This document shows positions 1-64,000 of a DNA stretch of 64,000 nucleotides, piece by piece (position 1 is the stretch's first letter; each line of letters opens with the position of its first letter). This stretch comes from Candidatus Kapaibacterium sp. Lineage in GTDB: Bacteria; Bacteroidota; Ignavibacteria; Kapaibacteriales; UBA2268. The notes below the pieces were generated by a model, which was not told where the DNA came from, ran no database searches, and saw only the letters and a program-made list of their open reading frames with translations. A program made the translations under genes and the position numbers. The stretch is from the NCBI GenBank assembly GCA_026390695.1, contig JAPLFL010000128.1:62001-126000 (forward strand), in the 5' to 3' direction.

Positions 1-722
1 ACTTGATAATTTTCCCCGAACTTTGCACTACTGGCTATTCTTTCGCAGACAGGAATGAAACCGAGCAATATGCAGAATCATCTAAGGGTGATACTATTTC
101 TATTCTTAGTAAAATGGCAATGGAACAAAATAAAATAATAATATTAGGATTTGCCGAAAAGGATGATCATCAATTATTCAACTCTGCAGCAGCACTGTTT
201 CCGGATCAAAATTTAAACCGTATTTATCGTAAGTCTCATTTATTTTATCGAGAAAAATTTTGCTTTGATCCTGGTGATACAGGTTTTTTTGTTATAAACA
301 ATCATGATCTTGATGTAAATATTGGTTTGATGATTTGTTATGATTGGCGTTTTCCGGAAGCTGCCCGTAGTCTTGGTTTATTAGGCGCAGACCTTATCGT
401 ATGCCCTTCAAATCTGGTTACTGATGTATGGCATATATCAATGCCATCTCGAGCACTTGAAAATAAGGTATATCTTGCCTGTGTTAATCGCTTCGGCACC
501 GAAAACCGAAATGGAGAATCATTATTATTCAAGGGTAAATCCGCAATCTACGATTATAATGGGAAAATTCTTGCTGAAGCTGCACCTGATGCAGAACAAA
601 TCTTATTTGCTGATATTGATCCGATAAAAACAAGAGACAAATCTTTTAATCCATTTAATGATATTTTTAAAGATAGAAGAACAGACTTGTATCATAACAA
701 TTCAATTGAGATTATTTCATAA
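1..722 (+). CDS. Carbon-nitrogen hydrolase (nitrilase superfamily), 5' partial
   Basis: The reading frame enters from the left window edge, so the TTG at base 3 in the ORF track is not a true start; nitrilase proteins normally have about 35-40 residues before the first visible motif. All three catalytic residues of the family are visible: Glu in FPELCTTGY, Lys in YRKSHLF and Cys in MICYDWRFPE. These enzymes hydrolyse non-peptide C-N bonds, usually of amides such as omega-amides or carbamoylated amines, in the cytoplasm. The substrate cannot be read from the sequence. No partner gene is visible downstream, and the next gene starts 157 bases later. The family call is firm; a specific function is not offered. 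Confidence 0.9.
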   Translation, partial: LIIFPELCTTGYSFADRNETEQYAESSKGDTISILSKMAMEQNKIIILGFAEKDDHQLFNSAAALFPDQNLNRIYRKSHLFYREKFCFDPGDTGFFVINNHDLDVNIGLMICYDWRFPEAARSLGLLGADLIVCPSNLVTDVWHISMPSRALENKVYLACVNRFGTENRNGESLLFKGKSAIYDYNGKILAEAAPDAEQILFADIDPIKTRDKSFNPFNDIFKDRRTDLYHNNSIEIIS

Positions 723-879
723 TCAAAAATGAATCCCTTGATATCCCAAATATTTTTTTCATCAATATTTGACAATATTAATTAATATTCTGGGTTAATC
801 TAAGATGAGGCTAACAATGTACCAATTTATGTTTATATACATATGATAGATCATTTTTAAATTTTTTTCAGGAGAACTT

Positions 880-1311
880 ATGGCTACCAATGGAATTACA
901 GCCGCCAACACAGGTCTGAGTGCTTTTCAGACAATTGACCCGTCTCAAACACAACAAACTGGACCTACTCATCAACACCATAGACATGCTAACCGAACTG
1001 GGGATAATGGACAGGTACCAGATCCTACAAAATTTTTATCAATGTTGCAAAGTAAATTAGGATTGAACGATAATCAGGTTCTTGACTTAAAAAAATTGCT
1101 TCAAAAAGATTTTGATTCTCTGTCCGTAATTAAACCTACAAGTACTACAAATGGAACAAATTCATCAACTGGGACTGTTGCTAATTCTTCCGATAGGAAA
1201 AGTACTTTCACCAAGATAAATACTGATATTATGAGTGTACTAACTCCAGCTCAACAACAATCTTTCAATGTATTATTCAAAGGTAATGATAATGATGGAG
1301 ATGCGACCTGA
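880..1311 (+). CDS. Small LTxxQ-type protein of unknown function, His-rich N-terminus
   Basis: The gene has a good ribosome site (AGGAG, 7 bases before ATG) and ends just before a strong terminator, so it looks like a real single-gene unit. The 143-residue product begins with a polar segment containing HQHHRHANR. It then has two helical blocks, LGLNDNQVLDLKKLLQKDF and MSVLTPAQQQSFNVLF. The second resembles the LTxxQ motif of the Spy/CpxP-like fold, whose members bind unfolded proteins or metals. No signal peptide is apparent, unlike Spy/CpxP, so the similarity may be only structural. The tail NDNDGDAT is short and acidic and could bind a cation, but it is not a complete EF-hand. Function unknown. 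Confidence 0.6.
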   Translation: MATNGITAANTGLSAFQTIDPSQTQQTGPTHQHHRHANRTGDNGQVPDPTKFLSMLQSKLGLNDNQVLDLKKLLQKDFDSLSVIKPTSTTNGTNSSTGTVANSSDRKSTFTKINTDIMSVLTPAQQQSFNVLFKGNDNDGDAT

Positions 1312-1351
1312 TATGTGCTGATAAAACAAAATTATTATTTGAATATCAAAT

Positions 1352-1390
1352 AAAAAACTGCTCTAAATTGGCTTTCAGAGCAGTTTTTTT
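1352..1390. terminator. Bidirectional rho-independent terminator
   Basis: A 13-base perfect inverted repeat (AAAAAACTGCTCT / AGAGCAGTTTTTT) around a 12-base loop, with a T tract on one side and an A tract on the other. It lies between two convergent genes and can end both the 880 gene (+) and the aminopeptidase gene (-). Confidence 0.9.
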
Positions 1391-1431
1391 TGATGTTCAC
1401 TTTATGAATTTTATATAAAATTCAAACTTTA

Positions 1432-4206
1432 TTATTCAATTACAACTAATTCTTCCGGTGCTCTTGATAAATATTTTGCGCCTTGACGAGTGACTTGAAT
1501 ATTGTCTTCCACCCTCATTCCATATTTATCAGGGAAATACACACCCGGCTCAATTGCCAAACAACAGTCTTCAGACACAATTTGATCATCCTTTCTAAAT
1601 GTCAAGAGCGGTGCTTCGTGAGCATCCAAGCCAATTCCATGGCCTAAAGAGTGTTGGAAATAATCTCCGAAACCTGCATTTTGAATAAGACTCCGTGCAG
1701 CATTATCGACTGTTTTTCCATTCATACCGGGTTTAACAATTTTGATTGCCGCCTCCTTAGCCTCAATCAGAAGTTGATATAATGCTCTTTGTTCCTTTGT
1801 GGCTTTACCAATTGCAATAGTTCGAGTAATATCGGAAATAAAGCCATTAACGGTGCATCCAAAGTCCATAATTACAATGTCACCCTTACGAATTTTTCTA
1901 TCTGATGGCTGACCGTGTACTAATCCGCATCTTTCACCACTTACCACAATAATATCGAAAGGGTCACTTTCAGAGCCATATTTACGTGATAAATAAGATA
2001 TTTCCGTGGCTATATCCCGTTCGGTTTTCCCTGGTTGAATAAATTTCAAAATTTCTTCATATACTTTCAGTGCAATATCAACGGCTTTTTGAATAAAATA
2101 AACTTCTTCGGGAGCCTTAGGAACCATAAAGCGAGAAACTTCATTAGAAGCAGGTTTGAATTTAATCGGTCTGATAAAATTTCTGATGTCAACAGCATCT
2201 GAATATGGCATTTTATCAGCTTCAAAAGCCATAGATTCTATTGTAGAGAATACACCCGCCCTAATTCCGTAATCCCATACATCACGGGTAATATGCACTT
2301 CAAAATTAGGTAAATTGAAAAGTTCAGTTTTTACTTGTTCTTCATAGCGATCATCTGTGAAAATTATTATTCTTTCATTTTGAATGAACAGAGTAGCAGC
2401 AGATCCTGAAAATCCTGTCAGGTAGCGAATATTTGGCAGGTAACTGATAACGAGAGTATCAACCTTTAGTTCACCTGCTGTGAATCTCAATTGTTCCAAT
2501 CTTTTATCAATAATTTTTGAGTAAGTTCCGGTTGTATCAATTGAAACCATTTTTTGTTCTAATTTAACAAAACTCTGTGGCTCTCTAACTTTTTTGGGTG
2601 TCTCTCGTTTTATTTCGGATTTATCTTCAGATTCGGGATCAATATTTTCACTTGGAGAACCTAATGAAGTTTCAACATTTATCTCAGGTGCAATTGTTTC
2701 CTCAATAATTGGCTGTGGTTCTGCACTAACTGGTGATTCGATCTCAACTGTGTCGTTTATTATTTTTCCTTTTTTTTGCTTTTTAGGTTCAATTTTTTCC
2801 TGCTCAATTATTTCAATAGCCGGTGTTTCAATTTTTTCAACAATAGTATCTTGTTTCGCAATTTTCTTAGTTCCAGTCTTTGATTCCGGTATCTGAACTT
2901 CTGCTTGAATAGGAATTTCAATTTTTTTATTATCAGAAACTTTTAACTCCGTTTTTTGAGATATGGTTTCAGTTTTAGCTTTGGTTTTTGTTTGAGTTTC
3001 TTGAACTTTTATTGTGGCATTTGTCGCAGCTTTTGATGGCTTATCTTCTAAAACAACATCAGCCTTTTTTTCAATATTTTTTGCAACTGGTTTAATTGGT
3101 TTTTCTTCTACCTTTGCAACTGGCTTTTTCTCTGGAACTTTCACAACTGGCTTAGATACTGGTTTAGCTGCTGGTACTACTACCTTGGCTTCCGGGTTCT
3201 TTTCTGTTACTTTCGATATTGGCTTAGATACTGGTTTAGCTGCTGGTACTACTACCTTGGCTTCTGGTTTCTTTTCTGGAACTTTCGTTACTGGCTTAGA
3301 TACTGGTTTAGCTGCTGGTACTACTACCTTGGCTTCCGGTTTCTTCTCTGGGACTTTCGTTAATGGCTTAGATACTGGTTTAGCTGCTGGTACTACTACC
3401 TTGGCTTCCGGTTTCTTCTCTGGAACTTTCGATACTGGCTTGGACACTGGTTTAGTTGCTTGAACAACAACTTTAACTGCCGGTTTCTTTTCCGGGACTT
3501 TCGTTACCGGCTTAGATACTGGTTTAGCTGCTGGCACTTCTACCTTTGCAACTGGCTTTTTCTCAGGAACTTTCACCACTGGCTTAGATACTGGTTTAGC
3601 TGCTGGTACTACTACCTTGGCTTCCGGTTTCTTTTCTGGGACTTTCGTTACTGGCTTAGATACTGGTTTAGTTGCTTGAACAACAACTTTAATTGCCGGT
3701 TTCTTTTCCGGGACTTTCGTTACTGGCTTAGATACTGGTTTAGCTGCTGGTACTACTACCTTGGCTTCTGGTTTCTTTACTGTGACTTTCGATATTGTCT
3801 TGGACACTGGTTTAGTTGCTTGAACAACAACTTTAACTGCCGGTTTTTTTTCTGGGACTTTCGTTACTGGCTTGGCCACTGGTTTTGTGGGTTTTACTTC
3901 TACTTTTACTACCGGTTTCTTTTCTGAGACTTGCGTTACTGGTTTAGTAATCTTTACATCCTTTTTATCAATCGGTGCTTTAATTGCTGATTTTGGATTA
4001 ATAATAGCAGCATTATTAACCTTCTTGGAGACTGGTATTGGTGCATTTTTTTTGGAATTGTTAGAACCAATAACAGATGTAGATTTAGCCGCTACTTTCT
4101 GAGGTTCAGGTTTGATATTTTTAATATTTGAAACCTGTTTTTTATTTGGTTCAGGCTTTGATGAAACTTTGGGAGATATTCCCTTGGATTTTGAATTGAT
4201 AGCCAT
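1432..4206 (-). CDS. Aminopeptidase P-like M24 peptidase with a long Lys/Pro/Val repeat N-terminus
   Basis: This 924-residue protein joins two very different parts. Residues 1 to about 560 are low-complexity and charged, with a tandem array of 24-residue units (KPVSKPVTKVPEKKPEAKVVVPAA) at 88-379 and then a Glu/Lys-rich linker. Residues from about 560 to the end are a complete Xaa-Pro aminopeptidase: a creatinase-type N-domain (VDTLVISYLPNIRYLTGFSG) and an M24 pita-bread domain. The five metal ligands are present: Asp781 (MDFG), Asp792 (SDITRT), His856 (GHGIG), Glu886 (AIEPG) and Glu900 (RVED). The usual family length is about 360 residues, so the N-terminal part is extra. The ATG has AAGGAAA before it, and the frame is open throughout. 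The enzyme removes an N-terminal residue ahead of proline. There is no signal peptide. The tail looks like a basic, extended Pro-rich linker; its role is unknown. Confidence 0.85.
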   Translation of the reverse strand: MAINSKSKGISPKVSSKPEPNKKQVSNIKNIKPEPQKVAAKSTSVIGSNNSKKNAPIPVSKKVNNAAIINPKSAIKAPIDKKDVKITKPVTQVSEKKPVVKVEVKPTKPVAKPVTKVPEKKPAVKVVVQATKPVSKTISKVTVKKPEAKVVVPAAKPVSKPVTKVPEKKPAIKVVVQATKPVSKPVTKVPEKKPEAKVVVPAAKPVSKPVVKVPEKKPVAKVEVPAAKPVSKPVTKVPEKKPAVKVVVQATKPVSKPVSKVPEKKPEAKVVVPAAKPVSKPLTKVPEKKPEAKVVVPAAKPVSKPVTKVPEKKPEAKVVVPAAKPVSKPISKVTEKNPEAKVVVPAAKPVSKPVVKVPEKKPVAKVEEKPIKPVAKNIEKKADVVLEDKPSKAATNATIKVQETQTKTKAKTETISQKTELKVSDNKKIEIPIQAEVQIPESKTGTKKIAKQDTIVEKIETPAIEIIEQEKIEPKKQKKGKIINDTVEIESPVSAEPQPIIEETIAPEINVETSLGSPSENIDPESEDKSEIKRETPKKVREPQSFVKLEQKMVSIDTTGTYSKIIDKRLEQLRFTAGELKVDTLVISYLPNIRYLTGFSGSAATLFIQNERIIIFTDDRYEEQVKTELFNLPNFEVHITRDVWDYGIRAGVFSTIESMAFEADKMPYSDAVDIRNFIRPIKFKPASNEVSRFMVPKAPEEVYFIQKAVDIALKVYEEILKFIQPGKTERDIATEISYLSRKYGSESDPFDIIVVSGERCGLVHGQPSDRKIRKGDIVIMDFGCTVNGFISDITRTIAIGKATKEQRALYQLLIEAKEAAIKIVKPGMNGKTVDNAARSLIQNAGFGDYFQHSLGHGIGLDAHEAPLLTFRKDDQIVSEDCCLAIEPGVYFPDKYGMRVEDNIQVTRQGAKYLSRAPEELVVIE
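3070..3945 (-). repeat. 72-bp tandem coding minisatellite (about 12 copies)
   Basis: Within the aminopeptidase gene a 72-base unit repeats about twelve times. It encodes 24-residue copies that vary mainly between KVVVPAA, KVVVQAT and KVEVPAA endings, and between EAK, AVK, AIK and VAK cores. The first copy is shorter (20 residues). Near-identical DNA copies such as GATACTGGTTTAGCTGCTGG recur, so the array is likely to change length by slippage or recombination, and may be mis-assembled from short reads. Confidence 0.92.
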
Positions 4207-4294
4207 ATAACATTTCCTTTTTTGTAAATATATATTAATTCTATAATTGCACGATAACCCGTTTAGCGCTGACTTTATATTCTATTGTCAGTTT

Positions 4295-5767
4295 TTATTT
4301 TGAGAAATAATTCGGAGCTTCCTTAGAGATAACTATGTCGTGAGGATGCGATTCCCGAAGTCCTGCACTTGTAATTCTAACAAACTGACTTTTTTCTTTC
4401 ATTTCATCAATATTCCTACATCCGCAATAGCCCATTGATGCACGCAAACCACCAAGAATTTGAAATATTGTATCGGAAAGTTTTCCTTTGAATGGAACAC
4501 GTCCTTCGATACCTTCAGGAACAAATTTCGAAATCTCAGACTCCATATCCTGAAAATATCTGTCTGCGGAACCCTGTTTCATAGCATCTACTGAGCCCAT
4601 TCCACGATATAGCTTATATGCTCGTCCTTCGTAAATTACTTTGTCACCCGGACTTTCTTCGTGACCGGCAAAAAGGCTGCCAATCATAACAGAATCTGCA
4701 CCTGCTGAAATTGCTTTGGCAATATCACCGGTTTGTTTAATACCACCATCGGCTATAAGAGTTACATCTGATTTGTTTGTTATTTTACTTACATTCATTA
4801 TAGCAGAAAGTTGAGGTACTCCAACCCCGGCTATTATTCTTGTAGTACAAATTGATCCCGGGCCAATTCCGACTTTCAAACCATCAGCTCCGCTATCAAT
4901 TAATGCTTCGGCAGCCTCACTGGTCGCAATATTTCCAGCTATAACCGGAAGATCGGGGAATTGCATTTTAACTTTCCTTACAGCATCAATCACTCCCTTT
5001 GAATGGCCGTGAGCAGTATCAATAAAAATAATATCAACTTCCGATTTATTTAATTCTGCTACTCGTTCCAATAAATCTCCGGAAATACCAACTGCTGCTG
5101 CAACTCGTAATCTTCCTTGTAAATCTTTGCATGAATTCGGAAAATTTTTCTTCTTTTGGATATCTTTAAATGTAATTAAGCCGTGCAGGACGAAGTTTTC
5201 ATCAACAACCGGCAGCTTTTCAATTCTATGATTTTGCAAAAGCCTCTCTGCATCCTCAAAAGTAGTTCCATAAGGTGCAGTATATAAATTTTCTTTTGTC
5301 ATCACATCGGCAATCAATTCTGTATGATCGGGATTAAAGCGAAGGTCGCGATTTGTGATTATTCCAATCAATCGACGATTTTCATCAATAATTGGAATAC
5401 CCGAAATGTGAAATTTGGACATTAGTCCCAGAGCATCTGCCACTGTTTTATCAGCAGTTAGAGTAATCGGATTTCTTATCATCCCACTTTCGGATCGCTT
5501 CACCAAATCGACTTGCTCTGCCTGAGCACGAATTGACATGTTTTTATGAATAACGCCAATACCACCTTCACGGGCCATAGCTCTTGCCATTTCCTCTTCA
5601 GTGACGGTATCCATCGCTGCGCTGATGATAGGAATATTAATGGAAATATTCTTGGTTAGACGTGTCTTAGTAATTGTGTCCTTTGGAAGAACTTCGGAAT
5701 AATCCGGTATTAGCAATACATCATCATAGGTAATACCTGTATAAATAATCTTTTCAAAATCTCTCAT
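4295..5767 (-). CDS. guaB: IMP dehydrogenase
   Basis: Oxidises IMP to XMP with NAD+, the committed step of guanine nucleotide synthesis, in the cytoplasm. The 490-residue product has the full IMPDH architecture: the N-terminal TIM-barrel start ([16 protein letters not shown]), two CBS domains in the middle (about 90-205), the catalytic cysteine loop GPGSICTTR, the IMP-binding GGIKQTGD segment and the flap [12 protein letters not shown]. The ORF track starts at a TTG (5800) with no ribosome site. The ATG at 5767 ([11 protein letters not shown]), preceded by GTGAAGAAT, gives the normal family length and is preferred. It lies in a minus-strand run after cysS and the DUF2520 gene, with a 96-base gap. 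Confidence 0.97.
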
Positions 5768-5863
5768 ATTCTTCACAAAGTTTAATCGGTTTTCTGTCAA
5801 AAAAATTAGTGTATAAACGAATATGGATTTTATATATTGTATTTTATTGGAATAAAATACGAA

Positions 5864-6709
5864 TTATTTTTTTAATAATATCTTACTTAAATCGGAGAAC
5901 TGATCTTGATTAATAATTTCCGCTTTCAGTGCGAGATCTGAAAGGATAACAGAATTTGTTTGATAAAATTTCTTTATATCAGGATATATATTTAATAGCT
6001 CCAAATGAAGTTTTATTGTGTTGATGTCTGCACGTGAAACAGGGCCTGTTAAGGTACTAATTTCAGAATTAAAAAAATTTAATAAAGTTTGTGTGCATAG
6101 TGGTAGAAATATTTCACGAGATAAATTGGCTTTCTCAGCTAATTCGATTGCTTTTTCCAGATATAGATGCATAAAATTTGATGCCATTACTGCTGAAGCA
6201 TGGTATAATATTTTTTGTTCTTTATCATTATAATTAAGAAAGAATGGCTTCCCATCTATACTTTTTAAATATTCAATATAAACATTTTTATCTTTTTCAG
6301 TGCATTCGACTGCCCAATAAATATCATGGAGCAATAAATCATCAATTTTGCTAAATGTCTGTAAAGGATGGGCTGCCGCAGTTTTAGCGCCTATTATTCT
6401 AAGAGGTTCCAGAATATTTTCATTCAGCGATCCGGAACAATGAAATACTAACTTATCTTTTAATAAATAGTTTGGGAGATTAGCAAGTTCAGTAGCCACA
6501 TTTGAAATTTGTGTATCAGGGACAGATATTATCAACAATTCGCAACTTTGAAGTTTAACTTCTAATTCTTCTAATTTTTTGATTTTGTGCTTAAATTCCG
6601 ACAGGTAACAATCAGTTCTGCAAAATACATAATCTAAAATTCCTTTTTTTAATAAATGTGAAGCCAGACTCATACCGACTTTTCCGGCTCCAATGATTGA
6701 TGTTCTCAT
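5864..6709 (-). CDS. Rossmann-fold and DUF2520 domain protein
   Basis: The 281-residue protein starts with a dinucleotide-binding motif (SIIGAGKVGMSLASHLLKKG), like the F420-dependent NADP reductase and 6-phosphogluconate dehydrogenase groups. It continues with the all-helical DUF2520 domain (HASAVMASNFMHLYLEKAIEL and GPVSRADINTIKLHL). The conserved AAAHPLQTF segment sits between the two. Family members are predicted NAD(P)-dependent oxidoreductases with no settled substrate. The start codon overlaps the cysS stop by four bases (ATGA), so the two are translationally coupled. That coupling is not known to be functionally meaningful. Confidence 0.85.
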   Translation of the reverse strand: MRTSIIGAGKVGMSLASHLLKKGILDYVFCRTDCYLSEFKHKIKKLEELEVKLQSCELLIISVPDTQISNVATELANLPNYLLKDKLVFHCSGSLNENILEPLRIIGAKTAAAHPLQTFSKIDDLLLHDIYWAVECTEKDKNVYIEYLKSIDGKPFFLNYNDKEQKILYHASAVMASNFMHLYLEKAIELAEKANLSREIFLPLCTQTLLNFFNSEISTLTGPVSRADINTIKLHLELLNIYPDIKKFYQTNSVILSDLALKAEIINQDQFSDLSKILLKK

Positions 6710-8163
6710 TTTTTTATTATTGTATAAGAATCCTTAGAATCTTTAATTATATAACCGAGATCATCAAGTATTTTTCGGAGATTATCGGATTCGGCAAAAT
6801 CTTTATTTGCCCTTACAATAAGCCTCTTTTCGGCAATATCAATTATCTTTGATGGAATTTTTATTTCGATTTCTACTCTTGGTGATATTTCCCAGACATT
6901 AAATACTTCATTTAACTCTGTAAAGAATTCTTTCAGACTATCTTTTGATAATTCATCTATTGCCTTACCACTATATTCATTAATAAATCCGAATAATTTA
7001 GCAAGTGCTTTAGGACTATGCAAATCATCTGCTAAAGCACCGAACACATCATTTTTCAACTTTTGAATATCGGGTTGAACTTCGGAATTATCGGCTGTAT
7101 CAAAAATTGAATAAATAAACTCTTGTACTCTGGCTCTAGCTTTTGCAGAAGCTTTGATGCCGGAATTTGTAAAATTATAGATCGAACCATAGTGAGTGCT
7201 GAGAATCGAAAATCTTATGTCTAAAGGATCAAATCCTTGGTCAATCAAATCGCGTAAAGTGAAAAAATTACCTTTTGATTTACTCATTTTCTCGCCTTCA
7301 ACTTCTAAAAACTCGTTATGGCACCAAAACACAGTTGGCTCTATCCCATATCCGGCTTTACTCTGAGCAATTTCATCTTCGTGATGAGGGAATCGAAGAT
7401 CAACTCCTCCAGTATGAATATCAAAGGGTAATCCGAGTATGTCAAATTCCATTGCAGAGCATTCTATATGCCAGCCGGGGCGCCCAGGATAATTTTGTCC
7501 GTCTATTTCAAAATCCCAGTATGGCTCATCCTCACGTTTGGATTTCCACAGCACAAAATCACTAATATTTTCTCTTTCATATTGGTCAGAATCTATGCGG
7601 GATCCTTCAATAAAATTCCCAAAATCAATATTGAATAGTTTGCCATAGGTCTCTGTTTTTCGATATTCTGATAAATCAAAATAAATGGACCCTTGTGAGA
7701 TATAAGCTGTTCTCTTGTTAATTATTTTCAATATTAATTTCTGCATCTGATTAATATAATCAGTAGCTCTTGGCATTTTATAAAAATGATTTGAATTAAC
7801 ACCGAGGGCAGCAATATCTTGTATAAAAGATTTTTCATAAAACTCAGTTAATGTCAATAGATTCTGAAGAATATCCTCAGATTGATTTCCCATTTCCGGA
7901 AGCCATACTTGGCTACCAATCCTGCTATCACGAATTGTCTTATCATCAATATTTGTAATATTCATCACCCATTTGACTTGAAAACCACCAACAGTTCTTA
8001 TCACTCGTTGAAGAAAGTCTGCAAATAGAAAAGCTCGCATATTCCCTATGTGGGCATAATTGTAAACCGTTGGGCCACAACTGTATATTTTAACATCTTT
8101 ATCATCAAGTGCATTAAAATTTTCAATTTGTTTGCTGAGAGTATTGTAAAGTTTAATTTGCAT
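6706..8163 (-). CDS. cysS: Cysteinyl-tRNA synthetase
   Basis: Charges tRNA-Cys with cysteine in the cytoplasm. Class I signatures are clear: the HIGH-type motif YAHIGNMRAF, with SCGPTVYNYAHIGN typical of CysRS, and the KMSKS loop GEKMSKSKGNFF. Zinc-binding residues are present at CGPTVYN, WHIECSAM and GGVDLRFPHHEDE. The 485-residue length is slightly above the family average. The track start is a TTG at 8184; the ATG at 8163 (MQIKLYNTLSKQ) matches the family N-terminus and is preferred. No good Shine-Dalgarno sequence is seen, which is common in this phylum. It overlaps the DUF2520 gene by four bases downstream. Confidence 0.97.
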   Translation of the reverse strand: MQIKLYNTLSKQIENFNALDDKDVKIYSCGPTVYNYAHIGNMRAFLFADFLQRVIRTVGGFQVKWVMNITNIDDKTIRDSRIGSQVWLPEMGNQSEDILQNLLTLTEFYEKSFIQDIAALGVNSNHFYKMPRATDYINQMQKLILKIINKRTAYISQGSIYFDLSEYRKTETYGKLFNIDFGNFIEGSRIDSDQYERENISDFVLWKSKREDEPYWDFEIDGQNYPGRPGWHIECSAMEFDILGLPFDIHTGGVDLRFPHHEDEIAQSKAGYGIEPTVFWCHNEFLEVEGEKMSKSKGNFFTLRDLIDQGFDPLDIRFSILSTHYGSIYNFTNSGIKASAKARARVQEFIYSIFDTADNSEVQPDIQKLKNDVFGALADDLHSPKALAKLFGFINEYSGKAIDELSKDSLKEFFTELNEVFNVWEISPRVEIEIKIPSKIIDIAEKRLIVRANKDFAESDNLRKILDDLGYIIKDSKDSYTIIKK

Positions 8164-8213
8164 TTTATTTATCTTATAAATCAATAGAACCTTAAAATTA
8201 CGTTTTTTTCCTT

Positions 8214-8245
8214 AAAAAAAGAGCCTCACTAATGTAAGGCTCTTT
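8214..8245 (-). terminator. Rho-independent terminator after the SBBP gene
   Basis: On the minus strand AAAGAGCCT and AGGCTCTTT form a 9-base stem with a 10-base loop, followed by seven Ts. It lies about 20 bases past the stop codon of the SBBP gene and separates it from cysS. Confidence 0.88.
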
Positions 8246-8266
8246 CATTTAATCCAAAATTTAAGA

Positions 8267-11200
8267 TTATTTAATAAATAATGCTTTCTTGACTATGACA
8301 TTCGATCCACACTCAGCGCTAATCCAATAAACTCCGTTAGAATAATTATTCATATCTAACTGTAGCTTTGTTTTTCCTGTCTGAACAGTACCATTATAAA
8401 CTGATTCAATAAATTCCCCTGAAACACTATACAATTTAAGATTAATTGTACAGATAATTTCAGAAATTATTTCTGCATCGTATAATCCCTGATTGTCTTT
8501 GGAATCAGTTAATATCAGCTGTAAATGCGAATTGGCAGCCCCGTTTTCAAATACAGTAGCTGGTGTAATGGTAATATTTAACTCTCCACTTGTATCGGTG
8601 CTGCAATCACCAACTATAGCACATTTATATTTACCTGCATCAGCACTTGATATTTTAGTAAATTTCAAAACAGAATCTGTTTCACCGAATAACTTTGATC
8701 CATTTTTGAACCACGTGTATTTCTTATTTACTCCGTTTGCTTTTATTCTGATAATTGCAGGGGTTCCATCAATAAAGGACGTATCTTTGGCAAATTCTGT
8801 AACTTTAGTAGTTGGTTTGACGATTAATTTTAATGCTTGGGTCATTGCACTGGGTTGGCAATTTCCACCAAGATTCACAGTATAATTACCAGCATCAGCC
8901 AAAGTCACCTTATCAATAGTATAGCTTGAATCATGGTTACCAGGGATATCAACATTATTGTGTTTCCAATCAAAACTTGTAATATCACCTGTAGCATTTA
9001 ATGAAAATTTTATTTTTTCACCTTCACATAGAATTAATGAATCAGGACTGGCTATGAAACTTACGATTTTTGGTGCTGATAAAATTTCAAAAGTTGTGGG
9101 AGTCAGTGATATCAGGCCAGATGAATGTGCTACCATTATTTTATAATTTTTAGCATTTGGTTGATTAGTTGGAACGCTCCAAACATACGAATTTCCTGAA
9201 ACACCTTTTTTAATTAATGAAACATTATTCGAATCAGATTGCTTATAAATATAAATATCATACAAATCATTAGATGATTGTATATCTGATGTCCAAATTA
9301 CTGTTAAATCAGCTCCTGCGCAATATTTTTCATTATTAGCAGGCTGAGTAACAGATAAATTTCCAAAAACATTTTTTAAAATAAAGCCATCGCTTTGTCC
9401 TCCCAAGAAACTTGAATTGAAGGTCAAAGCACCTTTTGGAAAACTCTTTTTTGAAGTTGTTGATCCGGTTATATATAAATCTCCACGATAATCAATGAGT
9501 AATGAAGTGGGTATATCTTCACCTTCACCACCAATAAGAGTAGAAAACATCAGACTCCCAAGATTGGCTGATAAAGTAGCAATGAAAATATCATTACCAC
9601 CTTTGAGATAGGAAACATCGCTAATTATTTTAGGGAAATTAGACGAATTTGTAAATCCGGTCATAACAAATGATCCTGATGCGCTGTCTCTCTGTATTTG
9701 AGTTATTGTTTCGGCTTGAGATCCACCAAAAAAGCCCATCGAATTAAGTTTAAGCCCGTCTGAACTGCAATAGCCAATAAAAGCATCAACAGGCCCGCCA
9801 GCATGAGCAATTTGGTAACATGGCTGAACTATAGGAAAAGTTAACTTTGATTCTTTAACTGTTGTTCCTGCAAAATATACATTATCATTAGCATCAGTAC
9901 AGACTGCTGTTCCATTATCATCTTCAGATCCACCACAAAAGGCAGAGAATACTAATTTTGTTCCATCTGCATAGAGTTTTAAAACAACAGCATCCTTTTT
10001 ACCATTTTGAGTAACATCGAATGATCTTTTAATTGGGGCAGGCCAACTTGTATTAGGAAAAACCGGGAAATCAGATCCGGCTGTTTGACCAACAGCACAA
10101 ATATTTTCAGATTGATCTAAACAAATTGCATTTATCCTATCTTCACTTATTCCTCCGAGATAAGTGGCAAATGCAAGGCTTGAACCGGTGACGCTGGCTT
10201 CTGCTATAAACCCGTCGATACCTCCACCCAAACTCTTTTGAACACCATTTGCATCATTACTTATTTTAGAAGATGATGTTTCTCCGCATATAAAAGCATT
10301 ACCAGAATAATTTATAGCTAAACCTCTGACGATATCATCTTTGCTTCCACCAAAATAAGTTGAGTAAATTAGTTTTGTACAATTCGAATCAAATTTAGCT
10401 ATGAATCCGTCTTTCATTCCGTTTAACGATTGTGAGAATGCACTTTTTACAGGTATATCAGAAGATTCGGTTGTTCCTGCAATAAAAACACTATTTTCCC
10501 CATCAACTCCAATTCCAGCACTTAGTTCATTTGCTGCTCCACCAAAGAATGTTGTATAAACTATTCTATTATCTGTTCCTTTTTGTCTGATTTTAGATAT
10601 AAATACATCAAAATTACCTTTTAGTGTTGTTTGATAAACGCCGGGCGTAGTCTGTAATTCATCAGAATCTGTGGTTCCAGCAATCAATAAATCATTATTT
10701 TTATCTGCTACAATTTGTTTGATCGTATCAGTGCCAACTCCACCATAATAAGATGAAATTACTAATGGGTCAATTATCAGTGGAAGTTCTGGATTGTAAT
10801 TCCCTAATTTAAAACCCACTGTGGCACCGTCGTAATTAAAAGTACACTCAATCTTTCTTCTCTCACCATTAATGTCCTGATAAGCGAAAATATCATCATG
10901 CTTAACTGAACCAAATGCAAGAGAAAATTCAATTTGATTGTTATTGCTAATAATTCCGTCATGACCTTGATAATTCATACGAATTTTTGTTGGATCGGCT
11001 CCTGGCTTAACGATAAAATCATACCTCGGAGATTTGTTGTCAAAGCGAAGATTGAGGTCGATCTTATCATAAAAATTCTGTAATAAAACATTATTATATT
11101 CATGAACATTAGTAGCCCACTTTGATGTCTCATTACCTATAAAATAGTTTTTAACAGTTTCCAATGCGGTTTTACCGATAGCAGTCATTTTATTGACATT

Positions 11201-11512
11201 TGCACTGACAAGCTTAATCACTTGTCCTGTTCTAATTTTGTCAGCAGACTCATCTGAGTTCTGTAGATTGAGAAAATAATCGTAACAAATTCCATCTTCT
11301 GTAACGATGATATTCATGTCTGACATTTTGCAAACGAATTTGATATTTGCATCCCACTGTCCTTTGTTTTCGACAAAACCAAAATTTCGGTTTTGGAAAT
11401 CAACTATCCCGGGAGCAAGTTGTACGTAATTCTGACCTGTAATTGCAAATAATTGCGCTGATCCAGCAATCATCAACACTAACATCAGAATATTAGTAAT
11501 TGTTTTTTTCAT
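8267..11512 (-). CDS. Secreted SBBP beta-propeller protein with Ig-like domains and T9SS C-terminal sorting domain
   Basis: A cell-surface or secreted protein of 1,081 residues, counted from the ATG at 11512. The track start at 11623 is upstream of a clear GAGGGG ribosome site and lacks support. A signal peptide (MKKTITNILMLVLMIAG..FA) is followed by a conserved opening (GFVENKGQWDANIKFVCKM) found in SBBP-repeat proteins. Many SBBP blades then repeat the theme YSTYFGGSKDD.. / AFATYLGGISEDR. Next come Ig-like segments with LADAGNYTVNLGG and ADAGKYKCAIVGDC. The last 80 residues form a T9SS type A sorting domain (LKLYSVSGEF..NGVYWISAEC). The role is probably adhesion or carbohydrate/protein binding outside the cell; no catalytic residues were recognised. 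It lies 37 bases downstream of miaB. Confidence 0.88.
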   Translation of the reverse strand: MKKTITNILMLVLMIAGSAQLFAITGQNYVQLAPGIVDFQNRNFGFVENKGQWDANIKFVCKMSDMNIIVTEDGICYDYFLNLQNSDESADKIRTGQVIKLVSANVNKMTAIGKTALETVKNYFIGNETSKWATNVHEYNNVLLQNFYDKIDLNLRFDNKSPRYDFIVKPGADPTKIRMNYQGHDGIISNNNQIEFSLAFGSVKHDDIFAYQDINGERRKIECTFNYDGATVGFKLGNYNPELPLIIDPLVISSYYGGVGTDTIKQIVADKNNDLLIAGTTDSDELQTTPGVYQTTLKGNFDVFISKIRQKGTDNRIVYTTFFGGAANELSAGIGVDGENSVFIAGTTESSDIPVKSAFSQSLNGMKDGFIAKFDSNCTKLIYSTYFGGSKDDIVRGLAINYSGNAFICGETSSSKISNDANGVQKSLGGGIDGFIAEASVTGSSLAFATYLGGISEDRINAICLDQSENICAVGQTAGSDFPVFPNTSWPAPIKRSFDVTQNGKKDAVVLKLYADGTKLVFSAFCGGSEDDNGTAVCTDANDNVYFAGTTVKESKLTFPIVQPCYQIAHAGGPVDAFIGYCSSDGLKLNSMGFFGGSQAETITQIQRDSASGSFVMTGFTNSSNFPKIISDVSYLKGGNDIFIATLSANLGSLMFSTLIGGEGEDIPTSLLIDYRGDLYITGSTTSKKSFPKGALTFNSSFLGGQSDGFILKNVFGNLSVTQPANNEKYCAGADLTVIWTSDIQSSNDLYDIYIYKQSDSNNVSLIKKGVSGNSYVWSVPTNQPNAKNYKIMVAHSSGLISLTPTTFEILSAPKIVSFIASPDSLILCEGEKIKFSLNATGDITSFDWKHNNVDIPGNHDSSYTIDKVTLADAGNYTVNLGGNCQPSAMTQALKLIVKPTTKVTEFAKDTSFIDGTPAIIRIKANGVNKKYTWFKNGSKLFGETDSVLKFTKISSADAGKYKCAIVGDCSTDTSGELNITITPATVFENGAANSHLQLILTDSKDNQGLYDAEIISEIICTINLKLYSVSGEFIESVYNGTVQTGKTKLQLDMNNYSNGVYWISAECGSNVIVKKALFIK

Positions 11513-11549
11513 AATCCCCTCTATAAAATACACACAAAAAAAATATAAT

Positions 11550-12911
11550 CTAATTACTATTTTTGCTATCTGTAATGGTATTAACCGGAGTACCAAACAT
11601 AGTAGCAGAGCTTGACCTTTCAATTTTTATTTGAACTAAATCACCAGTTTTATAAAATCCACTAAAATTTGGGAATATTACAGTTTTATTGGTATCTGAT
11701 CTTCCCTGCCACTCTAAGTGATTTCGCTTGCTGGGGCATTCAACCAGAACATTATGAACTATCCCATGTTCTGATCTATTTTTTGCGGCTGATAAACTAT
11801 TCTGAAGATGAATTATTTCGTTCAATCTTCTTAGTTTTATCTCATCTGACACATCATCATCAAACTTAAATGCTGTAGTATTCTCTCTGGGACTGTATTT
11901 AAACATAAAAGCACCATCAAAATTCACCTCATTCATTAATTTGATTGTGAGCAAATGATCTTCTTCAGTTTCTCCGGGAAATCCAGCTATAATATCAGTA
12001 GATATGGCTATTTCAGGCATTTGATTACGGATTTTTCGGATCAATTCAAGATATTGTGCAGATGAATATATTCTGTTCATCCTGCTCAAAACAGCGTCCG
12101 AGCCAGACTGTACTGGCAAATGAATATGTTTGCAAACATTTGAATATTTTGCAATTGTATTAATAAGTTTATCACTCATATCTTTAGGATGAGAAGTGAC
12201 AAACCGAAAACGGATATTAGTGGCTGTTACAGCACATACAGCCAATAAATCAGGGAAATCAATACCGGTAACCGGACAAAGGTATGAATTTACATTTTGC
12301 CCTAACAAAGTAATTTCTTTATAATTTGAATTTTCTAATCTTATTATTTCATTGTAAATCGTTTCAGAGCTACGAGAGCGCTCCCTGCCTCTTGCAAAAG
12401 GGACAATACAATAAGAACAGAAATTATTACATCCACGCATAACCGAAATCCATGCAGATTTTCCATCAACCCTCAATGGAGAAATATCATCATAAGTTTC
12501 CTGCCTGCTTAATTTAACAGCAATGCCTTTCTCACCGTCGAAAGCAAGTCCAAGGATCTCAGGTAATCTTCTGTATTCATCAGGCCCGACAATTAAGGAT
12601 ACAGAATGGTTTTGTTCGAAAATCCGCTCTCTGAGCCTTTCTGCCATACAGCCAAGAATTCCGATAATTTTTTCACCTTTTTTATTGATTGAATTTAAAT
12701 TCAAAAGGCGCTTATTAATAGTTAATTCAGCATTCTCTCGAACTGAACATGTATTTAGCAATATCACATCGGCCGATTCCGGATTCTGTACCATATTGCA
12801 TCCTGCATCAGTCAGAACAGCAGACACTATTTCGGAATCACTCAGATTCATCTGGCAACCGTAAGTTTCAATGTAAACTTTTTTATTTTTATTTAACTCA
12901 TTAATTATCAT
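11550..12911 (-). CDS. miaB: tRNA-2-methylthio-N6-dimethylallyladenosine synthase
   Basis: A radical SAM methylthiotransferase that adds the 2-methylthio group to N6-isopentenyl-A37 of tRNAs. The 453 residues hold the UPF0004 domain with its three cluster cysteines (ETYGCQMNLSDSE, LLNTCSVRE, LGCMAERL). The radical-SAM CxxxCxxC motif follows (RGCNNFCSYCIVPFARGRERSR), then a C-terminal TRAM domain ending near AMFGTPVNTI. The GCQMNLSDSE signature fits MiaB rather than RimO or MtaB. The ATG at 12911 is four bases after the stop of the upstream DUF1460 gene, so the two are probably co-transcribed. No miaA is seen in the window. Confidence 0.95.
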   Translation of the reverse strand: MIINELNKNKKVYIETYGCQMNLSDSEIVSAVLTDAGCNMVQNPESADVILLNTCSVRENAELTINKRLLNLNSINKKGEKIIGILGCMAERLRERIFEQNHSVSLIVGPDEYRRLPEILGLAFDGEKGIAVKLSRQETYDDISPLRVDGKSAWISVMRGCNNFCSYCIVPFARGRERSRSSETIYNEIIRLENSNYKEITLLGQNVNSYLCPVTGIDFPDLLAVCAVTATNIRFRFVTSHPKDMSDKLINTIAKYSNVCKHIHLPVQSGSDAVLSRMNRIYSSAQYLELIRKIRNQMPEIAISTDIIAGFPGETEEDHLLTIKLMNEVNFDGAFMFKYSPRENTTAFKFDDDVSDEIKLRRLNEIIHLQNSLSAAKNRSEHGIVHNVLVECPSKRNHLEWQGRSDTNKTVIFPNFSGFYKTGDLVQIKIERSSSATMFGTPVNTITDSKNSN

Positions 12912-12915
12912 TTTT

Positions 12916-13809
12916 TTAATTTAGCTCCAATGGCCGTACCACAGTAATCCCAATATCAGACTTAATATCCCTCAAATAGGTGTCCAAATCAGGTTCAATA
13001 CTTACTTCTTTCTTTTTATAGGATGCGTGAATAAATTTAACAATTTGATTATCCACAATTGCAATTCCAACATGAGCATAATCAAGTCCCTTTTTATTGG
13101 TAGCAATTGAAACGATGTCTCCAGTTTTAAATTTAACTAATTTATTTTTTAATCTCTCCTTAGAAATAAAATAATGTTGTTTGGAATTAATTTTGATTTC
13201 GGATTGTTTGATTACCTCAACAAATTTTTTGTTATTTTTTAAAGCCTTGTATAGATCAGGATGATCTGACATATAACAAACATTTAACTGGAATTTTTCT
13301 CCTCCTATTTCTTTTGTAATATCTTTACATATTCCTTTAGTTTCAATATCCTTAATCCATTCTGCTGTATAGTGCAGTCGTGATGTATAATCGGTCATAA
13401 TGCCGCTTCTATAGCGGATAAGTATAATTTCAGCAGTTAAATCTTTAAAATCTGCTTTCCCTTTTTTTATTATTCTTGATAATCCAAGTACTGTTTCGTT
13501 GAAGGTAACGCAGTCTAATCCTATCAAATTGACTATACACTTTTCATTTGTATCCGTATCCAATGTACCAACGATATAAGGAGTTTTAATAAATTCATTA
13601 GCAACTAACGATAAAACATCTCCCATTGGCTTCCCCTGCCAATGATCATGCTTTGCTTTATCAATTATTTTTTCAAATTTTAAAATAGAAGTCTTAGCGG
13701 AATTATCATTCTCATTTGATTCAATATTCACACATCTCAGGCTGGGTGTGAGCCAAAAGAAAATAAATTGAAACAGGATTTGTAATTTTAAGAAATATCT
13801 TTTATTCAT
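12916..13809 (-). CDS. DUF1460 protein, predicted NlpC/P60-like cell-wall amidase
   Basis: The DUF1460 family has an NlpC/P60-type papain fold and includes Bacteroides proteins proposed to be N-acetylmuramoyl-L-alanine amidases. The likely catalytic cysteine is in VNLIGLDCVTFNETVLGL and the histidine in GLDYAHVGIAIV. The C-terminus VKFIHASYKKKEVSIEPDLDTYL is also typical. An N-terminal hydrophobic stretch (FLKLQILFQFIFFWLTPSL) suggests export. The residues before the cysteine (SLRC) are a poor lipobox, so lipidation is doubtful. The track starts at a TTG next to an ATG; the ATG at 13809 is preferred. It is closely followed by miaB. Confidence 0.85.
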   Translation of the reverse strand: MNKRYFLKLQILFQFIFFWLTPSLRCVNIESNENDNSAKTSILKFEKIIDKAKHDHWQGKPMGDVLSLVANEFIKTPYIVGTLDTDTNEKCIVNLIGLDCVTFNETVLGLSRIIKKGKADFKDLTAEIILIRYRSGIMTDYTSRLHYTAEWIKDIETKGICKDITKEIGGEKFQLNVCYMSDHPDLYKALKNNKKFVEVIKQSEIKINSKQHYFISKERLKNKLVKFKTGDIVSIATNKKGLDYAHVGIAIVDNQIVKFIHASYKKKEVSIEPDLDTYLRDIKSDIGITVVRPLELN

Positions 13810-13812
13810 CAA

Positions 13813-14108
13813 AATCTATAATTCACTCTATTAATTTAAAAATCTCAATTTACAAAGATTTACTCAGCTTGCAAATTAATTAAATCTCATTTCCACTTTT
13901 CAAAAACCCAATTATAAGACTAAGGAAGGAAGTGAAGTTTATGAAAAATTGGAACATAAAATAATGTACACTTAATAATAGAAATTGTTAGCTTCCATTG
14001 TTGTTTTTTTTAATAAAAATCAAAATAAATATAACATTTCCAAACACTGCTACAAAAGCCATGAATGAAAATATAAACCCCAAAATTCTTATGGATTGAA
14101 ATATTTTT
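13813..14108. other. AT-rich intergenic region
   Basis: This 296-base gap follows the aminotransferase gene on the minus strand and precedes the DUF1460 start. It is very AT-rich with long T and A runs. No convincing hairpin, tRNA or -7 element was seen. It holds a short unsupported minus-strand reading frame (see rejected items). It probably carries the promoter of the DUF1460-miaB-SBBP unit, but I cannot point to it. Confidence 0.5.
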
Positions 14109-15308
14109 TTACTTTGATTTATAATTCAAGTAAAAATTGCCTATTCTTTCAAATGCTTTTATCAATATTTCTTCAGGAGGAAGAATAACTAATCTGATAT
14201 GACGTGTGCCTGGTTTTTGACCGAATCCATGACCTGGCACTACGACTACTCCGGTTTCCTTAAGCAATTCTTTGACGAAAAGTTCATCATCGGCAACATC
14301 AATCCTTGGAAAGGCATAGAATGCTCCTTCTGGCTTTACAAGCGATATACCGGGAATTTTACTAAGCATATTATAACAAATTGTAGCTCTTCTTTCAATA
14401 CGGGAAACCATATCGTCCAAATGACTTTGATCACCATCTAAAGCAGTTGTAATGGCATATTGAATCGGATGATTGGCACATAGTCTTGATCTTAATATTT
14501 TATTAACTGCTTCGAGATAATCTTTCATTATTTCACGGCGACCACTTGCAATCCCCCAGCCAATGCGGAATCCTGGTGCAATATAATTTTTTGAAAGCCC
14601 TGAAAAGGTAATACATGAAACATCTTCATTGAGTGAAGCAAGTGCGCAATGCTTCTTACCGCTGAAAATTAGTTTATCGTAAATTTCATCGGCTATGATG
14701 AGCAAATTGTGTTCTAAAGCCACATTTATTATTTTCCTTAAGGTATCTTCCGAATAAACCGAACCTGTTGGATTGTTTGGATTGATTAAAACAATTGCTT
14801 TGGTTCTGTCATTAATTTTTGCAGCTATATCTTCAACATCCGGCTGCCAGCCGTTTGACTCATCAAGATAATAAGGATTTGGTTCACATTCGAGTTTGGA
14901 TTGTATGGCTGTATAAAGAGGATAACCGGGAGTTGGCATAAGAAAATTATCTCCTGGATTGAGTAAAGCAGTTAAACAAATCTCAATAGCTTCACTGGCT
15001 CCGGTTGTAATAAATATATCAAGAATATTATTAATTCCTTTTCGTTCTGCATCACGTTCAATTGCAGAAATCGCGTCTGGAATTCCGGATGATGGAGAGT
15101 AACCGTTTTTATTTTCTATCATTGCTTGATGGACTGAATTCACGATTGGCAGCGGAGTTGCAAAGTCATATATATTTGGATCACCTATATTGAGATAAAG
15201 CATTTCTTTGCCGGTTTTTGCAACTTCATTTGCCAACACGATAATATCACGTATTGCATAAGTAATGTTTTCGGTTTTTCTGGCTGGAATTAGATTTGAA
15301 TTTAACAT
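14109..15308 (-). CDS. Class I/II PLP-dependent aminotransferase, AlaA-like
   Basis: A 399-residue fold-type I aminotransferase. The PLP lysine is in CITFSGLSKNYIAPGFRIGW. Other family motifs are NIGDPNIYDF, GYSPSSGIPDA, TTGASEAIE, PTPGYPLY, LINPNNPTGSVY, IADEIYDKL and the Arg in GTRHIRL that binds the substrate carboxylate. The pattern is closest to the alanine-synthesising group (AlaA, glutamate-pyruvate aminotransferase), but aspartate or aromatic specificity cannot be excluded from motifs alone. The ATG at 15308 is 29 bases from a TAATTTTG element, so it is probably transcribed from its own promoter. Confidence 0.9.
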   Translation of the reverse strand: MLNSNLIPARKTENITYAIRDIIVLANEVAKTGKEMLYLNIGDPNIYDFATPLPIVNSVHQAMIENKNGYSPSSGIPDAISAIERDAERKGINNILDIFITTGASEAIEICLTALLNPGDNFLMPTPGYPLYTAIQSKLECEPNPYYLDESNGWQPDVEDIAAKINDRTKAIVLINPNNPTGSVYSEDTLRKIINVALEHNLLIIADEIYDKLIFSGKKHCALASLNEDVSCITFSGLSKNYIAPGFRIGWGIASGRREIMKDYLEAVNKILRSRLCANHPIQYAITTALDGDQSHLDDMVSRIERRATICYNMLSKIPGISLVKPEGAFYAFPRIDVADDELFVKELLKETGVVVVPGHGFGQKPGTRHIRLVILPPEEILIKAFERIGNFYLNYKSK

Positions 15309-15336
15309 TTGAATATCTCTATTTCTTATAAAAATA

Positions 15337-15344
15337 CAAAATTA
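15337..15344 (-). promoter_or_regulatory. Bacteroidetes-type -7 element for the aminotransferase gene
   Basis: TAATTTTG on the minus strand fits the TAnnTTTG consensus and lies 29 bases before the ATG. No convincing -33 TTG at 19-21 bases was found. Confidence 0.5.
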
Positions 15345-15433
15345 GCGAATTTCTTCTATAATTTTGAGATTAGTTAGACAAATTTTGGTATGTAATTTGC
15401 TTTAAATATCTCAGAATTTAATTTGGAGAAAAA

Positions 15434-16678
15434 ATGTTTGAAAATTTTATAAAAGAAGAGACCCAAAAAGTCCGGCTAATGCTCGATGCAGCAATGGAAT
15501 TCATTGATCTGGACGGTATTATTCATATTGAATCGCTAAATAATTCTTATAAAAAATACTTTCAGGGCGAAGCTGAGTGGATCATTTATCAAGAACAGAT
15601 GCAGCGATTACAAAATCCATTATATAATTCGAGGGATGCGGAAATTGCAGAAGCACTTTCCAACCTTGATGATCTTCTTTTCAAACATGCCAGATTTCCC
15701 TTATCCCTAATGGAATCTTATATTGATTCACTGGTCAAGACCAGAATTAATCTTATTTGCAGGCCACGTACAACTTTAAAATGGTTTGTTTTTAGGGGTG
15801 AACCCACAAAATCTTATAAAGAAATTATTCTAAGACTTAATTATTTACATGAGTATTCATATATTTCCGAAGGATTTGAATATTGGGCAAATGAAGAAAA
15901 CAATGTTAAAACACCTGAAACTCTCGTTTCAGTCTCAGATTTCGAGAAAGTACTTGAAATTTTTGATAATAAATATATATTTGATTTATCAATTGATGAT
16001 TATCTCAATTTGATTGATCCGATATTCGAGTTTTTTACTCCATATCTTGAAAATATTTCTGAGAAATCAGCACCAATCGAATCATTGATAATTTTTCATG
16101 ATGATAAAATGCTGTATCCGATAATTAATGAGTTGAAAATTTTACTTGATCAGGGTGTAAAAATAATCAGTGTATCTGATTTCCAGTCGATTCTACTGAA
16201 AATTTCCAGAGAATCAATCACAAGTGATGTTAATCATACCGCTCTGACAAGTAGCAGCGATAAAACCGAAGGCATTCATACTGAATCGAACAATATTCTA
16301 TTAATTGATGAATCCATTAACGAAAAAATTATCGAACAAACAGATAATTCCGAATTTAATAATGAAGACCATTTTAATGAAGCCTTAGAATTTGATATAC
16401 AGGAAAGTCAATCTGAATCCACAGATCAAAAAAAATCAGAAACAATATTGGAAAATAATTCTATCAACGAAAATAACATCGATCAAACTGATGTACCACC
16501 TGATAAGCCTGTATTAGAGCCAGATATGAAAGTTAATAATAATGTCTTACAATTTGAATTGTCAGGCGAAATCATTGATTCAGACAATAATCTTGCATAT
16601 TCAAATGAAGAAATTGATGCAGAATATCTTAACTTTGAAACAACGGCTAACAATATTATAGAAAATTATTCGAATTAA
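15434..16678 (+). CDS. Conserved-looking hypothetical protein with acidic C-terminal tail
   Basis: I do not recognise this 414-residue protein. The ATG follows a good TTTGGAGAAAAA ribosome site. Residues 1 to about 255 look like a folded, mainly helical domain with many aromatic and charged residues (DLLFKHARFPLSLMESYIDSLVKTRINLICRPRTTLKWFVFRGEPTKSYKEI). Residues 255-414 are very rich in Glu, Asp, Asn and Ser, and are probably disordered. No signal peptide, membrane segment or known catalytic motif is visible, so it is likely cytoplasmic. It is followed by a SPOR-domain envelope gene with its own promoter element, so a functional link is not certain. Confidence 0.7.
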   Translation: MFENFIKEETQKVRLMLDAAMEFIDLDGIIHIESLNNSYKKYFQGEAEWIIYQEQMQRLQNPLYNSRDAEIAEALSNLDDLLFKHARFPLSLMESYIDSLVKTRINLICRPRTTLKWFVFRGEPTKSYKEIILRLNYLHEYSYISEGFEYWANEENNVKTPETLVSVSDFEKVLEIFDNKYIFDLSIDDYLNLIDPIFEFFTPYLENISEKSAPIESLIIFHDDKMLYPIINELKILLDQGVKIISVSDFQSILLKISRESITSDVNHTALTSSSDKTEGIHTESNNILLIDESINEKIIEQTDNSEFNNEDHFNEALEFDIQESQSESTDQKKSETILENNSINENNIDQTDVPPDKPVLEPDMKVNNNVLQFELSGEIIDSDNNLAYSNEEIDAEYLNFETTANNIIENYSN

Positions 16679-16692
16679 TCTAAGTTATTTCG

Positions 16693-16700
16693 TATTTTTG
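16693..16700 (+). promoter_or_regulatory. Bacteroidetes-type -7 element for the TPR/SPOR gene
   Basis: TATTTTTG matches TAnnTTTG exactly and lies 34 bases before the ATG at 16734, which also has a strong CGGGGGGA ribosome site. No clear -33 TTG. Confidence 0.5.
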
Positions 16701-16733
16701 TTAATGTAGTTAATTCATAAACCGGGGGGAAAT

Positions 16734-17660
16734 ATGAAAACCATATTTACATCTGCACTGATTCTAAGTTTTTTAATCCATTTTACATTATATTCTCAAT
16801 CCGAGAAGGTAGCAAATTATCTTCAAATGGTTGCATTAGGAAAAATTGATCAAGTTAAATCCGAACTTCCCGACTTGCTTGCTGAATATCCTGACGATCC
16901 GGGAGTCATGCTTTTGCATGCTTCGGTTATTGAAGATGCATCCAGAGCAGTTGATATTTATAAAAAAATTGTTAAAAATTATCCAAATTCCGAATGGGCT
17001 GATGATGCTTTATGGCGTATAATCCAGTACTGCGCTATATCCGGTGATATAGAGCAAGCTAAAACAGAATTACGTCACTTTCGTGATAATTACCCAAGTT
17101 CACCATTTTTAGCTCCATCCAATGATATTGTCCGTACTGCTTTGGGAATAAACAAAAGCAAGAATACTGATCGACCCAAACTTTCGGTAAATGATAAAAA
17201 AGTCAGCGATAAGACAGATTCTGAAACTTCAACAAAACTAAAAACTTCAAAAAAAGATAGCCCTGTAAAAGAAGAAAAAACTAAAATAGAAAGCTCTGAT
17301 AATGAAGATTCTGAATCAGACGGTATTGAGCCTAACAATTTGAATAACAAGAATACTCAAAAAGTTAGCGAAAAAATCACACCTGAGAAGCATGCTGATG
17401 ATAAAGAAGAAGTGGCTGCAGAACCAACTGGATTCGGCTTACAGGTAGGAATTTATAAATCACGCGAATCCGCTGAATCCGAGCGTGACAAATATACTAA
17501 GATGCGCTTCCGTACAGAAATTCTCGAAAAGAAAATTGGGATTGAAAAAATGTATGCTGTAATTGTCGGACATTATTCAAGCAAAGCTTATGCAAACACT
17601 GCCAGACTGAACGTGAAACAGCACTGTGACTGCGATCCGATAATAACTCTTCTCCCCTGA
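16734..17660 (+). CDS. Exported TPR and SPOR domain protein
   Basis: A 308-residue envelope protein. A signal peptide (MKTIFTSALILSFLIHFTLYSQ) is followed by TPR-like helices (DDPGVMLLHASVIEDASRAVDIYKKIVKNYPNSEWADDALWRI), as in YbgF/CpoB-type periplasmic proteins. A Lys/Ser/Glu-rich linker of about 100 residues follows. The C-terminal SPOR domain (GFGLQVGIYKSRESAESERDKY..YAVIVGHYSSKAYANTA) binds denuded septal peptidoglycan in characterised members. A role in cell division or wall remodelling is inferred from that. The start is well supported by the CGGGGGGA ribosome site and an upstream -7 element. It ends at a strong terminator shared with the convergent susD gene. Confidence 0.85.
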   Translation: MKTIFTSALILSFLIHFTLYSQSEKVANYLQMVALGKIDQVKSELPDLLAEYPDDPGVMLLHASVIEDASRAVDIYKKIVKNYPNSEWADDALWRIIQYCAISGDIEQAKTELRHFRDNYPSSPFLAPSNDIVRTALGINKSKNTDRPKLSVNDKKVSDKTDSETSTKLKTSKKDSPVKEEKTKIESSDNEDSESDGIEPNNLNNKNTQKVSEKITPEKHADDKEEVAAEPTGFGLQVGIYKSRESAESERDKYTKMRFRTEILEKKIGIEKMYAVIVGHYSSKAYANTARLNVKQHCDCDPIITLLP

Positions 17661-17700
17661 TGAGTTGAAAGTTTATTAAGTTCATAAAATAGTTTATTCA

Positions 17701-17735
17701 AAAAAAGGCTTTGAACATGATTCAAAGCCTTTTTT
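17701..17735. terminator. Bidirectional rho-independent terminator
   Basis: A 15-base perfect inverted repeat (AAAAAAGGCTTTGAA / TTCAAAGCCTTTTTT) with a 5-base loop between the convergent SPOR and susD genes. It has a T run on both strands and would end both transcripts. Confidence 0.93.
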
Positions 17736-17795
17736 ATATTATATCCTCTATTTAGAAATTCTTCTGTTTAAGATATTCCTGAAATAAATAATTAT

Positions 17796-19211
17796 TTAAG
17801 GAAGAACTAATTGCATCAAATTATCCGCATCTGCTGGAACATAGGGATTAGCATTCTTCTCTGAAATAGGATAAACCCAACGAAGAGGTATTGCTTTTGC
17901 CGGAGCTTTTGCCGGTAGTGTTCCAGTGCGTCGCATATCGTAATATGGGACACCTTGCAAGAATAATTCAAGATATTTTTGCTTGAGAATTTCAGTTACC
18001 AAATTGGCAGTTGTCCCGCTATAAGCAGCTAAACCAGCAGCCTTTCTAATAATATCCAAATTAGTAGTTGCAGTTGGATTATCTGAGGCACGTGCCGAAC
18101 ATTCAGCAATCATAAGAACATTCTCTTGATAAGTAGCCAATGGGAAATTTGCATCATAAGCAGCAAATTTATCACCTAAACGAACAACTTTATCTTGATT
18201 GATATCAGCGGAGGCACTATCTTCATTGGGATTAGCACTTGCTTCATGGATTGCTGCTCCCCAGAATGAACCTCCTGCACCTGTTGGTGATGTAAAATAC
18301 AAAGCAAGCCTTTTATCTCCTGGTTCGGATTTCAGAAGTCTTACCATATTAGCTTCACCACGAATCGGTTGTCCTACTTCGGTATATGACCAATGTCCCC
18401 ACGGCGAGTATTCGTCTGAAGTAAGTGAATACATGCCCATTAAATTACCCGTAGCATCCTTAATACCGTTATTAGATTCGGTGAGACACTTTGAATAATT
18501 TTTAACCAACATATAATAGCGAGCTTTTAAAGTATGACTCAGAGCTGTCCATTTAGCAGCATCACCCTGAAAATTCATTTCCTGAGCAATAGAACCGCCA
18601 CCAACTTTAAAATGTTCGATAGATTGGTCTAATAGTGACTGCACAGTATCAAAAGCAACCTGTTGAGTAGAAAAATGCGAAGGATTTAACCCATCAAAGT
18701 TCACTATTATAGAACCGTAACAAGCAGCAAGTTCACCAAAAAACAAGGCTTTATATGCTTTGGCTAATCCAAGATATGTGTTTTGTAATTTAGTATTATT
18801 AGCTGCATCTGCAAGATCAAATTGAACAGACGGAGAATATTCAATAATTTTATTTGCAACTGTAATACCTCGGTAAGCAGTTTTCCACGAATCATCGGGA
18901 GGACCATCGACCGTTTGAGCGTAGTCATTCCAAGATAATGGCTGCGGACGTCCTAATCCATCAGGAGCACACATTTGCCAGCACCAGAAGCTTAAAATTC
19001 TTGAGTGATCACCTGAATAAAAATCTCCGGCAGCCACTTGTAAAGCCACAGTTAAACCCTGAACACCAATTGCTGATTTTACTTTATCGGCGCTGATAGC
19101 GTTTGGTGACTTATTTAAACCTGAATCTATACCGCAAGAATAAATAAAAAAGGTAATTATTGCAAGCAGAAAGGTTGTTTTGACCGATTTAATATTTAAT
19201 GTATTTTTCAT
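17796..19211 (-). CDS. SusD/RagB family nutrient-binding outer membrane lipoprotein
   Basis: The 471-residue protein begins with a lipoprotein signal ending in FIYSC, placing it on the outer membrane. The body has SusD-family features: helical TPR scaffold segments (TVANKIIEYSP, LAKAYKALFFGELAACYGSI) and the C-terminal region with YLELFLQGVPYYDMRRTGTLP and RWVYPISEKNANP. It caps the partner SusC barrel and delivers ligand to it. The substrate (glycan, peptide or other) cannot be told; no glycoside hydrolase is adjacent. It lies 10 bases downstream of susC in the same transcript and has a TTAAGGAGAAAGAA-type ribosome site. The SusD_RagB/SusD-like group is certain; the exact subfamily is not. 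Confidence 0.93.
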   Translation of the reverse strand: MKNTLNIKSVKTTFLLAIITFFIYSCGIDSGLNKSPNAISADKVKSAIGVQGLTVALQVAAGDFYSGDHSRILSFWCWQMCAPDGLGRPQPLSWNDYAQTVDGPPDDSWKTAYRGITVANKIIEYSPSVQFDLADAANNTKLQNTYLGLAKAYKALFFGELAACYGSIIVNFDGLNPSHFSTQQVAFDTVQSLLDQSIEHFKVGGGSIAQEMNFQGDAAKWTALSHTLKARYYMLVKNYSKCLTESNNGIKDATGNLMGMYSLTSDEYSPWGHWSYTEVGQPIRGEANMVRLLKSEPGDKRLALYFTSPTGAGGSFWGAAIHEASANPNEDSASADINQDKVVRLGDKFAAYDANFPLATYQENVLMIAECSARASDNPTATTNLDIIRKAAGLAAYSGTTANLVTEILKQKYLELFLQGVPYYDMRRTGTLPAKAPAKAIPLRWVYPISEKNANPYVPADADNLMQLVLP

Positions 19212-19221
19212 TTCTTTCTCC

Positions 19222-22200
19222 TTAATAATTTATTGTTAAACCAAAACGATACGAAGTTACTTGTGGTAGAGTAAAGTAATCCATGCCACGACCTTCAGCA
19301 TTTGAAAATGTATTAACTTCAGGATCGAATCCTGTATAACGTGTCCACTTCCATAGATTTCTTGCTGAGAATCTAAAAGTCATTGTACTAATTTTCCATT
19401 CATCTAAGCCATGCCAGCGGTATTCTACTGATAATTCACGTAATTTAATAAATGAACCATCTTCTATGAAAGGCTCTATAACTCCATTGAATTGATTTGA
19501 ATAAATGCTATAATATACCAATCTTGATACTTGTTTCCCACCTGTAGTTGTAACTGGTTGGCCATCGAAGTTAAACCAAGGCTCGTCTCTATCTAAGGTT
19601 TGTTCATCTGTTCCGAAACGATTCAGAGCACCTTTAGTACCGTTCCACACTTGAAAATCGAAAGCACCGTCGAATAAAAATCCAATAGTAATATCCTTGA
19701 ATATAGTAATATCATTTTTCCAACTGAGTCTATATGCTGGGTTTGAATTTCCCAAAACCTTTTGTTGAGCATCCTGAATTGGGGCGTGTAAAAGTGGAGA
19801 ACGGAAATATGTCTTACTTGACATAGTTGAACCCCAGTCATCTTCTAAGACATAAGAAACATCATCAGCTTTTATATGAGTTCCGTTATCACGATAAACA
19901 CCTCCATTTGGAGCACGTTCATAAGAACCATCAGCGTTAGCACGAATTTTATCTCCTGAATAAAGTAATTTACCATTTTCATCTCTAAGCCAACCATAAC
20001 CGAAATATGTACCTAATGGTCGTCCAACCATAGCTACATTATACAGTCCTGTAAAGGCTCCGGTTAAATCCTGATATTCATTGCCGGTCGGGTTAAGTGA
20101 GATATCAAGTTTAGTTACCAGGTTATAATTTCTCGACCAATTTACCTGAGTAGCCCATTTGACCTCGTCGGACATCCAAGGTGTTGCTTTTAATGCAACT
20201 TCAAATCCTTCATTATACATCTGTGCTGCATTTCTGAGTTGTTTATCATAACCTGTTGATGATGGAACAGGAACACTTAGCACCATATCAAAAATATCAG
20301 TATGATAAAATGTAGCTTCTAAGCCTATTCTATCTTTCAAAAAGCCCAAGTCAATTCCTACTTCACGTTCAATGGATAACTCTGGGCGAATATTCTCTGC
20401 TCCTGCAACTATATATTCACCTGAAGCTCCTCCACCTTGACGAATTCCGGTAAAACCATTACGGTTCACAGTAGTAGCGCGATCCCAAGGATCAAAGAAA
20501 CCTGAAGTACCAAATAAGAAATTTGTACTATAAATACCCGGTACACTCGGTGAGCCCGCTTCTCCCCAAGAGCTACGGAGTCTTGCATAACTTATAATTT
20601 CCTTCATATCTTTCATAAATGATTCATCTGATAAGATGTAAGAAAGTCCTGCTTTTGGAAAATAATAGAATTGCTGTGATTGTCCGAATACAGAACTTCC
20701 ATCACGACGTAAACCCAAAGTGGTCGTTATTCTATTCCAAAGAGAAGTTGAAAGTTGTGCAAAAATTCCAACTGTTTTACTATGATATTCATACGAACTA
20801 CCGGAAATTGACGGACCAGCTCCGATTTGATCAAAAAATGGTAAGGTGTGATTGGAATTAACATCGGAACTATTATTATCAAACCAAACTGTCTGACTAC
20901 CGACAACTAAGTTCATATCGAGGATATCTTCGAAAAACTTTTGTTTAAATGTTGCTGTGATATCAAAATTCTGCTGTTTATTAAGAATATTTGATTTATC
21001 AATTAAACCTTGAGCATCAGGAGAAGCTCCGCTACCTACAGCCAACCTCTGGATATTCTTATATTGATACCAATCTAAGCCGTATCTCATATCTAAAGAA
21101 GCCCATGTCAAAGGATGCCACTTCAAATTTGCACTTTCTAATATTCTGTCAATTTTGGAATTAAATTTATTATTTAATTGCGTCCATAGAGGATTATCAT
21201 AAGCAGCAAATTTATGCTGAGTACCGTTAGCATTTGTTATTACATTATTATTAAAATCAGGAGGTGTACGCAGTGCTCCAAGCATAATTCCAGATACATT
21301 TGAGCCATCTTGAGGCAAATTATTATTTATGGAGACATAATTAAAATTATTTTGCAGTGACATTTCAGGAAGAATTGATGTCCCTACATTAGCTCTGACA
21401 CTTGTTCTATTATAATCAGATCCGATTACGTATCCTTCTTGTTTGAGATCAGTCAAACTTAATAAATAATCAAACTGAGGAACTCCACCGGATACTTCGA
21501 CTGAATGTTCGCTTGAATAACCGGTTCTGAAAGGTACATCATCCTGAACATAAGTTGGAGTGCTGGGATCTAATTTTACTGATTTAGTAAGCATAGTGGT
21601 TGCTTGTGTAGTATCAACAGTAAAATTATATGTTGTATTTGATTTTGGTTTTTGCCCATAAATCGTCTGCAAAGGCACATGGTCAGTCTTCTGATCTATT
21701 TGGAAAGAACCTGTATAGGCTATTGAAGCTGGTTTATCGTAAGATGATAATTTCCCATGTTTGGTTGAAATCAAAACGACTCCATTTGCAGCACGTGAAC
21801 CGTATAAAGCTGCAGCAGAAGCTCCTTTTAATACTTCCATTGATTCAATATCCTCAGGGTTAATATCTGTGGCACGATTTGAATATTGTACGGTTCCACT
21901 TGCATCATAAAGAGAACTATTATCCATAATAATTCCGTCGATTACATAGAGAGGTTCGGAACTACCGTTAATTGTTTTACGTCCACGGATTGTAATATAA
22001 GTTCCTGCTCCGGGTGTTCCTGAATTTCTCATAACTTCCATACCTGCAACTCGCCCGCTTAGAGCATCTATAGCAGATGCAGATACCACCTTCTGAATTT
22101 CATTTCCATTAATAGAGGTTATAGTATTTCCAAGTTTGCCTCTGTCCACTTCTCCGGTAATACCTATGACAACCATTTCATTAGCTTTGATAGGATTAAC

Positions 22201-22566
22201 AGAAAGTTCAAAATTGACTAAGGTTGTTTTGCCATCCCTTGTCTCTATTTTATTGCTTACCGTTTCGAATCCGATAAACTTAGCCTCTACAAAATATTCG
22301 CCGGCAGGTGCATCGAATGAAAATTCACCTTTTTCATCTGTGATGGCTCCTACTCTTAAACTTGAAACAACTACGGTGGCGCTTTTCAAAGGTTTCTTGG
22401 TTTCGGCATCGAAGACCTTTCCTTTAATAATTGCTTTATTAGCGGCTATACCAACCGTCGCAGTAAATAGAATCCCGAATATTAGAACGCAAAGAAAACT
22501 AATGGCTCCAATCCACATTTTTCTTCGATGATCACTTGTACGGGGTTTGTAATTTAATTGATCCAT
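19222..22566 (-). CDS. SusC/RagA family TonB-linked outer membrane transporter
   Basis: A 1,114-residue TonB-dependent barrel. The N-terminus has an unusually late hydrophobic export segment (MWIGAISFLCVLIFGILFTATVGIAANKA) after about 18 polar residues. A CarboxypepD_reg-like domain follows (IIKGKVFDAETKKPLKSATVVV), then the plug with SGRVAGMEVMRNSGTPGAGTYITIRGRKTINGSSEPLYVIDGII and ATDINPEDIESMEVLKGASAAALYGSRAANGVVLI. The rest is beta-barrel, ending in YRFGLTINY with a terminal aromatic residue. It imports large oligomers with SusD using TonB energy. The track start is a TTG two codons upstream; the ATG at 22566 with AAGGATT before it is preferred. Confidence 0.95.
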   Translation of the reverse strand: MDQLNYKPRTSDHRRKMWIGAISFLCVLIFGILFTATVGIAANKAIIKGKVFDAETKKPLKSATVVVSSLRVGAITDEKGEFSFDAPAGEYFVEAKFIGFETVSNKIETRDGKTTLVNFELSVNPIKANEMVVIGITGEVDRGKLGNTITSINGNEIQKVVSASAIDALSGRVAGMEVMRNSGTPGAGTYITIRGRKTINGSSEPLYVIDGIIMDNSSLYDASGTVQYSNRATDINPEDIESMEVLKGASAAALYGSRAANGVVLISTKHGKLSSYDKPASIAYTGSFQIDQKTDHVPLQTIYGQKPKSNTTYNFTVDTTQATTMLTKSVKLDPSTPTYVQDDVPFRTGYSSEHSVEVSGGVPQFDYLLSLTDLKQEGYVIGSDYNRTSVRANVGTSILPEMSLQNNFNYVSINNNLPQDGSNVSGIMLGALRTPPDFNNNVITNANGTQHKFAAYDNPLWTQLNNKFNSKIDRILESANLKWHPLTWASLDMRYGLDWYQYKNIQRLAVGSGASPDAQGLIDKSNILNKQQNFDITATFKQKFFEDILDMNLVVGSQTVWFDNNSSDVNSNHTLPFFDQIGAGPSISGSSYEYHSKTVGIFAQLSTSLWNRITTTLGLRRDGSSVFGQSQQFYYFPKAGLSYILSDESFMKDMKEIISYARLRSSWGEAGSPSVPGIYSTNFLFGTSGFFDPWDRATTVNRNGFTGIRQGGGASGEYIVAGAENIRPELSIEREVGIDLGFLKDRIGLEATFYHTDIFDMVLSVPVPSSTGYDKQLRNAAQMYNEGFEVALKATPWMSDEVKWATQVNWSRNYNLVTKLDISLNPTGNEYQDLTGAFTGLYNVAMVGRPLGTYFGYGWLRDENGKLLYSGDKIRANADGSYERAPNGGVYRDNGTHIKADDVSYVLEDDWGSTMSSKTYFRSPLLHAPIQDAQQKVLGNSNPAYRLSWKNDITIFKDITIGFLFDGAFDFQVWNGTKGALNRFGTDEQTLDRDEPWFNFDGQPVTTTGGKQVSRLVYYSIYSNQFNGVIEPFIEDGSFIKLRELSVEYRWHGLDEWKISTMTFRFSARNLWKWTRYTGFDPEVNTFSNAEGRGMDYFTLPQVTSYRFGLTINY

Positions 22567-22591
22567 ACCCAATCCTTATAATTAAACAAAA

Positions 22592-22599
22592 CAAAAATA
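22592..22599 (-). promoter_or_regulatory. Bacteroidetes-type -7 element for the susCD operon
   Basis: TATTTTTG on the minus strand lies 26 bases before the chosen susC ATG. It matches TAnnTTTG exactly. No -33 TTG at the usual distance was found; a small GCGA-TCGC palindrome sits just upstream. Confidence 0.5.
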
Positions 22600-22892
22600 A
22601 TGCGATTTTTCGCAAGTTGAATTTCATAATTTATTTTTTGAACTGAATGGAATAGTAAAAAATTTACATATTTTCCTGTTATAATTATACAATTTCTCTG
22701 AAATTTGCTAAAATCATGTTCCAAACTAATTCTTAACTCAATTTTAACAAATCCTGAAGAATAAATTAAACAATAATTAATGACAATGCAAATTTAATTT
22801 GATTTTTAGCCTAATAATAAATTAATATTAATTTTTTTAGCTAATCAATTAAAATATTAATTGAAATATATCTAATCATTCATAAACAATAA

Positions 22893-22922
22893 TTGTTTGG
22901 AACCGGTTTTATCTTAATTTTG
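22893..22922 (+). promoter_or_regulatory. Bacteroidetes-type promoter for the M28 peptidase-MFS unit
   Basis: TTG (22893-22895), a 19-base spacer and TAATTTTG (22915-22922) match both halves of the Bacteroidetes primary sigma consensus. The ATG follows 32 bases later with a CCGGAG ribosome site. Confidence 0.65.
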
Positions 22923-22953
22923 TTAGATTATTAAGAAATGAATCCGGAGATTT

Positions 22954-24810
22954 ATGTTAAACACTTCTAAACTCATAACTGCAATTCAAATTGCAATTCT
23001 TCTTGTAACATTTTTTTCTTTGAATACACTCTATGCAACAAAAGAGCTTTCTCCAGTTGCAGAGCGAATTTTGGAGGATATCAAATTCTTATCGTCTGAT
23101 TCACTTCAGGGAAGATACCCAGGTACAATAGGGATACAGCAAGCAGCTGATTACATTAAAGCCAGTTTTGAGAAATCAGGGCTATTGCCGGTAAACGGGC
23201 AATGGTTTCAAGAATTTCAGGTTACCACCGCATTAAAGGTGGGGACAAAATCAGAGGTTTCCTTTGATATTCGAGTAGAAAAGCCAGGAGTTCCGATGGA
23301 ATTAATTAAACCTCAGAACATTAAATGGGAGTTAAATAAAGACTGGGTGCCACTTTCATTTAGTGATAACGGTAATTTCAAAGGTGAACTGGCTTTCGTG
23401 GGATATGGAATTAGTTCAAAAGAGTTGAAATATGATGATTACGAAGGAATAGATGTTAAGGATAAAATTGTTATAGTTTTAACCAGTTCACCCGAAGGAG
23501 AAAGCTCCAAGAGCGCCTTTATGAACTTTAACGGATTACGTTATAAGGCTACGAATGCAAGAGATCATGGTGCCAAAGGTATTATTTTCTTAAAAACTCA
23601 AGGAGATTCTTCTAATGTTTTTATACCGCTCGAATTTGACAGTATGGGGCGGAACTCCGGTATAGCAGCCATTCAAGCAAATAGAGTCTCTATTGCACGA
23701 TTTTTTCCGAAAACAGCTTTACTACTTCCTGTAGAAAGTGAAATCAATAAAAAAAAGCATCCTAAGAGCTTCATGATAAATAACAGTTCAGTTAACATTA
23801 ATACCGAATTATTGAATGATGATAAACCGACCTATAATGTTCTTGCTCTCGTAAAAGGCTCAGATCCAGTATTAGCAGACGATTTCATTGTTATAGGTGC
23901 GCATTACGATCATCTTGGCTGGGGTGGCCCATCTTCGCAATACAAGGGTAAACCCGCCATGATACATAACGGAGCTGATGATAATGCTTCAGGGACATCC
24001 GGAGTAATGGAATTAGCACGTAGAATCAGTAGGCAACCTTTAAAGAGAAGTGTATTGTTCATTTGCTTCAGTGGCGAAGAAATGGGCTTATTGGGATCTG
24101 CTTATTTCACAAATCATTCTCCGATTCCACTTGAAAAAATCACTTCAATGATTAATCTTGATATGATTGGCAGAATGAAAGATAATTCTGTTAATGTATT
24201 TGGAATTGGCACTGGTAGTTACTTTCAAAATTTACTCGATTCTCTTGCAATTAGTGATTCAATTAAAATTATAAAAGCTGCAGATGGTTTTGCTCCAACG
24301 GATCATTCTTCATTTTACGCAAAAAATTTGCCGGTGCTCTTCCTTTTTACCGGAATACATGCAGATTATCATCGCCCAAGTGATGATTGGGATAAAATCA
24401 ATGCAGAAGGCGAAAATACTGTGCTAAAGCTCACTGAGGATATTGTAAGGAGCATAGGTAACAGAACGAATAATCCAACTTTTATCAAAGTTATGACCGC
24501 TGATTCAAGTAACAAAGACATTAAAGATAAAGGCTATGGCGCTTGGTTGGGAATTATTCCTAATTTTGAAGAAAATCCTTATGGATGTAAGATATCAGGG
24601 TCAAGTGCGGGAAGTCCTGCTATGAAAGCAGGTTTAAAAGACAATGATATAATTATTAAAATCGGATCGAAAGATATAAAAAATCTCTATGACCTCACTT
24701 TTCAGCTTAGGGAGCACAAACCCGGAGATATTGTACCTATAACTTTGCTTCGTGGCAAGGATTATAAGGAAAAAGTGACTGTGGATGTGACTCTAAGTAA
24801 AAAGAAATAG
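22954..24810 (+). CDS. Exported M28 family zinc peptidase with PA and PDZ domains
   Basis: A 618-residue secreted or periplasmic aminopeptidase. After a signal peptide (ITAIQIAILLVTFFSLNTLYA) comes an M28 N-lobe interrupted by a PA domain (ELAFVGYGISSKELKYDDYEGIDVKDKIVIVL). The zinc site follows: IGAHYDHLGW, NGADDNASGTSGV, CFSGEEMGLLGSAYF, INLDMIGRM and FAPTDHSSFY. The C-terminal 110 residues form a PDZ domain (SAGSPAMKAGLKDNDIIIKIGSKDIKNLYDL), which would bind substrate or partner C-termini. It has its own promoter and a CCGGAG ribosome site. Two bases separate it from the MFS gene, so it may supply the imported or exported product. Specificity is unknown. Confidence 0.93.
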   Translation: MLNTSKLITAIQIAILLVTFFSLNTLYATKELSPVAERILEDIKFLSSDSLQGRYPGTIGIQQAADYIKASFEKSGLLPVNGQWFQEFQVTTALKVGTKSEVSFDIRVEKPGVPMELIKPQNIKWELNKDWVPLSFSDNGNFKGELAFVGYGISSKELKYDDYEGIDVKDKIVIVLTSSPEGESSKSAFMNFNGLRYKATNARDHGAKGIIFLKTQGDSSNVFIPLEFDSMGRNSGIAAIQANRVSIARFFPKTALLLPVESEINKKKHPKSFMINNSSVNINTELLNDDKPTYNVLALVKGSDPVLADDFIVIGAHYDHLGWGGPSSQYKGKPAMIHNGADDNASGTSGVMELARRISRQPLKRSVLFICFSGEEMGLLGSAYFTNHSPIPLEKITSMINLDMIGRMKDNSVNVFGIGTGSYFQNLLDSLAISDSIKIIKAADGFAPTDHSSFYAKNLPVLFLFTGIHADYHRPSDDWDKINAEGENTVLKLTEDIVRSIGNRTNNPTFIKVMTADSSNKDIKDKGYGAWLGIIPNFEENPYGCKISGSSAGSPAMKAGLKDNDIIIKIGSKDIKNLYDLTFQLREHKPGDIVPITLLRGKDYKEKVTVDVTLSKKK

Positions 24811-24812
24811 AT

Positions 24813-26162
24813 TTGATTGCATTAATTAATCATTACAGAACATTAAGAAAAGAGTTCTGGCTGCTTAATCTAATCCAGATGATCGAACGACTTGCATTTT
24901 GGTCAATCTGGCTGGAATTACCTGTTTATATATCTCAGAAAGATTATGCTGGCGGTCTGCACTGGGAGCAATTATCCAAAGGGATAATATTTTTCGGATG
25001 GGCATTAGTACAGAATTTAACTCCAATTTTTCTTGGATATAAAATTGATAAATTCGGCTACAAAAATAGCATTCTCTCAGGACTCATCATTGTTATTATC
25101 GGTTACGGTGTTTTAGCTTATGTAAATAATTTTTATATCTTTCTTTTTGTGTGTATGATAATCGGCTTTGGCAGTGGAATCTTCAAGAATGCTCTCATGG
25201 CTTCCATTGCTGAATATTCCGATAACAGCTCCAACTCAACAATATGGCCAATTTATATTACATTAATTAATATTGCTGCATTGTTTGGACCGGCAGTAGC
25301 AGTTACTCTAACCAAAATATCATGGCATGCATTATTTATCGGATCTGCATTTATTCTTGCGATTAACTTAATACTTATCGGTTTTGTAAAATTCTCAAAA
25401 ACAAATAAAGAACTAATAAAAAAAGAAATAAAATCATTAAAATATTTGGACAGGAAGCTGCTGCTATTCTTATTATTAATGAGTGGGTTTACATTATGTT
25501 ATATGGAATTCTATGAATATTTATCAAATTACATATTAGATTGGTCAGATACGAGATCAATAGTTAAAATATTCAATTTACCTTCTCTCTTCACCTATCA
25601 GAGCTTAAGGGGATTAATGATCTCTTACGAATGGTTTTATAGTTTAAATACAATCGTCGTGATTATCATCGGCTTTATACTGTCAATGCAAAAAAGCATT
25701 AAATATTCAGTATTAAAAATCAGTATTGGAATGATCTTGGTATCAATGGGATTTATTTTTTTATCAATCACTAAAAGCTCTCTGGCACTGGTTTTTGGGA
25801 TAATTATCTATTCAATAGGTGAGATAATAGTAAATTCCAAATTTCCACAATATATCAATGAGATTGCACCCAAAGGAAAAAAAGCAGCCTTCATGGGATT
25901 GATGAGTATCCCTTGGACAATAGGACTCGCCGGTGGTGGGCTCATCGGGTCATATCTTTTCAAACATTTGTCTGAAAAATCTTATTTATTAGAATCATAT
26001 ACACAATTAAATCAGATAAATTTGGAATCTTTTAAACTAAAATTCTCAGATATTGAAATAGTGAATATTTTACAAAATCAATTTTTTCCTGGTTCATTTT
26101 GGTTGATTTTCGCTTCGCTTGGTATATTTTTTGCTATTTTTTTATATGTTAAGTTTAAATGA
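24813..26162 (+). CDS. MFS transporter, POT-like
   Basis: A 449-residue integral membrane protein with about 12 hydrophobic segments. The opening RKEFWLLNLIQMIERLAFWSIWLELPVYI resembles the first helix of peptide/POT-like and related MFS carriers. A conserved loop (GYKIDKFGYKNSILSGLIIV) matches the MFS motif A position. There is a long insertion around 225-270 (LEFYEYLSNYILDWSDTRSIVKIFNLPSLFTYQSLRG). The start is a TTG two bases after the peptidase stop. Later ATGs would cut into the first helix, so the TTG is retained, but it has no strong ribosome site and probably depends on coupling. Peptide or amino acid transport is inferred from the peptidase neighbour. Confidence 0.75.
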   Translation: MIALINHYRTLRKEFWLLNLIQMIERLAFWSIWLELPVYISQKDYAGGLHWEQLSKGIIFFGWALVQNLTPIFLGYKIDKFGYKNSILSGLIIVIIGYGVLAYVNNFYIFLFVCMIIGFGSGIFKNALMASIAEYSDNSSNSTIWPIYITLINIAALFGPAVAVTLTKISWHALFIGSAFILAINLILIGFVKFSKTNKELIKKEIKSLKYLDRKLLLFLLLMSGFTLCYMEFYEYLSNYILDWSDTRSIVKIFNLPSLFTYQSLRGLMISYEWFYSLNTIVVIIIGFILSMQKSIKYSVLKISIGMILVSMGFIFLSITKSSLALVFGIIIYSIGEIIVNSKFPQYINEIAPKGKKAAFMGLMSIPWTIGLAGGGLIGSYLFKHLSEKSYLLESYTQLNQINLESFKLKFSDIEIVNILQNQFFPGSFWLIFASLGIFFAIFLYVKFK

Positions 26163-26223
26163 TTAGTAATAAAATTAATAAAATGATTAAATTTGATAAA
26201 TTAAGTAGTACAAAAGGTGAAAC

Positions 26224-26529
26224 ATGAAACTTCCCGAAGATGCCTTTGTTTTAGAATTGTTACCTGAGTTTATAGACCAGTGGTTAATTGATATTGATGA
26301 GCAGTATGATGAATTAATAAACACTAAGAATGATGCCGATTTATATAGATTAGCACACACTCTGAAGGGTTCGTGCCTGCAATTCAGTTTAGATGATATT
26401 GCCGCATTAGGTATTCAACTTCAAGGAATTTCCAAAGCATTGTCTTGGGATGAAGCCATAGAAATGAAATCCAAATTAGTTAATAAATTTAAAGAAGCAA
26501 GAGAATTCATAACTTCTTTAGGTATGTAA
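26224..26529 (+). CDS. Stand-alone Hpt (histidine phosphotransfer) protein
   Basis: A 101-residue all-helical protein with the Hpt signature LAHTLKGSCLQF (phospho-acceptor His in HxxKG). Such proteins pass phosphate between receiver domains in multi-step phosphorelays in the cytoplasm. No receiver or kinase gene is adjacent; two sensor kinases elsewhere in the window lack receiver domains. The ATG follows AAAGGTGAAAC. It lies 18 bases before the next gene, which is a small secreted protein. Confidence 0.85.
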   Translation: MKLPEDAFVLELLPEFIDQWLIDIDEQYDELINTKNDADLYRLAHTLKGSCLQFSLDDIAALGIQLQGISKALSWDEAIEMKSKLVNKFKEAREFITSLGM

Positions 26530-26547
26530 AAACATTCAGGAAATAAA

Positions 26548-27030
26548 ATGAAAAAGTTGAGTTTCTTAGTATTTTTTTTCTTTTTGACTGTGACTGCATT
26601 TTCTCAAATCAGAGTTACAGTAATTCCTTTTATTAATACTTCAGGGAACATGAAGTTTAATAAATTCAACCTTATGCTTCAAGATTCACTCCAGAAGTCA
26701 TTTATAGCAAAATTTAACGGGACAGAAAAGACTGTCTTCGTTCCATTTGATTCGGTTGAGGCCGTGCTAACAGGCATGAACGTAGATCCTTCCAATCCTC
26801 AGTATCTTTCTGATATGTGGAAGGCCATTAAAAAGTTGAATATTCAAAAAGTTGTGAGTGGCGATTTTAATTATGAGGCAGATAAATTTCTTATTAATGC
26901 ATCAATTATCAAAGTATCCTCAAAATTACCTGACAACATTTTCAAAGTTCAGGATTTATTTTACAACGAAGATAAAATTTTCGACTGTATTAAAGTGATT
27001 GTTGACGGACTCAGTGGTTCATTTCAATAA
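26548..27030 (+). CDS. Small secreted protein, TolB-N-terminal/FlgO-like
   Basis: The 160-residue product has a clear signal peptide (MKKLSFLVFFFFLTVTAFSQ). The mature start IRVTVIPFINTSGNMKFNKFNLMLQDSLQKSF, followed by VSGDFNYEADKFLINASIIK, resembles the alpha/beta fold shared by the TolB N-terminal domain, FlgO and CsgG-like proteins. That places it in the periplasm or outer envelope. This is a fold-level judgement from the strand pattern only. The ATG has GGAAATAA before it. It lies 18 bases after the Hpt gene, and converges with a lipoprotein gene. Confidence 0.55.
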   Translation: MKKLSFLVFFFFLTVTAFSQIRVTVIPFINTSGNMKFNKFNLMLQDSLQKSFIAKFNGTEKTVFVPFDSVEAVLTGMNVDPSNPQYLSDMWKAIKKLNIQKVVSGDFNYEADKFLINASIIKVSSKLPDNIFKVQDLFYNEDKIFDCIKVIVDGLSGSFQ

Positions 27031-27059
27031 ATGAATCTAATTATGAATCGTTTAGACTA

Positions 27060-27392
27060 TTATTTTTGAACCGGCGATTTACTTGTATCGGGAATTGCTT
27101 TTTTTAACATTTTAATTTGCTCTATGGTATGTTGCCTGAGTGAATCAAGTTGACTAACAAAATGCTCTGAATTTGAAGAGTAATACTTAAAATTCTTATA
27201 AAATTCTTCAACTGTAAACCCGCTGTCAGTCAATAGTTTCTTAACTTGAACATTCGCTATTTCAGGAACAAGTGTTTTTTCACGAATCACTAATACTTCA
27301 CGATAAGTGTTAAGAAATTTTTCCTCATCTTTTTTACTTGGTGAACAAGCAGAAAAAATCCCAATTAAAATAATCCAAAAAATATTTTTCAA
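27060..27392 (-). CDS. Small lipoprotein, DUF4296-like
   Basis: The 110-residue protein starts with a lipoprotein signal ending in IFSAC, giving an acylated envelope protein. The rest is helical (EEKFLNTYREVLVIREKTL.. FTVEEFYKNFKYYSSNSEHFVSQLDSLRQHTIEQI). This resembles DUF4296 proteins of Bacteroidota in length, layout and the paired YxxxLxxRE and FxxxxxYY blocks, though the assignment is tentative. It follows the cyclophilin gene by 16 bases and is likely the last gene of the uppP-cyclophilin transcript. Function unknown. Confidence 0.6.
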   Translation of the reverse strand: MKNIFWIILIGIFSACSPSKKDEEKFLNTYREVLVIREKTLVPEIANVQVKKLLTDSGFTVEEFYKNFKYYSSNSEHFVSQLDSLRQHTIEQIKMLKKAIPDTSKSPVQK

Positions 27393-27408
27393 ATTTTCAC
27401 CGAATTAA

Positions 27409-28089
27409 TTATTTAAAATTTATAATACGAGCATTGATGATTTTAATCGGTATCTTAGGAAGTCCATCATATTTTCCTCTCTCTGATGGAATTACTTCAA
27501 CATCACAAATCTGGTCTAACACGTCAATTCCCGAAATTACACGACCAAATATGGTATAATTATGGTCAATATACATGGCATCTTCCAAGCAGAAAAAGAA
27601 TTGACTTTTATTTGAATTTTTACCTGAATTAGCCATGGCAACGGTCCCTTTTATATATCCCTCGCGGAATAGAGCTGAGTTCTCATTAATTTCATCAGCA
27701 AATTCATGGCCATAAATACTCTCACCGCCATATCCCCAGTTTTTTTCATTATTTTTATCCCTCGTAAATCCATCTCCCGTTTGAATAATGAAATCACGTG
27801 CTACTCGATGAATCAAAACTCCATTATAATAATTTCTTTTTACAAGACCTAAAAAATTATCTACTGTAATCGGCGCATCATTGCCATATAAGCCAATTTT
27901 CAATATTCCTTTGCTTGTTATTAATTCCACAAAATCTGTAATTATCGTTGAATCAATTACAAAAATCGGTTCTTTTAAAGAAGGATTTATTTTCTCTTTG
28001 ATTGATGGGATAATTATCGTTTTCTGATCTTTATCACAAAAGCATAAGACGAATGAAAATAGAATTAAAATAACTAAATATTTATACAT
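27409..28089 (-). CDS. Lipoprotein cyclophilin-type peptidylprolyl isomerase
   Basis: A 226-residue exported cyclophilin. The N-terminus (MYKYLVILILFSFVLCFC) ends in a plausible lipobox, so it is probably anchored in the envelope. The PPIase domain holds NFLGLVKRNYYNGVLIHRVARDFIIQTGD, then FADEI..FREGYIKGTVAMANSGKNSNKSQFFFCLEDAMYIDHNYTIFGRVISGIDVLDQI. The catalytic arginine (FHRV-type HRV) and SQFF are kept. It would speed proline isomerisation during periplasmic folding. Its ATG shares bases with the uppP stop (TAATG), so they are coupled. Confidence 0.92.
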   Translation of the reverse strand: MYKYLVILILFSFVLCFCDKDQKTIIIPSIKEKINPSLKEPIFVIDSTIITDFVELITSKGILKIGLYGNDAPITVDNFLGLVKRNYYNGVLIHRVARDFIIQTGDGFTRDKNNEKNWGYGGESIYGHEFADEINENSALFREGYIKGTVAMANSGKNSNKSQFFFCLEDAMYIDHNYTIFGRVISGIDVLDQICDVEVIPSERGKYDGLPKIPIKIINARIINFK

Positions 28090-28934
28090 TATATGATCTT
28101 ATAAATTAGTCCAAGAGCAATGATACCAAGAAGAACTCTATAAATTACAAAAATATAATTGGAATGATTTTTCAGATAAAACAATAAATATTTTATGGCA
28201 AAAAAACCACTTATCGCGGCTACAGCGGTTGCAACGGAATATACGATATAAGTATTTGTATTCATAAATTTAATACTTTGATAAAATTCAAGAATAGCAG
28301 CGGCAAATACCGATGGAATACCCAATAAAAATGAAAAGCGGGCACTTGATTCGCGGTTTAGTCCTAAAAACAAACCGGCAGTCATTGTCGTTCCGGAACG
28401 AGATGCGCCCGGAAATAAAGCAAAACACTGACTAATACCAATGATAACTGAGTCCCATAGCGATAATTTGCTTAAATCACGTTTTAATTTAGCAGATTTT
28501 TCAGAAAAACCCAATAATAAACCAAATATGATAGCCATCCATGAAATTGAAATAATATCTTTCGTAATGCTGCTTTCAATCAGCTTTTTGAAGATAAATC
28601 CAATGGTAAAAATCGGTACGGAACCCAAAAATATATACCAAAACATTTTGGAATCACTTGACTGCATTTTAATCTTCTTAATTTTATTAATACCAAAATT
28701 ATCGTGTAAAAATGCTCTGATTATTTTATCCAGATCAGTTCTAAAATAGTAAAGAACTGCTATCAGAGTGCCCAATTGTATTACTGCTATAAAAGATGTC
28801 CACTGCTCAGGATGGTTTTTGTCGATCATTCCCAGTAGTGTGCCGATATAAGTTAAATGCGCTGTGCTGCTTATCGGTAAAAACTCAGAAATTCCCTGAA
28901 CCAATCCAATGATTATTGCGTTTATAATTGTCAT
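28089..28934 (-). CDS. uppP: Undecaprenyl-diphosphate phosphatase
   Basis: Removes a phosphate from undecaprenyl diphosphate to recycle the cell-wall lipid carrier; also gives bacitracin resistance (BacA). The 281-residue integral membrane protein has about eight hydrophobic helices. The family signatures are IIGLVQGISEFLPISSTAHL (first motif with E and S) and FALFPGASRSGTTMTAGLFLGL (second motif with the catalytic Ser and Arg). It has a well-formed promoter just upstream (TTG, 20 bases, TATTTTTG) and a GGAATG-type ribosome site. It overlaps the cyclophilin start by one base. Confidence 0.96.
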   Translation of the reverse strand: MTIINAIIIGLVQGISEFLPISSTAHLTYIGTLLGMIDKNHPEQWTSFIAVIQLGTLIAVLYYFRTDLDKIIRAFLHDNFGINKIKKIKMQSSDSKMFWYIFLGSVPIFTIGFIFKKLIESSITKDIISISWMAIIFGLLLGFSEKSAKLKRDLSKLSLWDSVIIGISQCFALFPGASRSGTTMTAGLFLGLNRESSARFSFLLGIPSVFAAAILEFYQSIKFMNTNTYIVYSVATAVAAISGFFAIKYLLFYLKNHSNYIFVIYRVLLGIIALGLIYKII

Positions 28935-28955
28935 TTACATTCCTTTTTTGAAATA

Positions 28956-28986
28956 CAAAAATATTCTATAAATAGTTGAATTACAA
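28956..28986 (-). promoter_or_regulatory. Bacteroidetes-type promoter for uppP
   Basis: On the minus strand, TTG (28984-28986), a 20-base spacer and TATTTTTG (28956-28963) match both promoter boxes. The uppP ATG is 22 bases downstream of the -7 box. Confidence 0.62.
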
Positions 28987-29186
28987 TTATGATTTTTTCA
29001 TCTATTGCTAATTTTTTATTTGCTTAAGTAATATTTTTTCTGCAATTTGGAATTGGGGGGATTACAAAATGTTCAAAATATCTTATTCTTATGTAAATAC
29101 ATGAGCTATTGCTAATTGATTCGTTCCGAAGAAATTGATAAAAGATTATTCGGATTGAATTTTTTCTATTTCGAACATTTGCTAAT

Positions 29187-29194
29187 TAAATTTG
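29187..29194 (+). promoter_or_regulatory. Bacteroidetes-type -7 element for the GAF/GGDEF-like gene
   Basis: TAAATTTG lies 28 bases before the ATG at 29222 and matches TAnnTTTG. The -33 box is not clear. Confidence 0.48.
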
Positions 29195-29221
29195 ATTTTA
29201 AAATTTAACTTATGATAAATC

Positions 29222-31633
29222 ATGGCAAATAAAAAAATTGAAATTGGAAAATTATTTGTTCCAAATGACGCGTTCGCTATACTAATTGTACTAATTGGAT
29301 TATTTATAGCAATTTTTCTCGATGAAACTGCAATTCGTTTGATTGGAGGATCAGTAGCGATTCTTGGAGCATTAGCTCTATTTATGTTTATTCAACAGAG
29401 AATAGCTGACGATGTTGAAATAAAAACACCTCAAGATATGCCGCCACCCCCAAATTTTTCTATCACTGTGAGGAAAGATACAAGCGCCAAAAGACAGGTT
29501 ATCAGTAATTTTGATTCCTATTTCGGATCGGAATCCGATCTAAATCTTTTACCAAAAGATCCGCCACAGAAGGACTTTATGCGTACCGACGAAGGATTTA
29601 AAATCATTAGAAGAGATAAAAACCTTGCAACTTCTAAATTAAAACCTGAGCATGATAATAAAAAAGCAGTCGAGCAATTAGAACTAAATAAAATTAAAAT
29701 TATCGAACGCAGATCATCACAAAAGGAAGACCAGCCAGTAGAGTCAGTCACTGAAAATGTTGTTACCAATAATTCTGAAATTGAACAACATGATTTAGTA
29801 AATAATATGGATTTAAAAGATGAACTTTTAAACTCATTTTCTTCAGAACACACTGTAGAACAGCCTTCCGAAGATAATTTGTTTAGTTCATCAAATATTA
29901 TTCCAACTGAAAATGGAAGCGACGACCAAATAATTGAGACTGATTCGCAGCCCCAGATGCAAGAGCCCAAAGATAATCTCCAGGATAATACAATTGACAA
30001 ATCGGAATTAATCTTAAATGAAATTCAAGAGTCAGTCCAAGTAATTCCTCATATTATTCAATCTGAAAAAATAAAAATAAATGAGATTGAGAGCAGCAAA
30101 TCAGACTATAAAAAGAAAATTTGCGATGTACCTCAATCTATGATTGCAGAGGAATTACCTTTCCTTAGTGAAGAACCCAAAAAAGAACTTGAGTACTTTC
30201 TTGCCCGTGTTCTCATGGGCATACGATCAATCATCAAAGTCAGAACAGCAGCCTTCATTCTTGTTAATATTGAAAAACAGCAGTTAAGACTTGAATCATT
30301 TGTGAGTGATATTGAAGATGCAGTATGTGCTAAACTAAGATTTAATTTAGGTAATGACGTCATAAGCCAGATTATTATTCACGGACAGCCTGAAATTCTT
30401 ACTGAAATCAATCCAGTAGCCGAGCTTGATCTGATTCCATATTATAAAGTTTCCGTATCAACTTCTTCTTTTGTTGGAGTTCCGGTGTTTTATAAAAGCT
30501 CAGTAATTGGCGTTCTATGCACCGATACAGACATTGTGGATGCTTTCGATTCATATACGGTTAGCTTTTTAGGGCATTTTACTAAATTAATATCTGCAAT
30601 GATACATAGCTACTCCGAAAAGTTCGATCTACTGCAAGCTTCAAAGACTTTGAACGCAATAAATTATTTCCGTTCAATGATTCTAAGCCCTGATATTAAC
30701 GTTGACAGCATTATCGAATCAATAGTTGATACAGTAAGTAATATAGTCGATTATTCTACAGTAGGACTGTGTGTTTTCGATAACGAGATGAATGATTGGG
30801 CAGTGAAAGCATTAAGAACAAAAGAAAATATTAGTAAAGTTATATTCGAAACGCCTGTTGATTTAAATAGTTGTTTGCTCGGTAAAACGATAATGACAGG
30901 TGAATCCATTTTGACTTCGATCGCATCAGGCTACTGCCGTGCGCATTTTGAGGAATTATCCAAAAGCGATGGAACTTTTGTTTCTGTTCCTCTACGCTCT
31001 GGATCGAGTATTTTTGGTGCAATCTATCTTGAAGCCACAGCCAATCAGGTTATTACAGAAAATGATCTTCATACTCTCGAAACATTAGGTGAACATGCCG
31101 GTTTAAGCATCGAACGTATGAATATGATCAGCGAATTTCAAAACTCTGCAATTTATGATTCGGCTTTAGGAGCCTTGAATGAGCCAGCTTTCTACTCAAG
31201 AATGGAAGAAGAATTTGTTCGTAGTTCGGATTTTAAAATACCAATTACATTACTTCTTTTTAAGATAGACAAATATCAATCACTTGACCCAAGTATTTAC
31301 CGCGACAGGAGCGATCGTATGAAGCGTCATGTTCTTGAAATCATTCATAAATATTTAAAACCGTATGATTTTATCGGCGATTGTGGAGATGAAAAGCTGG
31401 GATTGGTTCTGATTGGAATGAAGCTTGAGAAAGCCCAGATTTTTGCAAAAAAATTAAGACAGGAAATTGCAAGTTTACCCCTTCATTTTGAAAATCGTTC
31501 CTTTTCTGTAACTGTGAGTGTAGGTATTGCAGAAAGTTCAAAGGCTGACTCAGCGCATATTTTGAGTGAACATGCTGAAAAAGTTCTTCAAATTTCGATG
31601 GAAAGAACAAACTGGGTAACTGCTTTTTCTTAA
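29222..31633 (+). CDS. Membrane-anchored GAF protein with degenerate GGDEF domain
   Basis: The 803-residue protein begins with two closely spaced transmembrane helices (DAFAILIVLIGLFIAIFL and LIGGSVAILGALALFMFI). A long acidic, probably disordered cytoplasmic segment (about 70-310) follows. Then come two GAF-type sensor domains (about 320-465 with GVPVFYKSSVIGVLCTD, and 485-645 with SVPLRSGSSIFGAIYLEA). The last 150 residues have the GGDEF fold (LLLFKIDKYQSLDPS.. VSVGIAESS). The active-site loop reads GDCGDEKLG instead of GGDEF, so cyclic-di-GMP synthesis is unlikely and a binding or scaffold role is more probable. The uup gene converges seven bases after the stop. Confidence 0.8.
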   Translation: MANKKIEIGKLFVPNDAFAILIVLIGLFIAIFLDETAIRLIGGSVAILGALALFMFIQQRIADDVEIKTPQDMPPPPNFSITVRKDTSAKRQVISNFDSYFGSESDLNLLPKDPPQKDFMRTDEGFKIIRRDKNLATSKLKPEHDNKKAVEQLELNKIKIIERRSSQKEDQPVESVTENVVTNNSEIEQHDLVNNMDLKDELLNSFSSEHTVEQPSEDNLFSSSNIIPTENGSDDQIIETDSQPQMQEPKDNLQDNTIDKSELILNEIQESVQVIPHIIQSEKIKINEIESSKSDYKKKICDVPQSMIAEELPFLSEEPKKELEYFLARVLMGIRSIIKVRTAAFILVNIEKQQLRLESFVSDIEDAVCAKLRFNLGNDVISQIIIHGQPEILTEINPVAELDLIPYYKVSVSTSSFVGVPVFYKSSVIGVLCTDTDIVDAFDSYTVSFLGHFTKLISAMIHSYSEKFDLLQASKTLNAINYFRSMILSPDINVDSIIESIVDTVSNIVDYSTVGLCVFDNEMNDWAVKALRTKENISKVIFETPVDLNSCLLGKTIMTGESILTSIASGYCRAHFEELSKSDGTFVSVPLRSGSSIFGAIYLEATANQVITENDLHTLETLGEHAGLSIERMNMISEFQNSAIYDSALGALNEPAFYSRMEEEFVRSSDFKIPITLLLFKIDKYQSLDPSIYRDRSDRMKRHVLEIIHKYLKPYDFIGDCGDEKLGLVLIGMKLEKAQIFAKKLRQEIASLPLHFENRSFSVTVSVGIAESSKADSAHILSEHAEKVLQISMERTNWVTAFS

Positions 31634-31640
31634 AAATATT

Positions 31641-33536
31641 TTAATCGTTGAATTTATCAGAAAGATCTAACCAACGAGATGTTAAAGTATCAATAGTGTT
31701 CGCCAGTTCGACTATTTTATGGCTTATTTCATTAAGTTTTTCATAATCAATCACAGATCCGGAGTTCAATATCTGCTCCAGATCAGCTTTTTCAAGCTCG
31801 ATTAATGGAATATTTTTTTCAAGTTCATTAAGTTCTCTTTGTTCAAGATAAGATAATTTTTTGGGGTTATCAGGTTTCCTTTTTTTATTTTCATTCTCAC
31901 TAATAACGGCTTTAGCTGCTACTTTAGATGCATTTTCAATTTCCTTTTTTTCTAAATATGAAGAATAATTGCCCGGATATTCTTTAATTATACCATCACC
32001 CTCATAAGAATAAATCACGTCAACACATCTATCTAAAAATGCTCGATCATGCGAAACTATTATGAGTGCACCGAAAAAATTATCCAGATAGTCCTCTAAT
32101 GCGTTTAAGGTTGGTATATCAAAATCATTGGTAGGTTCATCAAGTAAAAGTACATTTGGATTGGCCATAAGTACCCTAAGCAGCATTAGTCGCCTTTTTT
32201 CACCACCCGAAAGAGTACTGATAAATGCCCCATGTTGCTTAGGAGGAAACAAAAATCGATTTAGCAGGTCTTTTGTTGTTAAATACCGGTCTCTTCCCTC
32301 CCCTACATCAATGTATTCTGCAATTTCGCGTAAAGCCCCTATTACTGTACTTGAATCCTTTAATTCGGAATTTTCTTGATTAAAGAAACCGATTTGTATT
32401 GTAGAACCAATTTTTACAGTACCGCTATCAGCCTGCATTCTCCCAGCTAATACATTTAATAACGTTGATTTTCCTGACCCATTAGCACCGATAATACCTA
32501 TTTTATCTTTTGGTCTTGCAATATAAGTAAAGTTCTTAAATAATAGCTGCTGGCCTAATGTTTTGGTAATATTATGTGCTTCAATAATTCTCGAACCTAA
32601 AAATATTTTTCCGAGTTCAATTTTAATTTTCTTTTCTTTAGTAGTTTTAGTTTCATCCTTGAGAATTTCAATCCAGTCCTGACGGCTCTTTTGTTTCGTC
32701 CTCCGTGCTTTAGCACCACGAGAGAGCCAGTGCAGTTCTTGTCGCAATTTAGAACGTAAGTGATCTATTGTTGAATCATGAGAATCTATCAGAATCTGCT
32801 TCTGTTCTAAATATTTCTCATAATTTCCAGGGAATGAGAATATTCTTGATCTATCAATCTCAATAATTTTTGTTGCAACTGCATCTAAAAAATATCGGTC
32901 ATGCGTAACAAAAAGTAGTGATTGACTTGAATTCATAAGTCTGTCCTGAAGCCATTGAACTGAATCAGCATCAAGATGATTAGTTGGTTCGTCCATAATT
33001 AAAAGAGTTGGATCTGAAATTAAAGCTCGAGCTAAAGCCACTCTTTTACGAAGTCCACCTGATAAATTCTCAACACTTTTATAAAAATCTTTAACTCCAA
33101 GAATTGAGAGCATTTTTTTTGCATCATTTTCTAATTGCCATGCTCCGTTGTTATTGAGTTGATTTGTAATTCTTGATAGTTTGTCATCCAAGGATGGATC
33201 GGGGTTTTGACTAATTTTATTGCATAAATACCGATGTTCTTCTAATAGAGAAAATATTTCGCTTCTCGAATTCATCACTGTATCAATTACAGAAGTAAAA
33301 TTAATTATATTTGGCTCCTGACGCAAGTATTCAACCCTTGCATTATTGTTAAACCAAACATTTCCAGTGTCAGGAGTTTCTATTCCAGCTATAATATTAA
33401 GAAGTGTTGTTTTTCCTGCTCCATTTTTTCCAATTATACCGATCCGCTCCCCATCTTCCATTCCAAAAGAGATTTCCTTAAAAAGTTCTTTATTATTAAA
33501 TTTTTTACTAATATTATTGCTTGAAAATACTGTCAT
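31641..33536 (-). CDS. uup: ABC-F family ATPase, Uup-type
   Basis: A soluble twin-ATPase protein of 631 residues with no membrane segments. Two nucleotide-binding domains each have Walker A (GIIGKNGAGKTTLLN and GIIGANGSGKSTLLN), signature (LSGGLRKRVALARAL and LSGGEKRRLMLLRVL) and Walker B (LLIMDEPTNHLD and VLLLDEPTNDFD). The linker between them is typical of ABC-F proteins. The C-terminus is a lysine-rich segment and coiled coil (LSYLEQRELNELEKNIPLIELEKADLEQIL), which is the Uup hallmark. ABC-F proteins act on the ribosome or on branched DNA; Uup is linked to precise transposon excision and ribosome assembly. A -7 box lies 49 bases upstream. Confidence 0.92.
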   Translation of the reverse strand: MTVFSSNNISKKFNNKELFKEISFGMEDGERIGIIGKNGAGKTTLLNIIAGIETPDTGNVWFNNNARVEYLRQEPNIINFTSVIDTVMNSRSEIFSLLEEHRYLCNKISQNPDPSLDDKLSRITNQLNNNGAWQLENDAKKMLSILGVKDFYKSVENLSGGLRKRVALARALISDPTLLIMDEPTNHLDADSVQWLQDRLMNSSQSLLFVTHDRYFLDAVATKIIEIDRSRIFSFPGNYEKYLEQKQILIDSHDSTIDHLRSKLRQELHWLSRGAKARRTKQKSRQDWIEILKDETKTTKEKKIKIELGKIFLGSRIIEAHNITKTLGQQLLFKNFTYIARPKDKIGIIGANGSGKSTLLNVLAGRMQADSGTVKIGSTIQIGFFNQENSELKDSSTVIGALREIAEYIDVGEGRDRYLTTKDLLNRFLFPPKQHGAFISTLSGGEKRRLMLLRVLMANPNVLLLDEPTNDFDIPTLNALEDYLDNFFGALIIVSHDRAFLDRCVDVIYSYEGDGIIKEYPGNYSSYLEKKEIENASKVAAKAVISENENKKRKPDNPKKLSYLEQRELNELEKNIPLIELEKADLEQILNSGSVIDYEKLNEISHKIVELANTIDTLTSRWLDLSDKFND

Positions 33537-33584
33537 ACTGGATCAAATCAAATGTTTAAATAATTCGTCATATAAAAATAATTG

Positions 33585-33592
33585 CAAAATTA
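33585..33592 (-). promoter_or_regulatory. Bacteroidetes-type -7 element for uup
   Basis: TAATTTTG on the minus strand, 49 bases before the uup ATG, in the short gap between divergent genes. The distance is longer than in the other cases and no -33 box is clear. Confidence 0.4.
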
Positions 33593-33622
33593 TCGATTTA
33601 AAATCAATTGAAAGCATGAGAG

Positions 33623-34405
33623 ATGAATAGACCCATAGTATTACTTAGCGATTTCGGATATAAAGATGAATTCGTGGGAGTGATGAAGGGGGTTATATTG
33701 AGTATTAATCATGATGCCACAATTATTGATTTATCACATGATATTCCTCAGCAGAATATTAATAAAGCGGCTTTGACACTATATACATCTTATAAATATT
33801 TCCCTGACAATTCAATATTTCTGGCTATTGTTGATCCGGATGTTGGCTCCAACCGAAGAGCTATTCTCATGAAATTAAATAATCAATATTTCATATCTCC
33901 CGATAATGGCATTCTAAGCTATATTTTAGATAAAAATATACCTGATGCAGTTTTTGAATTAATAAACTCAAAATACTTTAATAAGAATATTATCTCAACT
34001 TTTCATGGAAGAGATATTTTTGCACCTTTAGCAGCACAGTTATCATTAGGGATTGATCCTTCAGAAATAGGGACTAATGCTGATTATAGCTCATTAACTC
34101 GTATTGCGGAGTTAAAATGTATCGTTGAATCAGATAAAATAATCGGTGAAATAATAGATTATGATAATTTTGGAAATGCAATATGCTCAATAGACCCTTC
34201 TGGTCTATCTTTAGATAATTATATTTTAAATATTTCCAACATGTTGGAATGTCATTTTTTTAAATCATACTATTTTTTTCAAAATGATATTCCATGTGCA
34301 TACCGCGGTAGTAGCGGATTTATAGAAATTGGTTTAAAAAACTCATCCTTTGAGAGAAAATTCAAATTTAGCCTTGGTACTGAAATAACTTTAATAAACA
34401 AGTAA
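33623..34405 (+). CDS. SAM hydroxide adenosyltransferase (DUF62 family)
   Basis: Members of this family hydrolyse S-adenosyl-L-methionine to adenosine and L-methionine; they share the fold of fluorinase and chlorinase. The 260-residue protein shows the N-terminal SAM-binding segment VLLSDFGYKDEFVGVMKG, the conserved DLSHDIPQQNI and IVDPDVGSNRRAIL segments, and TFHGRDIFAPLAAQL with the family histidine. The DPDVG-R-H arrangement points to water, not halide, as the attacking group. It is followed 59 bases later by a small lipoprotein gene. The physiological role is not established. Confidence 0.9.
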   Translation: MNRPIVLLSDFGYKDEFVGVMKGVILSINHDATIIDLSHDIPQQNINKAALTLYTSYKYFPDNSIFLAIVDPDVGSNRRAILMKLNNQYFISPDNGILSYILDKNIPDAVFELINSKYFNKNIISTFHGRDIFAPLAAQLSLGIDPSEIGTNADYSSLTRIAELKCIVESDKIIGEIIDYDNFGNAICSIDPSGLSLDNYILNISNMLECHFFKSYYFFQNDIPCAYRGSSGFIEIGLKNSSFERKFKFSLGTEITLINK

Positions 34406-34464
34406 TTTTGTATTTAAAAATACTTTGATTAAATTGCATAATATTACAAAATTTGAGATTCAAC

Positions 34465-34929
34465 ATGACCAAAATCCTAATGGTACTATTGACTATTATT
34501 GTAGTGGCTTGTGCTGATAATTTTCAGCCCATTACAGAAAAAACTTATGATTTAACTACTGTAGTAGGAGGATCTCTTTCTTTTAATTATTTTTCAGATT
34601 GTCGTTTAATTTATTTTAGTTCAGAAAATAGATATGAACTTTCATCTACATTCAAAGATAGTCTGAATCAGGATTATAGTATATTACTTGAGTTTTTTAT
34701 AAAAGATACAATATTCCCAAAAACTTTGAACTTTCGTCCTAATCTTGACTCAAATCAATATTCAATCGGTTATTTTTATATTGGATCTACTGTATTTAGC
34801 TCTGATAGCGGAACTGTTACCATCAAGAATTTTAACGGCAATAATTTAAACGCTATATTTAATTTTACAGCCAGAAAAATTGGCGATAGCAGAGCATTTA
34901 CTTTTAAAAATGGAAAAATTAATTACTGA
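34465..34929 (+). CDS. Hypothetical lipoprotein
   Basis: I do not recognise the family. The 154-residue product begins with a lipoprotein signal, [16 protein letters not shown], so it is likely attached to the envelope. The mature part is mostly predicted beta strand with many Phe, Ser and Asn residues ([39 protein letters not shown]), as in small lipocalin- or beta-sandwich-like proteins. The track start (34453) is a TTG; the ATG at 34465 gives a proper signal peptide and is preferred. The 3' end overlaps the convergent purE gene by 11 bases. Confidence 0.65.
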
Positions 34930-35416
34930 AATTCTTAGTATTGTTCTTGTCTCTGGATTCCTGTGCAATTCGATTTTTATATTTAATATACTTATTTTTA
35001 AGCTCCTCATCTGCAATCGCTAATATTTGAACTGCTAACAATCCTGCATTTTTCCCTGCTCCAATAGCCACAGTAGCAGTAGGAACACCTGGAGGCATTT
35101 GAACAATAGATAATAAGGAATCAAGTCCGTTTAATGCTTTTGACTGAATAGGCACACCTATCACTGGCAAAATGGTATTTGCGGCAATCATTCCCGGTAA
35201 ATGAGCAGCACCGCCAGCGCCAGCTATAATTACCTTTAATCCACGATCTACTGCGCTTTGACCATATTCCGTCATATCAACCGGTGTACGATGGGCTGAA
35301 ACAACTTTTATTTCATATTTCACATCAAATTCTTCAAGCACTTCTGCAGCCTGACTCATTGTAGGCAAGTCAGAATCACTTCCCATTATTATTCCAACAG
35401 TACGATTCATTTCCAT
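34919..35416 (-). CDS. purE: N5-carboxyaminoimidazole ribonucleotide mutase
   Basis: Rearranges N5-CAIR to CAIR in purine biosynthesis. The 165-residue protein has the family motifs [13 protein letters not shown] (with the Ser/Asp phosphate pocket), VVSAHRTP (catalytic His), [17 protein letters not shown] and [32 protein letters not shown]. It is a typical class I (bacterial) PurE with the usual length. No purK is adjacent. ATG at 35416 or the Met two codons later could both start translation. It overlaps the convergent lipoprotein gene at its 3' end. Confidence 0.95.
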
Positions 35417-35486
35417 ATTTTTAAATTAATTTTAATAAACTTTCGTCTATAATTTACTTTATTTTTTGTAATTAAAAGGTATATTT

Positions 35487-35903
35487 ATGAATGTTCAAAC
35501 AAGATTAGACGGAAAAATGAGAATTGTTGGTAGCAATAGTTCTGGCTATGAGACTGCTTTTGATACATTAGAAAGTGTGGGTGGTGATAATTCCGCTGCT
35601 ACCCCAATGGAAATTTTACTTCAGGCATTAGGAGCCTGCACAACAATGGACATTGTTTCTATTCTAAGAAAAAAAAGAAAAACTGTAAATGATTTGAAAA
35701 TAAATATTGAAGGAAATAAATCGGAAAATCATCCAAAAGTATTTCAAAAAGTTCATCTTAGTTTTGAATTACACAGTCCTGATGCCGAGATGAAAGATTT
35801 CGAAAGAGCCGTTGAATTATCTCAAACTACATATTGTAGTGTAGCGGCTACATTAAAGCGCTCTGGTTGCGATGTTTCGTACAGTTTATCGATAATAAAC
35901 TAA
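35487..35903 (+). CDS. OsmC family peroxide-reducing protein
   Basis: A 138-residue OsmC/Ohr-fold protein. The two redox cysteines expected of the family are present: one in LLQALGACTTMDIVSIL, the other in VELSQTTYCSVAATL. Such proteins detoxify organic hydroperoxides. OsmC rather than Ohr is suggested by the general layout (SAATPMEILLQALGAC). The ATG has AAAGG 9 bases upstream. It lies one base before the MBL hydrolase gene. Confidence 0.88.
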   Translation: MNVQTRLDGKMRIVGSNSSGYETAFDTLESVGGDNSAATPMEILLQALGACTTMDIVSILRKKRKTVNDLKINIEGNKSENHPKVFQKVHLSFELHSPDAEMKDFERAVELSQTTYCSVAATLKRSGCDVSYSLSIIN

Positions 35904-35904
35904 T

Positions 35905-36762
35905 ATGAAAATAGGAAGGTTTTTAATTGATTTAGTTCCAACAGGAGTTTTCGCATTAGATGGCGGGGCTATGTTTGGAGTTGTGCCAAAAGCTCTTTGG
36001 TCTAAAGCATATCATCCAGCAGATGAACTTAATCGTATTCCACTTGCGGCACAGCCACTACTCATAAGATGGGAGGATAATGCTGTACTTGTTGATACTG
36101 GTAACGGTTCGAAAATGAGTGATAAGTTTGCAGAAATCTATGGAATTGATAAAAGCAAATCAGATATTTTACAAGCCCTAAATCTCTACGGAGTAAGTCC
36201 TGATCAGATTAATACTGTTATTCTTACCCATTTGCATTTTGATCATGCAGGTGGAGCAACGATTAAGGCGGATAATGAAATAATACCGACTTTTCCAAAA
36301 GCAAAATATATTGTTCAAAAAGAACACTTTAAATGGGCACAATCACCGACTGATAAGGATAGAGCTTCTTTTGTATCTGAAAATTACATGCCACTAAAAC
36401 AAAATGGACTAATAGAATTTTCTGAAGCTGACGAGGAATTATTTCCAGGAATTTCCGTGATTGAAGTAAATGGGCATACTCAGTCAATGCAACTTGTGAA
36501 AATTACCGATGCAGGGCAAACTTTGCTTTATTGTGCGGACATGTGTGCTACATCTGCACATATTCCGGTTCCCTACGTAATGGGATATGATAACAGCCCT
36601 CTCACTACAATTGAAGAAAAAAAGCGAATACTTACCCAGGCATACGAAGAAGACTGGCTGCTTGCATTCGAGCACGATGCATTCACACAGGCAGCGAAAC
36701 TTTATAGAAATGAGAAAGGATTCCATGTCGGTGAAAAATTTGAAATTACTAAATTCATATAA
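35905..36762 (+). CDS. Metallo-beta-lactamase fold hydrolase
   Basis: A 285-residue metallo-hydrolase with the dinuclear zinc motif TVILTHLHFDHAGGA. Later ligands lie in VNGHTQSMQLVKI and LYCADMCA, and the C-terminal histidine is in LAFEHDAFTQ. The layout is that of the lactonase/YtnP-like branch of the superfamily; quorum-signal hydrolysis is possible but not shown. The start ATG is one base after the OsmC stop, so the pair is likely co-translated. No signal peptide. Confidence 0.85.
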   Translation: MKIGRFLIDLVPTGVFALDGGAMFGVVPKALWSKAYHPADELNRIPLAAQPLLIRWEDNAVLVDTGNGSKMSDKFAEIYGIDKSKSDILQALNLYGVSPDQINTVILTHLHFDHAGGATIKADNEIIPTFPKAKYIVQKEHFKWAQSPTDKDRASFVSENYMPLKQNGLIEFSEADEELFPGISVIEVNGHTQSMQLVKITDAGQTLLYCADMCATSAHIPVPYVMGYDNSPLTTIEEKKRILTQAYEEDWLLAFEHDAFTQAAKLYRNEKGFHVGEKFEITKFI

Positions 36763-36789
36763 ATATTTTTTTTTTAGATGGATATTTGC

Positions 36790-36797
36790 TAATTTTG
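36790..36797 (+). promoter_or_regulatory. Bacteroidetes-type -7 element for secG
   Basis: TAATTTTG is an exact TAnnTTTG match 40 bases before the secG ATG. The preceding base run is T-rich, and no clear -33 TTG is seen. Confidence 0.48.
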
Positions 36798-36836
36798 TTA
36801 TTCGAATAATTTGTAAATAAGATAAAGATTCTAACT

Positions 36837-37211
36837 ATGGTAACATTTTTGAGTATATTATTGATAATAAGTGCTATTTTATTAATCGTATTAGTGCTTC
36901 TACAGCCGGGAAAAGGCGATGTAGCTTCAAGTTTAGGTATGTTGTCCGGGCAATTTAATTCAATTCTCGGAACGCGCCGCGCTACAGATCTTCTTCAAAA
37001 ATTAACCATCGGTTTTGCCGCAGGTATTATGGTTGTTTGTCTTTTAACAAATGTTGGCTTTGTTTCACGCAACTCTGAAGAACAGGGTTCAAAAAAGAGT
37101 ACCATATTACAAGGTGTAGATGTAAACACTGCTCCTAGTGTACCAAGCGCACCATCCTCACCCGGTGCTCCTCAGCAACAACAACAGCAAAATAATCAAC
37201 AAAAGAAATAA
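36837..37211 (+). CDS. secG: Preprotein translocase subunit SecG
   Basis: A small two-helix membrane subunit of the SecYEG channel. The 124-residue protein has a first helix FLSILLIISAILLIVLVLLQPGKGD, the conserved cytoplasmic loop GDVASSLGMLSGQFNSILGTRRATDLLQKLT, and a second helix IGFAAGIMVVCLLTNVGFV. The C-terminal 45 residues are a Ser/Pro and Gln-rich tail (QQQQQQNNQQKK), common in this phylum. It ends at a strong terminator. Confidence 0.92.
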   Translation: MVTFLSILLIISAILLIVLVLLQPGKGDVASSLGMLSGQFNSILGTRRATDLLQKLTIGFAAGIMVVCLLTNVGFVSRNSEEQGSKKSTILQGVDVNTAPSVPSAPSSPGAPQQQQQQNNQQKK

Positions 37212-37228
37212 AGAAAATTGCTTTAAAC

Positions 37229-37265
37229 AAAAAAACCGGAATAGCTGAACTGTTCCGGTTTTTTT
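37229..37265. terminator. Bidirectional rho-independent terminator
   Basis: A 13-base inverted repeat (AAAAAAACCGGAA / TTCCGGTTTTTTT) with an 11-base loop lies between secG and the convergent GlmU-like gene. It has T tracts on both strands. Confidence 0.92.
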
Positions 37266-37281
37266 ATGTGTAAAAGTAAAT

Positions 37282-38031
37282 TTAATTTCTGTTTAAAAAA
37301 TCCTCACATCGTTTTAAATCCTCAACAGAATTGACTCCTTGCAGCTCGTCAAATTCTGCACAAATAAATGCTGAAACTTTTTTATTTTCATTCCTCAGAA
37401 TTTCAATAATGTCAGTCAGATAATATTCACCTTGGGCATTTTTATTGGAAACCAGATTCAGTGCGTTGAATAGTGATTTTGATTTAACAATAAAAATACC
37501 ACTATTAATTTCGTTAATTAGTTTTTCCTCAGGTTTTGTGTCTTTCTCTTCAACTATTTTTATAAAATTCCCTGAGCTATCTCTTACTATTCTTCCATAA
37601 CCGAAAGGATTCGCTGCTATGGCAGTCATATCAGATGCAACCGAACTTGTTTTTGTATGCATCTCAATAAATGCTGTTAATGATTCACTTTTGAGTAAAG
37701 GTACATCACCAGCCAAAATCAACACATTCCCATTATCATTCATCAAATATTCAGCAGCCTGAGCCACTGCATGGCCTGTTCCAAGCTGATCGTTTTGCTC
37801 TGCAAAAAATAAATTCTGTATATTTATAAATTTAATATATTCAATCACAGACTCTTTCTGATGCCCAACTACGACAATAATTTTTTTTGGATTGAGTTTC
37901 TGCACCTGCTCCAGCACGTAAGTTATTAAAGGCTTATCACCAAGAGGAGCCATCACTTTAGCCATATTTGGATTATTCATCCTTTTTCCCTTACCAGCGG
38001 CGAGGATTACAACTGAAAGATTTTCATTCAT
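37282..38031 (-). CDS. NTP transferase, GlmU N-terminal (uridylyltransferase) domain only
   Basis: The 249-residue protein covers just the nucleotidyltransferase half of GlmU. It has the pyrophosphorylase signature VVILAAGKGKRMNNPNMAKVMAPLGDKPLI, and QLGTGHAVAQAAEYL and LILAGDVPLL, with the metal-binding Asp. It also has YGRIVRD, IVEEKD and INSGIFIVKSKSLFNAL. The hexapeptide acetyltransferase half is missing, and the gene ends cleanly at a terminator. The likely reaction is UTP + GlcNAc-1-P to UDP-GlcNAc, but another sugar phosphate is possible. It follows panD by one base. Confidence 0.85.
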   Translation of the reverse strand: MNENLSVVILAAGKGKRMNNPNMAKVMAPLGDKPLITYVLEQVQKLNPKKIIVVVGHQKESVIEYIKFINIQNLFFAEQNDQLGTGHAVAQAAEYLMNDNGNVLILAGDVPLLKSESLTAFIEMHTKTSSVASDMTAIAANPFGYGRIVRDSSGNFIKIVEEKDTKPEEKLINEINSGIFIVKSKSLFNALNLVSNKNAQGEYYLTDIIEILRNENKKVSAFICAEFDELQGVNSVEDLKRCEDFLNRN

Positions 38032-38032
38032 A

Positions 38033-38419
38033 TTAATTTATAATTTTTCCGGGATCGGTTTCGTTTGAGACGGATATGATTGAATTATTCTTGTCCACAA
38101 GAACTATTGTAGGCTTATAAACAAGCGCACTTTCATTATCGAGATTCATATAAGTAATAATGATGATTTCGTCTCCTACCGCTCCCTTTCTGGCTGCAGC
38201 ACCATTTAAACAAATAACTTTACTTCCGCGGATTCCTTTAATGGTATAGGTTTCAAAACGCTCACCATTATTAATATTTACAACCGATACCTTTTCGTAA
38301 GGCAGAATATCGGCTGCATCCATTAAATCTTCATCAATTGTAAGAGAGCCCTCATAATACAGATTAGCCTCTGTTATGCGAGCACGATGTATTTTAGATT
38401 TGAACATTATTCTTTGCAT
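38033..38419 (-). CDS. panD: Aspartate 1-decarboxylase (pyruvoyl enzyme precursor)
   Basis: Makes beta-alanine from aspartate for pantothenate and CoA synthesis. The 128-residue precursor has the self-cleavage site in YYEGSLTID (Gly-Ser) that forms the pyruvoyl cofactor. The [27 protein letters not shown] block also matches. The start [25 protein letters not shown] lines up with the family N-terminus. Two ATGs are possible (38419 and 38407); the upstream one is preferred on family length. It is one base away from the next gene. Confidence 0.95.
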
Positions 38420-38587
38420 AAATTGCTTTCAGAGCAAAAAAATATAATAGCTTGATTTAAACGATTGTTGAAAAAGAATATTTTAGAACAATTAATTTAA
38501 AATACTTAAATTCAAATTTCATTTATCAGAATACAAATTTAAAGATTTTTTTTAAGTTTTAGCACAAGAGAGGTTAGGATAGCATGA

Positions 38588-38809
38588 TCAGTCAGCTTTT
38601 TTTTTGCCAGCTTCACCCTTTAAGACAACAATTTCATCCTTATTATAAATTACTTCCCCGTTATCGGTTTTTGATCGGTTTTTTTTACCATTTACGGACT
38701 GGGTGCCGGTTATACTTGAAAATACATTTTGAATAAATTTCAAAATATATGTTATACCGAAAATTATTCCTCCTAAAATTAATAGAAGGATTATAAGAAA
38801 TTTTGTCAT
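38588..38809 (-). CDS. Small membrane protein, DUF4834-like
   Basis: The 73-residue protein has one N-terminal transmembrane helix (FLIILLLILGGIIFGITYILKFI) followed by a Lys/Asp-rich cytoplasmic tail (KKNRSKTDNGEVIYNKDEIVVLKGEAGKKK). This layout resembles DUF4834 proteins of Bacteroidota, in which a single helix precedes a short basic stretch and an acidic motif. The match is by general layout and is tentative. The gene stands alone, with 168 and 265 bases of apparently non-coding sequence either side. Function unknown. Confidence 0.55.
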   Translation of the reverse strand: MTKFLIILLLILGGIIFGITYILKFIQNVFSSITGTQSVNGKKNRSKTDNGEVIYNKDEIVVLKGEAGKKKAD

Positions 38810-39074
38810 ATTATCTTTATCAAAATCATTATTATTCGTTTATAAGAAACGCAAAAAATAGAATAAAATTGTAAAAACATATATCCATGTGATTTTTTCA
38901 TTCAAATATAGTTTATTAGTTAATAACAATAAATTAATTTAAGTTTCAACAATTTGATTTCTTTAGGGTTCCAAAATTTCACTTTCACTTATAGCAATTC
39001 ATTTCTTGTTAATTCCAAAATAATTTCATAAATTTAATGCTTTTATTGATTGAATTTAATTTTATTATATACAA

Positions 39075-39818
39075 ATGAATCTTAAAGGAAAAGTTGCTTT
39101 AATAACCGGCGCCAATGCCGGAATTGGTAATGCTATATTAACTAAATTAGCTGAACTCGGCTGTAATATATCTTTTGTTGACATTGCTCATAATGAGCTA
39201 ACTGAAAATACGATTAAACGGGTTGAGGCTTTAGGTCTGAAATGCAGGTTCTTTCAATCCGATGTTTCTAATTTCCAAGATGCTGAAATTATTATTCAAA
39301 AGATAATTTCAGAATTCGGTAAAATTGATATTTTGGTTAATAATGCAGGTATTAATAAAGATTCTGTGATTTGGAAAATGACGGAAGAGCAGTGGGACAG
39401 TGTTATTGATGTAAATCTTAAAGGTTATTTTAATTATGTGCGGGCAGTAGCTCCACTTTTTAAAGATCAATGCAACGGAAAAATAGTAAATATTACTTCA
39501 ATTAATGGTTTAAGAGGCAAATTCGGACAATCTAATTATTCTGCGGCAAAGGCCGGTATTATCGGTTTTACTAAAGCTCTTGCAAAAGAATTGGGTAAAT
39601 ACTCAATTAATGTTAATGCGGTTGCACCGGGTATGATTAATACGGATATGATGAAAAATATTCCTGAAGCAGCTCGCACGGCTGCATTGCAAGAAACTGT
39701 TCTTAACCGCATTGGCAGCCCGGAAGATATTGCTAATGCAGTTGCATTTTTGTGTAGTGATCTGTCAAAGCACATTACCGGCGAAATTATTAAAGTTGAT
39801 GGTGGGCAGTATATTTAA
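39075..39818 (+). CDS. Short-chain dehydrogenase/reductase, FabG/hydroxyacyl-CoA dehydrogenase-like
   Basis: The 247-residue Rossmann protein has the classical SDR motifs: TGANAGIG for NAD(P) binding, NNAG, the Ser of NITSING, the YSAAK catalytic pair, and PGMINTDM. The sequence is FabG-like throughout. It is the first gene of the benzoyl-CoA reductase run, ahead of a thiolase, and overlaps neither. In this setting a 3-hydroxyacyl-CoA dehydrogenase acting on the ring-opened (pimelyl-CoA-type) intermediates is more likely than fatty-acid synthesis; this is inference. Azoarcus bzd clusters also contain an SDR gene (bzdZ), and equivalence is possible but unproven. The upstream 250 bases are AT-rich, with no clear promoter or hairpin. 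Confidence 0.85.
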   Translation: MNLKGKVALITGANAGIGNAILTKLAELGCNISFVDIAHNELTENTIKRVEALGLKCRFFQSDVSNFQDAEIIIQKIISEFGKIDILVNNAGINKDSVIWKMTEEQWDSVIDVNLKGYFNYVRAVAPLFKDQCNGKIVNITSINGLRGKFGQSNYSAAKAGIIGFTKALAKELGKYSINVNAVAPGMINTDMMKNIPEAARTAALQETVLNRIGSPEDIANAVAFLCSDLSKHITGEIIKVDGGQYI

Positions 39819-39849
39819 TGAAATGTTTTATGTTGAAAGTTACGGGTTA

Positions 39850-41040
39850 ATGAATATAAATGACATAGTTGCTGTTGTGGCTGTTAGAACACCAATGGGA
39901 AAATTTGGCGGCATACTTAGAGGTATGGAGTCTTATGATATTGGAGCAGTGGCTATAAGAGAAGCAGTAAAAAGATCAGGTGAACTTGGCAATAAAATAG
40001 ATGAAGTAATTCTTGGATCTTGCCGCCAGGCTGGTAATGGCCCGAATCCAGCACGTACAGCTTCTGTTCGTGGTGGTATAGACATAACTGTACCTGTTTA
40101 TACCATTAATATGGCATGCCCCTCAGGAATGAAAGCAATTCATTTAGCTTCTCAGGCGATAAGGCTGGGTGAGGCTCAGACAGTGCTTGCCGGTGGATTT
40201 GAAAGTATGAGTAACATTCCATACTTACTTAAAAATGCACGATGGGAAGGTTTTAAAATGGGAAATAAAACCCTCGAAGATGGATGGAGCGATAGTATAG
40301 ATCCGCTTATTTCAATGGGAATGGGTGAAACAGCAGAGAATTTATTTGATAAATATAATATCTCTCGGTTTGAACAGGATGAATTTGCATGTAGTAGTCA
40401 TAATAAAGCCGCTTTAGCTCAATCAAACGGTTATTTTAACGAAGAAATTACACCTATAACAATTTCAGGAAATGCTAAAAAACCTGATATTATTTTTGAA
40501 AAAGATGAAACAATAAGATATGATGCCGATATTGAGAAAATGTCAAAACTTCAGCCATCATTTCGTAAGAATGGGACTGTAACAGCAGGAAATGCCTGTG
40601 GATTAAGTGATGGAGCGGTTGCAATTGTTTTAACAAGCAGACAGAATGCAATTAACTTCGGACTAAAGCCATTATTTTCAATTATATCTTATTCCGAAAC
40701 TGCTGTTGATCCTTCCACAATGGGCGAGGGTCCTGCTCTTTCAATACCTCTTGCTTTAAAAAAAGTAAACATGAATCTTGATGATATAGATTTGATCGAA
40801 GTAAATGAAGCTTTCGCTATTCAAGTACTCGCTAACGAACGTGAGTTAAAGTGGGATAGAAGCAAGTTAAATGTAAATGGTGGAGCAATAGCATTAGGTC
40901 ATCCTACTGGAATTAGCGGAGCCAGAATAGTTACTACTCTGTATTATGCTTTGAAAAGAATTGATGCGAATATTGGTATTGCATCAATATGTGGCGGTGG
41001 TGGTGTTACAAGCGCAATTATTATTAAAAGGGAATCTTAA
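39850..41040 (+). CDS. Thiolase (acetyl-CoA acyltransferase family)
   Basis: The track ORF starts inside the SDR gene, but the family N-terminus (DIVAVVAVRTPMGKFGG) fits the ATG at 39850, giving 396 residues. Three thiolase active-site regions are present: nucleophile Cys90 in INMACPSGMKAIH, the histidine in NGGAIALGHPTGISGARI, and the C-terminal cysteine in ASICGGGGVTSAI. The first motif has proline after the cysteine (CPSG) where CGSG or CASG is normal. The enzyme would cleave a 3-oxoacyl-CoA with CoA, giving acetyl-CoA. Together with the SDR it suits the last beta-oxidation steps after ring cleavage. It lies 48 bases before bzdN. Confidence 0.9.
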   Translation: MNINDIVAVVAVRTPMGKFGGILRGMESYDIGAVAIREAVKRSGELGNKIDEVILGSCRQAGNGPNPARTASVRGGIDITVPVYTINMACPSGMKAIHLASQAIRLGEAQTVLAGGFESMSNIPYLLKNARWEGFKMGNKTLEDGWSDSIDPLISMGMGETAENLFDKYNISRFEQDEFACSSHNKAALAQSNGYFNEEITPITISGNAKKPDIIFEKDETIRYDADIEKMSKLQPSFRKNGTVTAGNACGLSDGAVAIVLTSRQNAINFGLKPLFSIISYSETAVDPSTMGEGPALSIPLALKKVNMNLDDIDLIEVNEAFAIQVLANERELKWDRSKLNVNGGAIALGHPTGISGARIVTTLYYALKRIDANIGIASICGGGGVTSAIIIKRES

Positions 41041-41088
41041 ACTGTTTTTTGTTAATATTTTTATGTTTTATAAATTAAAGGAGTGTAA

Positions 41089-42219
41089 ATGATTACTCAA
41101 TTCCGTGATTGGGACTTAAACAGACACGCTTATGCAAAAGAATGGAAGGAACGGACAGGCGGAAAGGTTATGGGTTATTTCTGTACTTATGTACCGGAAG
41201 AAATTCTTTATGCAGCTAACATTCTCCCAGTCAGAATTCTTGGCAGCCATGAGCAAAATGATGTGACCGAGCCACATATTTTTGGTATGTTTTGCCCGTT
41301 TTGCCGCGACTGCCTTGCTCAAGGTCTAAAAGGAAGATATGATTATCTCGATGGAATTATGATAGCTCAGTCCTGTCTGCATATTCGTCAGGCTTATACA
41401 AGCTGGACCAAGCATATTCCAATAGATTTCCAATATTATTTACCAATGCCTAATAATGTTCAAAGTCCGCACGCAACGCCATATCTGACCGCTGAATATA
41501 TTCAATTTAAAGAAGCAGTAGAAAAGTGGATTGGCAAAGAGATCACTCCTGATGATCTTCAACGTGGCATTGACATAATGAACGAGAACAGAAGCCTAAT
41601 CCATGAGATTTACAATTATAAGAAAATGGATAATCCACCACTTTCCGGTGAAGAATCAATGGAAGTTGCTATAACTCAGCAAATGGTCGATAAACGCGAG
41701 CATTCAGTGGCAATGCGTAAACTTCTTGATGAAATAGCAGCAGGAGGTAAATCCACGAAAAACACCAGTGGTACTCGTCTAATGATACTTGGAAGTGAAA
41801 ATGATGATATTCCGTTTGTTAGAATGGTTGAATCAGTTAATGGTACTGTTGTCACCGATGATCACTGCATTGGCACACGTTATTTTTGGAATAATGTAGA
41901 ACCCGGAGAAGATTTGATAACTTCCATCGCACAACGTTATATAGACCGCCCTGCATGTCCGAGTAAAGACTGGATCGAACGCACTCGCATTCCTCACATT
42001 CTTTCTATAGCAAAAGAATTTGGAGTCAAGGGAGCAATAGTCATTCAGCAAAAGTTTTGTGATCCGCATGAACTTGATATTCCTGCGATTATCAAATCAT
42101 TAAATGCAAATGATATTAAAACGCTTTTCCTCGAATTTGACGTGACCGTACCTCTTGGTCAGTTTAAAATCAGAGTAGAAGCCTTTTTAGAAATGCTTCA
42201 AGAAGATGATTTATTTTAA
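41089..42219 (+). CDS. bzdN: Benzoyl-CoA reductase, bzd-type, N subunit
   Basis: This 376-residue protein belongs to the 2-hydroxyacyl-CoA dehydratase D-component family. The next three genes and the size of each subunit point to the Azoarcus-type (Bzd) rather than the Thauera-type (Bcr) reductase. N and O form the active-site half that binds the aromatic CoA ester and an iron-sulfur cluster. Cys residues at 32, 69, 72, 75 and 96 (GYFCTYVPEE, GMFCPFCRDC and AQSCLHIRQAYTSW) are candidate ligands. A ribosome site AAAGGAG precedes the ATG. The substrate could be benzoyl-CoA or a hydroxylated or methylated analogue; sequence alone cannot say. Confidence 0.9.
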   Translation: MITQFRDWDLNRHAYAKEWKERTGGKVMGYFCTYVPEEILYAANILPVRILGSHEQNDVTEPHIFGMFCPFCRDCLAQGLKGRYDYLDGIMIAQSCLHIRQAYTSWTKHIPIDFQYYLPMPNNVQSPHATPYLTAEYIQFKEAVEKWIGKEITPDDLQRGIDIMNENRSLIHEIYNYKKMDNPPLSGEESMEVAITQQMVDKREHSVAMRKLLDEIAAGGKSTKNTSGTRLMILGSENDDIPFVRMVESVNGTVVTDDHCIGTRYFWNNVEPGEDLITSIAQRYIDRPACPSKDWIERTRIPHILSIAKEFGVKGAIVIQQKFCDPHELDIPAIIKSLNANDIKTLFLEFDVTVPLGQFKIRVEAFLEMLQEDDLF

Positions 42220-42234
42220 TTAGAAAGGAAAATA

Positions 42235-43545
42235 ATGTCTATACCAACATATAAAACTGAAGCTTTAAAAAGCTGGAATAAAGCAAAAGAAATTCGAAAT
42301 GATTTTTATAAAAGATACCAGAATGCACATGAAAATGGTGGCCTACGTTGGGCTGGCGGTGCTTGGAGCTTTGGAGCCATACCTTGCGGTTTGGGAAGAG
42401 ATATTTTTCCAATAACCGGTGAGCCTTATGCTGCAGGAATTGCATTTAATAAAGAATTTTCATTGCGCTGTCTCGAAGCTACTGAAAGGAAAGGGTATGC
42501 CAGAGATTTGTGTGCTTATATGCGCACCTACTGGGGTTCTATAATTCTTGATGAGTATTTGTACGGTGGAAAATTTCCAAAACCGGATTTTATGTGGCAG
42601 GATCACGTCTGCTGCAGCCACTCAAAGTGGTATCAGGTAGCATCTGAATTAGAAGGTGGAATCCCAACTTACAGTATAGATGTAGCCGTAGGTCCATATA
42701 ACTCGGTAACAGAAAGTAAAATTGATTATATTGTTGCTCAAATGCAAGATGGAATCGAATGGCTTAAAAAAACTACCGGACGTGAATATAATGACGATTT
42801 ACTTATTGAAGCAGTCAATAATGAATGTCGTGCAACATCGGCATGGGCTGAAATCTGTATGTACAATATGGCAAAACCCGCTCCCTTGGATGAGAAAACA
42901 ATGTATTCGCTTTATGTTCTTGGTACTCTTGAAAAACATTCAAAAATTGTCGCAGATTATTATGAGGAATTGCGCGATGAAGTTAAATGGAGAGTTGAAA
43001 ATGGAATATCAGCTACTAAACATGAACGTTGCAGACTAATATCAGATACGCAGCCACCATGGGGATTCTTGGATGTATTCCGTTACCTCGAAGGTTTCGG
43101 AGCTGTTTCAGTCGGTTCTTTATATACATTCGGATTAATCGGAGTATGGGAAGATAAACCTGATGGTACCTGGGGACCACGTACTACTCCGGCTCAAAAG
43201 GGAATTAAAATTGAAACACGCGAGCAAGCTTTACGTATTCTGGCTGACTGGAATCTGAGTAAACCAGAATGGCAGCACTTCTATTCCCCACATCTTAAAT
43301 CAGATATGATGATAAAAATATGCCAGCAATGGCAAGTAGATGGCGTATTGCTGCATTACAACCGTGGATGCGAAGGTTTATCACTCGGTATTGCAGAAAA
43401 CAGGCTTGCCTTAATAGAAGCAGGTTATCCTGTAATGGCGTTTGAAGGCAATATGGGCGACGAACGTGAATTTGATGCAACTAAAACCATGAGCCGCATT
43501 GATTCGTTCATGGAGACTCTTGGAATGAAATTAATTAATCAATAA
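42235..43545 (+). CDS. bzdO: Benzoyl-CoA reductase, bzd-type, O subunit
   Basis: The 436-residue partner of BzdN, also of the HgdB-type dehydratase fold. The N-terminal half has GAWSFGAIPCGLGRDIFPITGEPYAA and the Cys pair in DHVCCSHSKWYQ. The C-terminus has WQVDGVLLHYNRGCEGLSLGIAENRLALIEAGYPVMAFEGNMGDEREFD, in which the GNMGDEREFD region matches the substrate-binding subunit of benzoyl-CoA reductases. Cys51, 79, 93, 126, 127 and the late Cys of RGCEG are possible cluster ligands. It lies 15 bases after bzdN, with GAAAGGAAAA as a ribosome site. Confidence 0.9.
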   Translation: MSIPTYKTEALKSWNKAKEIRNDFYKRYQNAHENGGLRWAGGAWSFGAIPCGLGRDIFPITGEPYAAGIAFNKEFSLRCLEATERKGYARDLCAYMRTYWGSIILDEYLYGGKFPKPDFMWQDHVCCSHSKWYQVASELEGGIPTYSIDVAVGPYNSVTESKIDYIVAQMQDGIEWLKKTTGREYNDDLLIEAVNNECRATSAWAEICMYNMAKPAPLDEKTMYSLYVLGTLEKHSKIVADYYEELRDEVKWRVENGISATKHERCRLISDTQPPWGFLDVFRYLEGFGAVSVGSLYTFGLIGVWEDKPDGTWGPRTTPAQKGIKIETREQALRILADWNLSKPEWQHFYSPHLKSDMMIKICQQWQVDGVLLHYNRGCEGLSLGIAENRLALIEAGYPVMAFEGNMGDEREFDATKTMSRIDSFMETLGMKLINQ

Positions 43546-43555
43546 AGGAGAAATT

Positions 43556-44317
43556 ATGATAAATGTTGGAATTGATCTTGGTGCAAAAAACATCAAAATT
43601 GTTATGGTTAGCAATGGTGAAGTTATAGCCAGAGGCATTACCTTATCAGGTTTTGAAACTAAAGAAAACTCTACTGCACTATTTGACAGTATGCTTCAGG
43701 AGCATGGAATTGCACGGGGAGATATAAGCACCATTACAACTACAGGTAGTGGACGTAAAGCAATTGATTTTGCAACAAACAGCATAACTGAGGTTACTGC
43801 TGCTACAAAAGGTGCTACGACCCTTTTCCCAACTTCACGCTGCGTCATTGATGTAGGTGCTGAAGAAGGCAGATCAATAAGAATTGACCCTAACGGAAAA
43901 ATTATTGATTTTGCACTAAACGAGAAATGCGCTGCAGGAGCAGGTGCATTTATCGAATCAATGGGTCGCGCATTGGAACTTACAGTCGAAACATTTGGGC
44001 CTTTGTCATTAGAATCCGATAAAGAAATCCCAATGAACGCTCAGTGTGCAGTTTTTGCAGAATCGGAAGTTGTATCTCTATTACACTCTAAGACTGAGAA
44101 AAAAGATATTGCTAAAGCCGTGAATGATGCAGTGGCTTCAAGAATTGTATCTATGACCCGCAAAGTTGGCTTTGAAAAAGATATTCAGCTTATCGGTGGA
44201 ATGGCTAAGAATCTTGGGTTTGTTGATTCATTAAAAAGAGCACTTGACTCAGAGTTGATAATTCCTGATTTTCCGGAATTTATCTCAGCTTACGGTGCAG
44301 CAATTTATAATGATTAA
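43556..44317 (+). CDS. bzdP: Benzoyl-CoA reductase ATPase, bzd-type, P subunit
   Basis: A 253-residue ASKHA-fold ATPase of the BcrA/BcrD/BadF/BadG family. It has the first nucleotide motif GIDLGAKNIKIVMVS and TTTGSGRKAI. Two cluster-binding cysteines, Cys125 (NEKCAAGAGAF) and Cys164 (NAQCAVFAESE), hold the [4Fe-4S] shared between ATPase subunits. The phosphate loop reads VIDVGAEEGRSI where the Q partner has ILDMGGQDCKAI, so the two subunits are not equal. With Q it hydrolyses ATP to drive electrons onto N/O. It follows bzdO by 10 bases with AAAGGAGAA before the ATG. Confidence 0.9.
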   Translation: MINVGIDLGAKNIKIVMVSNGEVIARGITLSGFETKENSTALFDSMLQEHGIARGDISTITTTGSGRKAIDFATNSITEVTAATKGATTLFPTSRCVIDVGAEEGRSIRIDPNGKIIDFALNEKCAAGAGAFIESMGRALELTVETFGPLSLESDKEIPMNAQCAVFAESEVVSLLHSKTEKKDIAKAVNDAVASRIVSMTRKVGFEKDIQLIGGMAKNLGFVDSLKRALDSELIIPDFPEFISAYGAAIYND

Positions 44318-44352
44318 ATTAATTTTATATAAACTAATTAAGGAGAAATTTA

Positions 44353-45219
44353 ATGGCAAAAGAGTTTTGGCGTTGGAAAGAATATAATTGGAAAAATGAG
44401 GATATTAGTTGGAAGAACGGTTCTACGATAAGTGCTGGCATTGATGTAGGTTCTGTTAGTTCTCAGGCTGTGATCCTTGTAGATGGGGAATTATACGCTT
44501 ATTCAAGCATGAGAACCGGCTCTGATAGTCCTAAAAGTGCAGAAAATGCAATGAATTGGGCATTAGATGGCACCGAGATGACCATGCAAAATATTCATTA
44601 TGTTGTTGGCACCGGATATGGCCGTGTAAATGTCCCGTTTGCGAATAAAACAATTACTGAAATTGCCTGCCATGCCCGCGGTGCAAATACTATGTATGGG
44701 CCTACAGTTCGCACTATTCTTGACATGGGTGGTCAGGACTGTAAAGCTATCCGCTGTGACGAGAAAGGTAAAGTGACTAACTTTCTAATGAATGATAAAT
44801 GCGCTGCCGGTACTGGTCGCGGAATGGAAGTTTTTGCTGATTTGCTTTCAGTGCCCATTGAGGATATTGGACCTTTATCTTTTGAAGTTGCAGAAGAACC
44901 TCCTCCTGTATCAAGCACCTGTGTGGTTTTTGCAAAGACAGAAGCTACAAGTCTGTTGCGTCAGGGTTGGCCAAAGAATAAGGTTATTGCTTCATATTGC
45001 TCTGCTATGGCTCATCGTGTTGTATCTTTACTTGAAAGAATCAGTGTTGAGAACGATTTTGTTATCACAGGAGGAATCGGCAAAAACATAGGTGTCGTAA
45101 AAAGAATCACTGATGAACTCGGTGCTAATACTCTGCAATCTAAATATGACACTCAGATTGCAGGTGCATTGGGAGCCGCTTTGTTCGGACGTGCATTAGC
45201 TGAAAAAGAGCGTAAATAA
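44353..45219 (+). CDS. bzdQ: Benzoyl-CoA reductase ATPase, bzd-type, Q subunit
   Basis: The larger ATPase subunit (288 residues). It starts with a family-specific extension MAKEFWRWKEYNWKNEDISWK before the ASKHA domain (AGIDVGSVSSQAVILV). The phosphate-2 loop ILDMGGQDCKAIRCDEKG is intact. Cluster cysteines are Cys150 (NDKCAAGTGRGMEVFADLL) and Cys190 (SSTCVVFAKTEATSLL). The short sizes of P and Q (27 and 31 kDa, by length) match BzdP/BzdQ and not BcrA, which is near 48 kDa. The ATG follows TTAAGGAGAAATTTA. It is 35 bases after bzdP and 123 bases before the ferredoxin gene. Confidence 0.9.
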   Translation: MAKEFWRWKEYNWKNEDISWKNGSTISAGIDVGSVSSQAVILVDGELYAYSSMRTGSDSPKSAENAMNWALDGTEMTMQNIHYVVGTGYGRVNVPFANKTITEIACHARGANTMYGPTVRTILDMGGQDCKAIRCDEKGKVTNFLMNDKCAAGTGRGMEVFADLLSVPIEDIGPLSFEVAEEPPPVSSTCVVFAKTEATSLLRQGWPKNKVIASYCSAMAHRVVSLLERISVENDFVITGGIGKNIGVVKRITDELGANTLQSKYDTQIAGALGAALFGRALAEKERK

Positions 45220-45342
45220 TTATTAATTATAAATGATTAATGATTAAAAAAGAAATATAATATCTTCTGACACAAAATTTGGGTTGGGCTTGGAGATACT
45301 AATATTAGAAATTGACAATTTATAATTATAATTGAGGTCGAT

Positions 45343-45630
45343 ATGATAGCAAATTTCGGTTACAAGGACGGATCAGGGGAATTTTATATAGCTATTGATA
45401 CTGATAAGTGCAATGGCTGTGGAGATTGTATCCCTGCCTGTCCATCTCATATCCTTGCTTTAAGAGATAATGAATTTGATCCTATGGCTGATGATCAAAT
45501 GGTTGTAATACTTGATGAGTTTAGGAAAAAAATTAAATATGCTTGTGCTGCTTGTAAGCCAGACCATGCTGTTCACAGCCTTCCGTGCGTTAATGCATGC
45601 GCACCGGTTGCAATCACGCATTCATGGTGA
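45343..45630 (+). CDS. Ferredoxin, BzdM-like
   Basis: A 95-residue iron-sulfur protein that fits the role of electron donor for the reductase. The first motif is a full [4Fe-4S] set, CNGCGDCIPACPSHI. The C-terminal half has CAACKPDHAVHSLPCVNACAP, whose cysteine spacing differs from the usual bacterial 2[4Fe-4S] pattern and might hold a second cluster with an altered ligand arrangement. Azoarcus bzd operons carry bzdM, a ferredoxin gene, right after the subunit genes, so position and type agree. No firm statement on the redox potential is possible. A strong terminator follows 60 bases downstream. The ATG has TTGAGGTCG before it. Confidence 0.75.
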   Translation: MIANFGYKDGSGEFYIAIDTDKCNGCGDCIPACPSHILALRDNEFDPMADDQMVVILDEFRKKIKYACAACKPDHAVHSLPCVNACAPVAITHSW

Positions 45631-45689
45631 GTTAGCAAAGTATTTCAAGATATTTTCTTTTCCCATTATCAAAGTTTTTATAGAAATAG

Positions 45690-45722
45690 ATGGCTGTCAT
45701 CAAGAATGGCAGCCATTTTTTA
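45690..45722 (+). terminator. Rho-independent terminator between the ferredoxin and oxidoreductase genes
   Basis: ATGGCTGTCAT and ATGGCAGCCAT pair as an 11-base stem (one G-U) around CAAGA, followed by TTTTTTAT. It would stop or attenuate transcription of the SDR-to-ferredoxin unit before the BzdV-like gene. Confidence 0.88.
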
Positions 45723-45811
45723 TTTATTTACAACAATTAATTATATAATAAGTGTTAATTAATATTTATTTTATTAAATTCTAATATTTGAAATTTCCAA
45801 TTTTTACTATA

Positions 45812-48370
45812 ATGAATTATATTAACATAAAGATCAATAATAATGCTGTGTCTGTTCCCGAAGGGACTACTATTCTCAATGCAGCTCTGGAAGCCGGTAT
45901 TTATATCCCTGTTCTGTGCAGTCATCCTGACATTGAACATTTTAATACTGTGGAATTGAGTGATTTCATTTATCAAGGGGAAAATAAAATTGTCAATGAT
46001 TCTGATGCGGATATTTCAAATATCAGAGGTTGTGGAGTATGCGTTGTTTGGAATGACAGCACTGGCGCTTTTGTTCCTGCATGCAAAGTAGCTGTTACCG
46101 ATGGCATGGTAATTCAGACAGACAGCGAAACTGTTAGAAAACGTCGTCAGGAAAATTTAGCAAAGATAATGGCAACTCATCCTCATGCTTGTCTTACCTG
46201 CGCTCAGCATGAAGGCTGCATTCCAATGACTGACACTTGTGCTAATAATGTCACCAAAATTGACAGATGCTGCGAATTGCTCAACAGATGCGAGATTCAG
46301 AAAGTAGCTGACTATGTTGGAATCCCGTCGGAAACTCAAAGATATAGATTCAGAGACCTTCCTATTTTAAATGATGATCCTCTTTTCAGGTTCGATTTTA
46401 ATATTTGTATATCCTGTGGTCGCTGTGTTCGGGTTTGTCAGCAAGTTAAGGGAGTTTATGCTCTGGGAGCAGTTATTCAAAATGGTGAGTTTAAAATCGG
46501 TACAACAAAAGGCCCACATTTTAATGATGCCGAATGTCGCTTCTGCGGCTCATGTGTTGAGGTTTGCCCAACAGGAGCATTAACTGATAAAAAATCATAC
46601 CGATTAAAAGACGAAAGCGAATATGTCCCCTGCCGTGCAAATTGTCCCGGAGAGGTTGACATTCCCCAATATGTCAGATTGGTAGCCGAAGGGAATCCCC
46701 AATTATCTGCTGAAGTTATTGCATCTCGGCTTCCTCTTGGATCAATTTTGGGCAAAGTTTGCTTCCATCCTTGTGAAATTCATTGCAAGAGGAATGAAAT
46801 ATCCGAAATATTAGGCTCTAAGCGAGAATCCATCAACATCCGTTTATTAAAAGATTACGCAATGACAAACAGTCAATTGCCAGATCATGAAAAACCTAAC
46901 AACAGAACAAATAAAAAGGTAGCCGTGATAGGCTCTGGGCCTGCCGGATTAACTTCTGCATATTTCCTGGCTTTAAAAGGGCATGATGTTACTATCTTTG
47001 AAAAAGAAACAGAATTAGGCGGAATGATGCGCTATGGTATTCCTCGCTACAGGCTGCCAGCGAGCGTTTTAGATCGAGATATTAATAGAATATTAAGTGC
47101 TGGAATTGAAGTTAAAACAAATCTTGAATTTGGTAAAGATATTGATTTTAATCAAATGAAACAAAGTGGATTTGATGCCATATTTGTAGGTACAGGATTG
47201 TCAAAAAGCAAGAAATTGCAAATTATCGGCTCTGATACTAACTCAGTACTTTGGGGGGTCGATTTTTTAAATCAACTTGCAAAAAATAATTTAGCAGATG
47301 ATTATTTTGTATCGAAAAAAGTAATTGTAATTGGTGGTGGTAACGTTGCTACTGATGCCGCCAGATGTGCTTTAAGACTCAAGGCTGATTTAGTGACTAT
47401 TATTTGTCTTGAACAATTCAATGAAATGCCTGCATATAAGAATGAAATTGATGAATCTTTGGAAGAAGGTATTGAAATTCGCAATGGATGGGGAGTTTCT
47501 GAATTACAGACTCAAAATGGCAGAACCTTTGTAAATCTTCAACTATGTACAAGTGTATTTAATGAGCAAGGATCATTTTCTCCGCAATTTGATAAATCAG
47601 TTACTGATAGCCAAAAATGCGATTATGTAATTTTCTGTATCGGTCAGGAAGCAGATCATGATTATATTTATTCAAATAATATGGATGCAATATTCAATCG
47701 TGGACTGATAATTGCTAATTCTCAATTGCAAGAAACAGCTATCAGAGGAGTTTTTGCAGGTGGTGACATTGTTTCCGGTCCGGCATCGGTAATAGATGCT
47801 CTTGGAGCAGGCAGACGTGCAGCCAAAGCCATAGATTTATTCCTTGGAGGTGATGGTAATATTGAGATCCAAACAAATATTGATAAAAATTTTAAAATGT
47901 TCATTGGAAAAAAGAATGGTTTTGGATCAATCGAAAGAGTGAATTCAGAGCTGTTGCCCCCTGAATTAAGGAAGAATGGTTTTGAGACAGTTGAGGCAGT
48001 GTATAGCCAAGCACAAGCTCTATACGAGGCAGGTAGATGCTTACAGTGTGATCTAAGGCAGCATTTGCGACATAATACTTTGCCACCGGATGATTTTTTA
48101 AAATTTATTGTTGATTCAATCCGAAATTTACCTGAAACAGAAGGTGTTGTCCAACTTATGGACGCAAATAAAGAAGTCTTTTTGATAAAAGGATGTGACA
48201 ATATTAAGAAAACAGTATCCGACTTTTTTAATGATGGCCAGCAAGCTTACTACTTTATTTATGAAGAAGATAAAATGTTCACAAAACGTGAGAGTGAGCT
48301 ACTGCAGCAGTTTTTACAAAAACATGGCAAGATGCCCGATGCAGGCGATGATATGGATGATTTGTTTTAA
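45812..48370 (+). CDS. Fe-S/FAD NAD(P)H:ferredoxin oxidoreductase, BzdV-like
   Basis: An 852-residue redox protein from the ATG at 45812; the track start is a TTG eight codons earlier. Order: a plant-type [2Fe-2S] domain (Cys36, 74, 77, 91; GCGVCVV..PAC), an NuoG-like His-Cys3 segment (HPHACLTCAQHEGC), two [4Fe-4S] motifs (CISCGRCVRVC at 199-209, CRFCGSCVEVC at 242-252), a DPYD-like bridge (CRANCPGEVDIPQYV), a glutamate-synthase small-subunit-like core with FAD (GSGPAG 374-379) and NAD(P) (GGGNVA 508-513) sites, and a C-terminal 90-residue tail. Such proteins can pass electrons from NAD(P)H to ferredoxin. It probably supplies BzdM. It lies behind a terminator, so it may be transcribed separately. 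Confidence 0.82.
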   Translation: MNYINIKINNNAVSVPEGTTILNAALEAGIYIPVLCSHPDIEHFNTVELSDFIYQGENKIVNDSDADISNIRGCGVCVVWNDSTGAFVPACKVAVTDGMVIQTDSETVRKRRQENLAKIMATHPHACLTCAQHEGCIPMTDTCANNVTKIDRCCELLNRCEIQKVADYVGIPSETQRYRFRDLPILNDDPLFRFDFNICISCGRCVRVCQQVKGVYALGAVIQNGEFKIGTTKGPHFNDAECRFCGSCVEVCPTGALTDKKSYRLKDESEYVPCRANCPGEVDIPQYVRLVAEGNPQLSAEVIASRLPLGSILGKVCFHPCEIHCKRNEISEILGSKRESINIRLLKDYAMTNSQLPDHEKPNNRTNKKVAVIGSGPAGLTSAYFLALKGHDVTIFEKETELGGMMRYGIPRYRLPASVLDRDINRILSAGIEVKTNLEFGKDIDFNQMKQSGFDAIFVGTGLSKSKKLQIIGSDTNSVLWGVDFLNQLAKNNLADDYFVSKKVIVIGGGNVATDAARCALRLKADLVTIICLEQFNEMPAYKNEIDESLEEGIEIRNGWGVSELQTQNGRTFVNLQLCTSVFNEQGSFSPQFDKSVTDSQKCDYVIFCIGQEADHDYIYSNNMDAIFNRGLIIANSQLQETAIRGVFAGGDIVSGPASVIDALGAGRRAAKAIDLFLGGDGNIEIQTNIDKNFKMFIGKKNGFGSIERVNSELLPPELRKNGFETVEAVYSQAQALYEAGRCLQCDLRQHLRHNTLPPDDFLKFIVDSIRNLPETEGVVQLMDANKEVFLIKGCDNIKKTVSDFFNDGQQAYYFIYEEDKMFTKRESELLQQFLQKHGKMPDAGDDMDDLF

Positions 48371-48412
48371 TTTTTTTAGTAAAATAATTTTAAATTAAGC
48401 ATGAGCTAATTT

Positions 48413-48625
48413 ATGGAAAATATTAATTTTATCGAATCTGAATGGACTAAGCGAACTATTGCAGAGGAACCAAGATTAAGCGAAATTGTTGACTTGTATA
48501 AAGAAATCGGATTTGAAGTTTTTCTTAGGGAAGTCAGTACTGAGTCTTGTTCTGCTGAAGAATGTACAACTTGCATGATGGAAAATCCTGCCAAATATAA
48601 AATAGTATATACACGTGAAATTTAA
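48413..48625 (+). CDS. Small Cys-rich protein of unknown function
   Basis: A 70-residue protein, not recognised. The N-terminal half is helical with Glu and Lys (EEPRLSEIVDLYKEIGFEVFLREV). The centre has CSAEECTTCMM, a cysteine cluster (C-x4-C-x2-C) that could bind a metal or act in redox. The end is AKYKIVYTREI. It lies 42 bases after the oxidoreductase gene and nine bases before the ADP-forming synthetase gene, so co-transcription is likely. The spacing and the well-formed reading frame make it more than a chance ORF. The start ATG has AGCTAATTT before it, a weak ribosome site. Confidence 0.6.
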   Translation: MENINFIESEWTKRTIAEEPRLSEIVDLYKEIGFEVFLREVSTESCSAEECTTCMMENPAKYKIVYTREI

Positions 48626-48634
48626 GAGGTAATA

Positions 48635-50713
48635 ATGCTTGATTCTTTATTTAAACCACGTTCAGTAGCGCTGATTGGAGCTTCTACTAAAGAACTTTCC
48701 ATCGGTAATGTCATTATTAAAAATTTACAGAGATTTAATTTTAAGGGACCTATCTATCCTATTAATCCCAAAGCTCCGGAAATTCGTGGAATTAAAGCCT
48801 ATCCTACAATTTTTGATGTGCCGGGCGATATTGATGTGGCCCATATTGTCATTCCACCGGAACAGGTGCCGCAAGCCGTTGAAGATTGTGGTAAAAAAGG
48901 AGTTAAAAATATAATTATTAATACTGCTGGCTTTAAGGAAATGGGTGCTCATGGCGAAGCTTTGCAAGATGATTTTGTTGCTCGTGGTAAAAAATATGGT
49001 GTCAGACTGTTCGGACCTAATTGTCAGGGTATCATCAATACCGATCCCGAATTTAATGCTTATTGCGACTTTACTTTTACATATCCAGAGCCGGGGCATA
49101 TTTCGATCGTTGCTCAGAGTGGCGGAGTTGGTGCATTTATAATGCAAAATTTCTTTGATATTGGAGTTGGAATGAGAATGTATGCTTCCAATGGCAATGC
49201 CTGTGATATTTCAATTCCAGAAATAATGCGCTACTGGGGCAATGATGAAGGGACCCGTGTTATCGTACTTTATATTGAAAGCGTCGATGACCCTAAGAAT
49301 TTTATGGAAATAGCACGTGAAGTTGCTGCCAAAAAGCCAATTCTTGCAATGAGTGCCGGTAGAACAGCAGAGGGTGCTAAAGCCGCAACCTCACATACCG
49401 GAGGCCTTGCAGGTGGGAAATCAATGGAACTTATATTTAAGAAAACTGGTATCCTCTCATTTACAGATGCTCAGGAAATGTGTCAGGCTGCTGTTGCTTT
49501 TGCTTCGCAACCTATTCCAAAGGGTAATCGTGTCGGAATGATCACTAATACCGGTGGACCTGCAATCATTGCAACTGATGAACTTGTTGACGGTGGACTT
49601 GAAATTCCGCCACTATCGCAAGAGGCAGAAGAAAAATTGAAACTTACTATGTTTGCCTCCGCATCAATTAATAATCCTATCGATGTGGTCGCAACTGCCG
49701 GTGCTCCACAGTTTAGAAGCGCTTTGGATGTAATGATGGATGAGGAACAAATTGACAGTGTTTATATTAATTTTGTGACTCCCCCATTTGTTGATTGTCC
49801 TGCTGTAGCACGCGAATTTGCGGAAGTTAGTTTGCAGAGGCGAAAACCCATAGTTTGTAATTATATGACTGATAAAGCTCAATGGACAGAAACAAGCGCT
49901 ATTTTAAAAAGTGGCGGTATTCCTTGTTATGAGTTCCCTGGAACGGCTGCCAAAGCGCTCGCTGCTTTATCACGATATTCCAAAATAAAATCAGCGGATA
50001 ATGGAAAAGTTCAGTCTTTTGATAATATTCATCCTGAAACAGTCAGTGCAATTATTTCTATTGCAAAATCTGAAGGAAGAGAAATGCTCAATGCTGAGGA
50101 AGCATATAATATTTTAGAGGCTTATGGAATTCCTTTTGCACAATGGACTACGGCAGAAAATCTGGCAGATGCAATGGTAGCTTCAGAAAATATAGGTTTC
50201 CCTCTTGTATTAAAGGCTGATTCTCCTGAGATAATTCATAAAAGTGATTCAGGTGGTGTTGCAGTTAATTTAACCAGTCCTGTGGCACTTTCATCCGCAA
50301 TTAATAAAATGAAAGCTAATTTCACTGGTACTAATCTTAAATACTTTCTTCAGAAATATTATGCTGGCGGTAAAGAGCTGATAATCGGAGCTAAAGCCGA
50401 ATCTGGGCTGGGGCATATTATAGTATTTGGTATGGGTGGAATCTTTGTTGAAGTGCTTAAGGATGTAAGTTTTGGTCTTACTCCTATTAGTGATTATGAA
50501 TCTAAAGAAATGATAAATTCAATTAAACTGGCACCTATTTTGCATGGTATCCGCGGGCAAAAGGGTGTTGCTACCGGTTTATTAGCAGAGATTATTGAGC
50601 GAATTTCAGCTTTGGTAACCAATCATCCCGAAATCCAAGAACTTGATCTTAATCCTGTTCTTGCTTTTGAAACCTTTGCTGTTGCCGTTGATGCTCGAAT
50701 TAAAATAAAATAA
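48635..50713 (+). CDS. ADP-forming acyl-CoA synthetase (acetate-CoA ligase, fused alpha-beta type)
   Basis: A 692-residue nucleoside-diphosphate-forming acyl-CoA ligase. Residues 1-130 are the CoA-binding domain (PRSVALIGASTKELSIGNV, FGPNCQGIINTDP). The succinyl-CoA-ligase-like part holds the phospho-histidine His254 in ATSHTGGLAGGKS. The C-terminal ATP-grasp domain has GFPLVLKADSPEIIHKSDSGGVAVNL and ELIIGAKAESGLGHIIVFGMGG. These enzymes convert acyl-CoA + ADP + Pi to acid + ATP + CoA, or the reverse. Beside the reductase genes it could either regain ATP from acetyl-CoA or activate an aromatic acid; I cannot tell which. It has AAGAGGTAATA before the ATG. Confidence 0.92.
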   Translation: MLDSLFKPRSVALIGASTKELSIGNVIIKNLQRFNFKGPIYPINPKAPEIRGIKAYPTIFDVPGDIDVAHIVIPPEQVPQAVEDCGKKGVKNIIINTAGFKEMGAHGEALQDDFVARGKKYGVRLFGPNCQGIINTDPEFNAYCDFTFTYPEPGHISIVAQSGGVGAFIMQNFFDIGVGMRMYASNGNACDISIPEIMRYWGNDEGTRVIVLYIESVDDPKNFMEIAREVAAKKPILAMSAGRTAEGAKAATSHTGGLAGGKSMELIFKKTGILSFTDAQEMCQAAVAFASQPIPKGNRVGMITNTGGPAIIATDELVDGGLEIPPLSQEAEEKLKLTMFASASINNPIDVVATAGAPQFRSALDVMMDEEQIDSVYINFVTPPFVDCPAVAREFAEVSLQRRKPIVCNYMTDKAQWTETSAILKSGGIPCYEFPGTAAKALAALSRYSKIKSADNGKVQSFDNIHPETVSAIISIAKSEGREMLNAEEAYNILEAYGIPFAQWTTAENLADAMVASENIGFPLVLKADSPEIIHKSDSGGVAVNLTSPVALSSAINKMKANFTGTNLKYFLQKYYAGGKELIIGAKAESGLGHIIVFGMGGIFVEVLKDVSFGLTPISDYESKEMINSIKLAPILHGIRGQKGVATGLLAEIIERISALVTNHPEIQELDLNPVLAFETFAVAVDARIKIK

Positions 50714-50752
50714 ACTTTATTGCTAATAAATGATCTGTTGAGATAAATAACT

Positions 50753-53599
50753 ATGATTAAATTGAAATACTTTACTTTTTATATATTTTTACTTTCTATT
50801 TTATGCTTTAATCAAAAAAAAGCCTTTGCAAATGAACAAAAAAATGTTTTAATAATTAATTCTTATCATTCGGGAAATTTATGGTCAGATAGTGAAGAAA
50901 TTGGCCTTCTTCGGGAATTACATACACGAAATGATAATTTAAACATCTTTATAGAATTTCTTGATGCCAAGCATTTCCCCGATTTTTTCCAAGAATCGGA
51001 TTTTTTCAACCTGCTCAAAGCCAAATATAACGGGATTAAATTATCTCTGATTATTGTAATTGATAATCCGGCTTTGGATTTTATGCTTGAAAGAAGAAAA
51101 CATTTCTTTTTCGAGGTTCCAATCGTATTTTGCGGAATAAATGGATATACCAAAAGTATGCTTAAGGATGAATCAGCTATTACAGGTGTAGCTGAAATAT
51201 TAGGAACTCGAAAAACTATCGAACTTATGAGAAAAATTCATCCTGATGTTAATGAAATTCTGATTGTTAATGATTATACCAAGACCGGTAAATTAACTAT
51301 GTCCGAAGCACAAAATCAAATTCAATCCATTAATGATATTAAAATTTCCTTTATTGATAATCTACCAGTTAAAGAGCTTATTACTAAATTAAAATCAATG
51401 CCTGCGACCTCTCTTGTATTACTACTGTCTTATTCTGTTGATTCCGAATCTGTGATTTTAGATAATAATAAAGATTATTCATCTCTCATCGAATCAATTT
51501 CTTCTGTTCCTGTTTACGCAGTTCATAATGAAAGAATAGGATCGGGTATTATCGGTGGTTATATGCTTAGTGGAACCGATCATGGTAAAAGAGCAGGTGA
51601 AATAGCTTCTGAAATTCTTCACGGTAAAAATCCCGATAATATTCAGGTTGATACTAATCCTGATTTCTCTTTGATTCTTGATTATAATCAATTATTAAGC
51701 AAACACATAGCTTTAAATAATATCCCTGAAAATGCAATTGTCAGGAATAAACCTATTTCAATTTATCAAAAATATTGGCTTTATATTTGGATTACAATAT
51801 TTATTGTTGTTATATTAATTGTTGCAGTTTTTGTCTTGCTTTTGAATATAATAAAAAGACGAATTACCGAAGACAAATTAAAAGAAGCAAAAGATCATTA
51901 TCTGAATATTTTTGAAAATGCGCAGGAAGGAATCTTCCACTCTCGTATTGACGGTAAACTTTTACAAGCCAACAAGAGTTTTGCTAAACTGATCGGATAT
52001 GATAATCCTATAGAATTACTCAATGATAACTCTTTCAATACAGCTTCTATTTATGTTGATCATTGCCAGAGAAATCGCTTTTTAGATTCTATTAAATTTG
52101 AGAACGAAGTAAAAGCATTTGTTTTTGAAGCATATAAAAAGGATGGCTCACGGATATGGATTTATGAGGATGCTCATTTAGTTGGGGATTTTTCAAGCCC
52201 GGATGCATTTTTGGAAGGCTTTACAATCGATATTACTCAAACTGTAAATTCCCAACAAGAGATTTACAAGTCGGAACAAAAATATCGCAGTTTATTTGAA
52301 TCAATGAGCGAAGGTGTTGCCTTGCATGAAATCATACATGATTCTTATGGCACTCCGATTGATTATAGAATAATTGATACAAATCAACAATTTGAGACTA
52401 TTTTAGGTATTAAAAGAGAATTTGCTAAAGGTAAACTTGCAACAGAATTATACCAAACTGAAAAACCACTTTATTTTACTGAGTTTTTATCTGTTGCAGA
52501 ATCAGGGAAACCTCTAAATTTTGAGGTTTATAATGAAAGTTTTTCTAAATATTTTAAAATATCTGCATTTTCCAATGAAAAGGGCAGTTTTGCTACTGTT
52601 TTCTCAGATATTACTTTACAAAAAGATCATCATCAAGAAATTGAAAGAGTAAATAGAGAACTTGAAAATAGAATTATTGAACGAACGGAAGAATTAAATC
52701 TTGCCTTGGAATCTGTGGAACAATCAAATGAAGAGTTAAAAATACTAAACATTTCATTAGCAGAAGAGTCTATTAAATTACACGATGCTTATGATATTTT
52801 AGAACAAAAAGATATAGAGCTTGAGAAATTTAATAGTATCTTAGAGAAAAAAGTTCTTGACAGAACAAATGAATTATTGGATGCAAAATTAAAATTAGAA
52901 GATGTAAGTAACTTAAAATCTATAGTTATTAATAATTTGGGACATGAATTACGTACTCCTTTAAATGGAATATTAGGATTTGCCTCATTATTAAAGAAGG
53001 AAACCGAAGACTCTGAACAATTGGAATTTGTAAATCTTATTTTTAGTTCGGCTGTCCGGCTTAAAAATACTTTAAATTCTATTCTGGCTCTTACAGAACT
53101 TGAAACCGGAGCATCAAAATTATTTTTTGAAGCTATTCATTTACCCGGAGTTATCGAAAACTTCACTATGCTTATGCAAGAAGAAGCGAACTCTCATAAT
53201 CTTAAGCTTTACGCTCTTATCAATGATGAAAAGACATTTGCAAAATTAGATGAATACTTGCTACAACAAATTTTATTTAATCTAACAGATAATGCAATCA
53301 AGTTTACACGAACCGGAGAAATTCAAATTATTCTTGATTCAGTTATTGAGAATAATCAGAATTTGGTAATGATAAAAATTAAGGATACCGGTATTGGAAT
53401 TTCGGAGAGAAATTTAAAAACGATATTCGAGCCGTTCCGGCAGGTAAGTGAAGGATTGAACCGCAGCCATGAAGGAGTTGGTTTAGGACTGACTATAACA
53501 CAAAAAATGGTTGAATTACTTGAAGGACAGATTCAAATTGAAAGCATAGATTCGGTTGGAACAACGGTTATCCTGCTATTTAATAAATTAGAGATGTAA
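50753..53599 (+). CDS. Sensor histidine kinase with ABC-type periplasmic binding domain and PAS domains
   Basis: A 948-residue membrane receptor. After a signal peptide, residues 30-320 form a periplasmic ABC-substrate-binding-like domain (NVLIINSYHSGNLWSDSEEIGLL, VPIVFCGINGYTKS, GSGIIGGYMLSGTDHGKRAGEIASEILHG), as in LuxQ/YheN-type sensor proteins. One transmembrane helix follows (YWLYIWITIFIVVILIVAVFVLLL), then two PAS-type domains (about 385-500, 510-620), a coiled coil, a HisKA domain (NNLGHELRTPLNG) and an HATPase (NLTDNAIKFTRTGEI, KDTGIGIS, GVGLGLTITQKM). There is no receiver domain, and no response regulator is in the window. It lies 39 bases after the acyl-CoA synthetase and may sense an aromatic or related solute. 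Confidence 0.85.
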   Translation: MIKLKYFTFYIFLLSILCFNQKKAFANEQKNVLIINSYHSGNLWSDSEEIGLLRELHTRNDNLNIFIEFLDAKHFPDFFQESDFFNLLKAKYNGIKLSLIIVIDNPALDFMLERRKHFFFEVPIVFCGINGYTKSMLKDESAITGVAEILGTRKTIELMRKIHPDVNEILIVNDYTKTGKLTMSEAQNQIQSINDIKISFIDNLPVKELITKLKSMPATSLVLLLSYSVDSESVILDNNKDYSSLIESISSVPVYAVHNERIGSGIIGGYMLSGTDHGKRAGEIASEILHGKNPDNIQVDTNPDFSLILDYNQLLSKHIALNNIPENAIVRNKPISIYQKYWLYIWITIFIVVILIVAVFVLLLNIIKRRITEDKLKEAKDHYLNIFENAQEGIFHSRIDGKLLQANKSFAKLIGYDNPIELLNDNSFNTASIYVDHCQRNRFLDSIKFENEVKAFVFEAYKKDGSRIWIYEDAHLVGDFSSPDAFLEGFTIDITQTVNSQQEIYKSEQKYRSLFESMSEGVALHEIIHDSYGTPIDYRIIDTNQQFETILGIKREFAKGKLATELYQTEKPLYFTEFLSVAESGKPLNFEVYNESFSKYFKISAFSNEKGSFATVFSDITLQKDHHQEIERVNRELENRIIERTEELNLALESVEQSNEELKILNISLAEESIKLHDAYDILEQKDIELEKFNSILEKKVLDRTNELLDAKLKLEDVSNLKSIVINNLGHELRTPLNGILGFASLLKKETEDSEQLEFVNLIFSSAVRLKNTLNSILALTELETGASKLFFEAIHLPGVIENFTMLMQEEANSHNLKLYALINDEKTFAKLDEYLLQQILFNLTDNAIKFTRTGEIQIILDSVIENNQNLVMIKIKDTGIGISERNLKTIFEPFRQVSEGLNRSHEGVGLGLTITQKMVELLEGQIQIESIDSVGTTVILLFNKLEM

Positions 53600-53764
53600 A
53601 ATAAGTTTGAAATCAGAAAGTTGTAAAGTTAATAGTTGATACTTATTAAATTATTTTTACTTTGGCATTACATAATGGGAAGTAAATAATTAATTTTGAT
53701 TGATTTGGAATAGAATTGACCTGTCAATCCATTTTTGTTTCAAGATTATATCATCACATACCCA

Positions 53765-54442
53765 CTAAAACTCACAGGTCTCTCCATATTCAAAAACTTT
53801 ACATTGTTTACCTTTGGCTTCAACTTTGGATTTGAACTTCTTTGGATCAGCTTTTATTACTCCAAATGTGTTATAGTGCATTGGAACTGCAAGTTTAGGA
53901 TTTAAAAATTCAACTGCATACACTGCATCATCTATTCCCATTGTAAAATTATCACCAATAGGAAGCATTGCAATATCAATTTTATTTATTTCTCCCAACA
54001 TCTTCATATCATAAAAAAGACCTGTATCTCCGGCATGATAGATGGTTTTGCCGCCCATGTTTATTATAACTCCGGCAGGAGAGCCCATATAATCGCCACT
54101 GTTATTGACTGAGCCATGCAGTGCCTGAGTAAATTGAAGTCTGCCAAAATCAAAATCACGACCTCCGCCAATATGCATATTATGCGCAATACAACCTTCG
54201 GATGCAACATAATTGGCAAGTTCATTGACTGCAATGATCAAAGCATTATTTGCCTTTGAAATAGGGATAGCATCTCCCAAATGATCAGAGTGTGCATGTG
54301 TTAAAACGATATAATCAACTTTAATATCTCCGGCTTGGGCTGTGGCATTCGGATTACCTGTTAAAAACGGGTCAATGATAAGTTTGATTTTACCATCATC
54401 TAATAAAAAGCAGGAATGCGAGAGGTAGCTGATCTTTAACAT
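53765..54442 (-). CDS. UPF0173 family metal-dependent hydrolase
   Basis: The ATG at 54442 (MLKISYLSHSCFLLD), with TAAGGAGAAAAA before it, is preferred over the track start 20 codons earlier. The 225-residue MBL-fold protein has the motif IVLTHAHSDHLGDA, and IYHAGDTGLFYDM, MLPIGDNFTMGIDDAVYAVEFLNPKLAVPMHYNTF. That pattern marks the UPF0173 group, whose substrates are unknown. It is distinct from the other MBL protein in the window (35905). It stands alone, divergent from idi. Confidence 0.9.
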   Translation of the reverse strand: MLKISYLSHSCFLLDDGKIKLIIDPFLTGNPNATAQAGDIKVDYIVLTHAHSDHLGDAIPISKANNALIIAVNELANYVASEGCIAHNMHIGGGRDFDFGRLQFTQALHGSVNNSGDYMGSPAGVIINMGGKTIYHAGDTGLFYDMKMLGEINKIDIAMLPIGDNFTMGIDDAVYAVEFLNPKLAVPMHYNTFGVIKADPKKFKSKVEAKGKQCKVFEYGETCEF

Positions 54443-54578
54443 ATTTTTTCTCCTTATTAATTTTGAAAAAAGCAATTTATCAATTTTAGTCGAGAAATAC
54501 AAACAGGATCAGTAATTAAATGAATAAAAATCTTTATCAAACGTCATATAAAAATTAAAGAAAAAACGGATTCACATT

Positions 54579-55079
54579 ATGCTAAAAATTGCTCTCGTAA
54601 ATGATAATGACGAAATAATAGGTTATAGTGATAAAGCGGAAGTACATAAAAAAGGGATATTACACAGGGCTTTCTCAATATTGATCTATAATTCAAATGG
54701 TGAAATGCTGATCCACCGCCGTGCAGAAGGAAAATATCATTCGGGAGGGTTATGGACAAACGCATGCTGTAGCCATCAGTACAAAGGAATGGATATATAC
54801 GAATCCGCGCATCTGCGATTATTCGAAGAAATGGCTTTGAAGGCTGATCTGGAATACAAATTCAAATTCAGATATTATATTGAATTTGAGAACAATATGA
54901 AAGAGAATGAAATTGACTATGTGTTTGTTGGATATTGTGACGACACTCCCACTCCTATTGCAGAAGAAGTAGCCGAGTGCTGTTGGATAAATCCGGATAT
55001 TTTGAAACAAGATATTAAAAATCATCCTGAGAAATATACTTTTTGGTTTAAGCGGATATTGGAAGAGTTAGAAGGTTGA
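54579..55079 (+). CDS. idi: Type 1 isopentenyl-diphosphate delta-isomerase
   Basis: Interconverts isopentenyl and dimethylallyl diphosphate for isoprenoids. The 166-residue Nudix-fold protein has the family features: HRAFSILIYNSNGEMLIHRRAEGKYHSGGLWTNACCSHQ, with the catalytic Cys in NACCSH, and a degenerate Nudix segment HLRLFEEMAL. The C-terminal glutamate in EEVAECCWI also fits. The ATG has AAACGGATT before it. A GC-rich palindrome lies about 190 bases after the stop. Confidence 0.93.
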   Translation: MLKIALVNDNDEIIGYSDKAEVHKKGILHRAFSILIYNSNGEMLIHRRAEGKYHSGGLWTNACCSHQYKGMDIYESAHLRLFEEMALKADLEYKFKFRYYIEFENNMKENEIDYVFVGYCDDTPTPIAEEVAECCWINPDILKQDIKNHPEKYTFWFKRILEELEG

Positions 55080-55449
55080 TAATCATCAATTTTCTGATGA
55101 GCAAATTGTGTTTATTATCATCTATTGGGTCACATGATGAGGTTATTTGTTATCCGAGATTATCATATTCAATCTGTCATCAGTATAATATTAACTTTAG
55201 CTTTAGTTTGAGGAATCTAACTTAAACCCAAATATTTCATCAGAAAATTAAAAATTTCCATTGTAGCCGTAGAGGGCACGGCGCGCCGTGCCCTCTACAA
55301 ATCCAAACTCATACAAGTAGTGGCAATTCATGGATTGACACTACAGGAAATATTGTAAACCTAATTAAATGCTAATGTAAATCTTTCTTAAACTTTTTCC
55401 GGTTTGGTTCGTCTATACGAAATCATATTTGTTTTAATTTGGAAAATTT
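55080..55449. other. Intergenic region with palindromic element
   Basis: This 370-base gap follows idi and precedes the TonB-receptor-like gene. It holds the 30-base palindrome annotated separately, plus AT-rich sequence without a recognised promoter. The final 60 bases (CATATTTGTTTTAATTTGG) are only near-matches to TAnnTTTG. Confidence 0.55.
55269..55298. repeat. 30-bp perfect GC-rich palindrome (REP/MITE-like)
   Basis: GTAGAGGGCACGGCG is followed at once by its exact reverse complement CGCCGTGCCCTCTAC. Flanking TTGTAG (55261) and CTACAA extend the symmetry. The GC content is far above that of the surrounding DNA. Palindromes of this GTAGAG..CTCTAC type are known as dispersed repeats in some genomes. 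Confidence 0.9.
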
Positions 55450-58356
55450 ATGAAATTATACATTATTTTGTTTTTATCTATTGCGAATTTTGCTTTTGCC
55501 GAATCTTTTTCAGTCGTCGGCAAAGTTACTGATAGTACAAGCAAAGAGCCATTAATCGGAGCTACAGCGCTTTTGATAAATTTAGGAACTAAGGATTCAA
55601 CAAAGACGGGAAAGTTTTCCGATAAAAAAGGAAATTTTGAATTTGAGAATGTGGATAAAGGAAAATATTTGCTTAAAATCTCATATATCGGCTATAAGAC
55701 TTACTCAAAGAATATTTTCGTAAATAAAGATTTGAATCTTGGAAATCTTTTCCTGCAAGTGTCAGAAATCGAAGGTGAAACTCTTGAAGTGACGGCTACA
55801 GCTACCGTTGGCACTCAACGCGGTGATACCACCGAATATAATGCAGGAAATATTAAATCCCAACCAGATGCTAATGCCGAAGATGTGGTTAAAAAACTTC
55901 CCGGTGTCCAATTGGATGTGGACGGGAAACTCAAGGCTCAGGGCGAAGAAGTTAAAAAAGTATTAGTCGATGGCAAGCAATTTTTTGGCGATGATCCCAC
56001 TTTAACTCTGCGTAGTTTACCTGCTGATATAATCGACAAAGTGCAGGTGTTTGATAAATGGAGCGACCAGTCCGAGTTTACGGGTTTTGACGATGGTAAT
56101 AGCTCAAAAGCATTGAATATTATAACAAAAAAGAATAAACGTGTTGGCCGATTCGGTAAGGCTTATGCTGGATATGGAACACTCGACAGATATAATGCCG
56201 GACTGAATTTTAATAACTTTAATGGAGATCAACGCATTTCGGTTCTTGGGAATTTTAATAATATTAATCAGCAGAATTTTGCTGTCACAGATATTCTTGA
56301 TATGATCGGGACTCCCGGTGGAGCAATCGGGAATGCTGCCCGTTCAATGGCAGGACGTTTTGCCGGAGCAATAGCCGGAGGTGGTGGTGATCTTTTACGG
56401 CGTATTGGCGGCGGCGGTGGTGGCGGTCCAATATCAGATTATTTTGTTGGCAATATGGATGGAATTACAAACACTGATGCAGTCGGTATTAATTATAACG
56501 ATGCTTGGTCTGATCATATAGATGTGCAAAGCAGCTATTTCTTTAATTATACTCATAATAATAATAATCAACAAATCAATAGAGATTATTTTTTAACAGG
56601 TAGCTCTACATTTCTAAATTCAAACTATTCAATTCCCCAGTCAAATACAAAGAACTACAATCATCGTTTTAATTTGAAACTGACATGGCAGATTGATTCA
56701 AGCAATTCAATTATTTTTCGACCTGCAGGTAATTTCCAGACTTCCGACAAATTAAATGATAATTATTCATATAATTACATTACAGGTTTACCTACTTCAA
56801 AACTAAATTCCACTGATAACAACACAAACTCTGATTATCGTGGTGCTAATGCTTCAGCCGAACTATTACTCAGGCATCGTTTTGATATTCCCGGCAGAAC
56901 AATTTCACTAAGTCTTAACGGTTCATTTAATGATAAAACAGGCTCGTCTGATATTCAAAATGTATATAATTTTTATATTCCTACCTCAGTTGTGGATTCA
57001 ATAAATGAGTTAGCCAATACTCCTTCAAACGGAAAAACATATAGCGCAAATACTGTTTATACCGAACCAATCACTAAGGATATTCAGCTTCAGGCAAATT
57101 ATACCTTGTCATATAATATTAATAATTCCGACAAGGAAACTAATCTATATGATACAACCACCAAAAAATATGATATTTTAGATTCACTTTTAACCAATAA
57201 ATTTGAAAATCATTATCTTACTAATAATGCCGGTTTCGGTTTCAGACTTAAATCAGACAGTTTGAATATAACTTTTATGCTGAATGGAAGACGAACCGAA
57301 TTAACCAATGAACAGCAAATGCCTGTCAGTCCATCAATCAATAAAACTTATAATAATCTTATTCCATCTTTACGGTTGGCTTATAAATTAGGGCAAGGCA
57401 AAAATCTTAATATATTCTACCGCACCAATGCAAATATACCTTCAATTAAACAATTACAGAATGTTTTGGATAACAGCGACCCTACGAATTTGTCCGTTGG
57501 AAATCCGAATCTGCTGCAATCATATTCACATTCCGGCATGATTCGTTATACTGACTTTAGTAGCGATTTCACACGTATTTTAATGTTCTTTGCAAATTTC
57601 TCTTTAATGCAGAATTATATAGGTAACGAAACAGTCTTTTCGGATGTAAATCAGACTATTGACGGAAAATATTTAGTTCCAGCCGGAACACATTTTGCCA
57701 AACCGGTTAATTTAAATGGATTTTATTCTGCATCAAGTTTTATTACTTACGGCTTCCCTATTACCTTAATCGGTTCAAATGTAAATTTAACTGCCGGAGG
57801 AATTTTTGCTCGTACTCCAAGTATATATAATAAAATACAGAATTATTCAAATACATACAGCCCAAATCTTCTGATAGTTTTAGCAAGTAATATCAGCAAA
57901 GACCTGGATTTTAATATTTCATCGCGCACTGCTTATAATGCGACTACAAATTCACTTCAGGATAATCTAAATAATAATTATATCAGTTACTTCAATACAA
58001 TTAATTTCAAATGGGTTGTTTGGCAGGGATTATTCTTCCAGATCGAAATGAAAAATCAGATTTATTCGGGAAAGGATGCACCAAAATCAAACAATTTCAC
58101 ACTGCTTAATCTCAGTGCAGGAAAACGCCTGTTAAATGATGCTGCCGAACTTAAACTCACCTTATATGACGCTTTAAACGAGAATAAGAGTGTTTCTACA
58201 ACCGTATCCGATCATTATCTTGAATACGCCCAGAATTACGTTCTTAAACAATACATTATGTTGACTTTTACTTATAATTTAAAATTATTCGGTTCTGGCT
58301 CGCCAATTGGTGGAGGTATGTTCCCTGGCATGGGTGGATTCAAGCCAAGAGACTGA
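55450..58356 (+). CDS. Outer-membrane beta-barrel protein, TonB-receptor-like (CarboxypepD_reg plus plug-like plus barrel)
   Basis: A 968-residue outer-membrane protein. A signal peptide (MKLYIILFLSIANFAFA) precedes a CarboxypepD_reg domain (SVVGKVTDSTSKEPLIGATALLINLGT). A plug-like domain follows (NAEDVVKKLPGVQLDVDGKLKAQGEEVKKVLVDGKQFFGDDPTLTLRSLPADIIDKVQVFDKWSDQ). A Gly-rich loop (AIAGGGGDLLRRIGGGGGGGPISD) and a long Asn/Ser-rich barrel complete it. The last residues GGGMFPGMGGFKPRD form a Gly-rich tail seen in several Bacteroidota members of this group. No TonB box was identified. It probably takes up or secretes an unknown ligand. Its ATG has TTTGGAAAATTT before it. Confidence 0.85.
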   Translation: MKLYIILFLSIANFAFAESFSVVGKVTDSTSKEPLIGATALLINLGTKDSTKTGKFSDKKGNFEFENVDKGKYLLKISYIGYKTYSKNIFVNKDLNLGNLFLQVSEIEGETLEVTATATVGTQRGDTTEYNAGNIKSQPDANAEDVVKKLPGVQLDVDGKLKAQGEEVKKVLVDGKQFFGDDPTLTLRSLPADIIDKVQVFDKWSDQSEFTGFDDGNSSKALNIITKKNKRVGRFGKAYAGYGTLDRYNAGLNFNNFNGDQRISVLGNFNNINQQNFAVTDILDMIGTPGGAIGNAARSMAGRFAGAIAGGGGDLLRRIGGGGGGGPISDYFVGNMDGITNTDAVGINYNDAWSDHIDVQSSYFFNYTHNNNNQQINRDYFLTGSSTFLNSNYSIPQSNTKNYNHRFNLKLTWQIDSSNSIIFRPAGNFQTSDKLNDNYSYNYITGLPTSKLNSTDNNTNSDYRGANASAELLLRHRFDIPGRTISLSLNGSFNDKTGSSDIQNVYNFYIPTSVVDSINELANTPSNGKTYSANTVYTEPITKDIQLQANYTLSYNINNSDKETNLYDTTTKKYDILDSLLTNKFENHYLTNNAGFGFRLKSDSLNITFMLNGRRTELTNEQQMPVSPSINKTYNNLIPSLRLAYKLGQGKNLNIFYRTNANIPSIKQLQNVLDNSDPTNLSVGNPNLLQSYSHSGMIRYTDFSSDFTRILMFFANFSLMQNYIGNETVFSDVNQTIDGKYLVPAGTHFAKPVNLNGFYSASSFITYGFPITLIGSNVNLTAGGIFARTPSIYNKIQNYSNTYSPNLLIVLASNISKDLDFNISSRTAYNATTNSLQDNLNNNYISYFNTINFKWVVWQGLFFQIEMKNQIYSGKDAPKSNNFTLLNLSAGKRLLNDAAELKLTLYDALNENKSVSTTVSDHYLEYAQNYVLKQYIMLTFTYNLKLFGSGSPIGGGMFPGMGGFKPRD

Positions 58357-58361
58357 AATAA

Positions 58362-58395
58362 TGGTTAATTATTAATGGTTAATGGTTAATTTTTT
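58362..58395 (+). repeat. Short direct repeats of ATGGTTAAT
   Basis: Three close copies of (T/A)AATGGTTAAT follow the stop codon of the barrel gene, giving TAATGGTTAATT...TTAATGGTTAATGGTTAATTTTTT. It may be slippage-prone; no function is claimed. There is no strong hairpin here. Confidence 0.55.
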
Positions 58396-58558
58396 GGAAA
58401 AGAGTGGAATATGAAAATAGATGTAATTGTCGCTCTGGTTATAATGTTTAACTTTTTAACAAAATGTTTTACCAATTATTAATGTTTTTCACAAGCCACT
58501 GCTCCCAGATGCCTTGAAAAGTGACATTGAGAGCGTAACGACCAGTATTCTCAAATTT

Positions 58559-58993
58559 CTATTTTTTTATTAAATTCCCTTTTCCATCGAAACTGAGATC
58601 GGTTCTCTTTTTTCCCTTTGTAATTTCCACTTCATATTTTATTGTGCCTTTTGAATCCACAATTTTCGCTACTTCGGTAATCTTTGCACCGGTTTGATTT
58701 TTTGTTACATAGTCAATGATTACTTTCGGTGCTTCTGATGCAGCAATAGTGGTTTCAGTTTCAACAATTTTTCCATCAGCGTCAATCACTAATGAAATTT
58801 TGTGCTTTTGATTATCGATAAATCCTACCTCATAACTCTTGCCTTCCATCTCCCATTTCACTTTTGAAGCATTAGGATACTGTTTGGTAAAGGAATCTTT
58901 TACTTTTGCAGGAATATTGACGGCTTTCTGTTCTTTAGCACTCAGAGCCATGCCGAACAAAAGAATGATGATTGATAAAGAAAGATTTTTCAT
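58559..58993 (-). CDS. Periplasmic PepSY-like (PepSY_2) domain protein
   Basis: A 144-residue exported protein with a signal peptide (MKNLSLSIIILLFGMALSAKE). Two PepSY-like units are visible: VNIPAKVKDSFTKQYPNASKVKWEMEGKSYEVGFIDNQKHKISLVIDADGKIVETE, then a second with KVIIDYVTKNQTGAKITEVAKIVDSKGTIKYEVEITKGKKRTDLSFDGKGNLIK. This is the layout of the Bacteroidota PepSY-like proteins structurally related to beta-lactamase inhibitor proteins. The role is unclear; inhibition of proteases or binding of peptidoglycan enzymes has been suggested for the superfamily. The gene is single and has its ATG preceded by TTGGAGTTATT. Confidence 0.85.
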   Translation of the reverse strand: MKNLSLSIIILLFGMALSAKEQKAVNIPAKVKDSFTKQYPNASKVKWEMEGKSYEVGFIDNQKHKISLVIDADGKIVETETTIAASEAPKVIIDYVTKNQTGAKITEVAKIVDSKGTIKYEVEITKGKKRTDLSFDGKGNLIKK

Positions 58994-59353
58994 AATAACT
59001 CCAAAATAAATAAAACTCTATGTAAATTAATAAAAAAAAAGCAAAATACGCATTAGATAAAAATATTTATCTGAATAATGTCTTTTAATCTTTTAAACCC
59101 AGATTAAGCATCATATACACTTTTGTGAGGGCAGATAAAATCCGATAGTCAAATTTTATATTGCAATGTAAATCATCTTCATCTGAAGCGTTTCAAATTT
59201 GACGAATCAAGATTTTTACTTCAAATGAAATTATGAATTAATTTTCAAAAATAATTAATATGAACTTTAACCTTTAGATTCAAAGCCAATTATTGATGAA
59301 ACATTATCAACAAAACTATTGATCAGGAAGGATAAAATAATTTGCAAGCTTAT
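58994..59353. other. AT-rich intergenic region
   Basis: This 360-base gap lies between two minus-strand genes, the PepSY gene and the histidine kinase. I saw no reading frame, hairpin with a T run or clear -7 element in it. It presumably carries the PepSY promoter. Confidence 0.5.
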
Positions 59354-60880
59354 TTAATTTATAAATTTATTAAAGATTAATTCAACACTTGTTCCCGCGT
59401 TCTTCTCTGAATCAATACTAATCTTGAATTTGTTTGAAAAAGAGTATTCAAAAGCTAAAGCAAGTGAAAGTCCAATTCCTTCGTATTTACGCGTTGCACT
59501 CATATCTTCCTGTGTAAAGGGTTCAAAAATTTTATCTATAAAATTAGAAGAAATACCAATTCCAGTATCTTTTATCAACAATTGAAATTGATTATTGGGA
59601 ATTTCATTTAATGAAATAGCCACTACTCCAGAATCTGTAAATTTGAAAGCATTATCTAAAATTGAAAAAATTGTTTTATCAATTATTTGTTCATCACCTT
59701 CAATAATAGCACTATCTAAATTACAAAAAAAGTAAATTTCTATTGGTTTTTGGAGATTTGTGATTTCCTTATTATAAAAAAGGTAATAGCTATCGATGAT
59801 ATTTTTAACGTCTAATTCAGAAATATTGGGTTTGTAATTCCCGCTTTTTAGATTTGATAAATCTGTGAATAATTCCAGTGTTTTAGTTAATCTTGCAACT
59901 CCAGAATTAAGCATATCCAAAGTTTCCGTAAGTTCTTCATCAGAGTTTTGATCCTCACAGATAACCTTAAGAAGTGCTGCAGAACCTTTAATAAAACTTA
60001 AAGGAGTTCGAATTTCGTGATTCATATTTGCAATTATTTCAGTTTTTAGCTTGTCAGCCTTTTTAACTTCTTCAATTGCTACAACCAATTCATTTGTTCT
60101 CTTAGCAACTTGATCTTCTAAATGAAGATTTTGTAATTCGAGAGCATTGTTGAAGGCAGTAACCTCTTCGATTCTTTCTTTTTGAATTTGGAGTAGTTTA
60201 TCTACCATAGCGTTAATAGATTTGGCAACAAGATTTGTTTCTTTATTACCTTTTTCATGGTCGGCACGAGCACTCATATCACCGCCATCAATTTTTTCGG
60301 TGAATTTTTGAAGTCTCCTGAGTGGTAAAGTAATTTTCGAACTCATATAGAAAGTGATAATAAAACCAATTAAAAGCAAAATAATTTCAAATGCAATTAT
60401 TCTAATTAATGCCTGCTTTTTTTGTTCGAGAAATTGATTGGTTGAAAATCCGATATAAAAGTTCCCTTTAAGATAAACGGCATCCCATTTTTGGCTAACA
60501 TAATAGGTTGGGTTATCAATTGAGTTTGCTTTTATCAATTGATTCAGTTCATCAGAAGTTTTTTCGAAAGTTTGAGGGAATGAGGCAATAGTCTCGTTGT
60601 TTTCATCCTTCAAAATAATATTTACAAACTTTGTGTCATGTTTTAACCATTCAAATACCTGGTTAATTGCCTGAAAATTTTCTTTGGAAAGCCCGAGCTC
60701 AATACCTAACTTTACTGTTTTTGTAGAGGTATTAATACTGTCGAAATAGAAATTTTGGAAAGCAGATACTTGTGTATTGATAACATAAAGGAAAGCACTT
60801 GTACCTGTGATAATTATTCCCAAAGACACAAAAAGTATGAGTTGTGTTTTAAAACTAAGCCTGAAAAAGTACTTTACCAT
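59354..60880 (-). CDS. HAMP-containing sensor histidine kinase
   Basis: A 508-residue membrane kinase. The N-terminal helix (TQLILFVSLGIIITGTSAFLYVI) and a second one near 165 (IIAFEIILLLIGFIITFYMSS) enclose a periplasmic sensor of about 125 residues. HAMP (KITLPLRRLQKFTEKIDGGDMSARAD), a coiled coil, HisKA (IANMNHEIRTPLSFIKGSAALL) and HATPase (DNAFKFTDSGVV, KDTGIGIS, YEGIGLSLALAFEYS) follow. No receiver domain is present. It is the last gene of a three-gene unit after an outer-membrane protein and a phosphate-binding-like protein, which suggests the module responds to the solute they handle. The response regulator is not in the window. Confidence 0.9.
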   Translation of the reverse strand: MVKYFFRLSFKTQLILFVSLGIIITGTSAFLYVINTQVSAFQNFYFDSINTSTKTVKLGIELGLSKENFQAINQVFEWLKHDTKFVNIILKDENNETIASFPQTFEKTSDELNQLIKANSIDNPTYYVSQKWDAVYLKGNFYIGFSTNQFLEQKKQALIRIIAFEIILLLIGFIITFYMSSKITLPLRRLQKFTEKIDGGDMSARADHEKGNKETNLVAKSINAMVDKLLQIQKERIEEVTAFNNALELQNLHLEDQVAKRTNELVVAIEEVKKADKLKTEIIANMNHEIRTPLSFIKGSAALLKVICEDQNSDEELTETLDMLNSGVARLTKTLELFTDLSNLKSGNYKPNISELDVKNIIDSYYLFYNKEITNLQKPIEIYFFCNLDSAIIEGDEQIIDKTIFSILDNAFKFTDSGVVAISLNEIPNNQFQLLIKDTGIGISSNFIDKIFEPFTQEDMSATRKYEGIGLSLALAFEYSFSNKFKISIDSEKNAGTSVELIFNKFIN

Positions 60881-60937
60881 ATTTAGTTTTTAGTAGCTAC
60901 TACAATTTAAAGTAAAAAATAATATTTCTGCTGTGAA

Positions 60938-61369
60938 TCAGTACATAATTTGGATAACTTTAACTTCATCTGGCAATTTTTTCAAAGACTCGACATATCC
61001 AATGGCATTTTCATTATCAGCCACGCTTTTCATCATTTCCTTCTCACTTGTTACAATTAAGGGTGGAGACGCTTTCCCACTAAGTGAAACTTGAAGCCAT
61101 ATCCTACTCAGTCTATTTGGCGCTATATTTAAAAAATTGTTACAAAATTCGTTTTTCAGATTATTGTCAATATTAAAATCAATAATTTGAATCTTTGTGT
61201 TATTTTGCCATATAGTAGTGTTCCCATAATAAATATTCCTTAGATAGCCAATTTCGATAGATTGTATAGGATTTGCTTTGTTTACAATAATGTAATGAGC
61301 ACTAGTTTTCACAACTGCAAAAATGATGAATAACGCAAGGATTGATATATTTAATATTGCTCTTTTCAT
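60938..61369 (-). CDS. PstS-like periplasmic binding protein, short form
   Basis: The 143-residue exported protein has a signal peptide (ILNISILALFIIFAVVKTSA). It then has the phosphate-binding-protein-like start HYIIVNKANPIQSIEIGYLRNIYYGNTTIWQNNTKIQIIDF, and the late motif VTSEKEMMKSVADNENAIGYVESLKKLPDEVKVIQI. It is about half the length of a full PstS, containing little more than one lobe, and no pst transport genes are nearby. The family of such short PBP-like proteins occurs as a sensor partner in many genomes. It sits 57 bases before the kinase gene and just after the outer-membrane protein gene (3 bases). Confidence 0.8.
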   Translation of the reverse strand: MKRAILNISILALFIIFAVVKTSAHYIIVNKANPIQSIEIGYLRNIYYGNTTIWQNNTKIQIIDFNIDNNLKNEFCNNFLNIAPNRLSRIWLQVSLSGKASPPLIVTSEKEMMKSVADNENAIGYVESLKKLPDEVKVIQIMY

Positions 61370-61372
61370 AAA

Positions 61373-62434
61373 TTAAAATACAACAGCTAAACTTATTTTA
61401 TATACTGCATCATGTTGACCTATATTATTGTTGCTTAATCCCAAAAATTGCGCTTCAGTTTTAAGATATACACCTTTAGAAACATTGTAATTCAAGCCAA
61501 TAATTGGAGTATTCTTATTTCCACGAACATTTCCAACATTTTTAAAGACAGTTGTCAAAACTGTATAAGGTGTCAGTCTGTCATACAAAGTATAACCCAT
61601 TAATAAATAAAAAAGTCCAGAGACTTGTCTGTTATCAGCTTTATCTTCTAAGAGGGTCATTATTCCTTCCAGTTGAACAAGAACATTTGATTTATCATAT
61701 TGAAAATCCAAGCCGACAGTATGAACCCATTCATCCTTGCTTGATATTATTCCTACCGGATTATCCTCGAGAAAATAAGAAGTTCCAACTTGAATCCCGC
61801 TCAACCATTCAGGTCTATATTTAAGACGCCCTGAAACAGAAAAATTTTTATTGTAATACACCCCATTTATTGTTTCCCAGCGTCCGAATCCAATTCCAAC
61901 TGAATAGTCTATTTGTGAACTAATCGTGTCAGTATTGATATTGCCAAGGAACTCGACACCAGCCATATACTTGCCAAAAAGACGCTGATGATTCGCATTC
62001 TTCCCTGTATCGTTATCTAAAAAACTTAATGGTCTATAAATAACTGGAGCATCTACTGGATAATATGAAGGAGATGCATCATGGATTTTATTATACAAAC
62101 CAAAGTCTGTTAAAAATTTACCTGCTCGTATTTGAAAAACTGGACTAAATGAATATTCGAGGAAAGTTTGAGAAATTTTTATTGCTCCTTGAACACTACT
62201 TTCAGATATATCTGCACCATCTTCAAATTCAAAGTCAGTGAGGAATCGTACATTTGAGCTAAGTTCTGAATTAAACATCAAATTAATTCGCCTTACTTGA
62301 ATATCTGTTAATGATTTTTGGAAATCAATATTAGTTAAATCAAATTGTGAATAGCCCCAGATGGCGGGTGACTTTGCCAAGACCACCGAATTGCTCAGTA
62401 GGAGTATGTATATTAGGTATTTAATTCTTTGCAT
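61373..62434 (-). CDS. Outer-membrane beta-barrel protein, porin-like
   Basis: A 353-residue barrel. A signal peptide (MQRIKYLIYILLLSNSVVLA) precedes alternating strands such as FEFEDGADISESSVQGAIKISQTFLEYSFSPVFQIRAGKFLTDFGLYN, and the last strand ends in ISLAVVF with the C-terminal aromatic residue used by the BAM complex. The RAGKF and DFGLY segments resemble phosphate- or substrate-specific porin-like proteins (OprO/OprP-type or DcaP-like). It is the first gene of the unit with the PstS-like protein and the kinase, and has a well-formed promoter upstream. Confidence 0.8.
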   Translation of the reverse strand: MQRIKYLIYILLLSNSVVLAKSPAIWGYSQFDLTNIDFQKSLTDIQVRRINLMFNSELSSNVRFLTDFEFEDGADISESSVQGAIKISQTFLEYSFSPVFQIRAGKFLTDFGLYNKIHDASPSYYPVDAPVIYRPLSFLDNDTGKNANHQRLFGKYMAGVEFLGNINTDTISSQIDYSVGIGFGRWETINGVYYNKNFSVSGRLKYRPEWLSGIQVGTSYFLEDNPVGIISSKDEWVHTVGLDFQYDKSNVLVQLEGIMTLLEDKADNRQVSGLFYLLMGYTLYDRLTPYTVLTTVFKNVGNVRGNKNTPIIGLNYNVSKGVYLKTEAQFLGLSNNNIGQHDAVYKISLAVVF

Positions 62435-62475
62435 AAATAAACCAATTTAATTTAATCTAATACAATTACCAATTA

Positions 62476-62506
62476 CAAAAATACGGAAATTCCAACTACT
62501 TTCCAA
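62476..62506 (-). promoter_or_regulatory. Bacteroidetes-type promoter for the outer-membrane protein-binding protein-kinase operon
   Basis: On the minus strand, TTG (62504-62506), a 20-base spacer and TATTTTTG (62476-62483) match both boxes. The ATG at 62434 follows 42 bases later. Confidence 0.6.
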
Positions 62507-62597
62507 AAAAATATACACTAAATCATAATAAATTGAGTTTCTAATACAAAACCGCAACATTTGTAGTAATATCATTTCCTTAATGAATTAGGAATTA

Positions 62598-62721
62598 TTG
62601 TCATTCCCGAGCATGAGACTGTGTAAAAACCTACAAATTTAAATAACTTGTCATTCCCGAGCATGCGGGAATCCCCATCTATGGCACCTTAGGAGATTCC
62701 TGCATTCGCAGGAATGACAAG
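62598..62721. repeat. REP/MITE-like palindromic repeat with a direct copy
   Basis: CTTGTCATTCC (62647-62657) and GGAATGACAAG (62711-62721) form the outer inverted repeat of a 75-base element. Inner hairpins (CCCGAGCATGCGGG and CCTGCATTCGCAGG) nest within it. The 18 bases TTGTCATTCCCGAGCATG are copied at 62598-62615. The sequence resembles dispersed TCATTCCCG..CGGGAA repeats in other bacteria. It is GC-rich relative to its surroundings. Confidence 0.85.
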
Positions 62722-62938
62722 AAATTGCAGTTTTCACACATGCTCATACGCAGGGTAGAATCTTCCTTCGACTGATAAAGAGAAATTTCGCTCCTAATGA
62801 CCATCCGGTGATTTTTTTCGCAATTTCACACGACTCATTCGCAGGAACTTTCATAATTATAGAAATCACAAATTAGAATGAAAATATTATTTTGGCTGTC
62901 TCATAAGTTTGAAAACCTTGGATTTGTCATAATGCATT
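62722..62938. other. Non-coding tail of a 570-base intergenic region
   Basis: The 62435-63006 gap has the operon promoter on its left, then the repeat element, then this stretch and a terminator. I saw no reading frame or structured RNA here. The bases near 62731-62751 (GTTTTCACACATGCTCAT) loosely mirror those at 62611-62632 and may be the edge of a larger repeat. Confidence 0.45.
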
Positions 62939-62972
62939 AAAAAAGCCCCTTCATATCCGAAGAGGCTTTCTT
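62939..62972 (-). terminator. Rho-independent terminator after the TIG/FGE-fold gene
   Basis: On the minus strand AGCCTCTTC and GAAGGGGCT pair as a 9-base stem with one G-U around GGATAT, followed by T6. It lies about 35 bases after the stop codon of the gene at the right edge. Confidence 0.85.
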
Positions 62973-63006
62973 ACAAAATTTCTAACTGTCTTAAAACTTT
63001 ACAAAC

Positions 63007-64000
63007 TTACTTAGTTCTGACAATTCTGAATCCGGTATTATAATTAAACTTAACCGGTGGTAGAGAATTACGAATAAAAGAAGAACATCTGGCAGGCAAA
63101 TCGGCAAAAGATCCACCACGAACTTCTATCATAAATCCTGCATTAAAATCAGGGAATACAACAGGGTCAGTCTTGGGATTTGAGTCATAAAGCATATCAT
63201 CTTCACCGTCCCAGCACCATTCCTGAACGTTACCGTGCATATCGTAAAGTCCCCAGGCGTTCTTTGCTTTTCCTGCAACAGGACTTGTTTCTCCCACTGC
63301 ATCCACATTTGACCATCCCATATCGCCTATCTTACCTGTTCCGCCAAAATCACCAGTTGTACCTGCACGGCAAGCATATTCCCACTCAGCTTCAGTTGGA
63401 AGACGATAGCCATCTCCAGTTTTATCAATAGTTACTGAAGTTATATCACCTGATCCATTTTTTGTGATAATATAAACAGGTTTCTTCTTTTCAAAAATTG
63501 ATAATTTATTGCAAAAATCAAGAGCCCGGAACCATTCTACTTGCTCAACAGGACGATTATCACCAAGGTATTTACTTGGATTGGAGCTCATTGACATTAC
63601 ACTCTTCCACTGTGCCTGCGTAATTTCAGTAGGAGACATATAAAATCCTTTACTGATGGTTACTTCATGAGGAGGTTGATTCTTAGCATCACCTGAATTT
63701 GATCCCATTGTAAATTTTCCCGGCTGAATTTCTACCATTGGAATTAATGGCTGGCTGATATAAATATCTTTTGAGTTGCTTTCGACAGAATTAACAGAAA
63801 CCCGTACCTGATTGGTTCCTATCGAAAGATTGACAGGAGAGTTGACTTTAATCAAATTATCTGACCAAAGAGTTACAGTAGAAACGGAATTCCCCTGAAT
63901 TTTAACAAAATTTGTGCCTTGAGTAGTTCCGAATTTTTTCCCGTAAATCTTTATTTCATCACCTAAGTTCAATTGATTAGGCGAAATCGAATCTATAACA
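63007..64000 (-). CDS. IPT/TIG domain plus formylglycine-generating-enzyme-fold (SUMF1) protein, partial at right edge
   Basis: The gene runs off the right edge. The track start is a TTG, but the frame stays open upstream and translates as VIDSISPNQLNLGDEIKIYGKKFG, a normal IPT/TIG domain opening. After that Ig-like domain (about 90 residues) comes an FGE-sulfatase-fold domain: VEIQPGKFTMGSNSGDAKNQPPHEVTISKGFYMSPTEITQAQWKSVM.. DGYRLPTEAEWEYACRAGTTG.. WGLYDMHGNVQEWCWDG.. VRGGSFADLPARCSSFIRN..GFRIVRTK. The GNVQEWC and RGGSF blocks are family marks. It may be a modifying enzyme or a binding protein; in Bacteroidota such proteins are often surface proteins. The N-terminus, and any signal peptide, lies outside the window. 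Confidence 0.85.
   Translation of the reverse strand, partial: VIDSISPNQLNLGDEIKIYGKKFGTTQGTNFVKIQGNSVSTVTLWSDNLIKVNSPVNLSIGTNQVRVSVNSVESNSKDIYISQPLIPMVEIQPGKFTMGSNSGDAKNQPPHEVTISKGFYMSPTEITQAQWKSVMSMSSNPSKYLGDNRPVEQVEWFRALDFCNKLSIFEKKKPVYIITKNGSGDITSVTIDKTGDGYRLPTEAEWEYACRAGTTGDFGGTGKIGDMGWSNVDAVGETSPVAGKAKNAWGLYDMHGNVQEWCWDGEDDMLYDSNPKTDPVVFPDFNAGFMIEVRGGSFADLPARCSSFIRNSLPPVKFNYNTGFRIVRTK

Follow-up and report, generated by a model that had tools for sequence, protein, structure and literature searches.

An M24B peptidase with a recurrently expanded, predicted disordered lysine-rich N-terminal tail in the Kapaibacteriales family UBA2268

The gene and its enzyme domain

The window, a stretch of 64,000 nucleotides from a contig of Candidatus Kapaibacterium sp., carries on its minus strand a gene (1432..4206) with a single reading frame of 924 residues, which encodes an M24B peptidase behind a long N-terminal tail that is predicted to be disordered. 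The initial annotation had described a complete M24 enzyme fused in frame to a repeat, and its coordinates, strand and 924-residue frame were all correct. The gene for IMP dehydrogenase, guaB (4295..5800, minus strand, PF00478), lies 88 bp upstream. It occupies this place, directly ahead and in the same orientation, in 53 of the 56 loci examined, a set in which three loci belong to other families in the order, and an M24 peptidase was found directly after guaB in nearly all the family genomes examined. A promoter scan of the guaB-peptidase operon gave results at chance level.

Some other features of the window were recorded. A 143-residue ORF at 880-1311 on the plus strand has a His-rich patch, HQHHRH, and no match in Pfam or NCBIfam. 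The region 41089-48370, also on the plus strand, encodes two HGD-D proteins, two BadF/BadG/BcrA/BcrD ATPases and an 860-residue iron-sulfur/pyridine-nucleotide oxidoreductase, a set like that of class I benzoyl-CoA reductase. Nearby are a thiolase-like ORF at 39712-41040 and, at 48635-50713, a protein resembling acyl-CoA synthetases.

The enzyme occupies residues 560-924 (1435..2529, minus strand). In a Pfam profile search of the ORF, Creatinase_N (PF01321, 51.4 bits) covered residues 569-692 and Peptidase_M24 (PF00557, 211.9 bits) residues 705-906, in the correct order and both above the gathering score. With the nearest solved structures, 3q6d and 2zsg, the alignment extended over the entire domain (phmmer E 8e-68, identity 33-34%) and placed all five metal ligands, D781, D792, H856, E886 and E900. 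Across 45 orthologues H856 and E886 are invariant and D781 and E900 nearly so. The AlphaFold model has pLDDT above 90 for the enzyme, starting at about residue 561, and Foldseek matched it to 3q6d and 2zsg at E of about 1e-40 with TMt of 0.92-0.93 (0.92 for 3q6d), which gives the domain a pita-bread fold.

By its domains, ligands and modelled fold the enzyme domain is a member of M24B, for which Xaa-Pro cleavage is predicted. M24B Xaa-Pro peptidases remove one residue ahead of a proline at position 2, or cleave Xaa-Pro dipeptides. The domain is closer to Xaa-Pro peptidases of the PepQ/YpdF type (3q6d, 2zsg, 5cnx) than to classical PepP. As it reached no equivalog cut-off in NCBIfam, the name aminopeptidase P that it had been given is only approximate and does not fix the substrate class, but its placing among M24B Xaa-Pro peptidases stands. 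An identity as a eukaryotic-type MAP2 (M24A) was rejected, TIGR00501 (met_pdase_II) scoring 38.5 bits against a cut-off of 222.65.

Anatomy of the tail

The tail has three parts, all on the minus strand. The lead (residues 1-91, 3934..4206) is rich in Lys, Ser and Asn, non-repetitive and predicted to be disordered. It is followed by the array (residues 92-379, 3070..3933), 12 units of 24 residues with the consensus KVPEKKPEAKVVVPAAKPVSKPVT and a PEVK-like composition, and then by the spacer (residues 380-559, 2530..3069), which is rich in Lys, Glu, Ile and Thr, near-neutral and again predicted to be disordered. Tandem Repeats Finder reported a 72-bp period with 11.3 copies, 82% matches and 0% indels at 3131-3947. 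The 12 copies of the initial annotation are thus present in the phase of the protein, ten of them well preserved (residues 116-355) and the outer two degenerate. The description of the whole 560-residue N-terminus as repeat did not hold, the array accounting for 288 of the 560 residues, about half. The regular alternation of two unit types was not found either: with Q for units that have QATKPVSK and P for those that have PAAKPVSK, the order over residues 116-332 is Q,P,Q,P,P,Q,P,P,P,P. An identity matrix also separated two 72-bp subfamilies in the DNA, with the QATKPVSK-type units at residues 116, 164 and 236.

The tail has a net charge of +63 and 22% Lys, its P, E, V and K together make up 61%, and only one residue in 552 is F, W, Y, C or H. 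Residues 99-390 contain 25% Val, 25% Lys, 18% Pro, 11% Ala and 7.5% Glu, with a net charge of +49 and no aromatic residues. The AlphaFold model shows the tail without secondary structure and with low pLDDT throughout (block means 34-51), and every part falls on the disordered side of the Uversky boundary, the array narrowly so (0.465 against 0.474). When the tail alone was searched against Pfam, with E values up to 10 admitted, the only match was YGGT (E 0.057, below the cut-off), which was taken as chance, as was a weak S8 match in the PDB (E 0.07).

The N-terminus contains neither a signal peptide nor a hydrophobic segment, and a SusC/SusD pair within the window suggests a Gram-negative cell of the Bacteroidota type. 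The teichoic-acid or envelope partner that had been among the earlier proposals for the tail is therefore unlikely.

Translation of the tail

The tail would never be made if translation began at the internal in-frame ATG at 2550 (residue 553), which would give an ordinary enzyme of 372 residues and leave the upstream frame incidental, or if the array were an error of assembly. An SD-like site, AAGGAA, is present at the proper spacing before the ATG at 4206, and no such site is found at 2550. The ATG at 4206 is 88 bp past the guaB stop codon, while the gap to a start near 2550 would be about 1.7 kb. In nearly all relatives the gap between guaB and the start of the M24 gene is 13-56 bp (median 19 bp for the short-tailed ones), and in the long-tailed orthologues, which carry their own in-frame tails, it is 18-88 bp when counted to where the long tail begins. 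Since the start stays close behind guaB, the tail has grown between a fixed start codon and the enzyme domain.

The ten core units of the array differ mostly by synonymous changes (pS 0.35, pN 0.094, pN/pS 0.27), and departures at the first, second and third codon positions number 15, 14 and 42. This concentration at third positions indicates that the array is translated and constrained. All other frames are interrupted by stop codons through the array, two of those on the minus strand by only one or two. The longest exact repeat in the array is 60 bp, so short reads of the usual length could span it. With this repeat length, the divergence of the units, the lack of indels and the third-position changes, an artefact of assembly is unlikely, although the copy number may have been collapsed.

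Judged from the SD-like site, the guaB spacing, pN/pS and the stops in other frames, the full tail is translated from 4206, and it is highly improbable that the tail is not made. Both grounds on which the initial annotation could have failed, an internal start near 2540 and an assembly artefact, were thus found to be disfavoured.

Tails of the orthologues

The array was not found elsewhere in its own genome, where no donor gene for the tail was seen either, nor in 53 other genomes of the family (54 searched including its own). Nearly all of these genomes encode the M24 enzyme, and ahead of its domain most orthologues carry 10-20 residues, with MAKK or MSKK as a frequent beginning. These starts of the short relatives may merely reflect A-rich early codons: Lys makes up 11% at residues 2-16 against 7% overall. 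In 11 of 52 family orthologues the tail is Lys-rich and reaches 50 residues or more, and a long tail is missing from the other 41. The search for repeat-bearing relatives that had been proposed earlier therefore found Lys-rich tails on the same enzyme, but not this repeat.

The long tails measure 560, 250, 236, 162, 130, 94, 75, 73, 65, 64 and 52 residues. That of G061 (locus L046, 250 residues) has a 14-residue unit with a 42-bp period repeated 12.5 times, and that of G063 (L047, 130 residues) a 20-residue unit with a 60-bp period repeated 4.1 times; in G005 (L010, 236 residues) no simple repeat was seen. The remainder belong to G016 (162), G031 (94), G062 (75) and four genomes of the group g24 (52-73). 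All 11 have 22-29% Lys and almost no aromatic residues, all lie on the disordered side of the Uversky boundary, and their sequences are unrelated. Their net charge spans 0 to +63, the next two longest after that of the window being at +40 and +30, and two long tails (L025 and L043) are near neutral, at 0 and +4. Most of the other long tails contain only 1-7% Pro. Because no relationship in sequence links the repeat units, the arrays of the different lineages most likely arose separately.

When the tails were mapped on an enzyme-domain tree made with IQ-TREE, whose backbone is unresolved, the long state required five changes, each a gain or a loss, a parsimony count that depends on the 50-residue threshold; at least three of them are forced by strongly supported branches. 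Some candidate tails were set aside. Long frames beside the M24 gene in three genomes from outside the family (G434, G363 and G080) seem, to judge from their sequence, to be the upstream IMPDH gene read out of frame, and a 58-residue extension at L037 has little Lys and, like its congeners, an alternative start at -11.

The frequency of such tails was gauged with one arbitrary threshold in samples of 340 kb from the same genome as the window, 164 kb from G061 and 173 kb from G005. In the first, an extended Lys-rich low-complexity stretch of this kind occurred in 1 of 252 ORFs. The only other match is a 308-residue protein (16734-17660, plus strand) with a 72-residue linker rich in Lys, Ser and Glu. 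The G061 sample gave only IF-2 and the G005 sample only the peptidase tail. The IF-2 of the window's own genome has a separate charged linker without the array repeat.

These observations bear on whether the tail has a function at all. An exposed and tolerant N-terminus might expand by slippage or unequal recombination of Lys, Ala, Pro and Val codons, with selection acting only against stops, frameshifts and aggregation-prone residues. In that case the tail would have no specific role. The great variation in length and sequence among relatives, the absence of a long tail from most of them and the occurrence of tandem repeats in three lineages (72, 42 and 60 bp) are all consistent with such growth. 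The other arrays are also under weaker constraint than that of the window (pN/pS 0.84 at L046 and 0.39 at L047). Nearly neutral growth would not readily explain why long tails recur on this one gene and, one IF-2 apart, not on the other sampled proteins of the same genomes, nor the uniform Lys content with almost no aromatic residues, nor the pN/pS of the window array. Given the range of net charge and the value at L046, it remains the main rival and a serious one, and is quite possibly correct.

Possible function of the tail

The tail is probably useful to the cell. The reading that we tentatively prefer, with a probability of about 0.45, is that it is a recurrently expanded, disordered electrostatic tether that would hold the peptidase on an intracellular polyanion. 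The tail has grown by in-frame tandem duplication between the start codon, just past guaB, and the enzyme domain, and the property under selection in common would be a long, flexible, Lys-rich chain without aromatic residues. Bound to a polyanion, it would raise the local concentration of the peptidase, and the near-neutral spacer would hold the enzyme off the bound surface. This reading is suggested by the repeated occurrence of a tail at one site with unrelated Lys-rich sequences. Strong polyanion binding cannot be common to all the tails, as two long ones are near neutral. An extended basic spacer that binds polyanions had been proposed in the initial annotation: composition, predicted disorder and the recurrent Lys-rich tails agree with this proposal, and polyanion binding would fit these features.

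As partners of such a tether, the ribosome or rRNA would rank above nucleoid DNA or polyphosphate. A peptidase bound to the ribosome would trim Xaa-Pro N-termini at or near translation. It is conceivable, if unlikely, that a ribosome-tethered Xaa-Pro peptidase has evolved repeatedly here, which would extend co-translational N-terminal trimming beyond methionine aminopeptidase and be convergent with MAP2.

The tail could instead be a passive entropic spacer, bristle or solubility tail, physically like titin PEVK, which keeps the enzyme away from its neighbours or from a bound partner and has no affinity for polyanions. Its disorder, a Pro every few residues and its high content of P, E, V and K would suit this, as would the near-neutral spacer next to the enzyme and the near-neutral tails at L025 and L043. 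The charges of the three longest tails exceed what a spacer needs, and titin PEVK need not be basic, a cloned PEVKII segment having a charge of -64 (PMC12295887). A purely passive role is thus distinctly unlikely.

It had also been proposed that the Pro-rich tail is a substrate or regulator of its own Xaa-Pro peptidase. The family acts on a free N-terminus with Pro at position 2, or on dipeptides, but this N-terminus reads M-A-I-N-S, its prolines are internal, and most of the other long tails are Pro-poor. MAP2, also an M24 enzyme with the pita-bread fold, does shed its charged tail by autoproteolysis (PMC10808355). Even so, the tail as substrate or inhibitor of its own enzyme is a weak idea and the least probable of the readings considered.

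The enzyme is of a known class, and what is new is the variant, in which a disordered tail has expanded recurrently. No description of a repeat-tailed bacterial aminopeptidase P was found in the open-access literature. If the tail is selected, the family offers a natural series of tails from 10 to 560 residues, with several independent repeats on the same enzyme at the same operon position, which addresses the evolution of disordered tails and the effect of a polycationic tail on a housekeeping peptidase. If growth is neutral, the series gauges the load of tandem repeats that a housekeeping enzyme can bear. The tails at L046, L047 and L010, two of them tandem-repetitive, merit study at the level of the family.

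Comparison with known systems

The PepQ/YpdF-type enzymes (3q6d, 2zsg, 5cnx) share the whole enzyme domain, but their chains are of about 350-360 residues and lack a long tail. For the tail itself, the composition of titin PEVK is the simplest comparison, as both have disordered repeats dominated by Pro, Glu, Val and Lys. The tail is Lys-heavy and basic and the likeness would be one of convergent composition only; membership of the PEVK (PPAK) family was rejected, since the tail has no significant Pfam match.

Lys-rich low-complexity regions of prokaryotes are enriched in nucleic-acid binders (PMC6821194), and in E. coli the protein YihI binds polyP through a disordered terminus rich in Lys (PMC12345225). 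The histone-H1-like proteins AlgP and PhaF have disordered tails of Lys/Pro/Ala tandem repeats with high positive charge, and the KPAA tail of AlgP binds DNA and organises polyP (PMC9239181). The closest tail to these in composition is that of the G061 orthologue. Their tail is C-terminal, on a non-enzymatic helical protein, and built of another repeat, whereas the tail described here is N-terminal with a 24-residue unit, KVPEKKPEAKVVVPAAKPVSKPVT, and no short repeats of the KPAA type, so that membership of the group was rejected. Association with DNA and polyP has been shown for AlgP/PhaF; here the comparison is one of sequence likeness alone.

The nearest parallel in possible mode of action is the eukaryotic methionine aminopeptidase 2, MAP2. 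It too is an M24 enzyme of pita-bread fold, and its N-terminal extension is flexible and Lys-rich, very variable in length and species-specific in sequence. This charged and structurally unresolved extension recruits the rRNA segment ES27L (PMC10808355). MAP2 belongs to M24A and its extension has pure poly-Lys and poly-acid blocks, whereas the present enzyme is a bacterial M24B member with Creatinase_N, tandem repeats and no such blocks. The comparison is therefore one of how the two might work, and by analogy with MAP2 the tail described here may bind the ribosome.

Follow-up and report, generated by a model that had tools for sequence, protein, structure and literature searches.

The window, a stretch of 64,000 nucleotides from Candidatus Kapaibacterium sp. 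(contig JAPLFL010000128.1), carries a unit of three genes that, by analogy, probably encodes a three-tier envelope sensor working like the YfiB-YfiR-YfiN system, with a relative of a single PstS lobe in the position of YfiR. On the minus strand, read 5' to 3', the order is a porin-like barrel, a small PstS-like protein and a kinase (Table 1), separated by gaps of 3 nt and 57 nt, and the tight arrangement named in the original prediction was thereby recovered at identical coordinates.

Table 1. Features of the three-gene unit, positions in the window
Feature	Position	Strand	Basis
Outer-membrane beta-barrel, porin-like, 353 aa	61373..62434	-	ORF; PF07396 above cut-off, partial
Small secreted PstS-like protein, 143 aa, single domain homologous to PstS domain II	60938..61369	-	PF12849 partial, below cut-off; profile; AlphaFold; Foldseek
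Membrane histidine kinase, 508 aa: TM - putative Cache/CHASE8-like input domain - TM - HAMP - HisKA - HATPase_c	59354..60880	-	PF00672, PF00512, PF02518 above cut-off
Kinase input module, residues 1-235: TM1, periplasmic domain, TM2, HAMP	60176..60880	-	AlphaFold; WalK resemblance
Candidate Bacteroidota-type promoter TTTG-N20-TATTTTTG	62476..62507	-	Pattern scan; ~42 nt ahead of barrel start

The "good promoter" also proposed for the unit held up less well. A Bacteroidota-type match does lie ahead of the barrel, but the TTTG-N20-TATTTTTG pattern was seen 6 times in the window against ~5.2 expected on both strands, which is about chance frequency, and the sigma-70 scan listed no site on the minus strand immediately before 62434. 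At 62590-62740, in the gap preceding the unit, there are several GTCATTCCCGAGCATG / CGGGAATC-like copies resembling a small repeat element, and directly downstream of the kinase, ~360 nt away, a PepSY-like secreted protein (PF11396) is encoded at 58559-58993 (-).

Bio-informatic comparison of the small protein gave PBP_like_2 (PF12849) as its sole Pfam match, at 18.8 bits under a cut-off of 27 and covering profile positions 96-186 of 267, together with a partial match to TIGR02136 (20.8 versus 206.6 bits, below the cut-off), while PF13689, the YfiR family, was not matched. When a 53-member profile of the small proteins was compared with PDB chains it matched PstS in the middle part alone (1twy 99-218, E 3e-11, the best, and 4exl 74-185). 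AlphaFold predicts a single alpha/beta domain (pLDDT 93.5), for which Foldseek ranks PstS structures first, 1twy again being the best. With 143 aa, one predicted domain and a match to the PstS middle region only, the protein does not have the two-lobed PstS fold; what had been described as a binding protein of about half size is more precisely, as judged from profile and predicted model, the middle (second) domain, domain II, of PstS alone, the other lobe being missing.

In PstS the phosphate is held by the SGT loop and an arginine. The corresponding RExxSGT motif was found in all ten full-length PstS sequences covering the site and is lost as a motif among 91 small proteins, where the R is mostly L, S and T are kept in 29% and 26% and G is outside the top four residues. 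By this comparison most of the ancestral phosphate-binding loop is lost, and together with the single lobe this speaks against the binding of phosphate or another oxyanion, which had been put forward for the protein. The same 91 proteins have a motif of their own, W91 (92%), G98 (95%) and P103 (100%), in a segment that is mostly unaligned in PstS, and both this W/G/PP motif and a TPGAIGYV motif are strongly conserved. The small protein is thus homologous to the central domain of PstS and shares its fold, but differs in the absent lobe, the lost anion loop, an extra Trp helix with a GxxxPP segment and the lack of pst genes nearby.

A first search with the small protein against 60 related genomes matched 13, and a 12-member profile was then run against 297 genomes of the phylum. 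The phylum matches fall into two groups, one with E <=1e-18, all in open frames of ~140-250 aa, and the other with E ~1e-10 and worse, mostly of 270-340 aa, the latter being full-length PstS. A contig scan with a ten-row alignment revealed at least 396 relatives, an earlier single-protein scan of contigs having matched none. The best 80 of these come from Ignavibacteria, other Bacteroidota, Rhodothermia, KSB1, Zixibacteria, Krumholzibacteriota, Calditrichota, Deltaproteobacteria, Pontiellaceae and Beta- and Gammaproteobacteria. It could be argued that the protein is a decayed PstS fragment or that the three genes are chance neighbours, as suggested by its half size and by a PF12849 score under the curated cut-off, but this reading is refuted by conservation across at least seven phyla, with the same length, fold and specific motif and with constant neighbours, and we regard it as practically negligible.

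The neighbourhood was counted in 79 analysable named loci. In 77 of these the small-protein gene adjoins a barrel on its own strand (62 upstream, 15 downstream), a count that is partly circular since the barrel model was built from barrels adjoining small proteins. Of the 39 small-protein loci of the phylum, 37 have a gene of barrel size immediately upstream in the same orientation. A signalling gene is found at most two genes away in 64 loci, on the same strand in 59; the 15 loci without one within that distance include some at contig ends. PstC, PstA and PhoU were found in none of the 79, nor was there a close PstB match. A conserved triad in relatives could accordingly be confirmed, and neither random association in related genomes nor pst transport genes beside homologues, the two findings that would speak against the original prediction, was observed. 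The arrangement in one family of genomes is small protein, barrel, sensor, yet the three genes still form a group at every site with a strong small-protein match.

Some loci at first appeared to deviate. Porin-sensor pairs seemingly without the small protein (loci L200-L210) proved to have its gene across the porin from the sensor in every case where it could be located, and seemingly fused ORFs in loci L175 and L098 were judged to be overlapping frames and not fusions. In the closest relative (L021:3732-5203, minus strand) a sensor of 257 aa and a kinase-like part of 233 aa are in separate overlapping frames, representing a split gene or a frameshift.

The barrel matches Porin_O_P (PF07396) with 27.5 bits, above the family cut-off of 20.9, the match being limited to residues 26-115. 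Among 36 sister barrels Porin_4 was matched by 8 and Porin_O_P by 7, and in several copies of Pseudomonadota the NCBI annotation of the barrel neighbour is "porin". As the barrel of this unit is the only PF07396 match in the genome and the pair recurs throughout the loci counted above, the association of barrel and small protein is far beyond chance, and the barrel, originally proposed as the entry, has proved a constant partner.

When the remainder of the genome was analysed a strong full-length PstS match was identified at the end of contig C43 (L184), and PstC, PstA, PstB, PhoU, a PhoR-like kinase and a PhoB-like regulator are together on contig C7 (L189), the Pst operon apparently being broken between the two contigs behind PstS. 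Since this canonical Pst-PhoU-PhoR-PhoB operon is located elsewhere, the triad is not the Pst-Pho system of the genome. It resembles PhoR-PhoB with PstSCAB-PhoU in that a PstS relative neighbours a HAMP/HisKA kinase but differs in having no permease, ATPase, PhoU or regulator. High-affinity scavenging of phosphate or oxyanions, in which porin and binding protein would supply an ABC transporter whose genes lie elsewhere and would only be regulated by the kinase, could draw on the sequence kinship to PstS and phosphate-selective porins. It is however highly improbable considering that PstC, PstA and PhoU are missing near the homologues, that the genome has both a complete Pst operon and a strong match to full-length PstS at other sites and that only one lobe, with RExxSGT absent as a motif, is left. 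Because the neighbours are a barrel and signallers, the pst genes are absent and the canonical Pst operon is separate, the proposal that the protein may serve sensing rather than transport is well supported.

The signalling genes near the small proteins encode a kinase, a chemoreceptor, a GGDEF/EAL protein or SpoIIE. For the third genes of the phylum (n=29) HAMP was identified in 26, HATPase_c in 14 and MCPsignal in 12, and when the output type was placed on the small-protein tree at least ten changes were seen, although the tree is built on 123 columns and many of its forks are unresolved. Even the five-member clade of the window mixes outputs, histidine kinase versus SpoIIE. The proposal of the kinase as output therefore stands in so far as a signaller is the constant type of partner and is a kinase here, but chemoreceptors, GGDEF/EAL and SpoIIE proteins occupy the third position just as often, and the conserved unit is not specifically a kinase triad; Marinobacter nauticus, for example, carries the chemoreceptor version. 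As a point against the YfiR-like reading, a minority of third genes carry four-helix-bundle or other inputs, and the small protein would therefore not always face the same domain.

Copies on plasmids were matched using the full small protein as query (a 70-aa fragment matched none) and are accompanied by a chemoreceptor in Pseudoalteromonas, P. aeruginosa and Ideonella and by an EAL protein in Caballeronia. A link between the P. aeruginosa plasmid copy and a named chemoreceptor was considered but not established. On the P. aeruginosa megaplasmids of loci L096 and L230 the chemoreceptor-porin-small protein unit adjoins a TetR regulator and an RND efflux pump, and on an Alteromonas megaplasmid (locus L088) small protein and barrel lie close to type IV CRISPR genes, the stretch containing no signalling gene. 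In Pseudoduganella and Duganella (L168 and L171), among the genes after 4423, the third gene of 803 aa is followed by a gene of 116 aa, which may encode a STAS anti-anti-sigma factor.

The kinase of the window has HAMP, HisKA and HATPase_c domains all above their cut-offs and is thus a histidine kinase; no response regulator is located near it, the nearest on its contig being ~88 kb away. AlphaFold modelling of its first 235 residues (pLDDT 76, weak in the loop 117-124) predicts the order TM-periplasmic domain (residues ~34-158)-TM-HAMP, and in the model the input module resembles the extracellular PAS/Cache domains of WalK. Homologous input units head chemoreceptors beside other small proteins. 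A class-wide search revealed the input unit in two recurrent settings, either alongside barrel and small protein or following a TonB-type receptor and a YfiR/HmsC-like protein; of the upstream proteins in the latter setting all eight tested matched PF13689, six above the cut-off. The genome of the window itself contains such a parallel triad (L185:3961-8092, contig C63), made up of a TonB-dependent receptor, a YfiR/HmsC-like protein (PF13689) and a kinase sharing 26% identity with that of the window. Pfam CHASE8 has no match in the window kinase and a sub-threshold match in this homologous YfiR-linked paralogue, and it is through homology to the paralogue that the window kinase is linked to CHASE8.

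YfiN of P. aeruginosa is repressed when YfiR binds to its periplasmic PAS domain, and the outer-membrane YfiB draws YfiR off (PMC3375315); the YfiR-YfiN module has already been proposed to control diverse outputs (PMC3375315). The unit of the window shares with YfiBNR (TpbB) an outer-membrane partner, a small soluble periplasmic protein and an inner-membrane sensor with HAMP and a periplasmic domain that may be of the PAS/CHASE8 type, and the YfiR-linked kinase of the same genome is homologous to its own. It differs in that the periplasmic protein is a one-lobe PstS relative and not a PF13689 member, that the outer-membrane part is a porin-like barrel instead of a peptidoglycan-binding lipoprotein and that the output is a kinase. 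If the unit works in this way, outer membrane, periplasm and inner membrane would house the barrel, the PstS relative and the kinase, respectively. Instead of feeding a transporter, the PstS relative would act as a protein relay, docking on the Cache/CHASE8-like periplasmic domain of the kinase and perhaps also on the barrel, and when docked it would switch the kinase via HAMP as YfiR does to YfiN, while the signal may arise at or pass through the barrel; the contacts between the proteins, the direction of regulation and the origin of the signal are what we infer.

A ligand-loaded receptor, in keeping with classical sensing by solute-binding proteins, is a possible though clearly less likely explanation. 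A specific solute would then enter through the barrel and be bound by the small protein, which might dimerise to make up for the absent lobe, and the kinase would be activated by the ligand-bound form. A porin partner would fit a small solute, the TPGAIGYV and W/G/PP motifs are strongly conserved, and solute-binding proteins are known to stimulate kinases, chemoreceptors and cyclases widely (PMC9602780), but only half of the ligand cleft is left, the protein no longer has the anion loop and no ligand pocket was identified. Receptors stimulated by solute-binding proteins, such as BctC-BctE, resemble the unit of the window in pairing a relative of these proteins with a membrane sensor, and differ from it since the unit is single-lobed, has no transporter genes and has a constant porin partner.

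Taken across the phyla, we find it rather likely that the YfiR-like relay proposed here represents a widespread, unnamed envelope-signalling family built from a barrel, a single-domain relay derived from PstS and a plug-in inner-membrane output, which may be a kinase, a chemoreceptor, a c-di-GMP enzyme or a SpoIIE phosphatase. It would form a second, independent relay family beside YfiR with the same kind of input domain. The module is apparently undescribed; searches of open-access literature directed at the triad or at its components revealed no description of the triad, a scope outside which most subscription journals lie and which does not imply absence elsewhere. The database label "phosphate ABC transporter substrate-binding protein" carried by the small proteins is probably wrong as to function. 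If the proposal is true, several hundred genomes would harbour an unrecognised module coupling the outer membrane to chemotaxis, c-di-GMP, two-component and SpoIIE-type outputs, and the relay of a YfiR-type system would be replaceable by an unrelated protein with the input domain unchanged.
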